Shown here: positions 1-64,000 of the stretch, piece by piece
How the letters are laid out: every line of letters begins with the position of its first letter
Position numbering within the stretch: the stretch's first letter is position 1
Assembly: GCA_001769505.1 (NCBI GenBank)
Contig: MEOF01000041.1
Location: 1-64,000 of the forward strand
Length of the DNA: 64,000 bases
Reading direction: 5' to 3'
DNA from: Bacteroidetes bacterium GWF2_33_38
GTDB taxonomy: Bacteria; Bacteroidota; Bacteroidia; Bacteroidales; GWF2-33-38
Notes under the pieces: generated by a model
Told to the model about the DNA's origin: nothing
What the model saw: the letters and a program-made list of their open reading frames with translations, nothing else
Databases searched by the model: none
Translations under genes and position numbers: made by a program

Positions 1-86
1 GACTGCTTGAAGTGGTCAATTTAAATTGGAATAGGTGGTCTGTTTAAACTGTTTTGTGGTGGTCTATTTCATTGGATTTTCCAACA
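1..86. mobile_element. Terminal repeats of an IS21-like insertion sequence
   Basis: Three imperfect direct repeats begin with GTGGTC at 12, 35 and 59, so they are spaced 23-24 bases apart. Each carries a TTTxAA or TTTxATT core followed by TTGGA or a similar string. Multiple terminal repeats of this kind with this spacing are characteristic of IS21-family element ends. Only the end lies in the window; no transposase gene is visible, so the body would lie before position 1. The outer boundary is probably near 82-86, but no target duplication can be checked from one end. Confidence 0.6.
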
Positions 87-246
87 TAGGTATAAAGACA
101 TATTATTGGACGTCGTCATCATATAACTCTTCCTTAAAACACTTTAGAATTTTTTATTATAATGAAAAAGGAATCTTACGAGATCGTAGCTATGCAAGTA
201 GGGGAGCATATGTTAGGTGTTTAAGAGATGAGTAATCTCATAGGTT
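87..246. other. Gene-free stretch between the IS end and a pseudogene
   Basis: I see no convincing gene here. A 66-codon plus-strand frame (35-235) runs through both the IS repeats and this stretch and has no recognisable features. A short inverted repeat, GAGAT/ATCTC, lies at 225-239. Confidence 0.4.
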
Positions 247-508
247 TTAGTTCCTCTCAATTTTTTGCAAGTCTTTATCAAAATTGATATTAGTTTTATG
301 CAACAATATTTTTAGTCCCTTTTATTTTTCTAATCTTTGTCGCTTTATTTGAAAGAACCAATTCTTTATACAACTCTATGCCATCTTAAATTAAATGGTT
401 AAGAAACTAATAGCCTTATTCAGGTCGGTTTCCTTTTTGGATTTCTTGTTTCCCTTCTCGGAACATAAACTATAGAGTTTTTTTTCCACTTTTTATTTCA
501 AATATTTT
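247..508 (-). pseudogene. Decayed second copy of the HEPN-like gene (C-terminal part)
   Basis: Read on the minus strand, this stretch aligns in frame with the C-terminal third of the intact protein at 11083-11865. Examples are REGKQEI against REGKQEI, then an 18-codon spacer of equal length in both copies, then DGIELYKELVLSNKA against DGIELHKQLALSNEA, and IRKIKGTKNIVA against IRKVRGTKNIIA. The copy is dead: it has in-frame stops (for example before FMFREG and before DGIEL) and a frameshift near 296, after which the match resumes as NINFD against KLNFD. The upstream boundary near 508 is where similarity fades. No start or N-terminal half is visible. Confidence 0.75.
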
Positions 509-553
509 AATCATGTGCTTATAAGTAAACCATTTCTCAGCCTAAGTCAAGCT

Positions 554-1234
554 TTAAGCTAACAAATTTTCAAGCTTTGATTTCCATTTTTCCCAATCGG
601 GCATTTCCTTGGTTTGTAAATCAATAAATCTTTGAGTGTGATTATGATGAATTAAATGACACAACTCGTGAGTTATTACATATTCAATACATGGTTTAGG
701 AGCTTTTATTAATTCCGGATTTAAGAATATTTTTCCTTTTTCGGTACAACTTCCCCATCTTGTAGACATTTCTTGAATGTAAATTTCAGATGGTTCAACA
801 TTGTATTTCTTAAAACGTTGAATTATCGGTTCTGCAATTGATGAAAATTTTTCTTTAGCTTTTTCTCTATACCATTGAATTAGCAACTCTTTTGTTTTAG
901 CTTTATTTTTCGTCTTTACTTCGATATATCGCCCTTTATATTTTACCTCGTTCTTAGAATTAATAGTAACTTTCAATAAATATTGTCGTCCTAAGTATAA
1001 ATGCGATTCTCCACTCACATATTTTCTTTCGGGCATTTTTGGATAAAATGATAAAAAAAAGTTCTGTTGTCTAATTATCCATGGAGCTCGTTTCCTAATT
1101 TTTTCTTTTACTTTTTCCAATTTGGTATCACTTGGAGCTTTTACCATAACTTGCATATCGGGAGAAACGGAAATCCCAAGAGATTTCCTGTCGGAATACT
1201 CCAAATTGAATTCAATTTTTCTGGAACCAAACAT
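554..1234 (-). CDS. YgjP/SprT-like zinc metallopeptidase (DUF45)
   Basis: This 226-residue protein of the YgjP-like family (M48-type metallopeptidase) has the zinc site HELCH at about residues 189-193, preceded by YVIT, and a TRWGSC motif near 157 that is typical of the family. I start it at 1234 (MFGSRKIEF). The in-frame ATG at 1288 would add 18 residues encoded by an AATTGACAATT-type repeat, which looks like extraneous sequence. It lies at the distal end of the restriction operon, downstream of hsdR and the S23-type gene. YgjP-like genes often follow hsdR, so a link to the restriction system is plausible; its substrate is unknown. Confidence 0.85.
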   Translation of the reverse strand: MFGSRKIEFNLEYSDRKSLGISVSPDMQVMVKAPSDTKLEKVKEKIRKRAPWIIRQQNFFLSFYPKMPERKYVSGESHLYLGRQYLLKVTINSKNEVKYKGRYIEVKTKNKAKTKELLIQWYREKAKEKFSSIAEPIIQRFKKYNVEPSEIYIQEMSTRWGSCTEKGKIFLNPELIKAPKPCIEYVITHELCHLIHHNHTQRFIDLQTKEMPDWEKWKSKLENLLA

Positions 1235-1235
1235 A

Positions 1236-1272
1236 ATAAATTGAGAATTGACAGTTGACAATTGACAATTTT
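1236..1272. repeat. AATTGACAATT-type short repeat cluster
   Basis: Tandem near-copies of TTGACAATTGACA run through the junction between the S23-type gene and the metallopeptidase gene. The same word family occurs at 1637-1668 and inside hsdS at 10494-10530. Such repeats extend open frames artificially and make upstream start codons unreliable. Confidence 0.6.
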
Positions 1273-1284
1273 TGGACTTATCAC

Positions 1285-1638
1285 TCATCTTTTTTCTTTT
1301 GAGGTTTTGACGATTGAAATTAACAATTTTAAAATTTCTTTTAAATCAGAAATTATTGAATCATATTGTGTTTCATCTATATAGCCCGATTTGTAAAGCA
1401 ACTCAACCCAATAATCTGATTCATTAGCCTCTTTTAATGAGATTGACAATTTATGTATAAAGTCTGCTTTGCTTTCAGCTTGTTCGGCTTCACGAATTAA
1501 CGCACCTATTGAAGTTCCGCTTCTCAGCAATTGTTTACTTAGAACAAATTCTTTTTTTTCATTTGTAAGATATTGATACAACTTTATTATCCGTAAAGCA
1601 AACTCGAAACTTTTATCTTTTATTATATTTTCTTTCAT
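1285..1638 (-). CDS. Four-helix-bundle protein (S23 / IVS family)
   Basis: This protein of about 117 residues belongs to the small helical family first described from 23S rRNA intervening sequences (TIGR02436 type). The core LLRSGTSIGALIREAEQAES, the later SISLKEANESDYWVELL and an all-helical composition show the family. I prefer the ATG at 1638 (MKENIIKDKS); the longer frame from 1665 begins inside an AATTGTCAATT repeat next to the hsdR stop. It is transcribed with hsdR and the metallopeptidase. Family members are common accessory genes in Bacteroidota; their biochemical role is not established. Confidence 0.85.
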   Translation of the reverse strand: MKENIIKDKSFEFALRIIKLYQYLTNEKKEFVLSKQLLRSGTSIGALIREAEQAESKADFIHKLSISLKEANESDYWVELLYKSGYIDETQYDSIISDLKEILKLLISIVKTSKEKR

Positions 1639-1668
1639 TGTCAATTGTCCATTCAAAATTATCAATTA
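1637..1668. repeat. AATTGTCAATTGTCC-type short repeat
   Basis: This second copy of the AATTG-rich repeat family sits exactly at the end of hsdR and the beginning of the S23-type gene. Confidence 0.5.
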
Positions 1669-4600
1669 TTTTTTGTATCGTATTTTTGCAACTTCAACAC
1701 ATTTTTCAGCCATGATTTCAGCTTCATCAATTGGCATTTTCAATTCATCAATCAGATATTCACCGATGTAAAAATTAATTCGTCGAACTATATCGAGTTT
1801 TTGAGGCCAATCAACAACTTGATGCTTTTTAATAATTGCATCGGTTTCAACTGCAAAAGTTTCGCATTGCTCTGGTTTCAAATTTGTTGATGAAACAATT
1901 AAACGATAGAATGGAATGCAATCTTCAATATTTTGTAATTTTAATGGAATATCATCTCCTTTTTTTGTAACAGCTTGTTCTCTATATTCTTTTAATTTCT
2001 TTAATGCTGCAAGTTCTGAAATACGTAATGCTCGTAAGTCTGAAATAGTTTGCTGAATTAACTCCGAAAGCTTTTTAAAGAATACAGGGTCTTCATCCAT
2101 GTGTTCCGAAATGTGCTTTGTTGTACGACTTGCTATTGTTTCGGCTTTTGCTCTTGCACCAATCACTTTCTCAAGTTCGTTTTCAAAAGCTTCTGCATCT
2201 AAAATACTTACTTGTTCGGTTAATCGAATCACTTCTTCGGTAGTTACATGCTGATCGAGAAGTTTTTGAAGTTGTTTTTCATACTTTTTAAAATCAACAT
2301 CATCAGAATATGTATTGATAATTGAATTACGCAAAGAAGTATAAAATTTAATGTGTTTTTTATAAAGAGATTTTGTCTTTTCAGCTGTATTGTTTTCAAA
2401 TTCTAATGACGAAAAAGCTATTTTCAGGCATTTTGCAAAAGCACTAAATTTTTGATAGAAGTCTGTTCGGATTGCTTCGTCGGCTAATAAGCTTGCATAA
2501 CTTACAACATCGTATTTGCTTGGAATTTCTTTAAAAATATCGTTTAATACAGAATTTAATTGAGGTAGCTTTTCAATCTCTTTTTTAATATCTGTAAATG
2601 TGCCTTCAAGTTCTGATTCTTCAAATTCAGATAAGTTAGAATATGTGTTCATGGCTTCGTCTAATTCGCCAATAATTCCTTCGTAATCTATTATAAATCC
2701 AAACTCTTTACCTTGTGATACACGATTTACACGAGCAATTGCCTGTAATAAATTGTGACCAACCAACTTTTTGCAAACATACATTACAACAACTCTTGGC
2801 TCGTCAAAACCTGTAAGTAATTTATGCACAACTATTAACAAGTCAGGATAATCGGTTTTTTTAAATTGGTTAATAAGACTTTTTTCAAAATCTTTACCAT
2901 ATTTCGCTTCCATTTTTTTCCAAAAAACAACAACTTCATCAGTTGGCTCTTCGTGAACATCTTCATTTCCATCTCTATCATCGGGCGAAGACATAATAAC
3001 TTCAGTTGTAACTTTTCCAATTAAATCAAATGCTTTTTTGTATTTAACGGCTGTAGCTTTGTCTTGAGTTACAACCATTCCTTTGAAACCGCTTCGTTCG
3101 CCAGTTTTGTCTAAACCCCAATTTTGTGTAAAATGGTCAGAAATATCGCGAGCAATTTCGTCAATTCGTTGTTCAGTTTTTTCAATCAAATTTGCCTTGC
3201 TGAATTTCTTTTTCAAATCGGCTCTTTGATATTCTGATAATGGCTCTGAAACACTATCAAAACCTCGGTCTAAAGCTTTTTGATTTACATTTTGCATAGC
3301 GTGACGACCTTCATAAATTATTGGAACAATTGCCTTATCTTCAACAGCTTGTAAAATTGTGTAAGCATCAATTATTCCTCCAAATTTTTGTGCTGTACTT
3401 TTTTCTTTTTTCATCAACGGAGTTCCTGTGAAAGCCAAGAAACAAGCATTTGGCAGTACTTTTTGCATTTTCACATTGAAAGTTCCATATTGAGTTCGGT
3501 GACCTTCGTCAATTAATACAAAAATGTTGTTTGATGTTAGTGGCGAACTTCCTAATTGATTGACTGCTGCTTCAAATTTATTTATAATTGTTGTAACAAC
3601 TGCATCGCTTTTGCTTTTCAATAAATCAATTAATTGATTGCCTGTTTTTGCATTCAAAACTGGAACATCAACTTTACCAAAAGTGTCTGTTATTTGTGTG
3701 TCTAAATCTACTCTGTCGGTAACTAAAACAATTTTGGGATTTCGCACGGTTTGATAAATTTTTCGAGCCAACATTGCCATTGTTAACGATTTGCCACTTC
3801 CTTGTGTGTGCCAAATAACTCCGCCTTTTCGTTTTCCTTGATCGAAATTCTGAATTCGTTGAATAATTTTTTTTATTGCAAAATATTGCTGATAACGTGC
3901 AATTTTCTTGAATTTTCCTGCTTCAAAAATAATGTAATCTTTGGCTAATTCTAATAACCTTTCGGGACGACACAAATTATATAAATACTCATCTTGCTCA
4001 CTTTTTAATTCAATTTCCGATGTTTTTGGCTCTTTCCACGTTGCCCAAAATTCTTCTTTTGTATCAGTTGTTGCATATTTTGCGTGTAAAGTTGAAGTGC
4101 TTAATAACAATTGACTATAAACATATAAATGTCTAATTCCATCTTCTTGCTGATTGCGAATATGTTGCGAAATTGCTTGAGAAATTGGCTCTTTCATATC
4201 TGGACGTTTGCATTCTAAAATACAAAGTGGAATTCCATTTACAAAAAGCACAATATCGGGGCGAAAATGTTCTTTGCTTCCTGTTCGCATAACGCTATAT
4301 TCTTCGGTTACGTGAAAAACATTATTTTCGATATTTTCCCAATCAATATATTTTAATGTGAAACTTTTTTTATCGCCATCAATGCTTTGTTCAAATGCTT
4401 TTCCTAATGTTAATCGCTCATAAGCAACTTGACAAGCTGAAATATATCCTTCGTGCATTGGCAAATCTTTGAGAGCCAAAATTCCGTTTTCAATATTTGC
4501 ATCGCTAAAAATTGTTGTTTTTGTTGAACTTAATCTTGGAATATTAATTTCTTTTAGTTGCTTTCGCAAAATATCTTCTAATAAAACATTTGTTGTTTTA

Positions 4601-4713
4601 CCGCCACGCAATTCCAATGCTTGTTCAGGATTTAAATACGTATAACCAAGCTTTTGCAATAGTTGCAAAGCTGGAATTTGGCTGATTTGGTCTTCTTTGA
4701 ATGAACTTGTCAT
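1666..4713 (-). CDS. hsdR: Type I restriction enzyme R subunit HsdR
   Basis: This 1015-residue motor and nuclease subunit of a type I restriction-modification complex translocates DNA with ATP and cuts it. The N-terminal PD-(D/E)xK nuclease shows as PDIVLFVNGIPLCILECKRP at about residues 150-170. The helicase core follows: Walker A in HTQGSGKS near 301, a DEGH box near 403, TGTPL soon after, and an ARVNRVSQGKEFG motif VI region. The C-terminal helical part is present and the length is normal. The start MTSSFKEDQ fits the family. It is separated from hsdM and hsdS by about 5-8 kb of unrelated genes, which is unusual because the three subunits are normally adjacent. Confidence 0.97.
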   Translation of the reverse strand: MTSSFKEDQISQIPALQLLQKLGYTYLNPEQALELRGGKTTNVLLEDILRKQLKEINIPRLSSTKTTIFSDANIENGILALKDLPMHEGYISACQVAYERLTLGKAFEQSIDGDKKSFTLKYIDWENIENNVFHVTEEYSVMRTGSKEHFRPDIVLFVNGIPLCILECKRPDMKEPISQAISQHIRNQQEDGIRHLYVYSQLLLSTSTLHAKYATTDTKEEFWATWKEPKTSEIELKSEQDEYLYNLCRPERLLELAKDYIIFEAGKFKKIARYQQYFAIKKIIQRIQNFDQGKRKGGVIWHTQGSGKSLTMAMLARKIYQTVRNPKIVLVTDRVDLDTQITDTFGKVDVPVLNAKTGNQLIDLLKSKSDAVVTTIINKFEAAVNQLGSSPLTSNNIFVLIDEGHRTQYGTFNVKMQKVLPNACFLAFTGTPLMKKEKSTAQKFGGIIDAYTILQAVEDKAIVPIIYEGRHAMQNVNQKALDRGFDSVSEPLSEYQRADLKKKFSKANLIEKTEQRIDEIARDISDHFTQNWGLDKTGERSGFKGMVVTQDKATAVKYKKAFDLIGKVTTEVIMSSPDDRDGNEDVHEEPTDEVVVFWKKMEAKYGKDFEKSLINQFKKTDYPDLLIVVHKLLTGFDEPRVVVMYVCKKLVGHNLLQAIARVNRVSQGKEFGFIIDYEGIIGELDEAMNTYSNLSEFEESELEGTFTDIKKEIEKLPQLNSVLNDIFKEIPSKYDVVSYASLLADEAIRTDFYQKFSAFAKCLKIAFSSLEFENNTAEKTKSLYKKHIKFYTSLRNSIINTYSDDVDFKKYEKQLQKLLDQHVTTEEVIRLTEQVSILDAEAFENELEKVIGARAKAETIASRTTKHISEHMDEDPVFFKKLSELIQQTISDLRALRISELAALKKLKEYREQAVTKKGDDIPLKLQNIEDCIPFYRLIVSSTNLKPEQCETFAVETDAIIKKHQVVDWPQKLDIVRRINFYIGEYLIDELKMPIDEAEIMAEKCVEVAKIRYKK

Positions 4714-4725
4714 TGTTTTAATCTT

Positions 4726-5010
4726 TTATGGAGAATTTTTATATAAATATGGAGAATTAAAATCTAAATCACTATTGGTTCTAATATCTCTATCAACTAC
4801 ATTATCAAACACTTCATGATTATCTTCTATATATCTTGGAGAATTAATAGTTAATCTTGGAGAATCAATACCTAAACCTATATTAGCTCTAACATCATCA
4901 TCACCTACATTATCAAACAAATAAGTATTATCATCTATATGACTTGGAGAATTACCACGTTGCATATTATTTCTTTCATTTTTAATCAATAATTTTCGGA
5001 TATTAATCAA
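4726..5010 (-). CDS. Small protein made of two 36-residue tandem repeats
   Basis: This 94-residue frame is not a recognised family. After a leader of about 19 residues it contains two back-to-back 36-residue units, each starting NSP, with the shared pattern NSPxxIxDNxxxFDNVxDxDxRxN and an SP near the end, followed by a terminal NSP. The DNA repeats with a 108-base period. The acidic, Asn/Asp-rich composition and repeat number suggest copy-number variation. An internal ATG at 4965 (MQRGNSP) is an alternative start. It lies 12 bases upstream of hsdR on the same strand. It could be a real small gene or a decaying remnant of a longer repeat protein. Confidence 0.5.
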   Translation of the reverse strand: MINIRKLLIKNERNNMQRGNSPSHIDDNTYLFDNVGDDDVRANIGLGIDSPRLTINSPRYIEDNHEVFDNVVDRDIRTNSDLDFNSPYLYKNSP

Positions 5011-5024
5011 AATATTACGTTATA

Positions 5025-5163
5025 ATGTGTAACCACATTTAAAATGTTGTATGTTTGTATTGTCATTACCCAAAGGGAAAAGGACGTGGCAGTCTGTAAC
5101 AAGTTTACTCCATCCGTATTGCCTTAAGATACGTTCCTCACTTACGAAGTGAGGTTTTTTTTT
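5025..5163. repeat. Dispersed palindromic repeat with terminator-like hairpin
   Basis: No gene is convincing here. A perfect stem CCTCACTT/AAGTGAGG (5136-5143 and 5147-5154, loop ACG) is followed on the plus strand by nine T's. The neighbouring words GTCATTACCC, GACGTGGCAGTCTGTAAC and, on the other strand, TGTTACAGACTGCCACGTC resemble widespread intergenic repeats that translate as VTDCHV. I read it as an inserted non-coding repeat. Its hairpin could also act as a plus-strand terminator. Confidence 0.4.
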
Positions 5164-5164
5164 G

Positions 5165-5704
5165 TTATAAAGTTTCATTATATTCATTATACCATTGTTT
5201 ATATTTTTGTTTTTCACTATAATCAACAGAAAACGAAGTTATTAGCATTAAATCTGGTTTTATTTCCCGTATGATTACAATGAAATGTTTTTCTTCGTAC
5301 CAATAATATTGTTGGTTATAGCCATCATCATTTAATCGCTCGAAATATTTAATTCTTACATCACTTACATTCTTAATAATTGGTCTTATCCAGTGAATTT
5401 TATTTGCTCTCTCTTTGTCAAAATCTCTTTTTTCTTTATATTTACTTTCTCGTGTAATAATATGCTCAAATCCCTTAAACTTTCCCTTGCATACAGGATG
5501 CATAGAAATATTTCTATTAAAAGACATTTCGATACCATTTATTACAATTGGATTATTTACAATATCATTTAGAAAAATACCATACATTCTATATAGCTGG
5601 TCTCTAGTTGGACCATCAATAGATAAATCTTCAAATAAGTCGCATAAATTATCTAATTCATCGAACTCATCATCAATATCTGATAAATTATTAAAATCAA
5701 TCAT
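5165..5704 (-). CDS. Hypothetical protein, possible BECR-fold nuclease
   Basis: This 179-residue protein has an acidic N-terminus (about the first 35 residues). Its C-terminal half reads like a small RNase domain: HPVCKGKFKGFEHIITR, then KRDFDKERANKIHWIRPII, then an aromatic strand region ending in ITSFSVDY. The spacing of His, Arg and an aromatic strand near the end resembles barnase/EndoU/colicin-like (BECR) toxin nucleases; this is pattern recognition, not a proven match. Its start overlaps the DUF3800 stop by four bases (ATGA), indicating translational coupling. It may be an effector or partner of the DUF3800 protein. Confidence 0.6.
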   Translation of the reverse strand: MIDFNNLSDIDDEFDELDNLCDLFEDLSIDGPTRDQLYRMYGIFLNDIVNNPIVINGIEMSFNRNISMHPVCKGKFKGFEHIITRESKYKEKRDFDKERANKIHWIRPIIKNVSDVRIKYFERLNDDGYNQQYYWYEEKHFIVIIREIKPDLMLITSFSVDYSEKQKYKQWYNEYNETL

Positions 5705-6426
5705 TTTGAAGAGCTTATTTGAAAATCGAAAATATTAAACTTAGACTCCCATGGAATTGTTCCATCATCAAGTGAATAACCGGTTTTCTTTTCGAGGTAA
5801 TTAATTACTTCACACTTAATTTTAGATGCGTTTGGTTTTATGTTTTCTTTTCTTGATTTGTAAGTTATTGCACCAATAAATAAATCGGTTAGTTGCAACA
5901 ATTCATTTTCGTGAGAATGAATATGTTGAAAATATTTGAATGGTGATTTACCTTCATTTTTATTGTTTAAACAATTTGCTAATTCGGTAAGCCGTTCTTT
6001 TCCTCTTGTATCTTTTATATCTAAAATCACTCTATAAATTTCATCCTTTTGATTAATATATTTATTATTCAACAATAGATATATCATCTTGTAATAGAAG
6101 GCATTATGATCTCCTCTATTGAATTTTTCGTGATCGAGGTTTTGTTTGTTTTTAACTAAAACACAGCGAAAAGTAATATTGCTCGAAAAAAAGTAATCAA
6201 TTAATTCTTTGTATAATGGGAATCGAGACATTGAAAGTTTATTCCATTTTAATTCTGTTGGTGCTTTATGCTTTAGTTTAATTTTTTTTATGTCATCTTT
6301 TATAATTGGATATTTTTCATATTCAATTTTTGTATAACCAATACACATTATTTGTATTCCATCATGTTCTAAATGACAGCTTTCATCAATATAAAGGTTG
6401 AACATTTTGTTAGTCATTTGATTCAT
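5701..6426 (-). CDS. DUF3800 domain protein (RNase H-like fold)
   Basis: This 241-residue protein has the DUF3800 signatures: an N-terminal acidic strand FNLYIDESCH near residue 12, a central LDIKDTRGKERL, and the late motif LLQLTDLFIGA near 175-185. In this family the conserved acids are thought to form an RNase H-like active site, but no reaction is established. It begins 4 bases after the AlbA_2 gene stop and overlaps the following 179-residue gene, so the three form a tight unit. DUF3800 genes recur in accessory regions; a defence role here is inference. Confidence 0.8.
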   Translation of the reverse strand: MNQMTNKMFNLYIDESCHLEHDGIQIMCIGYTKIEYEKYPIIKDDIKKIKLKHKAPTELKWNKLSMSRFPLYKELIDYFFSSNITFRCVLVKNKQNLDHEKFNRGDHNAFYYKMIYLLLNNKYINQKDEIYRVILDIKDTRGKERLTELANCLNNKNEGKSPFKYFQHIHSHENELLQLTDLFIGAITYKSRKENIKPNASKIKCEVINYLEKKTGYSLDDGTIPWESKFNIFDFQISSSK

Positions 6427-6430
6427 TTTA

Positions 6431-7348
6431 TTAAGAATTTAACTTTTTATATTCTTCCATTTCTGAATTAGTTGTTTCAACAGGAGTAACATAATTTGGC
6501 TTTGCCACAGTCTCACTCCCTTGAAATTCCTGATAATAAAGATTATTATATATATCCTGAAAATACAATCTAAATATGAATTTTCTATTTGAAAATGGTA
6601 ATTCTCCATATAATGGACCAGTAACATTCCACCTCTCGCCATTACCAATAAATTGTATATGAAAAGGAGCGTTACTTATTGTAGATTCCGAGTTTTTATC
6701 TGCAATTACAGCAATGGTTTCAGCATTTTCTCCAATATTTTTAAACTCCCAACTTAAATGTTCACGCCTTGAACTGCCACCATCCCATTGAAATTTGGGC
6801 AACTTGTCTTTTTTTCGGGTTTCTTTTGTTACTTCAACGAGTTGAGCAATTGAACCATTTTTTAATTTTGAAAGCAACAAGTGAAAATCTGCTCCCTTAA
6901 TTGGCTCAGATTTACCTGAATATCGCCAATATAAACTTCCATTTTTTAGTTCATTTCCATCTCTGATGCAAACAGCAGGAATGTCTTTGTACTCTTTGGC
7001 ATAAACAACAAATAAATCTACTTCAAGATGTTTGTAAGTCCTCCCTCCAATGTCAATTGAGGGTACAAAATATTTCTGTATTTGGTCAGTAACATTTTTT
7101 AAATCAACACTTTTTATTTCGTTTAATCCTATAATTTCACCTGTTTTGTCGTTTATTCCAAAAATTAAATATCCTCCTCCTGCATTTGATAACGCAATTA
7201 GTTCTTTTATATATTTATTTTGAGCCGTAGGATTGCCCCATTCAAGTTGTACTTTATACTCAACTTCGTCATTTTCAAGATTTACAATATGTCCAGTATG
7301 GTCAACTTGTAATAAATCTTTGAGAATTATATCATCTAAATTGTTCAT
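6431..7348 (-). CDS. AlbA_2 (Schlafen-type) domain protein
   Basis: This 305-residue protein has an N-terminal AlbA_2 domain (about residues 25-140), seen in KELIALSNAGGGYLIFGIND followed by GEIIGLNE. Members are putative nucleic-acid-binding or nuclease domains related to Schlafen cores. The C-terminal half (about 190-280) is strand-rich (HLSWEFKNIGE, WNVTGPL, FRLYFQD) and resembles a beta-sandwich sensor domain, which I cannot name. It heads a tight three-gene unit with DUF3800 and the putative nuclease. The preceding gap holds a relic of an hsdS 3' end. Confidence 0.85.
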   Translation of the reverse strand: MNNLDDIILKDLLQVDHTGHIVNLENDEVEYKVQLEWGNPTAQNKYIKELIALSNAGGGYLIFGINDKTGEIIGLNEIKSVDLKNVTDQIQKYFVPSIDIGGRTYKHLEVDLFVVYAKEYKDIPAVCIRDGNELKNGSLYWRYSGKSEPIKGADFHLLLSKLKNGSIAQLVEVTKETRKKDKLPKFQWDGGSSRREHLSWEFKNIGENAETIAVIADKNSESTISNAPFHIQFIGNGERWNVTGPLYGELPFSNRKFIFRLYFQDIYNNLYYQEFQGSETVAKPNYVTPVETTNSEMEEYKKLNS

Positions 7349-7387
7349 TTATATTCTGATTAATAAAATTAAATGTGATTTAAACTT

Positions 7388-7438
7388 TCATATTTTCAAT
7401 CTCTTTTCCTCAGTCAATAATACTTGCATCAAACATTT
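7388..7438 (-). pseudogene. Relic of an hsdS 3' end (17 codons)
   Basis: On the minus strand this reads KCLMQVLLTEEKRLKI followed by a stop, against KGLMQVLLTGKKRLKI and a stop at the end of the intact HsdS (9864-9914). The DNA aligns without gaps at roughly 80-85% by eye. The upstream side is cut off at once by the TPR/SEC-C gene, whose stop lies at 7447. It is a direct repeat of the hsdS end, lying 2.5 kb away in the same orientation. Confidence 0.8.
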
Positions 7439-7446
7439 TTTATATT

Positions 7447-9027
7447 TTAATTTTTATTCAAACAACATTTTTTATATTTTTTTCCACTACCACAAGGACA
7501 AGGCTCGTTACGACCAACTTTCGGTTCTTTTTTTTCAATAGAATTTTGAATGTATTCATAATCATCGTTTATTTCATCATTATCATTGAAGGGATTTTTT
7601 TGATTTTCGCTCCAACTATTTATTTTGTTATATGTTTCAGTTATTGAAAGGATTTCATTTTTATTTGTAAATAAACTTTCTTCTCTAAAAAGTTTTTGCA
7701 CATCATCAAAATCGCCACACGCAAATAAATCGACTATGTTTTTTTGATATAATTTTTCGATATCCGGCAATAATTCATTGGCTTTAATATCTAAAATATT
7801 ATTTACTAATGAGCCTAAGAAGATGCTATCTATAACATTATCCTCAATTTTACTATTCAGAAAGAATATTATCACTTTTTTGAACCATCCAATAGCCTCG
7901 GTTTTTCTGTCAGGATTGTGTAAAACTGTTTGAGCAATTAATTCTGTAACTGCTGATTTGCAGAAAGAATAAATACCTGGCTCTTGAATAAATTTCAGAT
8001 ATATGTCAAGATTTTTGTTTTCGATATTATATAATATTTGCCAAATAATTTCGGTTAGAGTATCACCTAAGTAAAAATCTAAAAAACCTTCGTCTTGTTT
8101 TAAAAAATTCAATACTGAATTTAAACTTTCGCTTGCTTTTAATTCGCCTAAAATGATTAATGAATGAATTGCAAATGAGCTGTTTTCTTCAATTAATCCA
8201 TCATAATTAAGAAAGTAATTGTATCGTTCTACACTATCTGTCAGTATTTTTTCTAAATCGGCAATTAAAGTTTTGCGTGGTAGGTTTAATATTTCGACAA
8301 TTATATTTTCACTTATACCAGAACCATTTGTGTATAGTTGTTCTATTTCTGAGTGATTAAATTGTGGCATTTCTGTTTTATTACCAGATTTTGTAGGTTC
8401 TATATCTATGTAAATATTATTTTCTTGATTTTCCACCATTCTTTTACTAGCAGCTTTTATTTTTGCTTTGAAAAGAATTCCTTCTATTATTTCAATTTTT
8501 GGACTTTCAGGATAGACTTCTTTCATTATTTCCATTCTTAGCTCAGCTTCTTCTATTTCACCCAGTTCGGCAAAATAGATTACTGTAATACTAAAAAATG
8601 CTATTACTTCATCGACATGAAATGTATCTCTTTCAGGAAAAAGTGCTTTTAAGTCTAATTTTTCGCCAAGGACTTCAGGTATTTTTTCAAATTCTTGATT
8701 CTGCCAATATTCTGCTGCGAGATTTATTTTTCCATATAAATAATTTGGGTGCTCGGCAATTATCCAATGATTTACTTCATTGGCTTTTTTTCTATTGCCC
8801 ATATTTTGATATGTTACCGACAAATAGTTTTTTAATGTTGGTACTTGTGGGTATTTTTCAATTAAGCGTACAAATTTTTTAATACTCGATTCTTTGCCTT
8901 TTTGTGCTAAATAATGTAAATCTGCTAATTGTATATTTAATTCATGCGGTATCGGGAAAAGATTATTAATATAATTTTCATCGCTTGTTATTTTGTAACC
9001 TGATAGTAATAATTTCTTGCTTTTCAT
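7447..9027 (-). CDS. TPR / DUF1186-like protein with C-terminal SEC-C zinc motif
   Basis: This protein has about 526 residues. The N-terminal region is helical-repeat (TPR-like, for example NYLSVTYQNMGNRKKANEV). The middle resembles DUF1186 (LPRKTLIADLEKIL, then FAIHSLIILGELKASESLN and HEAT-like pairs). The last residues form a SEC-C zinc motif, NEPCPCGSGKKYKKCC, like that of SecA. I start it at 9027 (MKSKK); the frame open from 9072 begins with residues encoded by a GTATTGCAATAC palindrome. It lies immediately downstream of the RAYT gene, and the two are bracketed by hsdS-end repeats. Function unknown; a scaffold or sensor role is possible. Confidence 0.75.
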   Translation of the reverse strand: MKSKKLLLSGYKITSDENYINNLFPIPHELNIQLADLHYLAQKGKESSIKKFVRLIEKYPQVPTLKNYLSVTYQNMGNRKKANEVNHWIIAEHPNYLYGKINLAAEYWQNQEFEKIPEVLGEKLDLKALFPERDTFHVDEVIAFFSITVIYFAELGEIEEAELRMEIMKEVYPESPKIEIIEGILFKAKIKAASKRMVENQENNIYIDIEPTKSGNKTEMPQFNHSEIEQLYTNGSGISENIIVEILNLPRKTLIADLEKILTDSVERYNYFLNYDGLIEENSSFAIHSLIILGELKASESLNSVLNFLKQDEGFLDFYLGDTLTEIIWQILYNIENKNLDIYLKFIQEPGIYSFCKSAVTELIAQTVLHNPDRKTEAIGWFKKVIIFFLNSKIEDNVIDSIFLGSLVNNILDIKANELLPDIEKLYQKNIVDLFACGDFDDVQKLFREESLFTNKNEILSITETYNKINSWSENQKNPFNDNDEINDDYEYIQNSIEKKEPKVGRNEPCPCGSGKKYKKCCLNKN

Positions 9028-9048
9028 TTTTATAAAAGTTTTTGGTTT

Positions 9049-9068
9049 GGGCGTATTGCAATACGTCG
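9049..9068. repeat. REP-like palindrome, imperfect copy
   Basis: This is a near-perfect copy of GGGCGTATTGCAATACGCCC, differing in the right arm. It sits in the 47-base gap between the RAYT gene and the preferred start of the SEC-C gene, where REP elements mobilised by RAYTs are commonly found. Confidence 0.7.
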
Positions 9069-9074
9069 GCACAT

Positions 9075-9830
9075 TTATTTTTTATGAAATTTATCTTCGT
9101 CCCATTTCAGTGGGTTATTTTTAATATAATTAGATATATTCTGATATGATTTTTTGTTTCTAATAATATGCTCCCAGTAATTTTTTTGCCATATTGATTT
9201 TGATAAATCGATGTTTATTTCTGTTAGATTTTCTGATGTGGGGATTTCAGAGAGAGAGATTTCTGTGGAGATTCCTGTGGGGGCGTATTGCAATACGCCC
9301 GTACTGCTGCTGCTGCTGCTATTTTTAATTTTATTTTCTTCATAAATCAATTCTTTTATTCTTTTTGTTGTTGCTCCTTTGTATCCTCTAATTATTGCTC
9401 CTATTGTTTGTGATGGTGATTTGAATTTTTCTGTCGGGGTCGGGGCATGTTTCAATATGTCGTTTTCTGTCGGGGTGTATTGCAATGTTTTATTTTCTGT
9501 CGGGGCGTATTGCAATGTTTTATTTTCTGTCGGGGCGTATTGCAATACGCCCTCTACGGAATAATTAATTTGAATAATTCCGTGCATATGATTTGGCATT
9601 ATTATATATTCTTGTAATGATATATTTTTTCTTATTTCGACGTTTTTTATCCATTCTTCTTGGGCTATTTTACCTAATGGATTTAATATCATTTCGCCAT
9701 TTTTAATTTTACCAAATATTTCTGTTCTATTTTGTGTTACGATGGTAATAAAATATAATCCTTCCTCAGAATAATCGTATTCTTTTAATCTGATTGATTT
9801 GCGGTTATGTTTTTGTGGATTATATTTCAT
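9075..9830 (-). CDS. REP-associated tyrosine transposase (RAYT, Y1/HUH family)
   Basis: This 251-residue Y1 transposase of the IS200/IS605-related RAYT class nicks and joins single-stranded palindromic REP sequences. The N-terminus shows YFITIVTQNRTEIFG, the HUH motif lies in MPNHMHGIIQI, and the catalytic Tyr is likely in NYIKNNPLKW near the C-terminus. The middle is odd. Between the HUH motif and the TIGAIIRGYKG helix lies a repeat insert reading QYAPTENKTL several times, and further on a serine run plus another LQYAPTG, all encoded by copies of the palindrome GTATTGCAATAC. The frame stays open through all copies, so the gene appears intact. Confidence 0.9.
   Translation of the reverse strand: MKYNPQKHNRKSIRLKEYDYSEEGLYFITIVTQNRTEIFGKIKNGEMILNPLGKIAQEEWIKNVEIRKNISLQEYIIMPNHMHGIIQINYSVEGVLQYAPTENKTLQYAPTENKTLQYTPTENDILKHAPTPTEKFKSPSQTIGAIIRGYKGATTKRIKELIYEENKIKNSSSSSSTGVLQYAPTGISTEISLSEIPTSENLTEINIDLSKSIWQKNYWEHIIRNKKSYQNISNYIKNNPLKWDEDKFHKK
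9281..9300. repeat. Perfect 20-bp REP-like palindrome inside the RAYT gene
   Basis: GGGCGTATTGCAATACGCCC is its own reverse complement. It encodes part of the VLQYAPTG stretch. A (GCT)5 run encoding serines follows directly at 9306-9320. Confidence 0.85.
9432..9552. repeat. 30-bp tandem repeats ending in a REP-like palindrome
   Basis: Units containing TTTTCTGTCGGGGYGTATTG recur with a 30-base period (units begin near 9469, 9499 and 9529), with a more degenerate copy upstream from about 9432. The last copy completes the perfect palindrome GGGCGTATTGCAATACGCCC at 9533-9552. The period is a multiple of three, so the RAYT frame is kept and a ten-residue peptide repeat results. Confidence 0.85.
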
Positions 9831-9863
9831 TGTTTTTATGCTTAAAACCTTGCATGAAGGTAT

Positions 9864-11090
9864 TTAAATTTTCAATCTCTTTTTCCCAGTTAATAAAACC
9901 TGCATCAATCCTTTTTTCTGCTCTTTTAGTTTTTCGAGTTTGGCTTTGTAGCTTTGTATTTCTTTATCGGCAGTTTGGAGAACTTTGGCAATAGCGGTTT
10001 GCTCTTCGGTAGACGGTAAATTTAATTTTACATTGCTTATAATATTGTTATATAATCTTTGAATAGTACCTCCTTCGGAGTCATAACGAATTATCTTATA
10101 TACATAAAATAAGTATTCGTTTATTACTTTTGAATTGTCATGACTTATCCAAACAATATTTGAATCCTGAAAATATGCAGGAATACCGTCGTAGACTACT
10201 GTTCTGCCTAATGTTCCAGCAGCAGAAATTAAAATATCACCCTTGCTTGGAAATGAAAATCTGGTTTTGTAATCGTTATAAAGCTCTTTTGAAATATATG
10301 CATCTGCTATTTTTCCGAATGTTCCAATTTTATAAAAAGGAATATCGCCTTTATGTTTAGTTTCATGATTGAAAACTCTTCTACACATTTTTATTTTCCC
10401 AATATTGCCTAACTTATATTCTTTCCAATCCCCACTAAATCCTTTCAAACGTTTTTTCCCAGTTAACAAATTTTGCATTAACCATTTCTTTCTTAATTGT
10501 AAATTGTCAATTATCAATTGTAAATTAGAAATGGCTTTATCCCAAGTGCTGAGAACTTCGGCTATGCGAATTTGTTCGGGGAGTGGTGGAATTGGAAGTT
10601 TTAGTTTTGATAATTCGCTTGAATAAATATGAACGACGGAATTTCCTTGTCCTAAAATTCTTTTTTGTTTTTTTGCAATATCTGTTTCCAAAGCATAAGA
10701 TAAACATTCAGCAGAAAAACTCTCTTTTGTAGATAAAATAATTATATCACCACCAGCATAAGCTTTTTCACTACCCAAATATGCAACAGACTTTCCAATT
10801 TCTTCAACTGTTTCACCTGAACCAGCAAAAAGAATATCTCCATTTTTGATTTCTTGACTTTCGTTGGCTACATCATTTGAAATAAAAGATTTGAATTCTT
10901 TAATAATAAAATCGTGAGTGGTGTATATTTCTCCATAACGAATACAAGGAAAACCGTTTTCAATTACTTGTTCTTTTAAAATTCCTTTTCCTTTAGAAAA
11001 AGTACCAATTTCGCTTAATTCTTTCACTTCCCAATCGCTAGGAATTTTGCCAATTGGAGAGTTTTTATATGTGGTTTGGTTGTTATTCAT
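9864..11090 (-). CDS. hsdS: Type I restriction specificity subunit HsdS (two target domains)
   Basis: This 408-residue subunit of full length has two target-recognition domains separated by the conserved coiled spacer LPEQIRIAEVLSTWDKAISN (about residues 165-185) and ending with EEQTAIAKVLQTADKEIQ and LLTGKKRLKI. It sets the DNA sequence recognised by HsdM and HsdR. Part of the central helix (NLQLIIDNLQLRKKW) is encoded by an AATTG-rich repeat like those near 1240 and 1640. Its start overlaps the stop of the HEPN-like gene by eight bases, indicating coupling. A second, half-length specificity gene lies upstream of hsdM. Confidence 0.95.
   Translation of the reverse strand: MNNNQTTYKNSPIGKIPSDWEVKELSEIGTFSKGKGILKEQVIENGFPCIRYGEIYTTHDFIIKEFKSFISNDVANESQEIKNGDILFAGSGETVEEIGKSVAYLGSEKAYAGGDIIILSTKESFSAECLSYALETDIAKKQKRILGQGNSVVHIYSSELSKLKLPIPPLPEQIRIAEVLSTWDKAISNLQLIIDNLQLRKKWLMQNLLTGKKRLKGFSGDWKEYKLGNIGKIKMCRRVFNHETKHKGDIPFYKIGTFGKIADAYISKELYNDYKTRFSFPSKGDILISAAGTLGRTVVYDGIPAYFQDSNIVWISHDNSKVINEYLFYVYKIIRYDSEGGTIQRLYNNIISNVKLNLPSTEEQTAIAKVLQTADKEIQSYKAKLEKLKEQKKGLMQVLLTGKKRLKI
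10494..10530. repeat. AATTG-rich repeat within hsdS coding sequence
   Basis: AATTGTAAATTGTCAATTAT and the following CAATTGTAAATT lie in the segment coding for the central HsdS coiled coil. They belong to the same word family as the intergenic repeats at 1236-1272 and 1637-1668. Spacer-length changes in this part of HsdS are known to alter type I recognition spacing. Confidence 0.6.
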
Positions 11091-11865
11091 TAAGATTTAT
11101 ATTTTTTTCTAATAGTTCGTTAATATCAAAATTTAGTTTAACTGCAATTATGTTTTTAGTTCCTCTAACTTTTCTAATTCTTACAGCTTCATTTGATAAT
11201 GCTAATTGTTTATGAAGTTCTATTCCGTCTTTTATTAATCTATAAAGTTGCCAGTGGTCATAAGCAAAAGGTTCTCCGCTTTTAATTTCTTGTTTACCTT
11301 CACGCAAGTGATAAATTAATTTATCGGGTTTGGTTTTCTCAAATGGAAAATTCCACTTTCCATTTGAATGTATTGTATTTCTAAAATTATTTAGCAATTC
11401 TAATGAGTTTGCTAATTGAGAATATTTTTCTTTCATTTTTGTATAATATCCTTTTCCAGAAATGGTTTGTTCATATTCTTTTCTGCAATATTCAAATATA
11501 CTCGACATTTTCACAATTCCATTAAATGTTATATATGAACGTTGATTTTCAAATAAATGTCCAAGCGTAACTTCAATACCAGATGCTCTCATATAACTAT
11601 TTACATCATAAACATTTATCAAAGAATAGCAATCGTAAATCATACTCAATAAAGTTTGATGATAATACCCAAATTGTTCTAATCTAAAATCAATTAAATG
11701 TTCTTCAATATCAAGTTTTGCTTTTACTTCATTTTCGCATTCTGAATTAAATTCTAATAAACGAAACAGCAATGACAAACAGGTATTTATATGTCTATCT
11801 AATTTTAAATAGTACTTCCCTTTGTGAAAATCTTGTTTGCTTATGTATTTTATTGGTTTAGTCAA
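11083..11865 (-). CDS. Hypothetical helical protein, HEPN-like candidate
   Basis: This 260-residue, mostly helical protein is not a family I can name. A segment NFRNTIHSNGKW near residues 160-172 resembles the Arg-x-x-x-His motif of HEPN-type RNases, but the spacing is one short of the commonest form, so this is a weak lead. The only start that fits is TTG at 11865. It is translationally coupled to hsdS. A second, decayed copy lies at 247-508 at the far end of the island. The association with hsdS suggests an accessory or anti-phage role; that is inference. Confidence 0.65.
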   Translation of the reverse strand: MTKPIKYISKQDFHKGKYYLKLDRHINTCLSLLFRLLEFNSECENEVKAKLDIEEHLIDFRLEQFGYYHQTLLSMIYDCYSLINVYDVNSYMRASGIEVTLGHLFENQRSYITFNGIVKMSSIFEYCRKEYEQTISGKGYYTKMKEKYSQLANSLELLNNFRNTIHSNGKWNFPFEKTKPDKLIYHLREGKQEIKSGEPFAYDHWQLYRLIKDGIELHKQLALSNEAVRIRKVRGTKNIIAVKLNFDINELLEKNINLNE

Positions 11866-11895
11866 TTAATATTATATTTAATTTGTACTTTTGTA

Positions 11896-12192
11896 TCACA
11901 GCCTTGGAACTTCCTCTCCCGAATGTATATGTCGGTGATGAAGCCAGGTTTTTTTTGCTCCTTTGCCAAGTTCTATCATTTCGAGGATATCCTCGAAATG
12001 ATTCAAAACCGCATTATTACTATTCTTACAAGCATCTTTTGCTTTTTCAATAACTGGCTTAAAATGTCTATATTCTGAATATTCTAAAACTTTAGACAAG
12101 TCTCTGGCTGACCAAAATTCATTTCCTTTTTCATCAACTTTTTTTATTTGCTCAAAAGCTGTTTGATTATGTTTTTGGAGCTTGTTATTCAT
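11896..12192 (-). pseudogene. dinD: Truncated DinD / BRO-N family gene
   Basis: This 98-codon frame matches only the N-terminal part of DNA-damage-inducible protein D: FWSARDLSKVLEYSEYRHFKPVIEKA, then ACKNSNNAVLNHFEDILEMIELGKGAK. Full-length DinD proteins are about 270-290 residues and continue with a conserved SRYACYLI region that is absent here. After GKGAK the frame runs into unrelated residues (KTWLHHRHIHSGEEVPRL). The break looks like a recombination junction, so I treat it as a remnant, although a short BRO-N DNA-binding protein could still be made. Confidence 0.75.
11977..12000. repeat. 24-bp perfect palindrome CATTTCGAG-N6-CTCGAAATG within dinD
   Basis: Arms CATTTCGAG and CTCGAAATG flank GATATC, giving a perfect 24-base palindrome. 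It codes for HFEDILEM in the DinD fragment. A sister inverted repeat with the same arms and spacer length lies just upstream of the gene at 12220-12247. Confidence 0.7.
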
Positions 12193-12219
12193 ATAGTTAA
12201 TTTTAAATTCTTAGTTAAA

Positions 12220-12247
12220 ACCATTTCGAGTATTTGCTCGAAATGGT
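12220..12247. promoter_or_regulatory. Inverted repeat ACCATTTCGAG-N6-CTCGAAATGGT upstream of dinD
   Basis: Eleven-base arms flank the six-base spacer TATTTG. The site is 28 bases upstream of the dinD start and shares its arms with the palindrome inside dinD. It could be an operator for the BRO-N/DinD product or a mobile palindromic repeat; the sequence cannot decide. Confidence 0.45.
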
Positions 12248-12339
12248 CATTAGTAATTATATTGTTTTATTATAACATCTAATATGCACGATAACATTGA
12301 ACATGATATCATGCAAAAGATGTGTTATTGTGTTGTAAT

Positions 12340-12750
12340 TCATAAGTCTTTAACAGGATTTAAAGGATTATTAGGATTGACAAGATTTTTATTATATACT
12401 CTTTTAAAGTCGAGACTTGTTGCTCCAAAGTTTATGAGTAATCCATTTGCAATTCCATAAGCTTCAAGATAATTTATTGCCTGAGCTTTATGCATATCTT
12501 CCAGTTTTTCAACTGCTTTAATCTCAACCATTACAGTTCCTTCGACAAAAAAATCAACTCTGCGTGTGCCTATTGATTGTTCACGATAAAAAATTTCCAT
12601 TTCCTGTTCCCTCACAAATTCCAAACCCTGAAAAGCAAATTCAATTGCTAATGCACGTTGATAAATTACCTCCTGAAAACCATTCCCAAGTGTACGATGA
12701 ACTTGCATGGCACATCCGATAATTTTATGAGTTAAATCATTTATTTCCAT
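12340..12750 (-). CDS. GxxExxY family protein (PD-(D/E)xK-like)
   Basis: This 136-residue protein has the name-giving motif GFQEVIY in RTLGNGFQEVIYQRALAIE, followed by RVDFFVEGTVMVEIKAVEKL, a D-x(n)-ExK arrangement typical of PD-(D/E)xK nucleases. Members are abundant single-gene accessory elements in Bacteroidota. The C-terminal tail (NPNNPLNPVKDL) is encoded by an AATCCT-type repeat that commonly flanks these genes. It lies between hsdM and the dinD remnant, as if inserted there. Its biological role is not established. Confidence 0.85.
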   Translation of the reverse strand: MEINDLTHKIIGCAMQVHRTLGNGFQEVIYQRALAIEFAFQGLEFVREQEMEIFYREQSIGTRRVDFFVEGTVMVEIKAVEKLEDMHKAQAINYLEAYGIANGLLINFGATSLDFKRVYNKNLVNPNNPLNPVKDL

Positions 12751-12794
12751 TTTCTTAAATTAATCCTGTTTTCATTTAATCATTAAAATCGTGT

Positions 12795-14354
12795 TTAAGA
12801 CATTAATTCTTTTAAATATTTATTCATTTCAGTTTGCACGGATTTTAATTCGTCTTCGAGTTTTTCAATTTCTCGTTGAACATCTGAAATATTCACTTCA
12901 GTTTCTTCCTCAAAAGTGTCAACATAACGAGGAATATTCAAATTGAAATCGTTTTCGCTAATTTCTTCAAAAGTGGCAACGTAACTATATTTTTCTTCAA
13001 TTACTCCATCCTTTAATTTCCCTTCGTTAAATTGTCTATATGTTTCAACAATTTTATTGATGTGATTTTCATTCAGTTTATTTTGATTTTTTGCACTATC
13101 GTATTGTTGACTACTATCGATGAATAAAACGTTTTTATTTTTGTCTTTCGCTTTATTAAAGACCAAAATTGCAGCTGGAATTCCAGTTCCAAAGAAAAGA
13201 TTTGCTGGCAATCCAATTACAGCTTCTAAAATATTTTCCTCAATAGTTTTTTGACGTATTTTGCCTTCACTACTTCCACGAAATAAAACTCCGTGTGGAA
13301 CTACAACTCCAACTTTTCCTGTATCGTTTATAGTTTCAATCATGTGACTTATAAAAGCCCAATCTCCTTTGCTTTTTGGTGGAATTCCACGCCAAAAACG
13401 ATTGTATCTATCGGTTTCAGGATCAAAATTAGTTCCTGATTTATTGTCTTCTTTATCGTCAACTTTGCCCCATTTATCTAGCGAAAAAGGTGGATTTGCT
13501 ACAACTGTATCAAATTTCATTAATGCATCGCCTTCTTTCAATTTTGGATTTCTAATTGTATCTCCCCAACGAATTGTTGCACTATCGAAACCGTGCAAAA
13601 ACATATTCATCACAGCCAAAGCCCAAGTGCTTCCGTTTGCTTCTTGTCCATAAAGTGAAAAATTATCGCTTCCAACTTCTTTTCCTGCTTTTATAAGCAA
13701 TGAACCGGAACCGCAAGTTGGGTCGCATATTTTTGCTCCCGATTTTGATTTTGTAAGTTTTGCAAGTAAAGTTGAAACTTCACTTGGAGTGAAAAATTCT
13801 CCGGCTTTTTTTCCTGCATCACTAGCAAAATTGGAAATTAAAAATTCGTAAGCATCACCAATAATGTCGTTCTTTTCTAAATGAGAAGGAGAAAGATTGA
13901 GCTCACTAAAATCGAGAATTAAATTTTTAAGTCTATTGTTTTTATCTTTAGTATCACCCAAATTACTGCTGTTAAACGAAATATTTCTAAAAATACCACT
14001 TCCATCTTCACTACTTAGTTTTTCTCTATTGGCTTCTTCAAGATCGGAAAGTGCAATATCAATTAATTCTCCTAAATTAATTTCATTTCTACCTTCATAC
14101 AAAAACTCAAAACTACTGTTAGACGGAACTATAAAACGCTCCATTTTCATTGCTCTTTCGGTTCGCTCTTCATCTCCTTTGTATTTTTCTAAATATTGAA
14201 TTCGTTTTTCTTTATTAACATCGCTCACATATTTTAGGAAAAGCATTGTGAGTATATAATCTTTGTATTGAGATGGATCAATAACGCTTCTAAATGTATC
14301 GCATGCTTTCCATACAATTTGATTAATTTCTTTTTGAGTAATTTTATTTGCCAT
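12795..14354 (-). CDS. hsdM: Type I DNA methyltransferase subunit HsdM
   Basis: This 519-residue N6-adenine methyltransferase has an N-terminal HsdM_N helical domain (MANKITQKEINQIVWKACD onward), the SAM site DPTCGSGSLLI near residue 211 and the catalytic NPPF near 286. The C-terminal coiled coil (EIEKLEDELKSVQTEMNKYL) contacts HsdS. The length is normal and no disruption is seen. It starts three bases after the stop of a half-length specificity gene, so the two form one operon. Confidence 0.97.
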   Translation of the reverse strand: MANKITQKEINQIVWKACDTFRSVIDPSQYKDYILTMLFLKYVSDVNKEKRIQYLEKYKGDEERTERAMKMERFIVPSNSSFEFLYEGRNEINLGELIDIALSDLEEANREKLSSEDGSGIFRNISFNSSNLGDTKDKNNRLKNLILDFSELNLSPSHLEKNDIIGDAYEFLISNFASDAGKKAGEFFTPSEVSTLLAKLTKSKSGAKICDPTCGSGSLLIKAGKEVGSDNFSLYGQEANGSTWALAVMNMFLHGFDSATIRWGDTIRNPKLKEGDALMKFDTVVANPPFSLDKWGKVDDKEDNKSGTNFDPETDRYNRFWRGIPPKSKGDWAFISHMIETINDTGKVGVVVPHGVLFRGSSEGKIRQKTIEENILEAVIGLPANLFFGTGIPAAILVFNKAKDKNKNVLFIDSSQQYDSAKNQNKLNENHINKIVETYRQFNEGKLKDGVIEEKYSYVATFEEISENDFNLNIPRYVDTFEEETEVNISDVQREIEKLEDELKSVQTEMNKYLKELMS

Positions 14355-14356
14355 AA

Positions 14357-14923
14357 CTAATTATTGATTGCTGAGATTAAACTATTCTGAATGTACTTAT
14401 CTTTAATTTGTTCTAATTTTTTGTAGATATTTTGCTCTTTTTTTTGCAAAAAAGCAATTTTAATAATGAGGTTTTGTTTTTCAAATGAAGGAATTTTTAA
14501 TTCAAGTTCCATCAAATCTACTTTTGATATTGAGGGCATTGAAGAACCTCTTGCTTTAGATTTTAGTATTTCTTGAGTTTTTGGATGGTTTAAGTACCAG
14601 CAAATAAAATCAGAAGCAATACTATTGTGAAATTCTTTTTTTATTTTTATTATTAGAAATGTAGAAGAAGCAACACATCGACCAATTTTATTGTCATATT
14701 TTACCGCAAAATTTTTTGTGCCCTTTGCTGCAAATAGAATATCTCCTTCAAGTAAAAGATGCTTTTCTATTTGAGGGTTTAATGATAAATCAGGAATGAA
14801 AGTGGAAATAAAAACTCCATTCTCGTCGAAGTGTTTTACTTGCAAATACATAATTTCGCCAAAACTTTCTGACTTTGTGTAAATTCCGGTTTGAATATTT
14901 GCAATTTGAGTTAAAGTTCTCAT
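14357..14923 (-). CDS. Half-length HsdS-like specificity protein (single target domain)
   Basis: This 188-residue protein has one target-recognition domain (TLTQIANIQTGIYTK, then LLLEGDILFAAKGTKN, then SSMPSISKVDLMELELKIP) followed by one coiled segment (KIAFLQKKEQNIYKKLEQIK). That is half of a normal HsdS. The start at 14923 (MRTLTQI) fits the family better than the ATG at 14965. It is the first gene of the operon, directly before hsdM. Half-size S proteins can pair to make a symmetric specificity unit, so this may offer a second specificity for the same HsdM/HsdR. Confidence 0.85.
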   Translation of the reverse strand: MRTLTQIANIQTGIYTKSESFGEIMYLQVKHFDENGVFISTFIPDLSLNPQIEKHLLLEGDILFAAKGTKNFAVKYDNKIGRCVASSTFLIIKIKKEFHNSIASDFICWYLNHPKTQEILKSKARGSSMPSISKVDLMELELKIPSFEKQNLIIKIAFLQKKEQNIYKKLEQIKDKYIQNSLISAINN

Positions 14924-14965
14924 TATGATATTGTCTCTTGCTTTCAGGATAACAAAAATACTCAA

Positions 14966-15240
14966 ATAATATTAGAATTCCAATTAAAAACAAATATATT
15001 CATCAGTAGATATTCTACAAATAAATTAAGTGTATGAAATATTTTATAAAGTGGATTAAATTTTTCGCCCACGATTCTTTTTTTTTCATCGTAAAAATAT
15101 CATCTTCATCGTCTATATTTGATGCAGGAAGAGTTTGGAATACTGAAGAGACCGAAGGTCTCAAAATTCATAGTATGCAGCCCATTATCTATCAATTAAA
15201 TTTGATTCAATATGAATCATTTGAATTATACAGCAAATAA
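14966..15240. other. Gap between island and tmRNA terminator
   Basis: No convincing gene is present. A 68-codon plus-strand frame (15034-15240) has no recognisable features. Small inverted repeats occur at 15148-15162 (GAGACC-GAA-GGTCTC) and 15204-15218 (GATTCA-ATA-TGAATC). No integrase gene and no copy of the tmRNA 3' end that would mark an att site was found. Confidence 0.4.
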
Positions 15241-15274
15241 AAAATCCTTTAAACGCTTAGTTTTAAAGGATTTT
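15241..15274 (-). terminator. Terminator hairpin downstream of tmRNA
   Basis: The stem AAAATCCTTTAAA / TTTTAAAGGATTTT (15241-15253 and 15261-15274) lies about 25 bases beyond the tmRNA 3' end. Its A/T-flanked arms allow it to work in either direction. Confidence 0.7.
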
Positions 15275-15297
15275 GAATGATTTGTGATTTAATCCAG

Positions 15298-15689
15298 TGG
15301 AGCTGCCGGGACTCGAACCCGGGTCCAAACAAGAAACCCAAAGGCTTTCTACATGTTTAGCCATTTCTTAATTTTCGTGAGCAGACCGGCAAGTGGCAAC
15401 CAAACTGAACCTTATTCCCTTTATTTTCGCCAAACAATCAGGACTTTCATTCGACTATCTCTAACAAACTTGTGCCTCCTATTCCATTATCGTAGAGAAT
15501 GACTCTGGAGAGACAACCCGTCTCAGCTCCTAGAGCCGAGAGAGCTTAATTTACTAAACTTCAATTAAGCAGCGAGTGCGTAGTTATTTTCGCCAATTAT
15601 AGTTTTGTAATACAGTTTTACGAGTTATACTACAATGCTCGACATGCTTACATTTCGATTCATCTTGCTGTCAAAACCGTGTCAACCCC
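15298..15689 (-). ncRNA. ssrA: Transfer-messenger RNA (tmRNA)
   Basis: tmRNA rescues stalled ribosomes. The 5' end GGGGTTG (from 15689) pairs over seven positions with CAGCTCC at the 3' end (15299-15305), and the T-arm reads GGGTTCGAGTCCC. The tag frame lies at 15594-15565 and encodes GENNYALAA then a stop, the Bacteroidota-type tag. The terminal CCA is not encoded: after GCTCCA the gene continues CTGG. Length is about 392 nt, with a normal one-piece layout. The accessory island begins just beyond its 3' side, a favourite integration site. Confidence 0.95.
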
Positions 15690-15698
15690 AAGATGTTA

Positions 15699-15706
15699 CA
15701 AAGATA
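15699..15706 (-). promoter_or_regulatory. Bacteroidota-type -7 box for ssrA
   Basis: TATCTTTG on the minus strand ends 9 bases before the mature 5' end of tmRNA, matching the TAnnTTTG consensus. No well-spaced TTTG -33 element is obvious. Confidence 0.6.
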
Positions 15707-15762
15707 CACAAATTAATTCAAACTCTAATTCAATTTTATACGATTCTTTTTTTCAAAAATAG

Positions 15763-15770
15763 TATCTTTG
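15763..15770 (+). promoter_or_regulatory. -7 box for the dehydrogenase gene
   Basis: TATCTTTG lies 25 bases before the ATG at 15796. It is divergent from the tmRNA promoter in the same intergenic region. Confidence 0.55.
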
Positions 15771-15795
15771 AGCCACTCCAAAAAGAATATGTAAG

Positions 15796-17019
15796 ATGGA
15801 AAATATAATAAAATTTGGCGTATTAAAAGAAACCAAAAACCCTCCAGATAGAAGAGTTGCTGTAACTCCTGAACAATGTATTGAAATTCAAAATCGTTTT
15901 CCCAATGTTGAAATTTTCATTCAACGAAGCGAGTTAAGGTGTTTTAAAGATCATGAGTACGAAAATTTAGGTCTGAAACTCGTTGATTCACTTGAACATT
16001 GCGATGTATTAATAGGAGTTAAAGAAGTTAGTATTCCAACTCTTATTGAAGGGAAAACTTATATTTTCTTTTCACATACCGCAAAAAAACAATCGTATAA
16101 TCGGAAACTTTTGCAAGAGATTCTTACAAAAAAAATCACCCTTCTCGATTACGAATATTTTACCGATATTAATAAAAATCGCTTAGTTGCTTTCGGGAAA
16201 TGGGCTGGAATAGTCGGTTCATACAATGCTCTTATCGCATATGGTAAACGGAACAAATTATTTGAATTAAAACGGGCTAAAGATTGTTTCGATTTTAACG
16301 AATTAAAACAACATGTAACTGAAATTAATTTACCTGCAATTAAAATTTTAATCTCAGGTGGTGGTCGAGTTGCAAAAGGAGCAATGGAAACATTGTCGTT
16401 GTTAAATCTTAAAAAGGTGTCTCCCTCAGATTTTTTAACAAAAACATTTAATGAACCTGTTATTTGCCAAATTGATGCCGACGTATATACCAAACGTAAA
16501 GATGGTTCAGCTTTTGACTTTCAACATTTTTTCAAAAACCCAAGGATGTACGAAAGTTCATTCAAGCCTTACACAAAAGTTGCTGACATATATATAGCTG
16601 CACATTTTTGGGATAATAATTCTCCTGCATTTATAACAAAACAAGATTATATAGAGACTGATTTTAATATTAAGATAATTGCCGATGTTAGTTGCGACAT
16701 AATCGACCCAATTGCATCAACTCTTCGCCCATCGACTATTGCCGAGCCTTTTTATGGGTACAATTCTGCAACTGGCAGTGAAGGTGATGCTTGGGATGAT
16801 AATAACATTACCGTAATGTCTATCGACAATCTTCCGGGCGAATTGCCAAGAAACGCTTCGGTTGAATTTGGAACAGGCTTAATCGAAAAAGTTTATCCTT
16901 CGTTATTTGGCGAAGATACAAATGGAATTATCGAACGTGCAACCATTGCCAAAAATGGTAAATTAGGGAATCATTTTGTGTATTTGCAGAATTTTGTTGA
17001 CGAAAAGGAGTATAAATAA
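15796..17019 (+). CDS. Saccharopine/alanine dehydrogenase-like oxidoreductase
   Basis: This 407-residue enzyme belongs to the AlaDH/PNT superfamily, closest in style to lysine-forming saccharopine dehydrogenase. The N-terminal domain starts FGVLKETKNPPDRRVAVTPEQ. The NAD(P)-binding loop is ISGGGRVAKGAMETL near residue 190, and VSCDIIDPIASTLRPSTIAEP and SIDNLPGELPRNAS are typical of the C-terminal lobe. The substrate cannot be fixed from sequence: saccharopine is more likely than alanine because of the DRRVAVTP-to-WAG spacing and length. It is monocistronic with its own promoter. Confidence 0.8.
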   Translation: MENIIKFGVLKETKNPPDRRVAVTPEQCIEIQNRFPNVEIFIQRSELRCFKDHEYENLGLKLVDSLEHCDVLIGVKEVSIPTLIEGKTYIFFSHTAKKQSYNRKLLQEILTKKITLLDYEYFTDINKNRLVAFGKWAGIVGSYNALIAYGKRNKLFELKRAKDCFDFNELKQHVTEINLPAIKILISGGGRVAKGAMETLSLLNLKKVSPSDFLTKTFNEPVICQIDADVYTKRKDGSAFDFQHFFKNPRMYESSFKPYTKVADIYIAAHFWDNNSPAFITKQDYIETDFNIKIIADVSCDIIDPIASTLRPSTIAEPFYGYNSATGSEGDAWDDNNITVMSIDNLPGELPRNASVEFGTGLIEKVYPSLFGEDTNGIIERATIAKNGKLGNHFVYLQNFVDEKEYK

Positions 17020-17119
17020 ATTGTTGAGGAGGGTACATTTTTACATTTCTTCAACCATTTGTTTTTGATTTGACATTTTAGTAATTAGCACCTTAACAAA
17101 TTATCATATTTCTTTTGCC

Positions 17120-18082
17120 TTATTTCAATGGTTTCTTTTTTATCATTCCTCCTTTTGCATCTTTAACATTTTGCATAATTACAAAAGCTTTCGGATCGAT
17201 TTTATCTATTTCGGTTTGAAGTTTTGCTAATTCTAAACGAGTGATTAAAGTATAAACAATATCAATTGATTTTAATTCAGATTCTAATTTTGTATATCCT
17301 CGTTTACCTATATAGATTGTACAACCTCGACCTAATTTTTCGATAATAGCAACTCGAATTTCTTCGCTTTTATCAGAAATAATACTTACTCCAATGTATT
17401 CTTCAATACCATAAACAATAAAATCAACAGTTTTTGATGCAGATAAATATGTTAATATTGCATAAAGAGCAGTTTCAAAAGAAAAAACGTACGCAGCAAT
17501 AGAAAAAATAAATAAATTAAAAATTAAAATAACGTCTCCAATTGTAAGTGAAGTTTTGCGACTGATAAACACAGCTAATACTTCCGTTCCATCTATTACA
17601 GATCCGCCTCTGATAGCCAGTCCAATACCCAAGCCAAGAAAGAACCCACCAAAAATTGCAATTAATAATTTATCTTCGGTAATGACAGGGGCGGGAATAA
17701 AATGCACAACGGCGGCTAGTAAAATAATCCCAAATGCACTTCTAATAGCAAATTGTTTACTAATTGTAGAATATCCTAGAATTAAAAAAGGCAGGTTAAT
17801 TAATATTAAGAAAATGGAAAGTGAAAAATTTGAGAGTTCCGAAAAAATCATTGAAATCCCAGTAACGCCTCCATCAATAAAATTGTTTGGTAGTAGAAAT
17901 CCCTTCAATCCAAATCCTGCTGCCATAACTCCTAAAATAATCAGAAAAATATCTTTGAAAAAATGAGAAATCTCGACATTTATCTTTCTAAACTCTTTAT
18001 GAAATTGAAAATTGTGAGTGTTTTTATTTTTAATTTGTCGTCTAACAGTTTCATTAATAATTATTTGAAATAGAGGATTCAT
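17120..18082 (-). CDS. YitT family membrane protein
   Basis: This 320-residue protein has a cytosolic N-terminal extension of about 30 residues, a membrane domain with roughly five to six segments (LIILGVMAAGFGLKGFLLP, FLILINLPFLILGY, FGGFFLGLGIGLAIRGGSVIDGTEVLAV), and a C-terminal DUF2179 domain (VSIISDKSEEIRVAIIEKLGRGCTIY to the IDPKAFVIMQNV end). GGSVIDGTE is a family hallmark. The transported substrate is unknown. It is in the same direction as the metal exporter gene, 26 bases downstream of it, so probably cotranscribed. Confidence 0.9.
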   Translation of the reverse strand: MNPLFQIIINETVRRQIKNKNTHNFQFHKEFRKINVEISHFFKDIFLIILGVMAAGFGLKGFLLPNNFIDGGVTGISMIFSELSNFSLSIFLILINLPFLILGYSTISKQFAIRSAFGIILLAAVVHFIPAPVITEDKLLIAIFGGFFLGLGIGLAIRGGSVIDGTEVLAVFISRKTSLTIGDVILIFNLFIFSIAAYVFSFETALYAILTYLSASKTVDFIVYGIEEYIGVSIISDKSEEIRVAIIEKLGRGCTIYIGKRGYTKLESELKSIDIVYTLITRLELAKLQTEIDKIDPKAFVIMQNVKDAKGGMIKKKPLK

Positions 18083-18108
18083 GCTTGCAATTTTCCATTA
18101 ATAATTTT

Positions 18109-19161
18109 CTACCATCTATAATAAATTCCTATTAAACCAATGATTAAGGCTATGATTATTTTAATAAATTTCATAATCACGAAGCTTTTTTTAGCATCTG
18201 CCATCAAAGGAAGACCTCCATGACCTTCTTGCACAATGGTGTTTGCCAATAAAATACTAAAGGGAATACTTCCACTTGCAAACAATGTTATGAATAAAAT
18301 ATGTGGCCCTGAAATAGGAATTATTCCAACTAAAAGAGCTAGCAAAAGCATAAAATAGGTGTTTTCTTGAACCCAACTTTCGATGTTCCAATAGTTCATT
18401 ATTAGTGTTATTAACGACAAGGAAATTAATGTCCAAAGGAAAATTTTTAGGAAATGTTTTTTAAGAATATGCCCCCATAAATGTTCTACAAGAAAATGCT
18501 CGGGAACAGTTATGACTATTGCAATGGAAAAAATACTGGCTATTACAAAAAATAAATTTTCCCAAATAGCTTCGCTATGCTCACCATGCTCATGCCCGTG
18601 TCCTCCAAAAAGCTGAAATAATACAATCATTACCAAAACTGTTATCAAAAGGGCTCGATGAAAACTAATGTTTTTAAGTTGTGCAATAACCGATTTACGA
18701 TTAAAACATAAGCAATCGTCGTGTTCGTGATGATGAAAATGAGTTTCGTTGGCTGTAAATGCAAATTTATTTTTAAAAAATAGTTGAAAAAAACCACCAA
18801 CTGCAAAAGCAATTATTAATAATATACCTCCGAGTTTAAAAGTTGTTGTAGGAATCATGGTCAGCATAACAAATGCTTCGTCGCCCATTGTAGCAATTGA
18901 TCCGGAAAGCAAAGCTGGGAATTTTATAATGTTGTGAGTAAATAGCGAAACAATCGTAAATATACCAACACAACCAGGAATTATTCCAATCGTATTTGCA
19001 ATTCCAATTTGTACAAATCCAGATTTTTTTATTGGTTGACTCCATTTCCCTTTTGAGCGAACATTAATGTACTCCAAAATCAGCATCATGTAGAGCACAA
19101 AGCCCGATATCATTATAGTTTGTTGTACTATCGAATGTATGGATTCAAATATTTCGTGCAT
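18109..19161 (-). CDS. Putative multi-TM heavy-metal exporter (ArsP_2-type)
   Basis: This 350-residue integral membrane protein has about eight to ten hydrophobic segments. Two similar halves each contain a G-I-I-P-x-x-G-x-H/C turn (NTIGIIPGCVGIF near 58-70; VGIIPISGPHILFI near 275). Cytosolic or periplasmic loops are rich in His and Cys (HFHHHEHDDCLCF; GGHGHEHGEHSE), consistent with divalent metal handling. This fits the putative 10TM heavy-metal (manganese/arsenite-type) exporter family; the metal is not known. Confidence 0.75.
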   Translation of the reverse strand: MHEIFESIHSIVQQTIMISGFVLYMMLILEYINVRSKGKWSQPIKKSGFVQIGIANTIGIIPGCVGIFTIVSLFTHNIIKFPALLSGSIATMGDEAFVMLTMIPTTTFKLGGILLIIAFAVGGFFQLFFKNKFAFTANETHFHHHEHDDCLCFNRKSVIAQLKNISFHRALLITVLVMIVLFQLFGGHGHEHGEHSEAIWENLFFVIASIFSIAIVITVPEHFLVEHLWGHILKKHFLKIFLWTLISLSLITLIMNYWNIESWVQENTYFMLLLALLVGIIPISGPHILFITLFASGSIPFSILLANTIVQEGHGGLPLMADAKKSFVIMKFIKIIIALIIGLIGIYYRW

Positions 19162-19186
19162 AATTATTTAAAATGATTTTAAATAA

Positions 19187-19219
19187 CAAAGGTAAAATTT
19201 TTATATTTAATCTAGCAAA
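19187..19219 (-). promoter_or_regulatory. Promoter of the metal exporter gene
   Basis: On the minus strand, TTTG (19219-19216) and TACCTTTG (19194-19187) are 21 bases apart, matching the Bacteroidota TTTG / TAnnTTTG promoter. A palindromic TATTTAAAATGATTTTAAATA lies between the -7 box and the gene start and could be an operator. Confidence 0.6.
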
Positions 19220-19279
19220 TTTTAGATAGTTTCTGAATCAATTCAGTATAAATAAAAAATTGTTCAGTACAAGTTTGTA

Positions 19280-20035
19280 CTACAAATTTTTACGAAAAAA
19301 TTCTGAACAAACAATTCCCATTGCCATTGAAACATTAAGTGATTCGGTTTTGTTAAATAGTGCCGACGGAATGCTAATTTTATTGCTTATATATTTTTGT
19401 AATTCAGATGAAATCCCTTTCGATTCGTTTCCAAACAGTACAATACCTTTGTCTGTAAGATTATGATTATAAATACTTTCTCCATTAAGTAATGTGCCAT
19501 ATATTTTCAGTCCAAATTCTAACGATTGTTTTAAAAAAGTATCCAGTTCGGTATAAAAAACATTTACTCTAGAAATTGCTCCCATGGTGGCTTGAACAAC
19601 TTTAGGGTTGTACACATTGACTGAGTTGTTAGAACAAATTATATTTTTAATTCCAAACCAATCAGCTGTTCGTATAATAGTTCCCAAGTTCCCTGGGTCT
19701 TGAATGTCTTCGAATGCAATTGAAAATTGATTAGTAATATCATTCATTTTTAGCTCTTGTGCGGGCAACTTAACAATTGCTAGTACTTGATTAGGTGTTT
19801 TTAAATTACTAATTGATTTTAATTCAGATTCGTTAACTGTGATTTTTTCAATTACATTATCAATATTATTTGCATTAAAAAAATCTTCATGTGCAAAAAT
19901 CGAAACGAGTTCAAAGTTTGAATCTATAAGCTCAGAGACTATTTTTACTCCTTCGGCAACAAATAGTTTTTCCTCATCCCGGTTTTTTTTCAGCGACAAA
20001 GAATTAATAAGTTTTATTTTGTTTTTGCTAAGCAT
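19280..20035 (-). CDS. TrmH/SpoU family RNA 2'-O-methyltransferase
   Basis: This SPOUT methyltransferase of about 251 residues probably modifies rRNA or tRNA ribose. The N-terminal substrate-binding domain (LFVAEGVKIVSELI) is followed by the three SpoU motifs: EDIQDPGNLGTIIRTADWFG, VLFGNESKGIS, and ISIPSALFNKTESLNVSMA. The ATG at 20035 (MLSKNK) is a likely start; 20047 is also possible. The exact RNA target is not evident. It is divergent from tamL. Confidence 0.92.
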   Translation of the reverse strand: MLSKNKIKLINSLSLKKNRDEEKLFVAEGVKIVSELIDSNFELVSIFAHEDFFNANNIDNVIEKITVNESELKSISNLKTPNQVLAIVKLPAQELKMNDITNQFSIAFEDIQDPGNLGTIIRTADWFGIKNIICSNNSVNVYNPKVVQATMGAISRVNVFYTELDTFLKQSLEFGLKIYGTLLNGESIYNHNLTDKGIVLFGNESKGISSELQKYISNKISIPSALFNKTESLNVSMAMGIVCSEFFRKNL

Positions 20036-20070
20036 TGAATAAAGCATGATTGATATTAAAATTTACTCAC

Positions 20071-20078
20071 TATATTTG
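20071..20078 (+). promoter_or_regulatory. -7 box of tamL
   Basis: TATATTTG lies 26 bases upstream of the TTG start of the TamL gene. Confidence 0.5.
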
Positions 20079-20104
20079 TTTCCAATAGCATTAAAAGGTA
20101 AAAT

Positions 20105-22429
20105 TTGAAACTTTATTCAACAAAAATAACATTTTTATTTGCAGTTTTACTTATTGTAGCTTCGATTCTGTTTAATTCGTGTAAATCGACTAAACATGTT
20201 CCCGATGGAAGCTATTTATTGACTAATTATGCAATTCAGTGTGATGATAAATCAATAAATAAAGAAGAGTTAGAGATTTACGTTAAGCAACATCCCAATC
20301 GAAAAATATTACAAGTATTGCGATTTCATCTTGGAATTTACAATATTGCAAATAGCGGGAAAGAGCGAAAATGGAAAACAAAAATAGGAAGTGTTATAGG
20401 TGAAGAACCAGTTATATATGACGAGTTTTTAACCCAGAAAACGGTCAAACAACTAGGGATTTATGTCGATAGAAAAGGATTTTACAATGCAGTTGTTAAA
20501 GATTCAATTCATTACAAAAAGAAAAAAGCAACTGTTTTTTATCAAATCAAAGCAAATGAGCCTTACCGAATTCGTAATGTATCGTATCAATTCGATGACG
20601 ATTTAATAAAACCACTAATTTTTCTTGACTCAGTTAATTCGTTGATTAAAAACGGAAAAATACTAGATGTAGATATGCTCCAAGACGAAAGAGTTCGAGT
20701 AACATCTGTAATGAAAAACAAGGGCTATTTCTCTTTTACAAAAGAATATGTATATTTTAAAATCGATAGTTCTTTTAAATCGAATCAAGTTGATATTGTA
20801 ATAGGATTCAAAAAAGATGTTAGAACCAATGAGAATAACGAACTTATTGAAAGGCAACATAATCTTTATATAATCAAAAATATTTATGTTTATACCAATT
20901 TTGACCCAAAAGAAGCATTGCAACTTAAAGATGGCTATTATTCAAGTGCCGACACAACATTTTATAATCAAATATTTTTTCTAAATAACTCTTTCGTGAG
21001 AGTTCGCCCCAAAATTATTTCCGAATCAATATATATCAGTCCTGACGACTTGTATAATCAAACCGATGTTGATAGAACCTATAAGTCGCTACTTTCGCTT
21101 GGGCAATACAAATTAGTAAACATTAAGTTTTCGGAAGATGCTGATAATACTTTGAATTGTATTATACAACTTTCACCTTTTACCATGCAGTCATACACTG
21201 CAGAAATTGAAGGCACAAATGCTTCAGGAAATTCAGGTGTTGCCGGAAATATTTTGTATCAACACAAAAGCTTACTTCAAGGAGGTGAAATATTTGATTT
21301 AAAATTTAAAGGAGCCCTTGAAGCTCAGAGTGCTACTGAAAATGAAGTTGATGGTGTTATTCAAGAAAATTTAGCATTTAATACAATAGAACTTGGAGCT
21401 GAAGGTAAAATTTATATTCCTAAATTTTTATTGCCGATTCGTTCAATCGAGTTTGTTAAAAAATATCGACCAAAAACCTCATTGTCAGGCTTGTATAATT
21501 ATCAAAAACGTCCCGATTATACTCGCGACCTAGTGAACATGACTTTTGGTTATTCTTGGCAAAGTGCAAATTTTTATAAACATTTTGTCAATCCGTTGGA
21601 ATTAAACTTTGTGAGTATTACTGAAAATAGTTTAGATTTTTTAAATGCAATTCAAGACCCATTTTTGAAAGCGAGTTATACTGACCATATGATTTCGGCA
21701 ACAAGTTATAGTTTAATATACAATAATCAAAGCGAAAAAGGGAAAGAAGATTTTTTCTTTATTCGTTTAAATGCGGAGTCGGCAGGAAGTATTTTAACTA
21801 CTGCACATAATATACTACAATCGACAAAAACAGATGGAAGTTATACAATTTTCGATTCAAAATTTGCACAATATGTAAAATCGGATATTGATTTTCGTTT
21901 TTATAAATTTATAAATAAATCGAGCAATATTGTTTATCGTTTTTTTGGAGGAATAGCTTATCCTTACGGAAATTCGGAGGTAATGCCTTTTGAGAAAAAA
22001 TATTTTGCAGGAGGAGCCAACAGCATTAGGGGATGGCAGGTTAGAACCTTAGGCCCTGGTTCGTATGCTGACAATAATGTTCCAATTCAACTAGGTGACA
22101 TAAAACTTGAAGGAAATATTGAATACCGGTTTAAAATGTTTTGGCTTATCGAAGGTGCTTTTTTCGTAGATGCAGGAAATATTTGGGCAATAAATACAAA
22201 AGATACACGTGAAGGAGCCGTTTTTCAGATTAACGATTTTTATAAGCAATTTGCCATCGGAACTGGATTTGGAACTCGCTTCGATTTTTCATTTTTTGTT
22301 TTTCGACTTGATTTTGGCATGAAAATTCGCGAACCTGAATTTGTTTCCGGGAAAAGATGGTTGCCTGCAAATCATACATATACAAAAAACGATTTCACTA
22401 TTAATTTAGGTATCGGATACCCATTCTAA
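20105..22429 (+). CDS. tamL: TamL: lipid-anchored TamA/BamA-like outer membrane protein
   Basis: This 774-residue Omp85-family protein starts with a lipoprotein signal (FAVLLIVASILFNSC, acylated Cys near 26), the distinguishing mark of the Bacteroidota TamL subgroup. POTRA-like domains occupy roughly 50-350. A 16-strand barrel follows, with the conserved FAGGANSIRGWQVRTLGPG near 640 and the C-terminal beta signal INLGIGYPF. It acts in outer-membrane protein assembly, normally with a TamB. No TamB gene lies beside it here. The start is TTG at 20105; no suitable ATG is available. Confidence 0.92.
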   Translation: MKLYSTKITFLFAVLLIVASILFNSCKSTKHVPDGSYLLTNYAIQCDDKSINKEELEIYVKQHPNRKILQVLRFHLGIYNIANSGKERKWKTKIGSVIGEEPVIYDEFLTQKTVKQLGIYVDRKGFYNAVVKDSIHYKKKKATVFYQIKANEPYRIRNVSYQFDDDLIKPLIFLDSVNSLIKNGKILDVDMLQDERVRVTSVMKNKGYFSFTKEYVYFKIDSSFKSNQVDIVIGFKKDVRTNENNELIERQHNLYIIKNIYVYTNFDPKEALQLKDGYYSSADTTFYNQIFFLNNSFVRVRPKIISESIYISPDDLYNQTDVDRTYKSLLSLGQYKLVNIKFSEDADNTLNCIIQLSPFTMQSYTAEIEGTNASGNSGVAGNILYQHKSLLQGGEIFDLKFKGALEAQSATENEVDGVIQENLAFNTIELGAEGKIYIPKFLLPIRSIEFVKKYRPKTSLSGLYNYQKRPDYTRDLVNMTFGYSWQSANFYKHFVNPLELNFVSITENSLDFLNAIQDPFLKASYTDHMISATSYSLIYNNQSEKGKEDFFFIRLNAESAGSILTTAHNILQSTKTDGSYTIFDSKFAQYVKSDIDFRFYKFINKSSNIVYRFFGGIAYPYGNSEVMPFEKKYFAGGANSIRGWQVRTLGPGSYADNNVPIQLGDIKLEGNIEYRFKMFWLIEGAFFVDAGNIWAINTKDTREGAVFQINDFYKQFAIGTGFGTRFDFSFFVFRLDFGMKIREPEFVSGKRWLPANHTYTKNDFTINLGIGYPF

Positions 22430-22478
22430 ATTTGATAAATCGAATTTTTATAAAAGCGGTTTTCTTTCATAAAAATCT

Positions 22479-22486
22479 TACTTTTG
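22479..22486 (+). promoter_or_regulatory. -7 box of the M28 peptidase gene
   Basis: TACTTTTG lies 33 bases before the preferred ATG at 22520. No clear -33 element is seen. Confidence 0.4.
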
Positions 22487-22519
22487 TTGGTAAATTATAA
22501 AAATTCAACAACTTTGAAC

Positions 22520-24277
22520 ATGAGAAGAACGGCGATTACTACTTTAATAATTTTCATTTCTTTTTTAAGTTTTCCGCAAAATATTTCAAGAATAAATATT
22601 GAAAAACACATTTCAATATTATCGTCGGATTTAATGGAGGGGAGAAAGCCCGGTTCAAATGGCGATGTGCTTTCGGCAAATTATATTGCTGAACAATTTA
22701 AAAGTGTTGGGCTTCGGTTGAATGAAAATACAGGTTTGCAAGAATTTGAAATTGTTGCGAATGTTGAACTTGGAACAAATAATTTATTTTTGATTAACGA
22801 TTCTACATCAAAAATTTTATCCGATTATGTACCCTTATCTTTTTCAGGTCGAGAAAGGTTGGAGGCTGAAGTTGTATTTGTGGGATATGGTTTTGATTTT
22901 AAAACTGAAAAAATAGAGTGGAACGATTATCAAAATGTGGATGTACGAGGAAAATGGGTAATTGTGTTACTCGGACATCCCGAAATCGACAGCTCTTTCA
23001 GCGTTTTTAGCGAGTACGCCGATGAACGTTCAAAAGTTATTTTAGCCAAAGACAAAGGAGCAGGAGGCGTTATTTTTGTTTCAGGAAAAAAACTTAATGA
23101 AAAAGACGAACTAATGGAACTTTTTTATGATAAAAGTTCTTCAGGAGTCGATGTGCCGGTTATAAATATTACACGAAAACTTGCTAACAAAATTTTATCC
23201 CCAGCTAAAACAATCGAAGAATTAGAGTCTAATCTTAATTTGAATCGAAAACCAGAATCGTTCGCTATTAACAAAACAGTTAAAGGAATAACCGATATTA
23301 TTCAAACTAAAATTAAAACCAATAACATTATTGGAATTCTTGAAGGAACCGAACCAATTTTAAAAAACGAATATATTGTTATTGGTGCACATTACGACCA
23401 TCTTGGAATGGGAGGAAAGGGTAGTGGCTCACGAATGCCCGATACAAGTGCGGTTCATAATGGAGCCGACGACAATGCGTCGGGAGTTGCGTTGATGATT
23501 GAGTTGGCTCGTGAGTTTTCAAAATTGAAAAACCAAAAGCGTAGTATAATTTTTATTGCTTTTGGAGCAGAAGAAATGGGTTTGCTTGGCTCGAAATATT
23601 TTATCGAAAAACCGATTGTTGAACGTAACAAAATTAAAGCAATGTTTAATTTCGACATGGTTGGTCGATTGCGAAATAAATCGTTATCGCTTGGCGGAGT
23701 TGGCACGGCAAAGGAAATTGAAAATATCCTTTTTAAATATTCAGATACAACAAAACTTGTATTATCGACCTCACCCGAAGGATTTGGTCCATCTGATCAT
23801 GCAAATTTTTATTCGAATAATATTCCTGTTTTCTTTGTTTCTACGGGAGCACATGCCGATTATCACATGCCTTTCGATGATAAAGAATATTTGAATATGG
23901 AAGGAATTAAAATTGTTGGAGAATATTTTTATCCGATTATTTCAGAAATCCTTGACTTGGATACAAATCTTACATTTCAAGAATCAGGACAAAAAGCAGC
24001 TTCAAAACATGGTGGGAAATTAAAAGTTACACTCGGAATTGTTCCAAATTTTTCGAATCAAGATGGTAATGGACTTGGGGTTGATGGTGTGACTAAGGGA
24101 GGTTCTGCCGAACATGGAGGAATAAAAAAAGGAGACATCATAACTGCATTAAACGGAAATACAGTCAAAAATATATACGATTATATGTTCCGACTCAAAA
24201 AACTTGAGCTTGGGCAAACCATTACGGTTGATATAAATAGAAGCGGAGAGAAAATTATTTTACTCATTCAATTGTAG
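22520..24277 (+). CDS. Secreted M28 family aminopeptidase with PA and PDZ domains
   Basis: This exported zinc peptidase has about 585 residues. The signal peptide MRRTAITTLIIFISFLSFP fixes the start at 22520 rather than 22484. A PA insert spans roughly 100-230. The M28 catalytic domain shows its metal ligands in IGAHYDHLG (near 290), NGADDNASG (near 314), FGAEEMG (near 348), FDMVGR and ADYHMPFDD (near 446). A C-terminal PDZ domain (GSAEHGGIKKGDIITALNG) covers about 500-585. It probably trims peptides in the periplasm. Confidence 0.93.
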   Translation: MRRTAITTLIIFISFLSFPQNISRINIEKHISILSSDLMEGRKPGSNGDVLSANYIAEQFKSVGLRLNENTGLQEFEIVANVELGTNNLFLINDSTSKILSDYVPLSFSGRERLEAEVVFVGYGFDFKTEKIEWNDYQNVDVRGKWVIVLLGHPEIDSSFSVFSEYADERSKVILAKDKGAGGVIFVSGKKLNEKDELMELFYDKSSSGVDVPVINITRKLANKILSPAKTIEELESNLNLNRKPESFAINKTVKGITDIIQTKIKTNNIIGILEGTEPILKNEYIVIGAHYDHLGMGGKGSGSRMPDTSAVHNGADDNASGVALMIELAREFSKLKNQKRSIIFIAFGAEEMGLLGSKYFIEKPIVERNKIKAMFNFDMVGRLRNKSLSLGGVGTAKEIENILFKYSDTTKLVLSTSPEGFGPSDHANFYSNNIPVFFVSTGAHADYHMPFDDKEYLNMEGIKIVGEYFYPIISEILDLDTNLTFQESGQKAASKHGGKLKVTLGIVPNFSNQDGNGLGVDGVTKGGSAEHGGIKKGDIITALNGNTVKNIYDYMFRLKKLELGQTITVDINRSGEKIILLIQL

Positions 24278-24347
24278 GAGTAGACAGAAATTTAATAAAG
24301 CAATTTGTTGGGTAAGTGTTTAGTAATGACAGATTAAAAAAAATAAA

Positions 24348-25157
24348 ATGAAAAAAACGTGGATATTTTGGGTAATTGCAATTTTTATAACGCTTGCAGC
24401 TGCTTATTATCAGCGAATTACGGGACCTACATATCCAATTAAAGCAACAGTAATATTTAATAATCAAGAGTATTCGTTTAAACTTTTACGAAGTCATGGT
24501 GGAGAAAGCGATTGCGAAATTTTAATCCCAATTGAAGAGAATGGTTTTGAAGCAAATATTGTGTATAAAAAATATCCTTCGAATGATGAATGGCAACGAA
24601 TTGCATTTGCTAAAGGAAAAAATGGGTATGTTGCTTTATTGCCTAATCAGCCACCTGCTGGAAAGTTGATGTATTTTGTTGAGGTAAATCAAGCAAATGC
24701 AAAATTGAAAATTCCAACCGATAAGGAAGCGATTATTCGATTTAAAGGTGATGTGCCTACTTTTGTACTTGCTCCACATGTGTTTTTCATGTTTTTGGCT
24801 ATGCTTATATCAAATCTTGCAGCTATACTCGCATTTGTAAGACATCAACGATTTCGCTTTTATGCTTTTCTAACATTTTTCTTATTACTTATTGGCGGAA
24901 TGATTTTAGGTCCGGTGGTTCAAAAATATGCATTTGGCGAATTTTGGACAGGCATTCCATTCGGTTGGGATTTAACTGATAATAAAACTCTTTTCGCTTT
25001 CATGGCTTGGCTCATCGCAATCATGCTAAATTGGAAAAAAGAAAGACCTTGGGCAATAATTGTAGCTGCAATTGTTTTGCTACTAATATACTCAATCCCA
25101 CATAGTACAATGGGTTCGGAGTTAAATCATGCAACTGGAAAGATAACAACAGGATAA
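24348..25157 (+). CDS. Hypothetical membrane protein
   Basis: This 269-residue protein has one N-terminal membrane segment (WIFWVIAIFITLAAAYY), a periplasmic beta-rich domain of about 100 residues (GPTYPIKATVIFNNQEYSFKL to KAIIRFKGD-like strands), and then four C-terminal membrane segments from residue 138 onward. No family is recognised. It has its own spacing of 70 bases from the M28 gene and is followed by a strong bidirectional hairpin. Confidence 0.8.
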   Translation: MKKTWIFWVIAIFITLAAAYYQRITGPTYPIKATVIFNNQEYSFKLLRSHGGESDCEILIPIEENGFEANIVYKKYPSNDEWQRIAFAKGKNGYVALLPNQPPAGKLMYFVEVNQANAKLKIPTDKEAIIRFKGDVPTFVLAPHVFFMFLAMLISNLAAILAFVRHQRFRFYAFLTFFLLLIGGMILGPVVQKYAFGEFWTGIPFGWDLTDNKTLFAFMAWLIAIMLNWKKERPWAIIVAAIVLLLIYSIPHSTMGSELNHATGKITTG

Positions 25158-25160
25158 TAA

Positions 25161-25183
25161 AAAAGCGGACATTGTCCGCTTTT
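25161..25183. terminator. Bidirectional terminator
   Basis: The stem AAAAGCGGAC / GTCCGCTTTT with loop ATT lies between two convergent genes. Confidence 0.85.
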
Positions 25184-25188
25184 AATTT

Positions 25189-26427
25189 TTATAAATTATC
25201 GGGGTTTACCTTTGGAAATGAATGTTCAAACTGAACTTTTTTAGGATTCCAAATCATGTACGATAAAAAATCACGATATGTTTCGTTAAAATGCAAGGTT
25301 TTGGTATCGTAATATTCAGTAGGAAGAGGTTTATTTCCGATACTTCCCATGTCAATACAGTCGGTATTATATTCTTCTAATTCCTGATAATTAGCAATTT
25401 TAGTTAAAACAGGCATTTTTCCATAATCCTCGCGTAAAAGCAAATCGGTTACTTTATCAGCAAGAATCGACGATAATCGTCTGTCATACTGCATGCAATC
25501 TCCCGAACGAGCATAGTACCCAATGCTTTGACCTCTTGTTAATATTCCTGTTTTACGCTCAATTTCTGATGCTAATACTCCTGCAATTCCTCCAAAACGA
25601 GGATGTCCATATTCATCAACTTCTGAACTTGCATATACTAGTTCTGTTTTACCAGATTTGTCGTTGTACCAGCGAGTTCCTTCAGAAGCGGCAATGATTA
25701 AGAATTTTTTTTCTGATTTATGATACAATTCATTAATTCTGTCAAAAAATTGTTCTTTTCGTTCCTTTGTTATTTCATACTCAGGGATGAGCGAAATTTC
25801 AGCACCACCATACATTGCTGCACCAGTAAGCCAACCTGCATCACGTCCCATTGTTTCTAATACAACAATTCTTGAATGCGATTCGGCTGTTGTGCAAATT
25901 CTTGACGAATATTCAGCAACACTCAGGGCAGAAGTTGGAAATCCAGGACATAACACCGCTTCGATTTCTTGTTTGCCATAATGATGTATGGTTCGTGTTC
26001 TTAAATCGTTATCAATTGTCTTTGGAAAACCGATTACCGGAATTCGTTCTTCTTCGTAAAGACGTTTAGCAGCACCATTTGTATCGTCTCCTCCAATGGT
26101 AACTAAAACATCAATTTTATATCTTTTTAGATTTTCCAATATTTGTGGAACTCTGTTTACATTGTTTTTCTTTGTAGGGAAAGGGTTTGTGCGACTTGAG
26201 CGTAAAGCTGTTCCTCCATATACTCCATTATATGGTTGATTGGTTAAGTCAACAATATCGCCATTACCGGTTAAACCTTTCCACCCACTTTTGATTCCGT
26301 AAACTTTATAACCTAAAACAGCAGCACGATTACGAATAGCTTCGATACTTGAATTCAACGCAGGAGTATCGCCTCCGCCAGTTAAAATAGCGAGGGTTTT
26401 TCCTGCAAATATTTTATTTTTTTTCAT
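25189..26427 (-). CDS. Phosphofructokinase, PPi-dependent type
   Basis: This 412-residue PfkA-superfamily enzyme phosphorylates fructose 6-phosphate. The phosphate-donor site reads GGDD (TIGGDDTNGA near 112-121) rather than the GGDG of ATP-using enzymes, and the catalytic loop reads PKTIDND rather than PGTIDND. Both are hallmarks of pyrophosphate-dependent phosphofructokinase, which works reversibly in glycolysis. N-terminal LTGGGDTPALN and YGGTALRSSR complete the nucleotide/PPi pocket. It is monocistronic, with hairpin 25161-25183 at its 3' end. Confidence 0.93.
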   Translation of the reverse strand: MKKNKIFAGKTLAILTGGGDTPALNSSIEAIRNRAAVLGYKVYGIKSGWKGLTGNGDIVDLTNQPYNGVYGGTALRSSRTNPFPTKKNNVNRVPQILENLKRYKIDVLVTIGGDDTNGAAKRLYEEERIPVIGFPKTIDNDLRTRTIHHYGKQEIEAVLCPGFPTSALSVAEYSSRICTTAESHSRIVVLETMGRDAGWLTGAAMYGGAEISLIPEYEITKERKEQFFDRINELYHKSEKKFLIIAASEGTRWYNDKSGKTELVYASSEVDEYGHPRFGGIAGVLASEIERKTGILTRGQSIGYYARSGDCMQYDRRLSSILADKVTDLLLREDYGKMPVLTKIANYQELEEYNTDCIDMGSIGNKPLPTEYYDTKTLHFNETYRDFLSYMIWNPKKVQFEHSFPKVNPDNL

Positions 26428-26560
26428 AAAGAATTTATATTAATGATAAGTTCTAAAAACTCAATTTTAAATAGAAATTTCAATACATAAATGTACAAAT
26501 TTTTTCTAAAAACAAAGGGGAATTTATTTTTTTCAAATTATTAGCTTGCAAATTAATTCA

Positions 26561-26568
26561 TATCTTTG
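26561..26568 (+). promoter_or_regulatory. -7 box of mfd
   Basis: TATCTTTG lies 30-60 bases upstream of the two candidate TTG starts of mfd. Confidence 0.5.
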
Positions 26569-26627
26569 CGGAGTTGCAATAATTTGCACGTTATTATTTG
26601 CTTAGCTTTCATATAAATATAAAAAAA

Positions 26628-29600
26628 TTGCAGACTGAAAACCTTACATTAATTTCAAAAAAATACACCGAATTATCGGCGTTCAAAAAAATTGTTGCTT
26701 CTTTTGAGTTATCAAAACAAACAAACAAAATTTATGTAACAGGTCTACTGGGTTCGTCCACAGCAATTTTATTATCAGAGATTTACAAAAAGTTAAACAA
26801 AACCCTTGTCATTGTAATTTCTGATTTTGAAGAGGCTGCTTATTTTTATAGCGATATGTCGAATTTATTGCCAGCCGAAGAAGTGTTGATGTATCCGTCT
26901 TCGTACAAACGGACTTTTATTTATGGGAATATTGATAATTCTAGTGTGCTGGTTCGCTCTGAAGTGCTGAGCAAATTACTCGACGAAACTAAAAAATATT
27001 TTATTGTTACCCATGCTGAAGCCATACAGGAGAAGGTTGTTGTTAAAAATGTTTTTGAATCGAATATTTTAAATTTATCGAAAGGCGAATCGACCTCAGT
27101 TGGTTTTATTATCGATTTGCTTAACGAATATGGTTTTGAACGAACCGATTTTGTTTATGAGCCTGGACAGTATTCGAATAGGGGTAGTATTATTGATGTT
27201 TTTTCGTTTTCAAACGAATTTCCATATCGTATTGACTTTTTTGGTGACGATGTTGATTCGATTCGAACCTTTAATCCCGAAACACAAATTTCGATTAAGC
27301 AACACGATAAAATCAGCATTATTCCCGATATTAAAACGAAACTAAATACCGAAGTTCACGAATCGTTTTTTAAATATCTGCCATCTGACTCTCTTGTAAT
27401 TGCAAAGGATATAAATTATACAATCGAAAAAATCAACTATTTGATTGATACAGCAAGGAAGAAAGAAATTGAACTTGAAGAAGAAATTAATTTTTCGCAT
27501 ATCGAAACAGATAAAGATATTCTCGAAAATTTACAGAATTTTCAACTCATTGAATTAGGCAATAAAAAATTTTTCAACGAATCGCTTGAGATTTCCTTTG
27601 ATACTACATTGCAGCCAGCTTTTAAAAAGAACTTCGATTTGTTATCCGAAAATTTATTTGCAAATCAAACTGCTGGATACAAAAATTGTATTGTTTCAGA
27701 AAGCCCAAATCAATTTGAACGATTACGTTCTATATTTTCAAGCATCAATTCAGAAGTCAAATTTATTCCTGTTTTGTCGAATATACATCAAGGATTTATT
27801 GATCATGATTTAAAAATTTGCTGTTTTACCGATCATGAAATATTTGAGCGATATCATAAATATAAAACCCGAACGAGTTTTTCCAAAAAAGATTCGCTGA
27901 GCATAAAAGAACTTACCGATTTACATCAGGGCGATTATGTGGTACATATCGATCACGGAATTGGAATTTTTGGAGGTCTCCAAAAAATAAGTTTACAAGG
28001 AAAAGAACAAGAAGCTATTCGCTTGGTTTATAAAGATAATGATATTTTATTCGTTAGCATTCACTCCTTGCATCGAATTTCAAAATTCAAAGGAAAAGAT
28101 AGCGATGAACCTACAATACACAAATTGGGTTCGGGGGCATGGCAAAAACTGAAACAAAATGCGAAGAAGAAGATTAAAGATATTGCTAAAGATTTAATTG
28201 TTCTGTACGCTCAACGAAAGCAAAAAGAAGGTTTTCAGTTCAGCCCCGACACTTATATGCAGGAGGAATTAGAGGCCTCGTTTATTTACGAAGATACTCC
28301 CGATCAAATTAAATCGACTGCCGCTGTGAAATTAGATATGGAGTCGGCAATTCCTATGGATAGGCTTGTATGCGGAGATGTGGGTTTCGGAAAAACAGAA
28401 ATAGCTATACGTGCAGCATTTAAGGCAGTTGCTGACAATAAGCAAGTTGCTATATTAGTTCCAACTACGATTCTTGCACTTCAACATTACAATACTTTTG
28501 CCGACAGATTGCGACAATTTCCATGCAAGGTCGATTATATAAGTCGATTTAAAAAAGCATCGGAGCAGAAAGAAGTGTTGAAAAATGTGAAAGAAGGCAA
28601 GATTGACATTTTAATTGGGACACACCGAATTTTAGGCAAAGATTTAGAATTCAAAGATTTAGGGCTTTTTATTATTGATGAGGAACAAAAATTCGGAGTA
28701 GCTGCAAAAGAAAAACTACGACAAATCAAGGTTGATGTTGATACCTTGACTCTTACCGCAACACCCATTCCCAGAACACTGCAATTTTCGTTAATGGGAG
28801 CAAGAGATTTATCGGTAATTAATACACCTCCTCCAAATCGACATCCAATTGTTACTGAATTACATACATTTAACGAGGAAATTATTAAAGAAGCGATTCA
28901 GTTTGAAGTAAATAGAGGGGGACAAGTATTCTTTATAAACAATCGTGTTCAAAATATTGAAGATATTGCAATGCTGGTTCGAAAGCTTTGTCCTACGTTG
29001 AGAGTAATTATTGCTCATGGTCAAATGGATGGCGATAAGCTCGAAAAAGTTATGCTTGATTTTATCGATGGAGCATTCGACGTTTTAGTAGCAACTTCTA
29101 TCATAGAATCAGGTCTTGATATTCCGAATGCAAATACAATTATTATAAATAATGCTCATCATTTTGGGTTAAGCGATTTACACCAACTTCGTGGTAGAGT
29201 TGGGCGTTCAAATAAAAAGGCATTTTGTTATTTATTGGCTCCACCTACTAATATAATTTCGACCGAAGCAAAGCGTCGACTTCGTGCGATTGAAGAATAT
29301 TCAGATTTGGGAAGTGGATTTAATATTGCGTTGCAAGATTTAGATATTCGCGGAGCTGGAAATTTATTGGGCGGCGAACAAAGTGGTTTTATTGCCGATA
29401 TAGGAATTGAAACGTATCAACGAATTCTTGATGAAGCAATTCAAGAATTAAAAGACAATGAATTTAGAGGGGTATTTGAAGCAGAAGAAACAGAGAAATC
29501 TAAAGACGATAAAGTTTATGTGAAAGAATGTAATATTGAAACAGACTTTGAGATTTTGTTACCCGATGAATATATTTCAAATATATCGGAGCGAATAAAT

Positions 29601-29993
29601 CTTTATCGTGAACTTGATAATATCAAAGATGAAGTAGAACTTCAACGATTTGAACAAAATATGACTGATCGATTCGGGGAGCTGCCAAAGCAAGCTATAG
29701 ATTTATTGAATGTGGTAAGGCTTCGATGGCTTGCACTAAAAATTGGATTTGAGAAATTAGTAATTAAAAATGAGCAAATGGTGGCTTATTTTATCTCAAA
29801 CCAAGAGTCGACATACTATCAATCTCCAACTTTTTCAGGAGTGTTGAATTATTTGCAAAAAAATCAGCACAAGTGTAAAATGAAAGAAACCAAAGAAAAA
29901 CTAATGTTTTTATTTTCAGATGTTAAGAACATAGACATTGCTAATAGAAAAATAGCTGAAATAGTAAAGTTTATTTTCGAGGGTGTTCGTTAG
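26628..29993 (+). CDS. mfd: Transcription-repair coupling factor Mfd
   Basis: This SF2 translocase of about 1121 residues removes stalled RNA polymerase and recruits UvrA. N-terminal UvrB-like domains cover roughly 1-330. The RNA-polymerase-binding CarD-like domain starts at HQGDYVVHIDHGIGIFGGL (near 430). The motor has Walker A GDVGFGKTE (near 585), DEEQKFG, TATPIPRTLQFSL and QLRGRVGRS. The TRCF C-terminal domain ends the protein. No ATG lies at the N-terminus: TTG at 26628 (MQTENLTL) or TTG at 26598 must serve. Confidence 0.96.
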   Translation: MQTENLTLISKKYTELSAFKKIVASFELSKQTNKIYVTGLLGSSTAILLSEIYKKLNKTLVIVISDFEEAAYFYSDMSNLLPAEEVLMYPSSYKRTFIYGNIDNSSVLVRSEVLSKLLDETKKYFIVTHAEAIQEKVVVKNVFESNILNLSKGESTSVGFIIDLLNEYGFERTDFVYEPGQYSNRGSIIDVFSFSNEFPYRIDFFGDDVDSIRTFNPETQISIKQHDKISIIPDIKTKLNTEVHESFFKYLPSDSLVIAKDINYTIEKINYLIDTARKKEIELEEEINFSHIETDKDILENLQNFQLIELGNKKFFNESLEISFDTTLQPAFKKNFDLLSENLFANQTAGYKNCIVSESPNQFERLRSIFSSINSEVKFIPVLSNIHQGFIDHDLKICCFTDHEIFERYHKYKTRTSFSKKDSLSIKELTDLHQGDYVVHIDHGIGIFGGLQKISLQGKEQEAIRLVYKDNDILFVSIHSLHRISKFKGKDSDEPTIHKLGSGAWQKLKQNAKKKIKDIAKDLIVLYAQRKQKEGFQFSPDTYMQEELEASFIYEDTPDQIKSTAAVKLDMESAIPMDRLVCGDVGFGKTEIAIRAAFKAVADNKQVAILVPTTILALQHYNTFADRLRQFPCKVDYISRFKKASEQKEVLKNVKEGKIDILIGTHRILGKDLEFKDLGLFIIDEEQKFGVAAKEKLRQIKVDVDTLTLTATPIPRTLQFSLMGARDLSVINTPPPNRHPIVTELHTFNEEIIKEAIQFEVNRGGQVFFINNRVQNIEDIAMLVRKLCPTLRVIIAHGQMDGDKLEKVMLDFIDGAFDVLVATSIIESGLDIPNANTIIINNAHHFGLSDLHQLRGRVGRSNKKAFCYLLAPPTNIISTEAKRRLRAIEEYSDLGSGFNIALQDLDIRGAGNLLGGEQSGFIADIGIETYQRILDEAIQELKDNEFRGVFEAEETEKSKDDKVYVKECNIETDFEILLPDEYISNISERINLYRELDNIKDEVELQRFEQNMTDRFGELPKQAIDLLNVVRLRWLALKIGFEKLVIKNEQMVAYFISNQESTYYQSPTFSGVLNYLQKNQHKCKMKETKEKLMFLFSDVKNIDIANRKIAEIVKFIFEGVR

Positions 29994-30031
29994 ATTTCCA
30001 ATATGCACTATCATCCATTTTTGTTATTTAT

Positions 30032-30066
30032 GTCAAAGGACATTCAACTTAATTAATGTCCTTTGA
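30032..30066. terminator. Bidirectional terminator between mfd and the FadL-like gene
   Basis: The 13-base stem GTCAAAGGACATT / AATGTCCTTTGAC is followed by TTTTATG on the plus strand. Confidence 0.85.
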
Positions 30067-30074
30067 CTTTTATG

Positions 30075-31523
30075 TTAGAATTTGAACCCGAAAGTTGCTA
30101 TAATTTTATGTTTTAAGTTCGTGATTGATGCAGGATCATTTGTTATTACCGACGGGTCGTACATAAAGTAGTTTGTCTTCGATTTTGTTAAAACATAAGC
30201 TAAGTCAAAGAAAAATACTTCGTCCTTAATTCCGAATCCTCCGCTGAATGAACTGTATGTAACTTTGTTATTGGTTGAGTTTTTATTATATGGATTTCCA
30301 TATAAAGCATAACCACCTCTAAAACTGTAAGGTCCAAATCTGTATTCGGCTCCAGCTCTTATGTTGCTTACGGCAACTAAATTATCTTGAACATCCATGT
30401 TTTCATCAAAGAATGAGTAATCGTCGCTTCGTAGTCTAGCCGTTGTATAATCAACAAATTCGTAATCAAAACTAATTAATCCTGATTGTTTTATAACAAA
30501 AGCCATGCTTCCAATAGCTTTCAATGGAGTTGATAACTCATAATCAAATGATCCCTTTGGTGAATTAACTTCATATTCGGCACCAAAGTCGTAAAGGGCA
30601 GTAATATTACTTTCGTATTCGTCTTTTAAATTATAAAACGTAGGTGTGTGCACAGCAATGCCCACTCTTATCCAGTCAATAGGTCTAAAAATAGTTCCTA
30701 TTTTCAAATTGAATCCGGCTCCGGTTGTTAAAAGGTGTTGATTGTAAGTCATTGAAGCAAAGCTATCAATATCATAGTTCAAATCTTCTTCTGAATATAT
30801 TGAATTTTCCTCATAATTAACACTTTGTATTCCCAAAGTTGCTCCTACGTATATTTTATGGCTAAAGTTTGCACCCAACGAAAATGCAAGTTCGTTAATT
30901 CCTCCTTCTGTTTTGATAATTTTTCGTTGTGTTTCGCCATACTTATTCAATACCGATTCGTATGTGTTTGTTAGACTATCAACGGGATTAATTAAATATG
31001 CATCCCAAGCAAGACCTTCATTAAAGTAGCTGAACGTTGTACTATTTTTCCCTTTTGCTAATCTTGCAAAATAATCAGTTATTGAGTTTGATGTATTTTC
31101 CCCTTCAATAAGAATATTTTGATTGAAATCGTTCAATTTATTGTATACAACTCCAACATTTGTACTAACCCAGCCCTCGTCTCTATCAGATGTAAAAGCC
31201 CCAATCAAACCAACATTGTTAAAATTTAGATTGTATTTAAAGTCCGAATAAGCATTTTCTAAATAGCTGGCATTATTCAACGAATAATTTATGGTAGGGG
31301 AGAACACAAATTCTGATTTTCGATAAACTCCTATTCCTGCTGGATTGTAGCTCAAACTTATCATATCGCCACCCAAGGCGCCAAAAGCCCCTGCCATACT
31401 TACTGAACGAGCTGTTCCTCCAATAAAATTTTGAGAATATCTGAGTGCGTCTGTTGCATTTTGTCCAAAACTGTATGCGATGATTCCTAAGGAAATTCCG
31501 ATTGTATATATTAATTTTTTCAT
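30075..31523 (-). CDS. FadL/OmpP1-like outer membrane porin
   Basis: This 482-residue outer membrane beta-barrel has a signal peptide (IYTIGISLGIIAYSFGQ) followed by the family start ATDALRYSQNFIGGTARSVSMAGAFGALGGDMISLSYNPAGIG. Alternating strands continue to the C-terminal IATFGFKF, which ends in Phe as barrel proteins do. Such proteins take up hydrophobic compounds; the ligand is unknown. It is 21 bases downstream of the Tyr/Ser-rich lipoprotein gene and probably cotranscribed. Confidence 0.85.
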   Translation of the reverse strand: MKKLIYTIGISLGIIAYSFGQNATDALRYSQNFIGGTARSVSMAGAFGALGGDMISLSYNPAGIGVYRKSEFVFSPTINYSLNNASYLENAYSDFKYNLNFNNVGLIGAFTSDRDEGWVSTNVGVVYNKLNDFNQNILIEGENTSNSITDYFARLAKGKNSTTFSYFNEGLAWDAYLINPVDSLTNTYESVLNKYGETQRKIIKTEGGINELAFSLGANFSHKIYVGATLGIQSVNYEENSIYSEEDLNYDIDSFASMTYNQHLLTTGAGFNLKIGTIFRPIDWIRVGIAVHTPTFYNLKDEYESNITALYDFGAEYEVNSPKGSFDYELSTPLKAIGSMAFVIKQSGLISFDYEFVDYTTARLRSDDYSFFDENMDVQDNLVAVSNIRAGAEYRFGPYSFRGGYALYGNPYNKNSTNNKVTYSSFSGGFGIKDEVFFFDLAYVLTKSKTNYFMYDPSVITNDPASITNLKHKIIATFGFKF

Positions 31524-31544
31524 GACTTTATGTTTTAAGTATTA

Positions 31545-33464
31545 CTATCTGTGTCCTCTTGATGACGAAGAAGAAGATGATGACCCTGAACGAGACGAAG
31601 AACTCCCTGAACTGTTAGAACTACCGCTTGACGAACTTCTTGAGCTACTTCCACTATATGACGAGCGACTTGAAGAACTGCTAGAACTTGGGCGACTGTA
31701 TGAACTATGCGAGTTTGAAGAACTAGATGAACTTGGTCGAGAATAGCTAGATGAATGCGATGAAGATGATTCAGAAGGACCTGAATAACTTGATCGTGAT
31801 GAACTTGGTTTTGAATAAGAAACCTTACTTGAAGCTGAATTTCCTGGTTTTGAATATTCGGAATTTGCTGAACTAGATGGTTTTGAATAATTATTAGTTG
31901 CAGTTGTTGGTTTTGTTGTGTAAGCTTGAGGTTTAGTATATGAGCTAGACGGTTTTGATGATGGTTTATTGTATGATGATGGTCTGCTCGAATTTACCGA
32001 AGAATTTGAGGAATATGATTGAGGCTTAGATGTATAGCTTGTTGGTTTAGACGATGGTTTAGTAGTCGAATTCGACGGCTTTACATTGCTATCTTGCGGT
32101 TTTAAGCTAGAAGCTGGTTTTACATCATAATTCTGAGGTTGAGCAGAATTAGTGTTCGATGGTTTAGTAGTGTAACTTTGTGGTTTCACGCTTGTGTTAG
32201 TTGATGGTTTTTCGTTAATAGTGCTATTATTGTTAGTTGGCTTGCTCGAAATGCTTGAACTAGGTTTTTCTGCTGGAGATGAAGCCGAAGGTTTTGATGT
32301 GTATGACTCTGGTTTTGAAGCAGGTTTTACACTTTCAGAACTACCATTGGAAGTAACTGGTTTCTCACTTAACGAGCTGGCAGGTTTAGTATTTATTGAA
32401 CTAGCTGGTTTTGATGAACCTGGGTCTTTAGCCAAACTTGAGGTTGAATTAGTAGGTTTTATACTTGATGCAGGGTCTTTGTCAATAGTACTTATAGTTG
32501 AAGTCGGTTTTGTCGATGAAGTAACAGAAGGCTTCACTGCATCGTAACTTCCTGATGAGGAACTGTTAATAGGAACTGCACCTAATGAATTACCAGGCTT
32601 TTTCCCAGTTGTCCATAAATCAGAACTAGTTACTCCTGAAGAGTTTACAGCTCCCGATTCGTTTTCGTAGTTAGAAACAAAAGATGAATAAGTTCCACTT
32701 GCACCGTCTGAAGAACCTCCTTCGCGGTGTCCACTGTAATATACAGTTTCGTCGTAACTATTATAGTAGTAAGAATCGTTGTTCCAATTTGCATCGTTGT
32801 ATCCATCTACGTAACCGTTCCAATATCCGTTGTCGTAACCATTCCAATATCCATGATGATATGAATCATGATGTCCGTACCAACTTGAATAGTAAGGGTG
32901 GTAATATGAAGAATAACCATAGTAATAAGGACTGTAATAATACGAATAATAGCTAGGGCGATAATATGAGTAAGAAGGCCACCACCAATTGTATCCTAAG
33001 TATATACTTACGCCCCAATAAGCTGGTTCGTAGTTGTACCAATAAGTATTAGTATAGTATGAGTCATAATAACCACAACCTATATAGGAATTGTGAAATC
33101 TTCTGATTCGAGACGAATACGAATAATCGTAATAATCATCACTATCATAATAATTATTAGTTACATAAGTAGTTCCAGCCTCATCAGTGTATGATTCTGA
33201 AGTTGAATAGTTGTAACTTTTTTCCCCTACTGAATCAACTTCATCATATGTGTAAGCTTGTTCCGGAGCGGCTTCTTCGTAAGTATATTCTTGAGTAGGA
33301 GCTGTATTTTCAACAACTTCGGTGTTTGCAGGAGGTGTTTGTGTTTCCACTCTATTTTTAGGAGTGTAGTAAACGTCATCTGCACCTGAACTTACGTAAT
33401 AAGTTGTAGTGCAGCTACTCGCCATGAGTATTATTGCGGCTAAAAGTGTCAAGTTTGTTTTCAT
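31545..33464 (-). CDS. Low-complexity Tyr- and Ser-rich lipoprotein
   Basis: This 639-residue protein is not a named family. The lipobox LMASSC places the acylated Cys near residue 18. Residues about 115-215 are extremely Tyr/Trp/Gly-rich, with near-repeats such as [21 protein letters not shown]. Residues about 280-540 are a long array of KPSS, KPAS and SYTKPQ-type units. The last 100 residues are mostly Ser with periodic Arg or Tyr ([12 protein letters not shown]). It is probably a surface or periplasmic structural protein. The plus-strand frames across it are shadows of the repeats. Confidence 0.8.
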
Positions 33465-33574
33465 TTGTTTGTCCTCCTATTCGTTTTTATTATAAAAATA
33501 TAAAATATTTTGTGTTTTTTTGTATTAAATTTATTTTGATTGAGGAAAAGCAAATACTATACCAAAAAAATATT

Positions 33575-35050
33575 ATGAGTAAAGTTTTAATAAGTAGAAG
33601 TGAAAATTATTCGCAATGGTACAATGATTTGGTCATTAAAGCGGATTTAGCTGAAAATTCAGATGTAAGAGGTTGCATGGTAATCAAGCCATACGGGTAT
33701 GCAATTTGGGAAAAAATACAAGGCGTTCTTGATAAAATGTTTAAAGAAACAGGGCATTCAAATGCGTACTTTCCATTGTTCATTCCAAAATCGTTTTTGA
33801 GTAAAGAAGCCGCACATGTCGAAGGTTTTGCCAAAGAATGTGCCGTAGTTACTCATTATCGTTTGAAAAATTCACCGGATGGAAAAGGAATTATTGTTGA
33901 TGAGGATGCAAAACTTGAAGAAGAATTAATTGTTCGTCCGACCTCAGAAACCATTATTTGGAGTACTTATAAGAACTGGATTCAATCATATAGAGATTTG
34001 CCTTTGCTTATAAATCAATGGGCAAATGTTGTGAGATGGGAAATGAGAACTCGTTTATTTTTACGTACAACTGAATTTTTATGGCAAGAAGGGCATACTG
34101 CTCATTCAACAAAAGAAGAAGCTATTGAAGAAACCGAAAAAATGTTGAATATTTATGCCGAGTTTGCTGAAAAATGGATGGCAATGCCTGTTATAAAAGG
34201 CTATAAAACTCAAACAGAAAGGTTTGCAGGAGCTTTAGAAACGTATTGTATTGAGGCTCTTATGCAAGATGGAAAAGCTTTACAAGCTGGAACGTCTCAT
34301 TTTTTAGGACAAAATTTTGCTAAAGCTTTTGATGTTAAATTTACCAGCAAAGAAGGGAAACAAGAATACGTTTGGGCAACTTCATGGGGAGTTTCTACAC
34401 GATTGATGGGAGCTTTAGTGATGGCTCACTCTGACGATAACGGATTGGTGCTTCCTCCCAAATTAGCTCCTATTCAAGTTGTTATTGTGCCAATTTATAA
34501 AACAGACGAGGAATTTGAAAAAGTAAATGAAAAAGCAATCGCTATAAAAAAACAACTCGAAAACAAAGGCATTTCAATTAAATACGATAATAGAGATACG
34601 CATAAACCAGGTTGGAAATTTGCCGAATATGAACTTAAAGGAGTGCCAATTCGCATAGCAATTGGACCTAGAGATGTAGATAACAAATCGGTTGAAATTG
34701 CTAGAAGAGATACGCTCGAAAAAAATATTTATACTGACAATGAAATTATTTCTACCATTGAAATTCTTTTAAACGATATTCAAGAAAATATTTATAAAAA
34801 GGCTTTTGATTTCAGAACTGCAAGCACACATAAAGTTGAAACTTATGCCGAATTTAAAGATATTATTGAAAATAAGGGTGGATTTGTATCCGCTCATTGG
34901 GACGGAACAGCAGAAACAGAACTTCGCATAAAAGAAGATACAAAAGCAACCATTCGATGTATCCCTTTAGATGCTGTTGAGGAAAATGGAAAATGTATCG
35001 TTACTGGAAAGCCATCGACAAAAAGAGTACTTTTTGCTAGAGCATATTAA
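33575..35050 (+). CDS. proS: Prolyl-tRNA synthetase (eukaryote/archaeon-like type)
   Basis: This 491-residue class II synthetase charges tRNA-Pro. The start at 33575 ([20 protein letters not shown]) is standard for the family; the open frame back to 33434 is spurious because it crosses the upstream gene. Motif 2 lies in [24 protein letters not shown] and motif 3 in [22 protein letters not shown]. The anticodon-binding and C-terminal domains ([18 protein letters not shown], ending RAY) mark the short type without the bacterial editing insertion. Confidence 0.97.
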
Positions 35051-35075
35051 TTAAATTTTAATAAAATTATACAAC

Positions 35076-35765
35076 ATGGAGAAAAATTATAAGGAGTTGA
35101 TATTAAACACATTGCTTGAAAAGTCAACCGTTAAAAACGATGTCTTCGATAATACATTCGAAACCTTTCAATTATTGAAAGAAGTTTTACATGAGATTAC
35201 AATTGATTATAATAAAAAAATCATAAAAAAGGATAAAAGACTTATTCTTGAATTTAGAGATACCGAAAAATTTGAAGCCGAATTAAAAATTGCTGGCGAT
35301 ATTTTATTTTTTCATATGCACACAAATGTTTTTGAGTTTGATCGAAATCATGGAGTGTGGAAAATATCATATGTCCAAGACGATAAAATGACGTCGTATT
35401 CAGGAATAATAAATGTATATAATTTTCTTTCTGATTCTTTCAAATACAACCGATATGATGATTTAGGTTATTTAATTGCTAGAATTTTTATCAATAAAGA
35501 CAAAAATTATTTTGTTGAAGGAAAAAGACAGTTAGGTTTTTTATATAATAATTTCGGTCAGGAAAGTATAACCAAAGAAAGCCTACGAAAAATAATTGAA
35601 TCGGCAATTCTTTACACATTGGATTTCGATTTACTTGTTCCGCCATACGACAATGTTAAAATTGCTACAGTAGCTCAAATGCTAGAACGCAAAAATAACG
35701 CTAAAATCAGTACAGGCAAACGATTAGGATTCAAGTTTTATGCTGACGATGTAAGTGTAAAATAA
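35076..35765 (+). CDS. Hypothetical protein
   Basis: This 229-residue soluble protein is not a family I can name. It has mixed alpha/beta composition with no signal peptide: an N-terminal helix (YKELILNTLLEKSTVKNDVF), a strand-rich centre (KRLILEFRDTEKFEAELKIAGDILFFHMHTN) and a C-terminal helical part (ESLRKIIESAILYTLDFDLLVPPYD). It follows proS by 25 bases and is likely cotranscribed. Confidence 0.8.
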   Translation: MEKNYKELILNTLLEKSTVKNDVFDNTFETFQLLKEVLHEITIDYNKKIIKKDKRLILEFRDTEKFEAELKIAGDILFFHMHTNVFEFDRNHGVWKISYVQDDKMTSYSGIINVYNFLSDSFKYNRYDDLGYLIARIFINKDKNYFVEGKRQLGFLYNNFGQESITKESLRKIIESAILYTLDFDLLVPPYDNVKIATVAQMLERKNNAKISTGKRLGFKFYADDVSVK

Positions 35766-35799
35766 GATTAATAGTATTAATTCTAAAATATTTAAACCT

Positions 35800-36405
35800 A
35801 TGAAATACATATTAATGATAGCGATAATTGGGATTTTTATAACCTCATGTATAAAAAAGCCTGAAGCTTGTATCGAAGCAAGCAACGATAATCCAAGTTT
35901 AGGCGAAACAGTAAGTTTTACAGATTGCTCGACAAATGCTGAGGATTTTGAACTCGATTTTGGTGACGGTTCTAATAAAGTTGACAAGTCTGACGATATT
36001 ATGACTCACGTTTACGAAACTCCTGGAACTTTTACGGTTAGCTTAACGGCTTACAGCAAAGAAGACAAAAAATCGAACGAAACTACACTAAGTATAGTTG
36101 TACAAGAACCAACTGATGGAGATATATCGGGAACATGGAACTTGTACAAAGAAGAAGAACGAAATACTTTTCTTGACCCTGTTGCAATGGCAACGTACTC
36201 AGCTGATGTTGATTATGTTTTTTCGGAAAACGATACGGTAATTATCGAATCAATTGTCGAAGAATACAATTTAGTTCCTTCGACAGGCGAAATAACCATT
36301 GACGGCAGTTTGTACAATATCGTAAAATTATTTGACAACGAAATGATATTGAAAGAAGAAATTGATGAATTCGAGTACATTTTAATGTATTTTGAAAAGC
36401 AGTAA
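35800..36405 (+). CDS. PKD-domain lipoprotein
   Basis: This 201-residue lipoprotein has the lipobox IFITSC (Cys near 17), a PKD domain at about 25-105 (SLGETVSFTDCSTNAEDFELDFGDGS ... HVYETPGTFTVSLTAYS), and a C-terminal lipocalin-like strand region (ISGTWNLYKEEE ... EYILMYFEK). It is probably surface or periplasmic; the ligand is unknown. Confidence 0.8.
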   Translation: MKYILMIAIIGIFITSCIKKPEACIEASNDNPSLGETVSFTDCSTNAEDFELDFGDGSNKVDKSDDIMTHVYETPGTFTVSLTAYSKEDKKSNETTLSIVVQEPTDGDISGTWNLYKEEERNTFLDPVAMATYSADVDYVFSENDTVIIESIVEEYNLVPSTGEITIDGSLYNIVKLFDNEMILKEEIDEFEYILMYFEKQ

Positions 36406-36424
36406 ATTTGTAGTTTTTCAGTGA

Positions 36425-36456
36425 AATAAATATTTTTGTTTTTCAAAATATTTATT
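36425..36456. terminator. AT-rich hairpin after the PKD lipoprotein gene
   Basis: Arms AATAAATATTTT and AAAATATTTATT flank an eight-base loop. The stem is all A/T, so it is weak as a terminator. Confidence 0.4.
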
Positions 36457-36489
36457 CTTAGGTTTGTCATAAATTAACTTCATAGAGTA

Positions 36490-36870
36490 ATGATTATGAA
36501 AAAAGTAATAGTTATTTTGGGTGTCATTTTTGGTGTGATAATGTCTTTAAATAGTTGCACAAAGGAGTCAGAAGGTAGTGTTGTTTTTTGGTATGGACAA
36601 GAAACGTCTGAGGAATTAGCAGATTATAATATTTCAACACTAAAATTTTATCTTGCAGGAGAACTAGTTGGATCAACATCAGCTGATGTTTATTGGTACA
36701 GTAAACCTGATTGTGGTTCAAATGCTTCAATAACAGCAACTATTAATTTAGGTAAATATGAAACTCAGGCCTATGATTACGAAGTTAAAGATCAGTATGG
36801 TAATATATTATGGGAGGGAACTATTAATGTTAATGCAGATGAGTGCCAAGCTCTTGAATTGCAAATTTAA
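36490..36870 (+). CDS. Small hypothetical lipoprotein
   Basis: This 126-residue protein has the signal KKVIVILGVIFGVIMSLNSC (acylated Cys near 23) and a compact beta-rich body with three further Cys (KPDCGSNAS; NADECQA). ATGs at 36490 and 36496 are equally possible starts. No family is recognised. It is followed by a strong terminator. Confidence 0.75.
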   Translation: MIMKKVIVILGVIFGVIMSLNSCTKESEGSVVFWYGQETSEELADYNISTLKFYLAGELVGSTSADVYWYSKPDCGSNASITATINLGKYETQAYDYEVKDQYGNILWEGTINVNADECQALELQI

Positions 36871-36887
36871 TTTTTGATTTTTCATTT

Positions 36888-36935
36888 AAACTAAGAAAGA
36901 ACATTGAAAATAACTTCAATGTTCTTTCTTAGTTT
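36888..36935. terminator. Strong 21-bp hairpin terminator
   Basis: The perfect arms AAACTAAGAAAGAACATTGAA (36888-36908) and their complement (36915-36935) flank a six-base loop. Confidence 0.85.
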
Positions 36936-37004
36936 ATAATAATAATTGAACTAACTTTCTGAACCATTTTGTGCTATTTCTGTAGATAAGAAAACACAGA
37001 GAAA

Positions 37005-38879
37005 TTATAACTTTACAAATGGGCGAGCTGTCATTCCTAAATCGTTTTGAATAACGATGTAGTATTTGCCTTTTGAAAGCGATTGTAAATTGAAATCCAA
37101 TGTATGTTTGCCTTTGCTAATTTCTTTGCCAAGCAATGGTTTTACCAATTTCCCAGCGATGTCATAAACGCCTATATTTGTGACAGTTGTTTTGTTTAAA
37201 CTAAACGTTACGCTTGTAACATCAGATATTGGATTTGGAAATAAACTTATGAAAGCCATATCTTCCGAAACCATTGATATTTTTTCAACTTCAACAGTTA
37301 AATCATTAATAAAGGAGGCATAAACTTGCAGATAACCATCGCCGCTTCTTCCATCGCACCAAACAGGAATCGTGTAATTTTCGCTTGCCAACACTTGAGT
37401 ATATTCACCAATTCCAAAGTTAGAATTTTGACTTCCGACGGTACTAAAATCGGTTTCGGTAGTTGAAGCTGCTCTATTTACGTCAAAAGTTACTCCTGAA
37501 TCTTCAGAAGTTGCATAATAGTAGTGTGCTTTGATATTATTTACATCGTTTCGGCGATCGTACCACGAAATTTTGATTTCCCCATTTTGTTTAACAAATA
37601 TCGATGAATAATAATTATGAGTTCCTAATCCTTGTGCATCGTCATTAATTATTATTGGTGTACTCCATGTAGTCCCATTATCCGATGATTTCGAAAAATA
37701 AATATCGGCTCCATCATTCCCTGAAAGCGAGTCGGTTCCAAATGCTGTCCATGTAATATAAATATCATTATTTACAGTACTTGCTGCACAATAAGGCGAA
37801 GGATAAAGTCTTGATGTATCAATTCCTGCAATTAAATCATAAGGTTGAACCTGAAAAATAGGAAGATTAAATCGAACATTTGAAATTTTATTAGGTGTTG
37901 AAAACGAAATTCCTCCATTTTCAGAAACGGCATGGAATAATGAGAGCGAGTATCCATCGTTGGACCCATAAAAAGTAACATGAACATTTCCAAGTAAGTC
38001 AACACAAACGCTCGAAAATTGCACAAATGGAAAATTGTCGGGTAAACTTACTGCTGCTTCGTGAGTGAAGTAATCAGAATTTGCTGGTTTGGTTTTACAT
38101 AAAATTTGATATTTCGCAGTATCATTAACTTCACTAATAGTAACATACGATACATATAAATTGTTTTTATTAACTGAACTTTCCGACATATCAACCGCCA
38201 TCCATTGCTTATCAGAAATTGGCGAAACAACTCCAGCAAGTGCACCACCTGCAATTTCAACTTGACCTAATAAAACGGTATCTCTTTCGGGTTGAACCCA
38301 AGTGTTTCCGCCATCGTCGGAATACGCCCAAAAAATTCCCATGTCAACAGTTCCTCCCATCAGAACAACCATAAACGAACCGTATAAATCAATCCACGAC
38401 ATGTAAGCCCTTCCGTTCCCATCGTAAGCAAATACAGGGTCTCCGCCTCCCATTGAAATTGTTCCTGATGCATAAGGCATATTTTTAAATGAACTTAATT
38501 GCCATGAATCGCCAAAATTACTTGTATAATAAACCGGACAATACATTGTCATAGTGGACATATCGTTTAATATTGGACTGATAATTATGTTGTTAGAATC
38601 AATAGGATTGATTGCAGCATGAATTTCGGCTTCAATTTTGTCGTTATCCGATACATTTACTTCTCCATTCGAGTTTATCGATTTTGTAGATTTTTCAGAA
38701 ATATTTGGCTTAGTTTCGCTGTTTTCCGACATCTTTTTTAGTTGCTCTGGACTATACTTAATTTTTTCTTTAAATGTCCAATTAATAGCATTTTGACTAT
38801 TGATTTTGTTCTGTGCATTTACAATAAATGCAAACGAAAAAATCAAATAAGAACTGACGAGGAAAATAATTTTTTTCAT
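37005..38879 (-). CDS. T9SS-exported BNR/sialidase-like repeat protein
   Basis: This 624-residue secreted protein begins with a signal peptide (IIFLVSSYLIFSFAFIVNA). The middle holds beta-propeller-like Asp-box units (SDDGGNTW, SSDNGTTWS, SEDSGVTF), as in sialidase/BNR folds, but sialidase catalytic residues are not evident. The last 80 residues are a type A type IX sorting domain: FPNPISDVTSVTFSLNK, then VYDIAGKLVKPL and GKYYIVIQNDLGMTARPFVKL. This indicates outer-membrane export by T9SS. The binding target is unknown. Confidence 0.88.
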   Translation of the reverse strand: MKKIIFLVSSYLIFSFAFIVNAQNKINSQNAINWTFKEKIKYSPEQLKKMSENSETKPNISEKSTKSINSNGEVNVSDNDKIEAEIHAAINPIDSNNIIISPILNDMSTMTMYCPVYYTSNFGDSWQLSSFKNMPYASGTISMGGGDPVFAYDGNGRAYMSWIDLYGSFMVVLMGGTVDMGIFWAYSDDGGNTWVQPERDTVLLGQVEIAGGALAGVVSPISDKQWMAVDMSESSVNKNNLYVSYVTISEVNDTAKYQILCKTKPANSDYFTHEAAVSLPDNFPFVQFSSVCVDLLGNVHVTFYGSNDGYSLSLFHAVSENGGISFSTPNKISNVRFNLPIFQVQPYDLIAGIDTSRLYPSPYCAASTVNNDIYITWTAFGTDSLSGNDGADIYFSKSSDNGTTWSTPIIINDDAQGLGTHNYYSSIFVKQNGEIKISWYDRRNDVNNIKAHYYYATSEDSGVTFDVNRAASTTETDFSTVGSQNSNFGIGEYTQVLASENYTIPVWCDGRSGDGYLQVYASFINDLTVEVEKISMVSEDMAFISLFPNPISDVTSVTFSLNKTTVTNIGVYDIAGKLVKPLLGKEISKGKHTLDFNLQSLSKGKYYIVIQNDLGMTARPFVKL

Positions 38880-38933
38880 TTTTTTTAATTTTATTCTTAA
38901 TTTTAAAAACGAAAATACACTAAAAATTGAATA

Positions 38934-40175
38934 ATGAGAAAATTTTGCGGACTTATTTCCATTATGCTTTTGTCAGGCATTAACATGATTTTTGCTCAAG
39001 ATAAGGTTAAATTTATTGAGTATAAACCAGGTTTTTATCAAAACAATATATTAAAAGATGTAAACGAATATCAAGAACAAAATAAAAATACCAAAAGCCG
39101 AAAATATCTAAAGGCAGATGTTTCGACCTTAAGTTTTCCAAACAAAATTGATCAATACAAATATTACTGGCACAAACAGCCTATTTCGCAAGGAAATGCA
39201 GGTACTTGTTGGGCTTTTTCAACAACTTCGTTTTACGAATCTGAAGTATATCGATTGACAAAACAAGACATCAAACTCTCAGAAATATATACTGTTTATT
39301 GGGAATACGTCGAAAAAGCTCGCCGCTTTGTGCAAGAACGAGGGAATTCTGAATTTAGCGAAGGTTCTGAGGCTAATGCTGTTACTCGAATGTATGAAAA
39401 ATACGGAATTGTACCAATGGATGTTTATTCAGGACTACAAAAAAATCAAAAATTTCATTCACACGAAAAAATGTACGACGAAATGAATAGCTATTTGAAT
39501 CAGCTAAAAATTAATAACGCTTGGAGCGAAGAAGAAGCTATTTCGACAATAAAATCAATTATGAATCATTATATTGGAGTGCCACCTGTTGAATTTGAAT
39601 TCAATGGAAAAAAAGTTACTCCTAAACAATTTTTACAAGATGTACTCAAATTGAATATGGAAGATTATGTAGATATAATTTCATATATACAAGAGCCTTA
39701 TTTCGAGAAAGTAGAATATAAAGTGCCTGACAATTGGTGGCACAATAACGATTATTTTAATGTTCCGCTAGATATATTTATGGAAAGCTTGAATAATTTA
39801 CTTAAAAGTGGTTTTACAGTTAGCATCGACGGAGATGTTTCTGAAGCTGGATTTGTTTCTGAATCACAAGTTGCAATTGTTCCAAGTTTCGATATTCCTT
39901 CGAAATATATTGACGAAAATGCTCGACAATTTCGTTTTTCAAATAAAACAACAACTGATGACCATTTAATGCATCTTGTGGGATATACTGAAAAAGATGG
40001 TGTGTATTGGTATTTGGTTAAAGATTCGAGTGCGGGTTCAAGAAACAACGATGAAAAAAGTAAAGAGTTTGGGTATTATTTTTTCCATCAAGATTACGTA
40101 AAACTTAAAATTATGAGCTATACTGTTCATAAAGATGCGGTTAAAGAGTTGCTTACTAAATTCAAATCAAAATAA
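38934..40175 (+). CDS. C1B (bleomycin hydrolase/PepC-like) cysteine peptidase
   Basis: This 413-residue protein has a signal peptide (LISIMLLSGINMIFAQ) and a papain-like fold of the C1B group. The active-site Gln and Cys are in ISQGNAGTCWAFSTTSF (Cys near 91) and the His in DDHLMHLVGYT (near 346). Where papain-like enzymes have Asn, this one reads VKDSSAGSRN (near 362), so Asn is replaced by Asp; some Bacteroidota C1B proteins appear to share this. The signal peptide is unusual, since most C1B enzymes are cytosolic. Confidence 0.88.
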   Translation: MRKFCGLISIMLLSGINMIFAQDKVKFIEYKPGFYQNNILKDVNEYQEQNKNTKSRKYLKADVSTLSFPNKIDQYKYYWHKQPISQGNAGTCWAFSTTSFYESEVYRLTKQDIKLSEIYTVYWEYVEKARRFVQERGNSEFSEGSEANAVTRMYEKYGIVPMDVYSGLQKNQKFHSHEKMYDEMNSYLNQLKINNAWSEEEAISTIKSIMNHYIGVPPVEFEFNGKKVTPKQFLQDVLKLNMEDYVDIISYIQEPYFEKVEYKVPDNWWHNNDYFNVPLDIFMESLNNLLKSGFTVSIDGDVSEAGFVSESQVAIVPSFDIPSKYIDENARQFRFSNKTTTDDHLMHLVGYTEKDGVYWYLVKDSSAGSRNNDEKSKEFGYYFFHQDYVKLKIMSYTVHKDAVKELLTKFKSK

Positions 40176-40177
40176 TT

Positions 40178-40825
40178 TTGAAATATTTCTCTTTCATATT
40201 GATTATTCTTGTTTTTTTATTCCTCGTTTCTTGCAAAAAGAAACCGGAAACACTCTATATTTCAGGAGTTGTGAGGCAAAATAATACAGAAACAGTAAGC
40301 GACGCAAAAGTTAAACTTTATACCCAGCAAATTGTTAACAATACATGGAGTGCAGCTTATTCTGTTCTTGAATCAACTTCAAGCGATGATAACGGAAATT
40401 TCCAATTTTTAATCGAAGATTTTGCATATGTAAATTTTAAAATTGAAGTTTCGAAAGAAAATCACTATGCTGAATTTATTGAGTTTACAAAAAACAATTT
40501 TAGCGGAAATAAATATTTTAATGAATTTAATATATACCCATTTGGGTGTTTACAAATTCATATTAAAAATTCGGCTCCGGTAAATACCCAAGATTATATG
40601 TCGTATCAACTTTTGGGAGACATGCCTTCGACTTTTCAAGCAGGTTCGGATTCTATTTTTTACTTTAATGGAAATTCGGTTGATACTACGAAAACATGTA
40701 AAGTTTACGGTAATTATAATATTTTGATAAATTGGAGTACTTTTAAGTCAAATATTTTGAAAGAATATTCCGATACAATTTATATTTTTGCTAATGATAC
40801 TACTTGCTACGATTTGTTTTACTAG
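40178..40825 (+). CDS. Hypothetical lipoprotein with carboxypeptidase-regulatory-like domain
   Basis: This 215-residue lipoprotein starts at TTG, two bases after the peptidase stop (LKYFSFILIILVFLFLVSC; Cys near 19). A beta-sandwich region follows (SGVVRQNNTETVSDAKVKLYTQ ... DDNGNFQFLIEDF), typical of carboxypeptidase-regulatory-like folds. It is cotranscribed with the C1B peptidase. Confidence 0.75.
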   Translation: MKYFSFILIILVFLFLVSCKKKPETLYISGVVRQNNTETVSDAKVKLYTQQIVNNTWSAAYSVLESTSSDDNGNFQFLIEDFAYVNFKIEVSKENHYAEFIEFTKNNFSGNKYFNEFNIYPFGCLQIHIKNSAPVNTQDYMSYQLLGDMPSTFQAGSDSIFYFNGNSVDTTKTCKVYGNYNILINWSTFKSNILKEYSDTIYIFANDTTCYDLFY

Positions 40826-40837
40826 GTAAATTACAAA

Positions 40838-42607
40838 ATGATAGATACAATAATAGTTGGAGTCGTACTTATTTTTATCTTGCTTGCTTTGTACACAGAG
40901 TTAGTTGGTCCTGCTTTTACTTTTTTAATTGCAATTATTTCATTAGGTATTTTCGGAATTCTTTCGCCAAGCGAGATTTTAAATGGATTTGCTAACGAGC
41001 AAATTTACGTTATTATTATGCTTTTGCTTTTAGGCGACATTATTCGTAAGACAAATCTTGTCGAGCAAGTTTTCGATTATATATTTGGTCGCACTAAAAC
41101 TCATCGGGGATTTTTAGGAAAAATGACTTTGCTTGTTGGAGGTTTTTCAGGTTTTCTAAACAACACTCCACTTGTTGCAGTAATGATGCCTTATGTTGTA
41201 AATTGGTCAAAAAAAAATGAAATAGCTCCTTCAAAACTTTTAATACCTCTTTCATTTGCAACTATTTTGGGTGGTTGTATTACACTAATTGGAACGTCAA
41301 CGAATTTAATCGTAAATGGTCTTGTTATTGAAAATGACATACCTGGATTAACATCGTTAAGCATGTTTGATTTCACGCCTGTTGGACTTGCCATGTTTTT
41401 AGTAGGTTTTTTTTACTTGTATTTCTTTGCTGAAAAATTATTACCAACGAGAAAAGATGATTTGACCGAATTTACAACGAATGCACGTGAGTATATTATT
41501 GAAGCTCAAGTAAGAGAAGGCTCTCGTTTAATCGGGCAAACCGTTGAGGAAGCAAATCTGAAAAACATGAATAGCCTATATCTGTTTCAAATTATTCGAA
41601 ACAGAGTAACAATTTCTGCTGTTCAATCAGATGAAATAATTAAGCAAGACGATTTACTGATTTTTGCCGGAGGAACAAAGGATATTGCAGATTTATTTGA
41701 TTCGAGGTCAGGTTTAACTTTCCCAGAAGTTGGGCTTTTACATCGAAAAAAATATACCGAAGTTGTTGAAATTGTTATTTCGCACAACTCATCACTCATA
41801 AATCAAACGGTTAAGGAAATAAATTTCAGAAAAAAATATCATGCAGCGATTTTAGCTATCAGACGAAATGGTGAAAAATATACAGGTTTAATCGGAAATA
41901 TGAAACTTAAAGCAGGAGATGCTTTACTTCTTTTAGCTGGTTCCGATTTTAACGATAGAGCAGAGGATTCTCTAGATTTTTATCAAATTTCGAAAGTTAA
42001 AGAAATAAGAAAAACACCATTTTATAAAATTGCCATAATTTTGGGTGGAATGGCAACTGCAATTGCATTGTCGGCTTTTAATATTGTTCCTTTGTTTATG
42101 TCGTTAATTTCATTGATTACGCTATTGCTTATGTTAAATATAGCATCGCCAAAAGAGTTGCACAAGAACATTGATTTTAATTTGGCAATCATTATCGCAC
42201 TTTCGCTTGCACTTGGCACAGCTATGATTAAAACCGGTTTTGCTGAATTAATTGCACAAAATTTAATTTCCATATTCTTACCTTTAGGCAAATATGGCAT
42301 ATTGACGGGTATTTATTTGATAACTACAGTGTTAGCGGCTTTTATTACCAATAAAGCTTCGGTAGCATTAATATTTCCTATTTCCTTGGCTATTGCAATG
42401 GAAATGGGGCTTCCTCCATTACCATTTATTTTGGTTGTCGCTTTTGCTTCTGCCGCAAATTTTATGACTCCAATCGGTTATCAAACCAACCTTATGGTTT
42501 ATGGTCCGGGCAACTATTCATTTAAAGATTTTTTTAAGATTGGATTCCCATTAACTATTCTTTATATGATTGGAACTGTTTTAATTTTGGGCTATTTTTA
42601 TTTTTAA
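40838..42607 (+). CDS. SLC13-type anion permease with two TrkA-C domains
   Basis: This 589-residue transporter has membrane segments in both halves. The inner motifs are GGFSGFLNNTPLVAVMMPYV near 105-125 and, in the second half, TNKASVALIFPISLAIAMEMG followed by MTPIGYQTNLMVYGPG. Two cytosolic TrkA-C domains occupy about 205-390. This is the arrangement of SLC13/DASS permeases, many of which carry sulfate. It lies immediately before cysQ, and cysCDN are in the window, which favours sulfate as substrate; that is inference. Confidence 0.88.
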   Translation: MIDTIIVGVVLIFILLALYTELVGPAFTFLIAIISLGIFGILSPSEILNGFANEQIYVIIMLLLLGDIIRKTNLVEQVFDYIFGRTKTHRGFLGKMTLLVGGFSGFLNNTPLVAVMMPYVVNWSKKNEIAPSKLLIPLSFATILGGCITLIGTSTNLIVNGLVIENDIPGLTSLSMFDFTPVGLAMFLVGFFYLYFFAEKLLPTRKDDLTEFTTNAREYIIEAQVREGSRLIGQTVEEANLKNMNSLYLFQIIRNRVTISAVQSDEIIKQDDLLIFAGGTKDIADLFDSRSGLTFPEVGLLHRKKYTEVVEIVISHNSSLINQTVKEINFRKKYHAAILAIRRNGEKYTGLIGNMKLKAGDALLLLAGSDFNDRAEDSLDFYQISKVKEIRKTPFYKIAIILGGMATAIALSAFNIVPLFMSLISLITLLLMLNIASPKELHKNIDFNLAIIIALSLALGTAMIKTGFAELIAQNLISIFLPLGKYGILTGIYLITTVLAAFITNKASVALIFPISLAIAMEMGLPPLPFILVVAFASAANFMTPIGYQTNLMVYGPGNYSFKDFFKIGFPLTILYMIGTVLILGYFYF

Positions 42608-42610
42608 ATC

Positions 42611-43438
42611 ATGGAGTTTCACGATTATTATAAAATTTGTTTTCAAGCTATTATCGAAGCATCTGAAAAGATTATAGATATTTATGATAATCACAAAATT
42701 ACGATTGAATACAAAGCTGATAATTCGCCGGTAACTCAAGCCGATTACGCTTCAAATAAAATTTTAACATCATATTTAACCAAAACAAATATTCCAATTT
42801 TAAGTGAGGAAGGGAAAGATATTGCTTACGACGAACGAAAAAATTGGGAGTATTTTTGGTTGATTGACCCACTCGATGGAACCAAAGAATTTATTCATAA
42901 AAATGGAGATTTTACAATCAATATTGCCCTGATATACGAACATAGACCAATTTTGGGAATCGTATATTCTCCAGTTCATCAAGAAATGTATTGGGGAGAT
43001 GAACATATTGGAGCATTTTTCGCAAAAGTATCAAGTGAAAACGTAAATCAAATATTTGAAATATCTCAGAAATTACATTCAGAGAAGTCAAACATAAATG
43101 AAATTCGTATTGTAGCAAGTCGTTCACATTTATCAGAACAGACTCAAAATGCGATAGATTTTGTTGCTTCTAGGTTTAATATAAGTTTTAAATCACGCGG
43201 AAGTTCGTTGAAAATGTGTTTGCTTGCAAGCGGACAAGCCGAATATTATCCGAGATTTTCGCCCACAATGGAGTGGGATACAGCTGCCGGACAAGCTGTA
43301 CTTTTGGCATCAGGTGGAAAAATTATCGAAACTCAAACACTCGAAGTTGTGCGTTATAATAAAGAATCGCTTTTGAATCCATTTTTTTATGCATTTTCTG
43401 CTAGTATTGTTGATAATATTAACGACCTAATTATATAA
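42611..43438 (+). CDS. cysQ: 3'(2'),5'-bisphosphate nucleotidase CysQ
   Basis: This 275-residue enzyme hydrolyses PAP (adenosine 3',5'-bisphosphate), the by-product of PAPS use. The inositol-monophosphatase-fold metal site is DPLDGTKEF near residue 86; the second site is PTMEWDTAAGQAVL near 220. The gene follows the SLC13 permease with three bases between them. Confidence 0.93.
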   Translation: MEFHDYYKICFQAIIEASEKIIDIYDNHKITIEYKADNSPVTQADYASNKILTSYLTKTNIPILSEEGKDIAYDERKNWEYFWLIDPLDGTKEFIHKNGDFTINIALIYEHRPILGIVYSPVHQEMYWGDEHIGAFFAKVSSENVNQIFEISQKLHSEKSNINEIRIVASRSHLSEQTQNAIDFVASRFNISFKSRGSSLKMCLLASGQAEYYPRFSPTMEWDTAAGQAVLLASGGKIIETQTLEVVRYNKESLLNPFFYAFSASIVDNINDLII

Positions 43439-43442
43439 AAAT

Positions 43443-43868
43443 ATGTTTGACACAGGACATTTACACCCGATGAGCGTACATTTTCCGATTGCTTTAATCG
43501 TAGTTGGAATTTATTACAATTTTACCAAAATATATAAAACTAAATCATTAACAATAACAAGTACCGGCATATTACTCCATTTGCTAGGAACAATTAGTGC
43601 TGTTGTGGCTTGTCTGACAGGGGAATATTTTACTCACGAACATACAGGGAAAGCTCACGACATTAAAGAAATACACGAATTATTTGCCAATCTAACTATG
43701 TATTTAATGGTTACGATTTCAATTCTATTTCTTTGGATTCGTTACAAAAAAGTTGAAAACAACACCATAAACATAATCATTTTGTTGTTAATGGGTGCTT
43801 CGCTGGTTTCAGTTGCAATTGCAGGGTATTATGGAGGAACGCTTGTCTACAATTATATGATTCAATAA
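43443..43868 (+). CDS. DUF2231-like small membrane protein
   Basis: This 141-residue protein has four predicted membrane segments. The N-terminal HLHPMSVHFPIALIVVG is typical of DUF2231 proteins, and later His residues (EYFTHEHTGKAHDIKEIHELF) could hold metal or haem. It follows cysQ by four bases. Function unknown. Confidence 0.8.
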   Translation: MFDTGHLHPMSVHFPIALIVVGIYYNFTKIYKTKSLTITSTGILLHLLGTISAVVACLTGEYFTHEHTGKAHDIKEIHELFANLTMYLMVTISILFLWIRYKKVENNTINIIILLLMGASLVSVAIAGYYGGTLVYNYMIQ

Positions 43869-43929
43869 GTTTTACTGGCAAGCTATAATACCAATTTTAT
43901 TTTCATATGACACATATGTGATTTTTTAG

Positions 43930-43987
43930 ATTCCCTTTTTCAAGGGAATGTGCCTCAAAAAATTACCACATACCCGCAAAGCGGGTA
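43930..43987. terminator. Two hairpins between convergent genes
   Basis: ATTCCCTT/AAGGGAAT (43930-43937 and 43942-43949) and TACCCGC/GCGGGTA (43971-43977 and 43981-43987) lie between the DUF2231-like gene and cstA. Confidence 0.65.
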
Positions 43988-43993
43988 TCTTAT

Positions 43994-45418
43994 CTAGTTC
44001 GTTTTGATTTTTGTTTTTGCGACGAAGAATAAAGCTAAAAAGAGGGTAAATAAAATACCAATAATATACGAAATTTGATGATTTAATTGAAAACCTTCAG
44101 GGGCAATTAAAATATAGGTTGAACAAACTGCAGTCATAAATAATGCAGGGATAAAAGTTACCAAATAAAGTTTTTTTAATTGAATTAAATACACCGAAAT
44201 TGTCCATAAAACAATAGTTGCCAAAACTTGATTTGACCAAAACATATATCGCCAAATTATATCGAAATTTATTTGAGTTAATAAAAATCCTACAGCAAAA
44301 AGTGGAATACTTATGTAAAGTCTTTTCATAATTTTTTCTTGCGGATATTTCAAAAAATCGGCAACTATTAATCTTGCACTTCTAAAAGCTGTGTCGCCAG
44401 TTGTGATTGGTGCTGCAACAATTCCTAGAATTGCTAAAACACCACCAAGTTTGCCCAACATTGTGTTTGAAATTAATGAAACCATTGCGGTTGCATTTCC
44501 ATTATTTGCAATTAATTCTGAATTTAATTCTGAAACTCCTCCATAAAAAGCCATTCCAGCTGCAGCCCAAATCATTGCAACAACTCCTTCGGTAATCATT
44601 GAACCATAAAATACTCGTCGTCCAAGTTTTTCATTTTTTATGCATCGAGCCATCAACGGCGATTGTGTAGAATGAAAACCCGAAATTGCTCCACACGAAA
44701 TAGTAACAAATAACATCGGAAAAACCGGAAATTTTTCTGGATTTGCATTCAAATTTCTGAAAGAATCGAACGTAAGTTCTGGAATGGTGTAAGTTTGGAA
44801 AAATAATCCATAAACAATTCCAACCGCCATAAATAAAAGTGCTAAACCAAAAACTGGATAAATTCTACCTATAAGTTTATCAATAGGAAGTAATGTTGCT
44901 GCAATATAATAGATAAAAACAGCCCAAATCCAAAAGTTTACGGTTAAATAATCGTTGGTCATTGAGTTTAAAATGTTTGCAGGTCCTTTAATAAAAACTG
45001 CTCCAACCATAATCATCAAAATCAAAGTAAACACACGCATAAATTGTTTTGCATTCAAACCTAAATATTTTCCGACAATTTCTGAAATACTTTCGCCTCG
45101 TTGACGAACCGACATCATTCCTGCTAAATAATCGTGAACAGCTCCGCCTAAAACATTTCCGATAGCAATCCATAAAAATGCAATTGGACCATAAACTGCA
45201 CCCAAAACAGCTCCAACAATTGGTCCTAAACCAGCAATATTTAAAAATTGAATTAAAAATATTTTAAACCAAGGCATTGGAACATAGTCAACTCCATCTT
45301 GAAGTTCGTACGCTGGCGTTATTTTGGTTGAATCGGCACCAAAAAGTTTTTCAATAAACTTGCTGTAAATCAAATATCCAAGAAGTAAAAATGCGATTGA
45401 AAAAATAAATGTGTACAT
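43994..45418 (-). CDS. cstA: CstA family transporter
   Basis: This 474-residue polytopic protein has the carbon-starvation family start (LLGYLIYSKFIEKLFG), the conserved FGPIVGAVLGAVYGPIAFLW-type loop (here NIAGLGPIVGAVLGAVYGP) and HDYLAGMMSVRQRGESISEI near 95. It is the short form found in many Bacteroidota, lacking the long C-terminal part of E. coli CstA. The family transports peptides or pyruvate. It is 46 bases downstream of the LolC/E gene on the same strand. Confidence 0.92.
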   Translation of the reverse strand: MYTFIFSIAFLLLGYLIYSKFIEKLFGADSTKITPAYELQDGVDYVPMPWFKIFLIQFLNIAGLGPIVGAVLGAVYGPIAFLWIAIGNVLGGAVHDYLAGMMSVRQRGESISEIVGKYLGLNAKQFMRVFTLILMIMVGAVFIKGPANILNSMTNDYLTVNFWIWAVFIYYIAATLLPIDKLIGRIYPVFGLALLFMAVGIVYGLFFQTYTIPELTFDSFRNLNANPEKFPVFPMLFVTISCGAISGFHSTQSPLMARCIKNEKLGRRVFYGSMITEGVVAMIWAAAGMAFYGGVSELNSELIANNGNATAMVSLISNTMLGKLGGVLAILGIVAAPITTGDTAFRSARLIVADFLKYPQEKIMKRLYISIPLFAVGFLLTQINFDIIWRYMFWSNQVLATIVLWTISVYLIQLKKLYLVTFIPALFMTAVCSTYILIAPEGFQLNHQISYIIGILFTLFLALFFVAKTKIKTN

Positions 45419-45464
45419 AAATTTAGGTTAATATTTTTATGTTGAAATTCATTTTCGAGATAAA

Positions 45465-46709
45465 TCAGTTGAACTGAATTGCCTTAATCGGTTTAATTCG
45501 GGTAATAATGTACGATGGAAGAATCATCATAATGAATGTGATGAACAAGGTGCCTAGATTTAACAATACAAGATGAAGAATATTTAAGTTAATGGGAACT
45601 GTATCGACATAATAAGTTGTTGGGTCAAGTTTAATAATTCCAAAGTACGATTGTAATATACATATTAAAATTCCGATTAAATTTCCCCAAAACATTCCTT
45701 TCCCGATAAGAAATGCAGCATTGTATAAAAATATTTTTCGAATACTCCAATTTGATGTTCCAAACGATTTTAAAACTCCAATCATACTAGTGCGTTCTAG
45801 AATAATGATTAGCAATCCAGAAACCATGTTAAATCCGGCGACTATGGTCATTAAAACTAAAATAACCCAAACATTTAGGTTTTGTAATTCGAGCCAGTCA
45901 AAAATTTGAGGATTTTTTTCTTTCACGGTTGTAACAGTGAGCATTGAGCCATCGCTATTAAATGTGTTTGCAACAAGCCCATATAAGTTGTAGGCAATTT
46001 CGTCGATTTGCGAAAACTCATCAACTAAAATCTCGTAACCAGAAACTTGATTTTCTGTCCATCCATTTAATTTTTGAATGTGAGAAATGTCAACAATTGC
46101 ATACAATTTATCGAATTCTTCGAGACTGGTTTTGTAGATACCCGAAACAACAAATTTTCGCATTCGTGGAGGTTCTTGAATGAAATACATTTGCACATCG
46201 TCGCCAACATTTAGCTGTAACATTGAGGCTAGGCTTTTAGAAATCAATATTTTGTCTGATTTAACAGAGTCTTCTACTAAAAAACTTTCGCCTTTTACAA
46301 TATTTTGATTAAAAAAACTCCAATCGAAGTCGCTTCCAATACCTTTTAAAACAATACCTTGAATATTTTCTTGGGTTTTAATAATTCCGGCTTTGGTAGC
46401 AAAAGTTTGAATGTGATTTATTCCAATAATAGCGTTCTTGAACTTATAAAATGCCGAATTTTTGTCAATTGGTTTTGTTTCGTACGATAAATTTGAATCG
46501 TAGTTTACAATCTGAACATGAGCTCCAAAGCCTATAACTTTGTTGCGAATTTCATTTTTGAACCCGGTAACAATAGCTACTGAAAGTATCATTACGGCTA
46601 GGCCAAGAGCAATTCCAATGATTGCGATAGATATAATCGGCTTCGATATTTTTTTATTCTCGCCAGATCCTGAGATAATTCGTTTTGCTATAAAAAATTC
46701 GGTATTCAA
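45465..46709 (-). CDS. LolC/LolE-type lipoprotein-releasing permease
   Basis: This 414-residue permease of a lipoprotein-releasing (MacB/FtsX-like) ABC system has an N-terminal membrane segment (IISIAIIGIALGLAVMILSVAIVTGFK), a periplasmic domain from about 50 to 270, and three C-terminal membrane segments (WVILVLMTIVAGFNMVSGLLIIILERT...). The SMIGVLKSFGTSN motif after TM2 is the FtsX coupling helix. The partner ATPase is not adjacent here. Confidence 0.9.
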   Translation of the reverse strand: MNTEFFIAKRIISGSGENKKISKPIISIAIIGIALGLAVMILSVAIVTGFKNEIRNKVIGFGAHVQIVNYDSNLSYETKPIDKNSAFYKFKNAIIGINHIQTFATKAGIIKTQENIQGIVLKGIGSDFDWSFFNQNIVKGESFLVEDSVKSDKILISKSLASMLQLNVGDDVQMYFIQEPPRMRKFVVSGIYKTSLEEFDKLYAIVDISHIQKLNGWTENQVSGYEILVDEFSQIDEIAYNLYGLVANTFNSDGSMLTVTTVKEKNPQIFDWLELQNLNVWVILVLMTIVAGFNMVSGLLIIILERTSMIGVLKSFGTSNWSIRKIFLYNAAFLIGKGMFWGNLIGILICILQSYFGIIKLDPTTYYVDTVPINLNILHLVLLNLGTLFITFIMMILPSYIITRIKPIKAIQFN

Positions 46710-46781
46710 TTTGCCGTTTATTTAACATTAATTTGTGGAGAACTCAAAATCTAATTACAATAATACTGATTATGATTTAAG

Positions 46782-46789
46782 TACCTTTG
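46782..46789 (+). promoter_or_regulatory. -7 box of namZ
   Basis: TACCTTTG lies 41 bases upstream of the ATG at 46831. The flanking ACCATTCATAATGGT is a short palindrome near the expected transcription start. Confidence 0.5.
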
Positions 46790-46830
46790 CAAATAGGTAC
46801 CATTCATAATGGTAACAAATATATACATTT

Positions 46831-48009
46831 ATGATGAAAAAAATATTCATACTTCTCTTTTTCAATTTTAGTTTTTTAATTTTAATGGCTATTGATTATT
46901 CGAACTCAATACCGGCAGCTGAATTAACTCATAAATATATTTCTTTACTCAAAGGAAAAAGGGTTGGCGTAGTTGCTAATCAAACATCAATGATTAAGAA
47001 TACGCATTTGGTTGATAGCTTGCTCTCGCTCGAAATAAATATTACTAAAATATTTTGTCCTGAGCATGGATTCAGAGGGAAAGCCGATGCCGGAGCACAG
47101 ATTGATAATTCAGTAGATGAAAAAACAATGATTCCCATCATTTCTCTTTATGGCAATAACAAAAAACCAAAAGCAGAACAAATAACAGATTTGGATATTA
47201 TTGTCTTCGATGTTCAAGATGTTGGAGCAAGGTTTTATACGTATATTTCTACCATGCACTATGTAATGGAAGCTTGTGCTGAAAACAATATTCCTTTTTT
47301 GATACTTGACAGACCCAATCCAACTGGATTTTACGTTGATGGTCCAATTTTGAAAAAAGAGTTTAGCTCGTTTGTCGGAATGCACGAGGTCCCAATTATT
47401 CATGGAATGACGATTGCTGAATACGCAAAAATGCTTAACGAAGAAGGTTGGTTGAAAGATGGAATAAAATGTAATTTATCATATGTACTATGTGAAAATT
47501 ACTCGCATAACTCAATTTACAAACTCCCAGTAAGTCCATCGCCAAATTTATCTACAATGAGTGCAGTTTTTTTGTATCCTTCACTTTGCTTATTCGAAGG
47601 AACTGTTATTAGTGTTGGAAGAGGAACCGATTTCCCTTTTCAAGTAATTGGAAACCCAGCATTGAAATCAATGAATTTTTCGTTTGTCCCAAAAGAAACT
47701 ATTAAAGGAAGCATTCCTTTATATTTTGGAAAAAAATGCAATGGTTACGACTTAAGAAATATTACTGAAGATTCGTTGGTAAATTTAAAACAAATAAATC
47801 TTGCTTGGATTATTGATTTGTACAATAAATATCCCGAAAAAGAAAAGTTTTTTAATTCATTTTTTAACAAACTTTCAGGAAATTCGGAACTCAAAGAGCA
47901 GATTAAGAGAGGACTTTCGGAAAAAGAAATTAGAAAATCGTGGGAACCTGCTCTTGCAGAGTTTAAACTTTTGCGAAAAAAATACTTGTTATACGAGGAT
48001 TTCAACTAG
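46831..48009 (+). CDS. namZ: Exo-beta-N-acetylmuramidase NamZ (DUF1343, GH171)
   Basis: This 392-residue exported glycosidase releases MurNAc from peptidoglycan fragments. The signal peptide is IFILLFFNFSFLILMA. Family motifs are GKRVGVVANQTS, CPEHGFRGKADAGA, VFDVQDVGARFYTYISTM (near 130), PFLILDRPNP and SPNLSTMSAVFLYPSLCLFEGT. ATG at 46831 or 46834 can serve. It probably acts in cell-wall recycling. Confidence 0.93.
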   Translation: MMKKIFILLFFNFSFLILMAIDYSNSIPAAELTHKYISLLKGKRVGVVANQTSMIKNTHLVDSLLSLEINITKIFCPEHGFRGKADAGAQIDNSVDEKTMIPIISLYGNNKKPKAEQITDLDIIVFDVQDVGARFYTYISTMHYVMEACAENNIPFLILDRPNPTGFYVDGPILKKEFSSFVGMHEVPIIHGMTIAEYAKMLNEEGWLKDGIKCNLSYVLCENYSHNSIYKLPVSPSPNLSTMSAVFLYPSLCLFEGTVISVGRGTDFPFQVIGNPALKSMNFSFVPKETIKGSIPLYFGKKCNGYDLRNITEDSLVNLKQINLAWIIDLYNKYPEKEKFFNSFFNKLSGNSELKEQIKRGLSEKEIRKSWEPALAEFKLLRKKYLLYEDFN

Positions 48010-48141
48010 CGGATATCTCAATTCATCTCTAATTTTCGTCGTTCATCGACAAAAATCCATTGCTTAACGATTTCTTGTTTCATTTACTTGTGTTCGAACA
48101 TAATTTTGAATAAAAAATTATTAATTTTAAAACGTAAGAAA

Positions 48142-48867
48142 ATGGAAACAATTAATTTTTATCATTCAAAAAAATCGATTATGAAAAAAGTTGCTTTGGG
48201 ATTAGTTTTAGTGGCAGCAGGATTATTATTTCTTGCCATCAATTTCAATTATATTGAAAGAGACGCAATTAAAATAATTTTAACTTGGCAAATGCTGCTT
48301 ATAACCATCGGGTTTATCAATATTTTTGACCGAAATAGTCGAACAAGTGGCATAATTTTAATTCTAGTCGGAACATTTTTTATTCTTCCAAAACTTTTTG
48401 TTTTTCCTTTTAATTTTGTTGGCTTATTTTGGCCGGTGCTCCTAATATTAGGCGGGATATTTATTATTGCAAGAATAGGTAAAAAGAGTAAATTTCATCA
48501 ACATTCCGATTTTAAATTAGACTCAGGTTATATTGAAATAACTAATGTTTTTGCAGGAGGCAAGCATGTAATTTCTCCCGTTGAATTTAAAGGAGGAAAA
48601 ATTTCTAATGTTTTTGGTGGAGCCGAAATCGACTTAACTCAAACAACTTTAGCTGACGGTAAAAATGTGTTAGAAGTAAACGCCGTTTTTGGTGGTGTTA
48701 GTTTAATTGTGCCTTCCGATTGGCTTATTCATTTGGAAATTAGCTCGGTACTAGGTGGATTTGAAGATAAAAGAAGGTTGAATCAACATGCAAATATTAA
48801 TCAAAGCAAAGAGTTATTCATCAAGGGTTCTGCTGTATTTGGAGGTGGTGAAATAAAATCGGTATAA
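48142..48867 (+). CDS. LiaF-like membrane protein (DUF5668 / cell-wall-response domain)
   Basis: This protein has about 241 residues. The preferred start at 48142 (METINFYHS) avoids an unsupported TTG at 48088. Three to four membrane segments (VALGLVLVAAGLLFLAI, ILTWQMLLITIGFI, ILILVGTFFIL, ILGGIFIIARI) precede a beta-helical domain with repeats such as ITNVFAGGK, ISNVFGGAEID and VNAVFGGVSL. LiaF-type proteins act as sensors or inhibitors of histidine kinases. It is six bases upstream of a LytS-like kinase, forming a likely three-gene signalling unit. Confidence 0.88.
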   Translation: METINFYHSKKSIMKKVALGLVLVAAGLLFLAINFNYIERDAIKIILTWQMLLITIGFINIFDRNSRTSGIILILVGTFFILPKLFVFPFNFVGLFWPVLLILGGIFIIARIGKKSKFHQHSDFKLDSGYIEITNVFAGGKHVISPVEFKGGKISNVFGGAEIDLTQTTLADGKNVLEVNAVFGGVSLIVPSDWLIHLEISSVLGGFEDKRRLNQHANINQSKELFIKGSAVFGGGEIKSV

Positions 48868-48872
48868 GAATC

Positions 48873-49925
48873 ATGGAGCATCCGTTATTTTCAAAATTTA
48901 AGAACATTCTTATTTATACATTAATGTGGGGGCTTGTTTCAGGAACCCACATTCTTATTTTACTGATTTTTTATAAATTTAATTTTTCAACAGCCATTGC
49001 CGATAGTTTATTGTTTAATGGAATTTTTTATTTTTTGGGAATATCAATGTGGTATGTAATAAATTTCACACAACCTGAAAAATCGAAAGCAATAAACACC
49101 ATTTTTAATCACCTAACGCTTTTAATTATTATTGAACTTATATGGATTGGAATAGGATATAATATTCTAATCATTATTTTTGAAAACAATATTGAATATA
49201 CAACTTTTCTTACATATTCTTTAACTTGGCGAATTGTATCGGGGATTCTTTTTTATACAATTATTGCCTTATTTTATTACATAATTATCTATTATCGAAA
49301 TTTGCAAGAAAAAATAGTTGCCGAAGTTAAACTTCGTGAAACAATAAAAGAAGCTGAACTTAACTTGCTTAAATCGCAAATCAATCCACATTTTTTATTT
49401 AATAGCTTAAATTCGATAAGTTCACTAACCATTACAAATCCTGAAAAAGCTCAGGAAATGATTATTAAATTATCCGATTTTTTGCGATATGTAGTATCAA
49501 AAGGCGAAGGGAATTTTATAACATTTGAACAAGAAATTGAAAATGCAAAACGATATTTGGAGATTGAGCAAGTTCGTTTTGGCAATAAGTTGCGATTTGA
49601 ATTTAAATTAGACGAAAATTGCGGAAACATAAATATTCCTAGTTTACTTTTACAGCCTTTGTACGAAAATGCAGTTAAACATGGAGTTTACGAAAGTGTA
49701 GTGCCTATTCAAATTCAAACTTCATGCGTTTTCAATCAAACGCATATTGAAATAAATATTACGAATAATTACGAAAACGAAATAAGTGTGAAAAAGGGAG
49801 CCGGAATAGGTTTGCGAAACATACGAAATAGACTCGAACTCACATACAATGCAACTAATTTGTTGAGTATTGAAAAAAAAGACAATATATTTAACGTTAA
49901 ACTTATAATTCCGCTTGAATCATGA
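48873..49925 (+). CDS. LytS/YehU-type sensor histidine kinase
   Basis: This 350-residue kinase has four membrane segments in the first 150 residues, then a coiled linker and the His_kinase domain with the phosphorylated His in LKSQINPHFLFNSLNSI (near 172). The ATP-binding HATPase domain shows LLLQPLYENAVKHGVYE and GAGIGLRNIRNRL. The stop overlaps the regulator start by four bases (ATGA). Confidence 0.93.
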   Translation: MEHPLFSKFKNILIYTLMWGLVSGTHILILLIFYKFNFSTAIADSLLFNGIFYFLGISMWYVINFTQPEKSKAINTIFNHLTLLIIIELIWIGIGYNILIIIFENNIEYTTFLTYSLTWRIVSGILFYTIIALFYYIIIYYRNLQEKIVAEVKLRETIKEAELNLLKSQINPHFLFNSLNSISSLTITNPEKAQEMIIKLSDFLRYVVSKGEGNFITFEQEIENAKRYLEIEQVRFGNKLRFEFKLDENCGNINIPSLLLQPLYENAVKHGVYESVVPIQIQTSCVFNQTHIEINITNNYENEISVKKGAGIGLRNIRNRLELTYNATNLLSIEKKDNIFNVKLIIPLES

Positions 49926-50665
49926 ATTATAGAGTCATTATTATCGAAGATGAAGAACCTGCTAGGATTTTGATAAAAAAATATCTCGAAAGTTTTCAAA
50001 ATATTGAAATCGTTAAAGAATGTGACGAAGGTTTTTCTGGTGTGAAAGCCATCAACGAACTCAAACCCGACATCGTTTTTTTGGATATTCAAATGCCAAA
50101 GTTAACCGGATTTGAAGTGCTTGAGATTATTGATTTTAAACCAATAATAATTTTCACAACAGCTTACGATCAATATGCTGTAAAAGCCTTTGAATCAAAT
50201 GCAATTGATTATTTATTAAAACCATTTTCAAAACAACGATTCGATCAAGCCTTAACCAAAGCTTTTGAAAAAATAAGCATAAAGAATTCGCACTCTTTTC
50301 AAAAATTAATTGATACAAATGACGAAAAGCATGAACTTATTAACCGAGTAGCCATAAAAAATGGAACTGAAATAAACATTGTTTCTATTGAAGATATACT
50401 CTACGTTGAAGCCTATGGCGATTATGTTTATATTCACACTAAAAATGGTCGCTTTTTGAAAGAAAAAACGATGAAATACTTTGAATTACATCTCGATGCT
50501 AATCAGTTTGTTCGAACTCATCGCTCGTATATTGTAAATGCTAAGGAAATTTTAAAAATTGAACATTACGGAAAAGAAAATTATGTAGCTATATTGAAAA
50601 ATAATCTAAGTTTAAATATTAGCAACTCTGGTTATCGAAAAATTAAAAATGTCTTGAATATTTAA
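49922..50665 (+). CDS. LytTR family response regulator
   Basis: This 247-residue regulator has a receiver domain with acidic pocket IIEDEEPAR, phospho-acceptor Asp in DIVFLDIQMP (near 54), and the YAVKAFESNAIDYLLKPF switch region. The C-terminal LytTR DNA-binding domain (about 140-245) shows IEDILYVEAYGDYVYIHT and FVRTHRSYIVNAK. It partners with the upstream kinase; the targets are unknown. Confidence 0.95.
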   Translation: MNYRVIIIEDEEPARILIKKYLESFQNIEIVKECDEGFSGVKAINELKPDIVFLDIQMPKLTGFEVLEIIDFKPIIIFTTAYDQYAVKAFESNAIDYLLKPFSKQRFDQALTKAFEKISIKNSHSFQKLIDTNDEKHELINRVAIKNGTEINIVSIEDILYVEAYGDYVYIHTKNGRFLKEKTMKYFELHLDANQFVRTHRSYIVNAKEILKIEHYGKENYVAILKNNLSLNISNSGYRKIKNVLNI

Positions 50666-50727
50666 GCCTTGATTTTTTGAAAACGAAATAAAATCTATAT
50701 TTCATCAAATATTAGTCGCAATAAGTG

Positions 50728-50756
50728 TTGCATAAACAAAAAACCTTATAAATTTG
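50728..50756 (+). promoter_or_regulatory. Promoter of the nusB operon
   Basis: TTG at 50728-50730 and TAAATTTG at 50749-50756 are 18 bases apart, close to the Bacteroidota promoter pattern, and lie 38 bases before the nusB ATG. Confidence 0.5.
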
Positions 50757-50794
50757 CAAAATGATTTTTCTTAAATTTTATAGGTTCTTTTAAT

Positions 50795-51745
50795 ATGATT
50801 AGCCGAAGGTTGCTTAGAGTTAAAATTTTACAAATGCTTTATGCGTATTATAACGCCGAAGATCCATCGTTTGTTAAATACGAAAAAGATTTAAAATACA
50901 GCATAAATAAATTTTACGACCTTTATCATTATTTAATGCTTCTGATAATTGACGTTTCGAAATTTTCAGAAATGAGAATGGAGCAATCGAAGCTTAAGAG
51001 AATCCCAACACAAGAAGACTTAAATCCGAATACTCGTTTTATCGACAATGAATTTATCGCTCAACTAAGAAATAGCCATAGCTTTAATGCATATTTGAAT
51101 GTAAAAAAAATGAGTTGGGTAAATTACCCCGAGCTAGTTCGAAAATTATACTTCGAAATTATTGAATCAGAGGAATATATTGAGTATTTGAATGCTGAAG
51201 AAAAATCGTATAAAGCTGATAAAAAAATAATAATTGATATTTTTGAAAAATTTATTGTTAATAACGATTTTCTGTATCAAATTCTTGAAGAGCAAAGCAT
51301 TTTTTGGAACGATGATGTTGAATTTGCAATTAGCATGATAATCAAAACGATAGGTAAAGCAAAAAAAACGGACAACTCGGGTGTTCAAATGCTTGAATTG
51401 TATAAAAATGAAGAAGATAGCGAATTTGTCAAGGATTTGTTTCGAAAAACAATTAGTAATTCTAGCGAAAATCGTACGCTTATCGAGAGCTTTATTCAAA
51501 ACTGGGATATCGAACGAATTGCATTGATCGACATAATAATTATGCAAATGGCAGTAACTGAATTAAAAGAATTTTCGTCGATTCCTACGAAGGTAACATT
51601 GAACGAATATATCGATTTAGCCAAGTTTTACAGCACTTCAAAAAGCGGAACATTTATCAATGGCATATTAGATAAAATTTTGATTCATCTGAAAAAAGAT
51701 AACAAAATCACAAAAAGAGGTCGTGGGTTGATTGGTGAAGTTTAA
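50795..51745 (+). CDS. nusB: Transcription antitermination factor NusB (long Bacteroidota form)
   Basis: This 316-residue protein is about twice the usual 140. The N-terminal MISRRLLRVKILQMLYAYY and the C-terminal NusB domain (about 170-310; IMQMAVTELKEFSSIPTKVTLNEYIDLAKFY) are clear. A helical insert occupies the middle, as is usual in Bacteroidota. It promotes rRNA antitermination with NusE. It heads the nusB-DUF1573-yajC-ybbR-coaE-djlA run. Confidence 0.92.
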   Translation: MISRRLLRVKILQMLYAYYNAEDPSFVKYEKDLKYSINKFYDLYHYLMLLIIDVSKFSEMRMEQSKLKRIPTQEDLNPNTRFIDNEFIAQLRNSHSFNAYLNVKKMSWVNYPELVRKLYFEIIESEEYIEYLNAEEKSYKADKKIIIDIFEKFIVNNDFLYQILEEQSIFWNDDVEFAISMIIKTIGKAKKTDNSGVQMLELYKNEEDSEFVKDLFRKTISNSSENRTLIESFIQNWDIERIALIDIIIMQMAVTELKEFSSIPTKVTLNEYIDLAKFYSTSKSGTFINGILDKILIHLKKDNKITKRGRGLIGEV

Positions 51746-51754
51746 ATACTTTTA

Positions 51755-51762
51755 TAAATTTG
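51755..51762 (+). promoter_or_regulatory. -7 box of the DUF1573 gene
   Basis: TAAATTTG lies 28 bases before the ATG at 51791, suggesting a second promoter inside the run. Confidence 0.4.
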
Positions 51763-51790
51763 CAGTATCGTAATCATAAAAATTTTACCT

Positions 51791-52261
51791 ATGAAAAAAA
51801 TAAAAAGTATCAGTTTAATATTAATTTTTGCTCTTGCTTTTTTTGTTTCTTGCAACAACGATTCTAAAAAAGACAACTCGAAAATTGATACTGACATAGT
51901 TAAGAATCCCATAACAGCAAATGGAAACAGCGAAACAGGGGATCTTCCTCAAATATCGTTTAAAAAAGAAGATCATGATTTTGGAGCAATCATTCAAGGC
52001 GAAAAAGTTTCGTTCACATTTAAGTATACAAATACAGGCGGGTCTGATTTAATTATCACATCGGCTAAAGGAAGTTGTGGGTGTACAGTTCCTAAATTTA
52101 ATAAAACTCCATTAAAACCAGGAGAAGAAGGCGAAATAGAAGTTGTTTTTGACAGCTCTGGTCGCAAGGGAATTCAACATAAAACGATAACTGTTTTGTC
52201 GAATACCCAACCCAATACGGTGACCCTAAAAATAGTTGCCGACGTAGTAGTTCCTAATTAA
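51791..52261 (+). CDS. DUF1573 lipoprotein
   Basis: This 156-residue lipoprotein has the lipobox FFVSC and an immunoglobulin-like DUF1573 domain from about 55, with FGAIIQGEKVSFTFKYTNTGGSDLIITSAKGSCGCTVPKF. It is probably periplasmic or surface-anchored; its role is unknown. Confidence 0.92.
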   Translation: MKKIKSISLILIFALAFFVSCNNDSKKDNSKIDTDIVKNPITANGNSETGDLPQISFKKEDHDFGAIIQGEKVSFTFKYTNTGGSDLIITSAKGSCGCTVPKFNKTPLKPGEEGEIEVVFDSSGRKGIQHKTITVLSNTQPNTVTLKIVADVVVPN

Positions 52262-52283
52262 TAATAACAGATAAAAAACAATT

Positions 52284-52610
52284 ATGTACAATTTATTAAA
52301 CATTTTATTAATGGCTCCACCTTCAGGAGGTGAGCAAAACCCATTGATGTCGTTTTTACCATTGATTCTTATTGTGGTAGTGTTCTATTTTTTCATGATT
52401 AGACCGCAAATGAAAAAGCAAAAAGAAATGCGAAAATTTCGCGATAGTCTTCAAAATGGAGATAAAGTAGTTACAACTGGCGGAATTTATGGCAAAATAG
52501 TAGAGGTTAGAGAAAGCGTTATCATTATGGAAGTTGAAGACAAAATGAGACTTAAAGTTGATAAAGCTGCAGTTGTTAGAGATTCTGCTGATTTAGAAGT
52601 TAAAAAATAA
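52284..52610 (+). CDS. yajC: Preprotein translocase subunit YajC
   Basis: This 108-residue accessory subunit of SecDF-YajC has a single membrane segment ([29 protein letters not shown]) followed by a small soluble domain ([18 protein letters not shown]). It is 22 bases after the DUF1573 gene and six before ybbR. Confidence 0.95.
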
Positions 52611-52615
52611 ACAAC

Positions 52616-53608
52616 TTGAGTTCTTTAATTTCTAAATTATTTAACCGAATAAGAAGTCAAAGAGGAGTAAAGCCAAGTAAAAAATTGGCTGTATTCTTCT
52701 TTTTTCTTTTTGTATCCTCTCTTTTTTGGGTGCTTAATGCCTTGACAAAAGATTACAAATCTGAAATTACATATAGCGTTAAGTATATTAATATTCCTGA
52801 AAATAAAGTTTTAATTTCTACCCTTCCAAGCGAATTTAAGCTTAAAGTTGATGCCTTTGGGTATGCTTTAGCCAGATATAATTTGAGCAAATCGCTCCCG
52901 TCAATAGTGGTTGATGTTGAATTGCTTTACAAAAAAAACAAAAAGAATAAATTTTTTGTGCTGACAAAAAATACCAAAGATAAAATTACGAAGCAACTGA
53001 ATTCTGAAATCGAAGTTTTAAATATTTCTCCTGATACCTTGTTCTTTGAATTTGCAGACATGATTAACAAGAAAATTTTGGTAAAACCGAATCTTAATAT
53101 AAATTGCATTAAACCGTTTCATGTTTCAGGAGAGATTACTGTAAATCCAGATTCTATACTTGTGTCAGGACCAACATCCATACTTGATACACTTAAATTC
53201 ATAAGTTCAGTTAAGCTAAGCTACAAAGATGTAAACGATACGTTGATTAGAGACGTTCAACTTATCGACAACGCTGAGTTGAAATATTCAGATAATTTTG
53301 TAAGAGTGAATATTCCGGTCGATAAATATACAGAAAATACCTTTATTGTTCCGTTGGAGGTAATAAATAAGCCCGAAAATCTTACAATACAAATATTCCC
53401 AAACAAAGTACGATTAAATTTTCTAGTAAGTGTTTCTCAATTCAGTTTACTGAAACCTTATAATTTGAAAGCTTATGTGGACTACAATAATATTCAGAAT
53501 AACATTAGTAATAAGTTAAGAGTTTCTGTAGATTGTACTAATAAAGAAATCTTGCTATATTCTGTTAAAGCAACTCCTTCAATTGTTGAATATATTATTG
53601 AAAAGTAA
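52616..53608 (+). CDS. YbbR-like domain protein
   Basis: This 330-residue membrane-anchored protein starts at TTG five bases after yajC. One membrane segment (KLAVFFFFLFVSSLFWVLNAL) is followed by two to three YbbR-like beta domains (DPSTLFFEF-like; ITVNPDSILVSGPTSILDTLKFI). YbbR/CdaR proteins regulate cyclic-di-AMP synthases in Firmicutes; in Bacteroidota the role is not known. Its stop overlaps the coaE start. Confidence 0.82.
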   Translation: MSSLISKLFNRIRSQRGVKPSKKLAVFFFFLFVSSLFWVLNALTKDYKSEITYSVKYINIPENKVLISTLPSEFKLKVDAFGYALARYNLSKSLPSIVVDVELLYKKNKKNKFFVLTKNTKDKITKQLNSEIEVLNISPDTLFFEFADMINKKILVKPNLNINCIKPFHVSGEITVNPDSILVSGPTSILDTLKFISSVKLSYKDVNDTLIRDVQLIDNAELKYSDNFVRVNIPVDKYTENTFIVPLEVINKPENLTIQIFPNKVRLNFLVSVSQFSLLKPYNLKAYVDYNNIQNNISNKLRVSVDCTNKEILLYSVKATPSIVEYIIEK

Positions 53609-54192
53609 TGTTGAAAATTGGAGTTACTGGAGGGATTGGAAGCGGAAAATCAGTTGTTTGTACAATTTTTAAACAATTGGGAATTCCTATTTTTAATGCC
53701 GACATCGAAGCCAAAAGAATTATGGTTTCGAATCAGAATGTTGTAAATCAAATCAAATTAAATTTTGGCGATGTTATTTACAACGAAGACTCCTCAATAA
53801 ATAAAAAAAAATTAGCTGATATAATTTTCACAAACAAGGAGGCGTTAAAAATAATCAATTCGATTATTCATCCCGAAGTGAAAAATGAATTTGAATATTG
53901 GGCATGTCTGCAAAATAGTAAACCCTATGTTATTGAAGAATCTGCAATACTTTTTGAAAGTGGAGCATATAAAAATTTCGATAAAATTATAAGCGTAATT
54001 TCACCGATTGGGTTAAGAATTATGCGTGTAATTGCTAGAGATGGTGTTACAAAAAATCAAGTGTTATCTCGAATGAATTCTCAAATTTCTGATGACGAAA
54101 AAATTAAACTTTCGGATTATATAGTATATAACGACGATAGCAAAATGTTAATTCCTCAAATTCTTGATTTACATTCAAAATTGATTAAATAA
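53608..54192 (+). CDS. coaE: Dephospho-CoA kinase CoaE
   Basis: This 194-residue kinase catalyses the last step of CoA synthesis. The P-loop is GVTGGIGSGKSVV (residues 5-17), the substrate motif is IFNADIEAKRIM, and HPEVKNEFE and EESAILFESG follow. The start overlaps the ybbR stop (TAATG). Length is normal. Confidence 0.95.
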   Translation: MLKIGVTGGIGSGKSVVCTIFKQLGIPIFNADIEAKRIMVSNQNVVNQIKLNFGDVIYNEDSSINKKKLADIIFTNKEALKIINSIIHPEVKNEFEYWACLQNSKPYVIEESAILFESGAYKNFDKIISVISPIGLRIMRVIARDGVTKNQVLSRMNSQISDDEKIKLSDYIVYNDDSKMLIPQILDLHSKLIK

Positions 54193-54196
54193 ATTT

Positions 54197-54916
54197 ATGA
54201 CAAAGTACGGAAAATGGTTAGCCGGAGGACTTGGCTGGGCTTTTTTTGGTCCGGTTGGAGGCTTGCTTGGTTTTGCTTTAGGAAGCATGATAGATAGTTC
54301 GGTAAAAGTTGAAACACTTAGAAGCCAACAAACTGGCAGAGGCGACTTTGCTGCGATACTTGTAATACTTGTTGCTGCTGTAATGAAAGCCGACGGAAAA
54401 GTTTTGAAAGCAGAACTCGACTACGTAAAAAGGTATTTTGTAAAATCTTTTGGAGAAGAAGCGGCTAAAGATGTAATTCTTTTGTTGCGAGAAGTGTTAA
54501 AGAAAGATATTCCATTACACGAAGTAAATTATCAAATCAGAGCCAATTTAGATTACTCTTCTAGACTTCAATTGTTGCATTTTTTGTACGGAGTTGCATC
54601 TTCTGATGGACACGTTCACCAAACCGAGTTAGACGTAATTGACCAAATTGCAGCAGGAATTGGCGTTTTGCCTAAAGATGCACAATCAATTAAATCGATG
54701 TTTGTAGTTGAAGTTGACTCTGCTTATAAAATTCTAGAAATCGAAAAATCGGCATCAAACGACGAAGTCAAAAAGGCATATCGACGAATGGCTGTTAAAT
54801 ACCACCCCGATAAAGTGAGCCATTTGGGCGACGACATGCAAAAAGCCGCCAACGAGAAATTTCAAAAAGTGAACGAAGCTTACGAAAAAATCAAAAAAGA
54901 GAGAAATTTCTCGTAA
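54197..54916 (+). CDS. djlA: DjlA-like TerB + J-domain co-chaperone
   Basis: This 239-residue protein begins with a glycine-rich hydrophobic stretch (WLAGGLGWAFFGPVGGLLGFALGSMID), followed by a TerB helical domain (about 50-165) and a C-terminal J domain with the DnaK-stimulating HPD in KYHPDKVSHLGDD (near 201). It is the last gene of the nusB run. Confidence 0.92.
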   Translation: MTKYGKWLAGGLGWAFFGPVGGLLGFALGSMIDSSVKVETLRSQQTGRGDFAAILVILVAAVMKADGKVLKAELDYVKRYFVKSFGEEAAKDVILLLREVLKKDIPLHEVNYQIRANLDYSSRLQLLHFLYGVASSDGHVHQTELDVIDQIAAGIGVLPKDAQSIKSMFVVEVDSAYKILEIEKSASNDEVKKAYRRMAVKYHPDKVSHLGDDMQKAANEKFQKVNEAYEKIKKERNFS

Positions 54917-54941
54917 ATTATTCTTGCAAAAATAATTCTAT

Positions 54942-56237
54942 CTAAATTATCATTCCTGCACCAACCGTTTCGTTTGTGCCTTCGTCAACCAGAATTAAAC
55001 TTCCGGTAATTCTATTATTTTTATATGAATCGAAAAACAATGGTTTTGTTGTACGAATTGAAATTCGTGCAATGTCGTTCATTTTTATCAATTTATCTTC
55101 TCGGTTTTCTTCTAAGTTGTTGATATTTACTTTGTAAGTAATTTCTTTAATCAAACATTTAACATCGGCACTTGTGTGTTTTACCAAATATTTTCCACGC
55201 TCTTGCAATGGTTTTTCGTTAAACCAACAAATCATTAAATCTAAATCTTGTGAAATGTTTGGAACATTGCTTTCTTTTACAATCATATCGCCACGACTAA
55301 TATCAATATCGTCTTCCAACGTAATTGTAACTGATTGTGGTGCATAAGCAAAACCTAAAGTTTCATCGCCAAAATCAATAGTTTTAATTTTTGATGAAAA
55401 ACCTGATGGTAAAGCTGTAATTTTTTCTCCAACTTTAAAAACTCCACTCGAAATTCTTCCTGCGTAACCGCGATAATCGTGATATTTATCAGTTAATGGG
55501 CGAATAACGTTTTGAACCGGAAAACGTGCATCAGAATAGTTAATATCTCCTGCAATGTGAACATTTTCTAGCAAATACATCAAAGTTGGACCTTGATACC
55601 AATTCATTTTTTCGGAACGAGTTACAACATTATCGCCAAGTTTTGCTGAAATTGGAACAAAACGAACATCTTTCACATCTAATTTTCCTGCAAAAGTGTT
55701 GAATTTAGTTTTAATTTCGTCGTAAGTTTTTTCAGAAAAATCAACCAAATCCATTTTATTTATACAAACAAAAACGTGTGGAATTTGCAACAAGGACGCA
55801 ATATATGCGTGACGAATTGTTTGTTCTAAAACTCCATTTCGTGCATCAACCAAAATAATTGCTGCATTTGCTGTTGAGGCTCCTGTAACCATATTTCGTG
55901 TGTATTGAATATGACCTGGAGTGTCGGCAATAATAAATTTACGTTTTGGAGTTGCAAAATATCTGTAAGCTACGTCAATTGTAATTCCTTGAGCACGTTC
56001 GTCTCTCAAACCATCGGTTAATAAAGCCAAATTTACGCCTTCTTCACCTTTTCGGAAACTTGCTTGTTCAATTGCTTCCATTTGGTCTTGAAAAATTGCT
56101 TTACTATCGTACAAAAGTCGTCCGATTAATGTACTTTTTCCATCGTCAACGCTACCTGCTGTAGTGAAACGAAGCAATTCCATATTCAAATATCCCGAAT
56201 CGAATTCTTTAATTGTTGGTTTTCCGTCTAATCCCAT
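54942..56237 (-). CDS. cysN: Sulfate adenylyltransferase GTPase subunit CysN
   Basis: This 431-residue GTPase drives ATP sulfurylase. The motifs are GSVDDGKSTLIGRLLYDSK (residues 28-46), DTPGHIQYTRNM, and NKMDLVD, with EF-Tu-like domains 2 and 3 after about 240. The long form with a C-terminal CysC fusion is absent; CysC is a separate gene here. It is third in the cysC-cysD-cysN operon. Confidence 0.95.
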   Translation of the reverse strand: MGLDGKPTIKEFDSGYLNMELLRFTTAGSVDDGKSTLIGRLLYDSKAIFQDQMEAIEQASFRKGEEGVNLALLTDGLRDERAQGITIDVAYRYFATPKRKFIIADTPGHIQYTRNMVTGASTANAAIILVDARNGVLEQTIRHAYIASLLQIPHVFVCINKMDLVDFSEKTYDEIKTKFNTFAGKLDVKDVRFVPISAKLGDNVVTRSEKMNWYQGPTLMYLLENVHIAGDINYSDARFPVQNVIRPLTDKYHDYRGYAGRISSGVFKVGEKITALPSGFSSKIKTIDFGDETLGFAYAPQSVTITLEDDIDISRGDMIVKESNVPNISQDLDLMICWFNEKPLQERGKYLVKHTSADVKCLIKEITYKVNINNLEENREDKLIKMNDIARISIRTTKPLFFDSYKNNRITGSLILVDEGTNETVGAGMII

Positions 56238-56280
56238 TTTTTATTTGAGTTGAAAGTTTATAAAATTCATAAAGTGAAAA

Positions 56281-56345
56281 GTGAAGAACTAAGAGTTAAG
56301 AGTGAAAAATTAAAAACTCTTAACTTTTCACTCTTAACTCTTCAC
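56281..56345. repeat. Inverted repeat in the cysD-cysN gap
   Basis: The perfect arms GAGTTAAGAGTGAAAA (56293-56308) and their complement (56325-56340) are surrounded by further imperfect copies of the same word. It occupies most of the 111-base intercistronic gap and could process or attenuate the cysCDN transcript, or simply be an inserted repeat. Confidence 0.6.
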
Positions 56346-56348
56346 TTT

Positions 56349-57254
56349 CTAAAAGTATCCTTCTTTTTTTCTGTCTTCCATTGCAGTTTCTGAACGTTTG
56401 TCGTCGGCTCTTCCGCCACGTTCGGTTACGCGAGTTGCTGCAACTTCATTAATAATATCCTCTAAAGTATTTGCTGTTGAAAGTGTTAGTCCTGTGCAAG
56501 TTATATCGCCAATTGTACGGCAACGAACATCTTTAACTTCCAATTTTTCGTTTGGTTTTAATTGCATATATGGTGCTTTTGCCATCCAAACGCCATCTCT
56601 ACAAAAAACTTCACGTTTGTGTGTAAAATACAAATTTGGAATTTCAATTCCTTCCATATAAATGTATTGCCAAATGTCCATTTCGGTCCAATTTGAAATT
56701 GGAAAAACTCTAAAATGTTCGCCAATTCGTTTTTTTCCGTTGAAAATGTTCCAAAGTTCTGGTCGTTGATTTTTTGGATCCCATTGTCCAAATTCATCAC
56801 GGTGTGAGAAAAAACGTTCTTTTGCTCGTGCTTTTTCTTCATCACGTCGGCCGCCACCCATTGCTGCATCGAATTTATGTTTTTCAATTGCATCTAACAA
56901 AGTTGTGGTTTGTAACATATTTCTACTTGCGTTTACTCCTTTTTCTTCGGTAACACGACCTTCGTCAATAGAATCTTGAACCATTGCTGCAATGCAATGA
57001 GCTCCAGTGCGTTTCATTAAATTATCGCGATATTCTATAGTTTCTTCAAAATTGTGTCCAGTGTCGATGTGCATAAGTGGAAACGGAACTTTTGCTGGCC
57101 AAAATGCTTTTCGTGCAATGTAAAACATCACGATAGAATCTTTTCCACCTGAAAATAACAAAACTGGTTTTTCGAATTGTGCAGCAACTTCTCTAATTAC
57201 GTACATTGCTTCGGCTTCGAGTTCACGTAAGTGGTTTAGGTTGTATTTCTCCAT
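56349..57254 (-). CDS. cysD: Sulfate adenylyltransferase subunit CysD
   Basis: This 301-residue PP-loop ATP pyrophosphatase forms APS from sulfate and ATP. The PP-loop is LLFSGGKDSIVM near 33-44, followed by the conserved DTGHNFEETIEYRD, GGGRRDEEKARAKER and RTIGDITCTG. It starts two bases after cysC. Confidence 0.96.
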   Translation of the reverse strand: MEKYNLNHLRELEAEAMYVIREVAAQFEKPVLLFSGGKDSIVMFYIARKAFWPAKVPFPLMHIDTGHNFEETIEYRDNLMKRTGAHCIAAMVQDSIDEGRVTEEKGVNASRNMLQTTTLLDAIEKHKFDAAMGGGRRDEEKARAKERFFSHRDEFGQWDPKNQRPELWNIFNGKKRIGEHFRVFPISNWTEMDIWQYIYMEGIEIPNLYFTHKREVFCRDGVWMAKAPYMQLKPNEKLEVKDVRCRTIGDITCTGLTLSTANTLEDIINEVAATRVTERGGRADDKRSETAMEDRKKEGYF

Positions 57255-57256
57255 AA

Positions 57257-57850
57257 TTAATCTTTCTTGATTAAGGGCAAAATATTTTTTATTATTATTT
57301 CTACTGATTGTTCTATGCTCAAAATATCGGTTCGAACTTCTAAAAATGGATTTTTTGGATTTTCGTAAGGCGATGTAATTCCTGTAAAATCGGAAATTTT
57401 TCCTTCTCGAGCTTTTTTATATAATCCTTTCACATCGCGGTTTTCGCAAACTTCGATGCTCGAATTTATAAAGATTTCTAAAAAATCGTTTTCTCCAATA
57501 ATTTCTTTTGCAACATTTCTGATTTTCTCGGTTGGGCTTACAAATGCGTTTATTGTGATAACGCCAGTTTCGAGAAACATTTTCGAAATTTCGGCAATTC
57601 TACGAATATTTTCTAAACGGTCGTTTTCCGAAAATCCTAAATCTTTGTTCAATTTATGACGAATTATATCGCCATCAATTACGTTACAAATAAAACCTTG
57701 TTTGAGTAATTTTTGTTCTAACAAAACCGAAATTGTTGTTTTTCCTGCTCCCGAAAGTCCTGTAAACCAAATAACTTTTGCATTTTGGTTCAATATTGCT
57801 TCTTTCGTTTTGCGAACTTCCGATTTTATATTTTGATTATTATTTTGCAT
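57257..57850 (-). CDS. cysC: Adenylylsulfate kinase CysC
   Basis: This enzyme of about 197 residues makes PAPS from APS. The P-loop is FTGLSGAGKTTIS, and DGDIIRHKLNKDLGFSENDR, AFVSPTEKIR and FTGITSPYENP follow. I start it at the ATG at 57850; the longer frame begins at a TTG inside the -7 promoter box. It heads the operon. Confidence 0.94.
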   Translation of the reverse strand: MQNNNQNIKSEVRKTKEAILNQNAKVIWFTGLSGAGKTTISVLLEQKLLKQGFICNVIDGDIIRHKLNKDLGFSENDRLENIRRIAEISKMFLETGVITINAFVSPTEKIRNVAKEIIGENDFLEIFINSSIEVCENRDVKGLYKKAREGKISDFTGITSPYENPKNPFLEVRTDILSIEQSVEIIIKNILPLIKKD

Positions 57851-57859
57851 AGAATTTTG

Positions 57860-57867
57860 CAAATATA
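57860..57867 (-). promoter_or_regulatory. -7 box of the cysCDN operon
   Basis: TATATTTG on the minus strand ends nine bases before the cysC ATG, so the transcript would have almost no leader. Confidence 0.5.
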
Positions 57868-58226
57868 ATGATTTTGATTTGAAAATTAATGATTGGGTAT
57901 TTTTTGCATAAAAAAATGTTTTTTAGCTAGACTGTCGAAAGACGATGAATTATACCGATTAAACATCAAAATGTCGCATACTTTCACTTCGTTCTGTATG
58001 CTTGTTTTGCTTTAATATCGGCATTAACCATTGTTATTTCAAAATTTCTTTAACAATCATTTTGAAACACAATTAGTATTACACGAAGAAATAAACGATT
58101 TTTTCATTCAACGCTCTATGATTTGATTGATGCTTATCAAAAATCACTCATGAATTATAATGGATATATTTCGCTCGAATGACAACGATTTGAGATTTGT
58201 CAGGAGTAGTAACGAATTATTCAAAT
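57868..58226. repeat. Gene-free gap with a long imperfect hairpin
   Basis: No gene is seen in this 360-base gap. At 57953-58024, arms ACCGATTAAACATCAAAATG and its approximate complement (TTGTTTTGCTTTAATATCGG) close on a GCATAC/GTATGC stem, giving a hairpin of about 70 bases that looks like a dispersed palindromic repeat. Confidence 0.55.
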
Positions 58227-59765
58227 TTATTTTTTAATCCACTTAAAAATATCGTCTTTATTCAACGGTCGTTGGTAATCGAGCCATTTAAAATTTGGCA
58301 AAAGTTTATCGGTTTGGCTAACATCTTTCACTGGGCTGAGTTTGGCTTTAGGCTGAGATAAAAACACAATTTTTTGGAACTCATTTTCTTTAATGTGAAT
58401 CGTCATATTTACACACTTAGTATCGTTTAATCCTATGACATCATCGTCTTCTTTAGGGAAATAAATAGTTTCGCCATCGCCAATAACTTTAATCATCGAA
58501 AGTTCGCCATCGGTGAAAGTTCCAATCATTTTATTTCCTTTTATTTGATTAAACCCGGTTGTATCTTCTTTCGAAATCATCAATGCCACATTATTCATTT
58601 CAAGATATTCCAGCTCATCATTTTTTGTATGAATTTCGATTGAGTCAGCCGACATTTGATTATCATCAGACCACAAAATAGGCTCAAAATAAAGCTTGAT
58701 AATAGAATCGCTAAAAGCATAAACCATTGAGTCACACATCGCTTGAAAATCGTTTTTAAATATTTTTACATGATGATATGCTTTCATGGTTTTGTTTCCT
58801 GCTGTATCTGGAATCGACCTGAGTGTGTCAGCGTGTAAATACAGCGTATCGTTGTCGGAATATTTTATAAAAATTGCGCTATCGGTTAAAACCGACATTT
58901 CCGTTTCTTCGTAAAAAATGGCATAGTGTCCACGTAACGAAATATCTTCGGTTGAATCAACCATTGTTACGTTATGAAAGGCTCGGCCTATCTTTTTGTT
59001 TCTATCGTAATACAAACTGTCGCCTTTAAGCATTTGTGTATTATTTTTCAAATATGCATTCTTTTTATATTGCGAGATGTTGGTTACGGTATTGTAAAAA
59101 CCATTTTCGCAATATATAAAATTCGAATCGCTAACAATTTTAGTCGGTCCATGAAAATAAGCTATTTCGCTTTTGGTATTATATTGAAGTGTATCGCAAA
59201 ACATGGTATAATCAGGATTTACCAATACAACACTATCGATTGAAAAATAATCTTTGGTTTTTGAGTAGTAAAAACCATTTTTACTGGTAAGAACATTTTC
59301 ACTTTGTGTGATGGTTCCAAAATTATAGTAATGTCCTGATTCGGTATTTCTATTATAATCAAGCGAATCGGTAGTCAGCAATGCATCATTATTGTTCAAT
59401 CGAACATGTTTTCGCATTCGTGCCATTCGGGTATTTCCATCGTAAAAAAGCCTGTCGCCGTACAAATTCAGCGAATCGCCTTGAAAAATGTGCACATTTC
59501 CATAAGCATTCATCGAATTGTTGTCGAAAACATGAGCACTATCGCAAAACATCAAAGCGTCGTCGTGCTTAAGCCTTACATGTCCCAACAATCGCCGAGT
59601 TTCTTTATCTTTATGTTGATCGAAAAGTAAAGAATCTGCATTTAAAATTTCAATTTTTCGTGTTTTTCGATTGGTGGTATCTGGTTTTGATGGCTGCGAA
59701 AAAGCATTTTCCGAAACAAGTACAAGAAAGAAAATAAAACAGTATGATAAAAATCTATATGCCAT
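58227..59765 (-). CDS. OstA/LptA-like outer membrane transport protein
   Basis: This 512-residue exported protein has a signal peptide (FLSYCFIFFLVLVSENAFS) and about eight OstA/LptA-like repeats of strands (ADSLLFDQHKDKETRRLLGHVRLKHDDALMFCDSAHVF...GNVHIFQGDSLNLYGDRLFYDGN). It probably forms a lipopolysaccharide-transport bridge or a related beta-jellyroll. It is ten bases downstream of the MoxR gene. The shadow frames on the other strand reflect its repeats. Confidence 0.85.
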   Translation of the reverse strand: MAYRFLSYCFIFFLVLVSENAFSQPSKPDTTNRKTRKIEILNADSLLFDQHKDKETRRLLGHVRLKHDDALMFCDSAHVFDNNSMNAYGNVHIFQGDSLNLYGDRLFYDGNTRMARMRKHVRLNNNDALLTTDSLDYNRNTESGHYYNFGTITQSENVLTSKNGFYYSKTKDYFSIDSVVLVNPDYTMFCDTLQYNTKSEIAYFHGPTKIVSDSNFIYCENGFYNTVTNISQYKKNAYLKNNTQMLKGDSLYYDRNKKIGRAFHNVTMVDSTEDISLRGHYAIFYEETEMSVLTDSAIFIKYSDNDTLYLHADTLRSIPDTAGNKTMKAYHHVKIFKNDFQAMCDSMVYAFSDSIIKLYFEPILWSDDNQMSADSIEIHTKNDELEYLEMNNVALMISKEDTTGFNQIKGNKMIGTFTDGELSMIKVIGDGETIYFPKEDDDVIGLNDTKCVNMTIHIKENEFQKIVFLSQPKAKLSPVKDVSQTDKLLPNFKWLDYQRPLNKDDIFKWIKK

Positions 59766-59775
59766 GAATCGGGAA

Positions 59776-60741
59776 TTATTTTAGCAAGTCTTCAATAATT
59801 TTTTCGATGGTAATATTTTCAGCTTCAGCTTTGTAATTTTTCACAATCCGATGACGTAAAATCGGTAGTGCAACAGCCTTCACATCTTCAATATCAGGCG
59901 AATATTTTCCGTTTAGTACAGCGTGAGTTTTGGCTCCTATAATTAAATATTGCGATGCTCTTGGTCCTGCTCCCCAATTCAAATATTGATTTGCTAAATT
60001 ATGAGCATTTTCAGTATTCGGACGAGTTTTGCTGACTAATTTTACGGCATATTCAACAACATTGTCGTTTACCGGAATTTTTCGAATTAAATTTTGATAA
60101 AATATGATTTCGTCGGCTGTGAGTATTGTATTTAGCGATGTTTCAATATTCGAAGTCGTATTTTTCACAATGCTGACCTCATCTTTAAAACTTGGATAAT
60201 CGAACCAAATATTGAACATAAATCTATCGAGTTGTGCCTCAGGCAAAGGATAAGTTCCTTCTTGTTCGATTGGATTTTGAGTCGCTAATACAAAAAACGG
60301 TTTATCGAGTTCGTAATGCGTTCCTGTAGTGGTAATTGAGCGTTCCTGCATGGCTTCGAGCAGTGCTGCTTGAGTTTTAGGAGGCGTACGATTAATTTCG
60401 TCGGCAAGTATAAAGTTTGCAAACAAAGGTCCTTTAATGAATTTGAATTGTCGATTTTCGTCCAAAATTTCGGTTCCAATTATATCCGAAGGCATTAAGT
60501 CGGGAGTAAACTGAATTCGTTTGTATTGCAATCCCAACACTTGGGCAATGGTATTTACTAATAAGGTTTTTGCCAAACCCGGAACACCCACAAGCAAACA
60601 GTGTCCGTTGCTGAACAAGGAAATCACAACATCTTTAATAATTTTATCCTGACCTATAATGACTTTTTGAATTTCTTTTGTAAGATTTTCGTACGCTTTT
60701 TTCAGTGAATCAACAGCTTCTACATCGTTTTCAAACTTCAT
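59776..60741 (-). CDS. MoxR-family AAA+ ATPase
   Basis: This ATPase has about 321 residues. Walker A is GVPGLAKTLLV (near 50), Walker B ILADEINRTPP (near 115), sensor 1 lies in VLATQNPIEQEGTYPLPEAQLDRF, and a C-terminal AAA_lid follows (GAGPRASQYLI). The start at 60741 (MKFEND) is preferred over 60750. MoxR ATPases mature or remodel partner proteins, usually with VWA-domain proteins; none is adjacent here. Confidence 0.95.
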   Translation of the reverse strand: MKFENDVEAVDSLKKAYENLTKEIQKVIIGQDKIIKDVVISLFSNGHCLLVGVPGLAKTLLVNTIAQVLGLQYKRIQFTPDLMPSDIIGTEILDENRQFKFIKGPLFANFILADEINRTPPKTQAALLEAMQERSITTTGTHYELDKPFFVLATQNPIEQEGTYPLPEAQLDRFMFNIWFDYPSFKDEVSIVKNTTSNIETSLNTILTADEIIFYQNLIRKIPVNDNVVEYAVKLVSKTRPNTENAHNLANQYLNWGAGPRASQYLIIGAKTHAVLNGKYSPDIEDVKAVALPILRHRIVKNYKAEAENITIEKIIEDLLK

Positions 60742-60750
60742 AATTAGCAT

Positions 60751-60969
60751 AATTCGTGTTAATGAAATATAAACCTCAAATTTAGAAAAATGTTTTGCAA
60801 ATTCTATCTTTTTATTTGCTCAAATAATAAAAAAGGGAAAAGCTAGGAGTTACAAGTTATAAATTACGAGTTAAAGATATTTTATTTGTGTTTTAATATT
60901 TTATAAAATAAATATTTTCTTGCATAAAAACGTTTTTTTCAATATCTTGCTGAATAAATTTTTAAGAAT
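60751..60969. other. Short gap with AGTTA-type repeat
   Basis: Between divergent genes, 60829-60875 holds GGGAAAAGCTAGGAGTTACA and related words like the repeat in the cysD-cysN gap. No clear promoter box was identified. Confidence 0.35.
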
Positions 60970-61560
60970 ATGTATAAATTTTTCCTTCCAATCATAGTCA
61001 TTCTTGTTGCAATATGGATAATAATAGGGCTCCAACAACAAGAAGAAAGCGTAAATACAAATATTGATAATGAAGTAAATCTTACAGAATCTGTCGAGGG
61101 TTTTGAGTTAAAAGAAATTCTGTTCAATCATAAATCGATTATGATTCCCGCATTCATGGATACAACTTCTGACTTGCACGATTATGCCGAAATACAGTTT
61201 CAAAGTTTAAACGACGAACTTTATTTGATTGCCATTTCCGAATCCAAAGATTCGAGCGATATATACTCCTTGGAAGAATATTTTAAGATTGTTGCCGATT
61301 ATTTTATCAACGATGTTTTAACCGATGGTAAAAGTAATGGTCCGTTATTGAAAGAAATTAATGGAATGAATTCGGCACAAGGATATATTACTGGAAATTT
61401 CTCTACCGATGGAGGAGTTTTCAATATTTATTACCGATTAGGAATATACGAAACGGAAGGTTATTATTATCAAGTTTTAACTTGGACTATAGGAGAAAAC
61501 AGAGATAAATTTGAAGAAGTGATGAATGCCATGTTAAGCTCATTTAAGGAGCAAAAATAA
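60970..61560 (+). CDS. Hypothetical membrane-anchored protein
   Basis: This 196-residue protein has one N-terminal membrane segment (FFLPIIVILVAIWIIIGL) and a periplasmic alpha/beta domain (EIQFQSLNDELYLIAISESKD ... FNIYYRLGIYETEGYYYQVLTWT ... EEVMNAMLSSFKEQ). The pattern resembles small stress or PsbP-like folds, but no family is certain. Confidence 0.75.
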   Translation: MYKFFLPIIVILVAIWIIIGLQQQEESVNTNIDNEVNLTESVEGFELKEILFNHKSIMIPAFMDTTSDLHDYAEIQFQSLNDELYLIAISESKDSSDIYSLEEYFKIVADYFINDVLTDGKSNGPLLKEINGMNSAQGYITGNFSTDGGVFNIYYRLGIYETEGYYYQVLTWTIGENRDKFEEVMNAMLSSFKEQK

Positions 61561-61620
61561 ATATAACTTTTATTACAAATTTTCGTACAAAATAACCGTT
61601 GAATCAAAAAAATATTGCTT

Positions 61621-64000
61621 ATGAAAAATATGTACACTCTCAACTTAAGAATCACGATTTCACTTGTTTTAATTTTTGGTTCTATACTCAGTTTTGCTCA
61701 ACCTTCAAGACTTGAAGGCAACTTTGGAGCAGGTTGGTCAAACTACGATTTAATCGATCGTGGAGTTGTAAAAGCAGTTGCATTACAAGCTTCGGCAACA
61801 AATTTCAATGCCACTTTTTTGTTTAATAATGCAAATGGAAATTACGATCCGCAGTGGACAGGTAGCAACACGCCTCATGTATATCGACCAGTTGACAGCC
61901 TATTGAGTGGACAAGCATTTTATTATTCAAGCGGTGGCTGGAATCAAAACTTGGAGACATCTATCGAATCTGGGAAGTATTATACATTCATTATTTATGG
62001 ACTAGACCCAGCTTCCACAAGTAACCGTAACATGTCGATTCTACAAACAACTTTTTTACCAGTTTCAATAAACGCAGTAACACAAAATCCTGCAACTCCA
62101 GTTACAGGAGGCGAAACGGTTGATGTAACCTTAACTTTAAGCATGGCTAAAAATGCTGATGAAAAAGTATTTTTGCGATATACGACTGATAGTTGGGCAA
62201 CTTCAAACTTTATAGAAATAACTTCTTTCGACGGAAGCCATCAAGGAATTGCAACAATCCCTGCTCAGATTAATGGAACCAATGTTCAATATTACGCTTT
62301 AACAACTACAAGAAGCAATCCTGACGAAAGTACAATTGATTATTATTCGCTAAATATTAACAACAATAACAATATTAATTACGAATACGATGTAGTTGGA
62401 GGTCTATCTGCTCCTGAAATTACGCTTTCTTACGACGGCAATATTACCGAAGGAGCAGAAAACAGTGAAATTATAACTGTTACTTTAACCAATGATACTT
62501 TTGTAACAACTTTAAATTCAGCTTTTTGGACAATTTCAAATTTGCCTATTGGAGTTTCGGTTGATACAATTATTCGAGTAAACGACACTACCGCAACTAT
62601 CACATTGTCAGGAAATAGTTCAATTGATTACGATTCTGATATTACAAACTTCACGGTGGAAATTTCAAACGAAGAACTAGAAATTACCGCAACAGGAACG
62701 ATTGTTGCAAATACAGGCGTTACTTTTACGGCAATAGTTGAGGCAACACCATCAATCGCTTTATCGTTTGACGGAACTATAACCGAAGGTGCTGAAAATG
62801 GAGAAGTTATTACGGTTACTCTCACAAACGATGTTTTCGAAGCAAGTTTAAACGCTACCAATTGGATAATCTTAAATTTGCCTACCAGTGTTTCGGTTGA
62901 TACAATTATTCGTCTTACGAACACAACTGCGAGCATAACATTACAGGGAAATTCAAGCCTAGATTACGATACTGACATCACAAATCTATCTGTCGAAATC
63001 ACACATGACGAATTAGTTACTTTGTCAACAGGAAGCATTTTGGCAAATTCAGGTGTAACTTTTACAGCCTTAGTGGAAAGCGATCTAATTTGGCTTCATA
63101 TGCTCACAGTTGATACTCTCGTTCAGACCTTAGGTGACAATGCCGCATATTGGATAAATGCCGAAATCGGTCAAGCAAGTTGGAACGCTAGTCAAATAGG
63201 ATACGGAACAACAAACGTTGATACTACTGCATGGAATTGGTTCGATGCAGCTTGGTATGCCGATGGTAGCGGAAGCAACAAACAAGTTCATTCTAATATT
63301 GCAGTTCCACAAGTTATAGGGACATATTATTATGTTGCAAGAGCCAAAGCATTAGAAACAGATTTATGGTCATATGGAAACAACGATACTTGGACAAACA
63401 CAACTACGTTTGCCCCAGAATATCAATTTGTAGTTAATGAAATTCCTGCTGTAACATTATCATCAGCAACAGCTGTTGATTCATCTTCTATTGAATTATC
63501 TTGGACTTCTGATGTAACTTACTCGACTGTTATGGTTGTTAAATCAAGTATCGCAAGCATCACAAATCCAACGAATGGAACTACTTACACTGTAGGGCTC
63601 GCATGTAACGAGGGTGAAGTTATTTATAAAGGAACTGGTACTAATTTTACTCATTCAGGATTAAATGCAAACACCCAAGTTTATTATCATTTCTACACCG
63701 TGAATAACGATTATTATTCTGATGTGGTTAGTTCAAATGCAACAACTACAAACGAGGCAGCTCCATCAATCGCATTATCGTTTGACGGAACAATAACCGA
63801 AGGTGCTGAGAATGGCGAAATAATTACAGTTACTCTTACTAACGACGTGTTTGAAGCAAGTTTAAACGCTGCAAATTGGACAGTTTCAAATTTGCCAACT
63901 GGCGTTTCGGTTGATACTATCATTCGTTTAACCAACACAACTGCAAGCATAACATTATCAGGAAATGCAAGCCTTGATTATGATAGCGATATTACCAATT
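61621..64000 (+). CDS. Large secreted repeat protein (5' part, runs off the window)
   Basis: An open frame starts at ATG 61621 and has no stop through 64000 (793 codons), so it is a partial gene. The signal peptide is ISLVLIFGSILSFAQ. A starch-binding-like region (FLRYTTDSWATSNFIEIT) comes first. Repeat domains of roughly 115 residues then begin APEITLSYDGNITEGAEN at about 62407, SIALSFDGTITEGAENGEV at about 62755, and SIALSFDGTITEGAENGEI at about 63773, each continuing TVTLTND. The second and third are nearly identical over long DNA stretches. A fibronectin III-like unit lies between them. Such proteins usually carry a C-terminal sorting domain. Confidence 0.88.
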   Translation, partial: MKNMYTLNLRITISLVLIFGSILSFAQPSRLEGNFGAGWSNYDLIDRGVVKAVALQASATNFNATFLFNNANGNYDPQWTGSNTPHVYRPVDSLLSGQAFYYSSGGWNQNLETSIESGKYYTFIIYGLDPASTSNRNMSILQTTFLPVSINAVTQNPATPVTGGETVDVTLTLSMAKNADEKVFLRYTTDSWATSNFIEITSFDGSHQGIATIPAQINGTNVQYYALTTTRSNPDESTIDYYSLNINNNNNINYEYDVVGGLSAPEITLSYDGNITEGAENSEIITVTLTNDTFVTTLNSAFWTISNLPIGVSVDTIIRVNDTTATITLSGNSSIDYDSDITNFTVEISNEELEITATGTIVANTGVTFTAIVEATPSIALSFDGTITEGAENGEVITVTLTNDVFEASLNATNWIILNLPTSVSVDTIIRLTNTTASITLQGNSSLDYDTDITNLSVEITHDELVTLSTGSILANSGVTFTALVESDLIWLHMLTVDTLVQTLGDNAAYWINAEIGQASWNASQIGYGTTNVDTTAWNWFDAAWYADGSGSNKQVHSNIAVPQVIGTYYYVARAKALETDLWSYGNNDTWTNTTTFAPEYQFVVNEIPAVTLSSATAVDSSSIELSWTSDVTYSTVMVVKSSIASITNPTNGTTYTVGLACNEGEVIYKGTGTNFTHSGLNANTQVYYHFYTVNNDYYSDVVSSNATTTNEAAPSIALSFDGTITEGAENGEIITVTLTNDVFEASLNAANWTVSNLPTGVSVDTIIRLTNTTASITLSGNASLDYDSDITN

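Follow-up and report, generated by a model that had tools for sequence, protein, structure and literature searches.

A truncated pseudogene of a rare cargo gene at the edge of a type I restriction cluster in Bacteroidetes bacterium GWF2_33_38

Among the described systems closest to this locus are HEPN RNases associated with restriction-modification operons, such as PrrC with PrrI and similar pairs (PMC3710099). Most, not all, HEPN families carry an Rx4-6H motif (PMC3710099). Insertion sequences of the IS21 family have ends with a terminal CA and multiple terminal repeats (PMC10122671).

The sequence analysed here, referred to as the window, is a 64,000-nucleotide stretch of the Bacteroidetes bacterium GWF2_33_38 genome, and its base 1 is the first base of contig C41. 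It contains a type I restriction cluster with an intact cargo gene and, near the contig start, a decayed partial copy of this gene, which we call the relic. Dead gene fragments are common at island edges, and by itself the relic is of little weight. Like truncated duplicate pseudogenes at the edges of genomic islands, it combines stops, a probable frameshift, a lost end and a neutral pattern of substitution with an adjacent insertion sequence; there is no difference of principle between them, the parent family of the relic being unusually rare and unnamed.

The restriction cluster and its cargo gene

The genes of the cluster on which the comparison depends are the following:
554-1288, minus strand: intact ygjP-like metallopeptidase gene, 3' partner of hsdR (Pfam PF01863, E 3e-56)
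1666-4713, minus strand: hsdR (HSDR_N and SWI2/SNF2; PADLOC REase_I)
9864-11090, minus strand: hsdS (Methylase_S, E 1.5e-43)
11083-11865, minus strand: intact parent gene of the relic, encoding a 260-aa protein of a rare family in which FRNTIHSNG is conserved; the last 8 nt of the gene overlap the start of hsdS
12795-14354, minus strand: hsdM (N6_Mtase, E 1.1e-104)

The ygjP gene forms part of the hsdR cluster and overlaps the preceding gene. In 28 of 29 YgjP relatives of the same taxonomic order, hsdR is located directly upstream of ygjP, so that the relic, on the far side of this conserved pair, lies immediately beyond the point where the restriction cluster naturally ends. No member of the relic family was found in the neighbourhoods of the 29 same-order YgjP relatives. 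A gene resembling those of 23S rRNA-intervening-sequence proteins is wedged between hsdR and ygjP both in the window and in L047.

The parent protein had no significant match in Pfam, NCBIfam, PADLOC, PHROGs or the PDB sequences, and its family is unnamed in these libraries; family relatives were likewise absent from the plasmids, phages, viral contigs and genome-contig collection searched. Among about 1,290 genomes sampled, three other members were identified, 51-58% identical to the window protein:
L017:7800-8546: family member G625
L018:1905-2690: family member G740
L026:3530-4315: family member G947

By inspection only, the neighbours of these members, one each, are an HNH-nuclease-like gene, a transposase-resembling gene and a group II intron reverse-transcriptase-like gene. 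G736, G618 and G123 also gave weak hits to the profile (E 6e-4 to 7e-3), which we did not count as members; with a profile built from all four members, G736 and G123 reached just 7-11 bits and the G618 locus was unlisted.

The earlier note on this DNA had labelled the parent gene HEPN-like. As with the HEPN RNases of restriction-modification operons (PMC3710099), the parent gene is located inside an hsdM-hsdS-hsdR cluster, overlaps the start of hsdS and encodes an invariant RNTIH. Unlike those RNases (PMC3710099), its family has an Rx3H instead of an Rx4-6H arrangement and matches no HEPN profile, and the other three members have no restriction genes beside them in the DNA read around each. 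The only invariant Arg-His pair of the family is R162-N-T-I-H166, with three residues between Arg and His; the canonical Rx4-6H motif is absent from the parent gene, as is a profile match to any known HEPN family. A single-sequence structure model of the parent protein reached a pLDDT of 34, and the helices that it predicts are unreliable. Based on the Rx3H spacing and the lack of a library match, HEPN is a possibility and not a result, and the HEPN identity of the parent gene is doubtful.

Several further features of the island were observed. A DUF3800 gene and its partner (5165-6426) correspond to PDC-M04A/PDC-M04B, a candidate defence pair in PADLOC (E 2e-85 and 3e-68); a diverged second pair is located in the same genome (C47:33464-35568) after two HsdS-like matches, so that type I restriction genes accompany the pair more than once. 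A repeat cluster at 9040-9562, with the core GGGCGTATTGCAATACGCCC and inverted copies, is found in and beside the gene at 9075-9830, whose product has the look of a REP-associated transposase, judged by eye only. Adjoining the intact parent gene is a fragment, 98 aa long, of a gene for DNA-damage-inducible protein D (11896-12192), and hsdM is preceded by a second, short hsdS-like gene (14357-14965; 202 aa with one specificity domain). At its other end, the island borders on a tmRNA gene (15295-15689, tag peptide GENNYALAA), at which no direct repeats marking integration were found.

The relic downstream of ygjP

The region between the start of the contig and the ygjP stop can be divided into five parts:
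1-83: end of a multicopy IS21-like insertion sequence, with shared ends and GTGGTC repeats; boundary at 83/84 and contig start at base 1
84-256: spacer from the insertion sequence to the relic, not hsdS by its alignment scores against hsdS
257-298, minus strand: probable frameshifted C-terminal end of the relic (HKTNINFDKDLQKIERN and a stop), from a two-row profile match at 257-502
299-493, minus strand: core of the relic, 65 codons against residues 177-241 with in-frame stops, from DNA alignment, protein search and tblastn
494-553, minus strand: gap from the relic to the ygjP stop, with no detectable remnant of residues 1-176 by sequence searches

The earlier note had proposed that the C-terminal third of the 11083-11865 gene is present here as a second, dead copy, and this is borne out by significant homology to the intact gene together with stops inside the match. 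On the minus strand, 299-493 encodes a decayed counterpart of residues 177-241 of the intact protein, approximately 50% identical to it. In the DNA alignment, 276-473 against 11124-11319 scored 72, while 500 dinucleotide shuffles averaged 26 and did not exceed 45, and the highest score among 688 control segments of the window was 41. When the 11083-11865 protein was searched against the entire genome of origin (3.93 Mb, 70 contigs), it matched two places only, the intact gene and the relic, the latter at 293-484 on the minus strand with E 1.4e-13, 50% identity and five stops (2 TAG and 3 TAA). A tblastn search restricted to positions 1-560 aligned residues 177-241 with 493-299 at 51% identity (E 5.6e-17). 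The relic region is AT-rich, and both ends of the originally claimed match are not significant by themselves; nevertheless, chance similarity of AT-rich sequence is refuted by the shuffles, the controls and the genome-wide E value, and its probability is negligible. The relic is thus a real, ordinary truncated pseudogene fragment.

The 65 codons of the core align with the intact gene without gaps, including its weakly conserved middle, in agreement with the equal-length spacer reported previously. The in-frame stops that had been described are likewise present; the single frameshift claimed with them is plausible near 299-305, because the next frame reads HKTNINFDKDLQKIERN followed by a stop. 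The stretch 253-300 tested alone was not significant (p about 0.3). The two-row profile, which itself contained the relic, widens the match to 257-502, corresponding to residues 175-256, a less sure extent than that of the core; the relic therefore has a probable frameshifted C-terminal end reaching to about 257. A 20-nt repeat at chance level (245-264 and 11154-11173) probably contributed to the earlier edge at 247. On the opposite side, a profile match running to 658 or 661 overlies the intact ygjP gene and was taken as spurious. The relic and ygjP point in one direction, and no more than about 60 nt separate the ygjP stop from the start of the relic; no remnant of the missing first 175 or so residues was found between ygjP and the relic, nor elsewhere in the genome.

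Bases 1-83 are identical to the start of contig C6 and to the end of contig C19, and all three sequences diverge after ..TTTTCCA. This 83-bp end has the features of the IS21 family, namely a terminal CA and multiple repeats, here four GTGGTC copies 23-24 nt apart. As for the IS21-type flank previously proposed, the multicopy end, its terminal CA and its repeats stood, while an IstB search detected no istB of this element in the assembly, which lacks the element interior (istA/istB). The element is accordingly termed IS21-like, a designation that its terminal repeats suggest. Since base 1 is the contig start, no sequence can be read upstream of it, on the far side of the insertion sequence.

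Descent of the relic and loss of constraint

The three intact relatives, G625, G740 and G947, were used as outgroups. With them included, the relic clusters with the window gene. In the 52 best-aligned residues, it shares 30 identities with the window gene, 22 with G625, 16 with G740 and 16 with G947. The relic has eight private residues in common with the window gene, and no residue links it to the other members against that gene. At informative residues, the outgroup state was kept by the window gene and changed in the relic in ratios of 17:0, 13:0 and 12:0, and in the trees the relic branch is long and the window-gene branch about zero. The relic thus derives from the gene of its own lineage, as its description as a second copy had implied, and is not a distant paralogue.

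The changes on the relic branch, from 52-56 codons and three outgroups, are evenly distributed over the three codon positions (10/13/8, 10/13/13 and 11/11/11), the pattern expected from loss of constraint; the numbers are small, and all outgroups agree. On the window-gene branch, under the same limits, the changes are fewer and mostly spare position 2 (6/2/10, 3/1/6 and 1/2/8). A third-position excess (33 of 74) had first suggested long selection on both copies; this reading was rejected, as splitting the changes by branch assigns the excess mainly to the intact gene. The grouping with the window gene, the one-sided changes and the even codon positions therefore argue that the relic is an own-lineage duplicate without constraint. 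Given its DNA divergence of about 36% from the window gene over the best-aligned block, the relic is an old copy, and the substitution pattern indicates that constraint was lost at or soon after the duplicate arose.

Origin of the relic

Very probably, the relic is a truncated pseudogene that arose as an own-lineage copy of the cargo gene placed after ygjP and decayed neutrally while the intact copy stayed under selection. A copy of the 11083-11865 gene, or of its direct ancestor, would have been placed directly behind ygjP, facing the same way, lacking about the first 175 residues and under little or no selection at that place. Neutral substitution, stops and a frameshift would then have eroded it, with purifying selection acting on the intact copy, and the relic itself would be functionless. 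Most economically, the junction between the ygjP end and the inside of the gene may mark where an old tandem duplication or rearrangement joined two parts of the island, presumably cut later by a deletion and the insertion of the IS21-like element. A tandem-duplication joint would, however, be expected to carry a decayed hsdS directly behind the relic, of which there is no sign in 84-256.

A stronger form of this explanation, not exclusive of it, holds that the full island was once duplicated in tandem and that the joint alone is left. Such an event would produce exactly the arrangement observed, with ygjP followed by the C-terminal part of the gene in the same orientation. However, 84-256 scored 13 as a decayed hsdS, which is at shuffle level, while simulated copies with an equal degree of decay averaged 47, with a minimum of 14; additionally, no other decayed island gene was found in 84-256. 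The assembled genome also lacks second close copies of hsdS, the Schlafen-like gene, the DUF3800 gene and its partner, the best other matches being 27-38% identical. A complete former duplication is thus doubtful, and the formerly longer island put forward in the earlier note, for which no second copy of hsdS or other island genes was found, is unproven.

The main rival to an own-lineage duplication is the separate acquisition of a nearly identical copy, in which an arriving restriction-modification cluster, carrying its own copy, disrupted one of the same subfamily that was already resident, and only the C-terminal end of the resident survived. The patchy and apparently mobile character of the family, with three other genomes in about 1,290 and unlike contexts, and the position of the relic outside the conserved hsdR-ygjP pair are in line with two acquisitions. 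Nevertheless, the sequence from which the relic derives was very close to the window gene, no residue favours any other member, and the N-terminal half of a resident copy was undetected across the other side of the cluster and in the whole genome, so that this alternative is unlikely. In a combined proposal, which we regard as improbable, a type I restriction cluster would formerly have been duplicated in tandem together with its cargo, with the relic marking the joint, and the parent family would be an uncharacterised effector linked to restriction, perhaps a branch of HEPN whose motif has shifted to Rx3H.

Under the preferred explanation, a truncated own-lineage copy, the relic provides an internal control, in which the cargo gene inside the hsd cluster was selected at the protein level and the copy outside it rotted. 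This comparison between the two sequences suggests that the intact cargo gene probably does something useful in its operon position.

Follow-up and report, generated by a model that had tools for sequence, protein, structure and literature searches.

A DUF3800 and BECR-like putative nuclease pair with a convergent structured RNA in restriction loci, phage P1 and other phages: a candidate RNA-neutralised toxin module

The conserved module at the locus analysed here consists of two overlapping genes, encoding a DUF3800 protein (hereafter A) and a 179-aa protein (B), and of a non-coding RNA (ncRNA) gene of about 100 nt that converges on them from the opposite strand, instead of the three protein-coding genes (those for A, B and an adjoining AlbA_2 protein) that an earlier note on this DNA had joined into one unit. 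The locus is located in the window, the 64,000-nt stretch of contig MEOF01000041.1 of Bacteroidetes bacterium GWF2_33_38 that was analysed. The reading that we favour, with a confidence somewhat better than even, is that A and B constitute an RNA-neutralised two-nuclease toxin module that is found in restriction loci, and that phages carry mimics of its RNA.

Within the window (Table 1), the genes for AlbA_2, A and B are located between the HsdS and HsdR genes of a type I restriction locus, and a strong + strand terminator (5136-5163) right behind the B gene represents the 3' end of the ncRNA. The tight spacing and the restriction setting described in the earlier note were both confirmed: according to the ORF coordinates, four bases separate the AlbA_2 gene from the A gene (6427-6430) and the ORFs of A and B overlap by four bases (5701-5704), with HsdS, HsdR and HsdM flanking these genes.

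Table 1. Coordinates of the module, its ncRNA, the neighbouring AlbA_2 gene and the host restriction genes in the window.
Feature	Position	Strand	Evidence or remark
B: 179-aa BECR-like putative RNase (PDC-M04B)	5165-5704	-	PADLOC profile 3.2e-68, predicted structure
A: DUF3800, class II RNase H fold (predicted), 241 aa (PDC-M04A)	5701-6426	-	PADLOC 2.3e-85, Pfam 2e-13
AlbA_2 (Schlafen AlbA_2) protein, 305 aa, neighbour outside the conserved module	6431-7348	-	Pfam SLFN_AlbA_2 2.9e-15
Type 1 ncRNA gene, convergent with A-B	5060-5163	+	structure, compensatory changes, covariance model match
ncRNA 5' core P1-P2	5062-5085	+	
ncRNA second hairpin	5115-5133	+	
ncRNA terminator hairpin	5136-5154	+	followed by T-run 5155-5163
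Promoter-like box TATGTTTG	5050-5057	+	4 nt ahead of the RNA core
HsdR, host restriction locus	1666-4713	-	PADLOC profile and locus comparison
HsdS, host restriction locus	9864-11090	-	Pfam, PADLOC, locus comparison
HsdM, host restriction locus	12795-14354	-	Pfam, PADLOC, locus comparison

The adjacent, overlapping A and B genes encode members of PDC-M04A and PDC-M04B, the two halves of the PADLOC candidate system PDC-M04 (profile matches at 2e-85 and 3e-68, respectively). The DUF3800 domain (PF12686) of A was detected with 51.8 bits vs a gathering score of 21, and the B protein matched no family in the Pfam search. The earlier description of the locus as undescribed is only partly right, the protein pair being already listed. 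To our knowledge, no ncRNA, restriction-embedding or fold is listed for PDC-M04, and the literature search found no paper that names it; among the papers on DUF3800 that were found, the passages available describe no such module. What is known is the pair as a listed candidate and the presence of DUF3800 genes near ncRNAs; the RNA family, its place in restriction loci together with B, the identity with rlfAB of phage P1 and the orphan phage copies were not found in the available portions of the literature searched.

The search for the B family in 296 genomes of the phylum yielded 15 positive genomes, and the search for A in GTDB species genomes yielded 11 loci; A and B are adjacent in nearly all loci from both searches. 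The exceptions are L042 and L044, which have a B remnant and no A, and L045, a 3.7-kb contig on which a shortened B likewise stands without A. Another A-B pair, diverged from the first and with an RNA of its own, immediately follows a different HsdS gene in the genome that contains the window (G000 C47; L002, L041:9041-10214). In one type I locus (L022:4574-7531), two A-B pairs are accompanied by three different RNAs, which looks like the insertion of one module into another, and a second, different RNA is present also in L027.

The predicted structure of A (pLDDT 87.7) matches RNase HII (1eke; Foldseek E 2.4e-4; Z 12.3, 172 residues aligned, 3.5 A), in agreement with the nuclease-like fold proposed for DUF3800 in the earlier note, and the first 18 rows of the structural list are all RNases H2/H3. 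Residues D14, E15, E58, D136 and D181 are among those invariant in 24 sequences, and the DES motif of A resembles the DEAG start of RNase HII. As modelled, A has a class II RNase H fold with conserved acidic residues, and its catalytic activity is putative. For B (pLDDT 90.9), which was folded and compared with BECR nucleases as had been suggested, BECR toxins lead the VIA-align list with a modest match: the top row is CdiA-CT 8ey4 (Z 5.5, 81 residues aligned, 3.1 A), followed by colicin D and 7vd7 (Z 5.4 each), HigB1 (5.0), BrnT and YafQ (4.6) and RelE (4.2). Nearly all entries to about rank 25 (Z about 3) are BECR toxins, and unrelated proteins appear at Z 2.9 and below; the matched families CdiA-CT, colicin D, HigB, BrnT, YafQ and RelE are of the BECR type. 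Foldseek with the B model gave nothing significant (best E 0.19), the sequence profile of B had no match in the PDB, and the BECR families of Pfam had none among 22 B members. Residues F79, H81, R93, R99 and T156 are invariant in an alignment of 22 B sequences. Judged solely from the predicted model and the VIA-align list, B is probably a BECR RNase.

The third component is a conserved element that recurs on the opposite strand behind B in locus after locus, with differing flanking DNA; in the modules read, the ncRNA is directly 3' of B and convergent with it. A TAnnTTTG box, of the Bacteroidota -7 type, is found 4-7 nt ahead of the RNA core in 16 of 25 modules, and in most of the 25 the T-run of the RNA ends at or near the stop codon of B. 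The alignment of type 1 RNAs (ten sequences) contains four helices with 97.4% of the cells paired, and five of its pairs have changed on both sides, vs 0.9 in shuffles (0/500 shuffles as high). The RNAs of type 2 differ in the look of their sequence but share with type 1 an ungapped 5' core, which consists of a 3-bp helix, AU, a 4-bp helix with a loop of five bases, and AA(A/G). In the joint core alignment of both types (11 sequences, 10 distinct), 98.6% of the cells are paired, six of the seven pairs include double changes, and the covariation amounts to 0.759, compared with 0.220 after shuffling (0/500) and at most 0.273 when the pairing is slid; variants of the 3-bp helix read by eye include UUC/GAA in L002 and ACA/UGU in L007. 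The RNA type tracks the phylogenetic tree of B, in which a single branch (support 88/91) separates 12 type 1 from 14 type 2 rows (0/500 label shuffles as low).

A known Rfam RNA was ruled out, as no family matches this RNA in the window (up to E 5), in module loci (14 loci up to E 1, 13 loci at gathering thresholds) or in 8 viral or P1 loci (up to E 1). The one exception is L010, where a second RNA, located past the type 2 RNA of the module, matches DUF3800-VIII.

The RNA also persists where the protein genes decay. A covariance model of the type 1 RNA (R1), searched in 395 genomes, had two matches, namely the window (5058-5168, 108 bits, E 4e-18) and an RNA in G002 that adjoins the remnant of a B gene whose A partner is missing. 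The model trained on six A-B-linked type 2 RNAs (R2) had 25 matches in 296 genomes, 20 of them strong (E <= 3e-8); L248-L251 and L253, whose matches exceed E 1e-6, are not among the strong ones. Fifteen of the 20 strong matches abut B, which in eight of these cases is a stump of 44-71 aa beside an intact RNA, and the remaining five have neither A nor B within flanks of up to 1.5 kb. An intact RNA beside a broken B could also result from ordinary decay from the far side. The matches in L248-L251, between ordinary host genes, may be plain terminators, and L253, where a fragment that looks like part of an SNF2 restriction helicase is also preserved, is probably the remains of a restriction locus. 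The orphan type 2 RNAs of L246 and L253 adjoin HigB-like genes, with a sub-cut-off Pfam match in L246 and none in L253.

Pattern scans of viral contigs identified at least 28 contigs, mostly fragments, that carry 19 distinct RNA sequences and no A-B. None of the 29 orphan records (the 28 and L141), each searched over its whole length, matched the B profile, which did match 3/3 positive controls; A was absent from the ten orphan records searched (A4 search), a search that had no positive control. The loosest viral pattern matched 112 stretches, and among the 80 loci examined, a second helix of at least 4 bp is present in 24, where 1.2 were expected and no more than 5 occurred in any of 1000 shuffles. 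Of 20 viral orphan loci, 16 reach 29.5-63 bits with R2, scores that are partly imposed by the viral patterns, which fix about 16 letters or more, so that the second-helix shuffles and the stem-less matches serve as the controls; outside these 16, L094 and L098 are of type 1, and L113 and L141 fell short. No R2 match at E < 0.1 was found in 40 control regions, and a single one of the 55 stem-less pattern matches passes R2. The one that passes (L177:5264-5322, - strand; 42.3 bits) is an additional viral RNA overlooked by the stem filter. L141, with no R2 match, was treated as a chance viral match. Several of the orphan RNAs adjoin terminase, portal or capsid genes (L094, L098, L105, L113, L133, L156), and L094 also carries an N4-like RNA polymerase. 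The pattern scans also recovered P1-like and other contigs in which A and B are present (L099-L104, L108, L111, L127), and a search of viral contigs with a single B sequence had no match.

Phages that keep the RNA without the nucleases and chromosomes that keep it when B is broken are what would be expected of an antitoxin. Under the scheme proposed here, A (RNase H fold) and B (BECR-like RNase) would form a two-nuclease toxin module, and the structured convergent RNA at its 3' end would act as an RNA antitoxin that holds the activity off in the manner of type III toxin-antitoxin systems. As the RNA has a putative promoter and a terminator of its own, loss, shut-off or disturbance of the locus by a phage would lower the amount of RNA and release the nucleases. 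Placed in restriction operons, such a module might both stabilise the restriction locus and serve as a second line of abortive defence, to which phages would respond with the RNA alone, as a mimic.

The proposed logic of an RNase toxin, an RNA antitoxin and phage RNA mimics is common to this module and to ToxIN and its kin, including pseudo-ToxI; the two would work alike but are not homologous. The antitoxin RNA of type III systems is encoded upstream of the toxin as tandem repeats, whereas the RNA described here is a single-copy, convergent, downstream element with no upstream repeats, and an additional RNase H-like partner is present; furthermore, the BECR-like fold of B is presumably unlike the fold of ToxN. 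There is a precedent for phage RNA mimicry in the pseudo-ToxI RNA of phage TE, which defeats ToxIN (PMC3475682). A broader formulation, which we advance tentatively and with a confidence short of even, is that the module represents a new class of RNA-gated defence, in which a DUF3800 protein and a BECR RNase are kept inactive by a dedicated folded ncRNA; this defence would operate as a fail-safe inserted in restriction systems of many types across Bacteroidota, would be present in P1 and would be countered by widespread orphan RNA decoys of phages.

The RNA might instead be an activating cofactor or guide of DUF3800, such that A and the RNA jointly recognise foreign nucleic acid, with B as an RNase that acts collaterally or in processing. 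This possibility, which we regard as unlikely but the least so among the alternatives, draws on reports that DUF3800 proteins are accessory nucleases of the rare CRISPR types V-A2 and VI-F (PMC10910872, PMC12669027) and that DUF3800 genes occur near ncRNAs (PMC10910872). It is also favoured by a DUF3800 lineage without B (L255, L260), to which the Rfam RNA DUF3800-VIII is convergent. The DUF3800-I, -VIII and -IX RNAs of Rfam, reportedly described by Weinberg in 2017, adjoin DUF3800 genes as does the RNA of the module, and DUF3800-VIII is likewise convergent at the 3' end; unlike them, the module RNA matches no Rfam family, and the DUF3800-VIII loci L255 and L260 have no B. Given this B-less arrangement, the RNA may belong to A instead of neutralising B, or may bind both: DUF3800 may be the ancient partner of such RNAs and B an added effector, and the RNA could bind A, or both proteins, and even activate instead of inhibiting. 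Against a cofactor or guide, phages with the RNA but with neither A nor B are hard to explain, and the type 1 alignment has no variable guide-like stretch; a CRISPR-like guide was accordingly rejected for want of a spacer-like variable segment. The search with DUF3800-I had no matches, its controls being silent as well. The DUF3800-VIII RNA stands alone in L256, L257 and L259. In L256, it (1501-1574) is just upstream of an AlbA_2/HATPase_c_4 gene (1760-3073), with no DUF3800 in the flanks examined, and L257 has the same arrangement, with a near-identical protein start.

The module is associated with restriction systems of several types. Restriction-modification genes (type I, Eco57I-type or N6_N4) are present in the flanks of 20 of the 27 A-B loci, six of which match by construction because the Eco57I and N6_N4 profiles were built from them, vs none of 40 control regions (20 kb each, from four genomes that each carry a module or its remnant); Pfam independently names genes at those six loci methylases or restriction helicases. 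A methylase is found in 19 of the 20 restriction-linked loci, and type I linkage in 12 of the 27, with HsdM/S/R profiles that started from the window proteins. The count of 27 leaves out L045 and copies of the window locus; alignment A3 leaves out L028, L031 and L049. The A-B pair is located between HsdS and HsdR in ten loci (the window, L022, L023, L024, L026, L029, L031, L032, L041 and L047) and beside other restriction types in eight more, among these an Eco57I methylase with Mrr or a PLD helicase (L028, L035, L046) and ResIII with an N6_N4 methylase, with or without an SNF2 helicase (L037, L048, L050). Restriction genes are not obligatory, since the modules of L030 and L036 are flanked by host genes on either side, with no restriction genes.

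These positions between HsdS and HsdR and beside other restriction genes would also suit a guard comparable to PrrC, in which the restriction complex silences A-B, phage anti-restriction proteins release it and the RNA merely tunes expression. PrrC is reported to be kept silent by a linked type I system until a phage anti-restriction factor releases it (PMC2610378). Given that the module occurs with restriction systems of unrelated architecture, and without any in L030, L036 and P1, where rlfAB is beside repL, no single restriction complex can be the silencer, and such a guard also leaves the conservation of the RNA and the phage orphans unexplained; we consider it improbable. Linkage of an RNase to restriction loci, as proposed here, is a trait of the PrrC and RloC anticodon nucleases, but A and B match no ABC ATPase family in Pfam and are linked to many restriction types.

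The same gene pair is found in phage P1. RlfA of P1 is 43% identical to A over 97% of the length, and rlfA and rlfB correspond to PDC-M04A (1e-95) and PDC-M04B (1.3e-51); as in the window, the genes overlap, have the same order and are followed by the same convergent RNA core. This opposite-strand RNA, with its terminator, occupies the gap behind rlfB and scores 54.5 bits with R2, although P1 was absent from the training set. In contrast to the window module, the RNA of P1 is of type 2 and the pair is beside repL in a phage-plasmid, outside any restriction operon. The A and B genes and the RNA core are present also in a Bifidobacterium phage, a faecal phage and a Methylobacterium replicon. The P1 database record describes both rlfA and rlfB as 'possibly associated with lytic replication', and the P1 literature, in the portions available among the matches listed, gives no further function. 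This annotation, together with the copies in other phages, would fit a housekeeping operon of mobile elements or phages with the RNA as its regulator, an explanation we consider highly improbable: the sampled loci are mostly chromosomal, inside restriction loci, and a CRISPRi screen of P1 places both genes among the non-essential ones (PMC10695390). Non-essentiality fits the RNA-antitoxin idea as well but is no test of it.

The three-gene defence module of AlbA_2, DUF3800 and BECR protein, which the tight spacing in the window had suggested, can be dismissed almost entirely, as AlbA_2 is absent beside A-B in 26 of 26 other loci and has no relative at E <= 1e-10 in the other 197 of the 198 genomes searched, so that the trio was not seen elsewhere in these loci and genomes, an outcome that the earlier note had itself named as refuting its proposal. 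By the same evidence, AlbA_2 is a passenger at the window locus; in this one strain, the pair may still depend on it functionally.

With the RNA-neutralised module as the favoured reading, these results supply PDC-M04, a defence candidate that is catalogued but has yet to be characterised, with a conserved RNA and place the pair inside restriction systems of unrelated types. The rlfA-rlfB genes of P1 gain a testable role beyond that in the database record, and P1 and E. coli K-12 make testing easy. Should the orphan RNAs of phages prove to neutralise the module, they would constitute a large natural family of RNA anti-defence elements that is recognisable by sequence.

Several further features of the window locus and of related loci were observed. 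A 94-aa ORF with internal repeats (4726-5010, - strand) separates the ncRNA from HsdR, and a Y1-type transposase-like protein with tandem LQYAPTEN-like peptide repeats (9075-9830, - strand) is encoded between HsdS and the module. The 98-aa Bro-N protein of the window (11896-12192, - strand) is shortened compared with relatives of 284-306 aa, which are encoded between HsdM and HsdS in L022 and L029. The restriction locus has a tmRNA gene (15297-15689, - strand) at its HsdM end, and tRNA genes adjoin several of the stand-alone modules (L025, L028, L030, L034), as if islands used tmRNA/tRNA sites.
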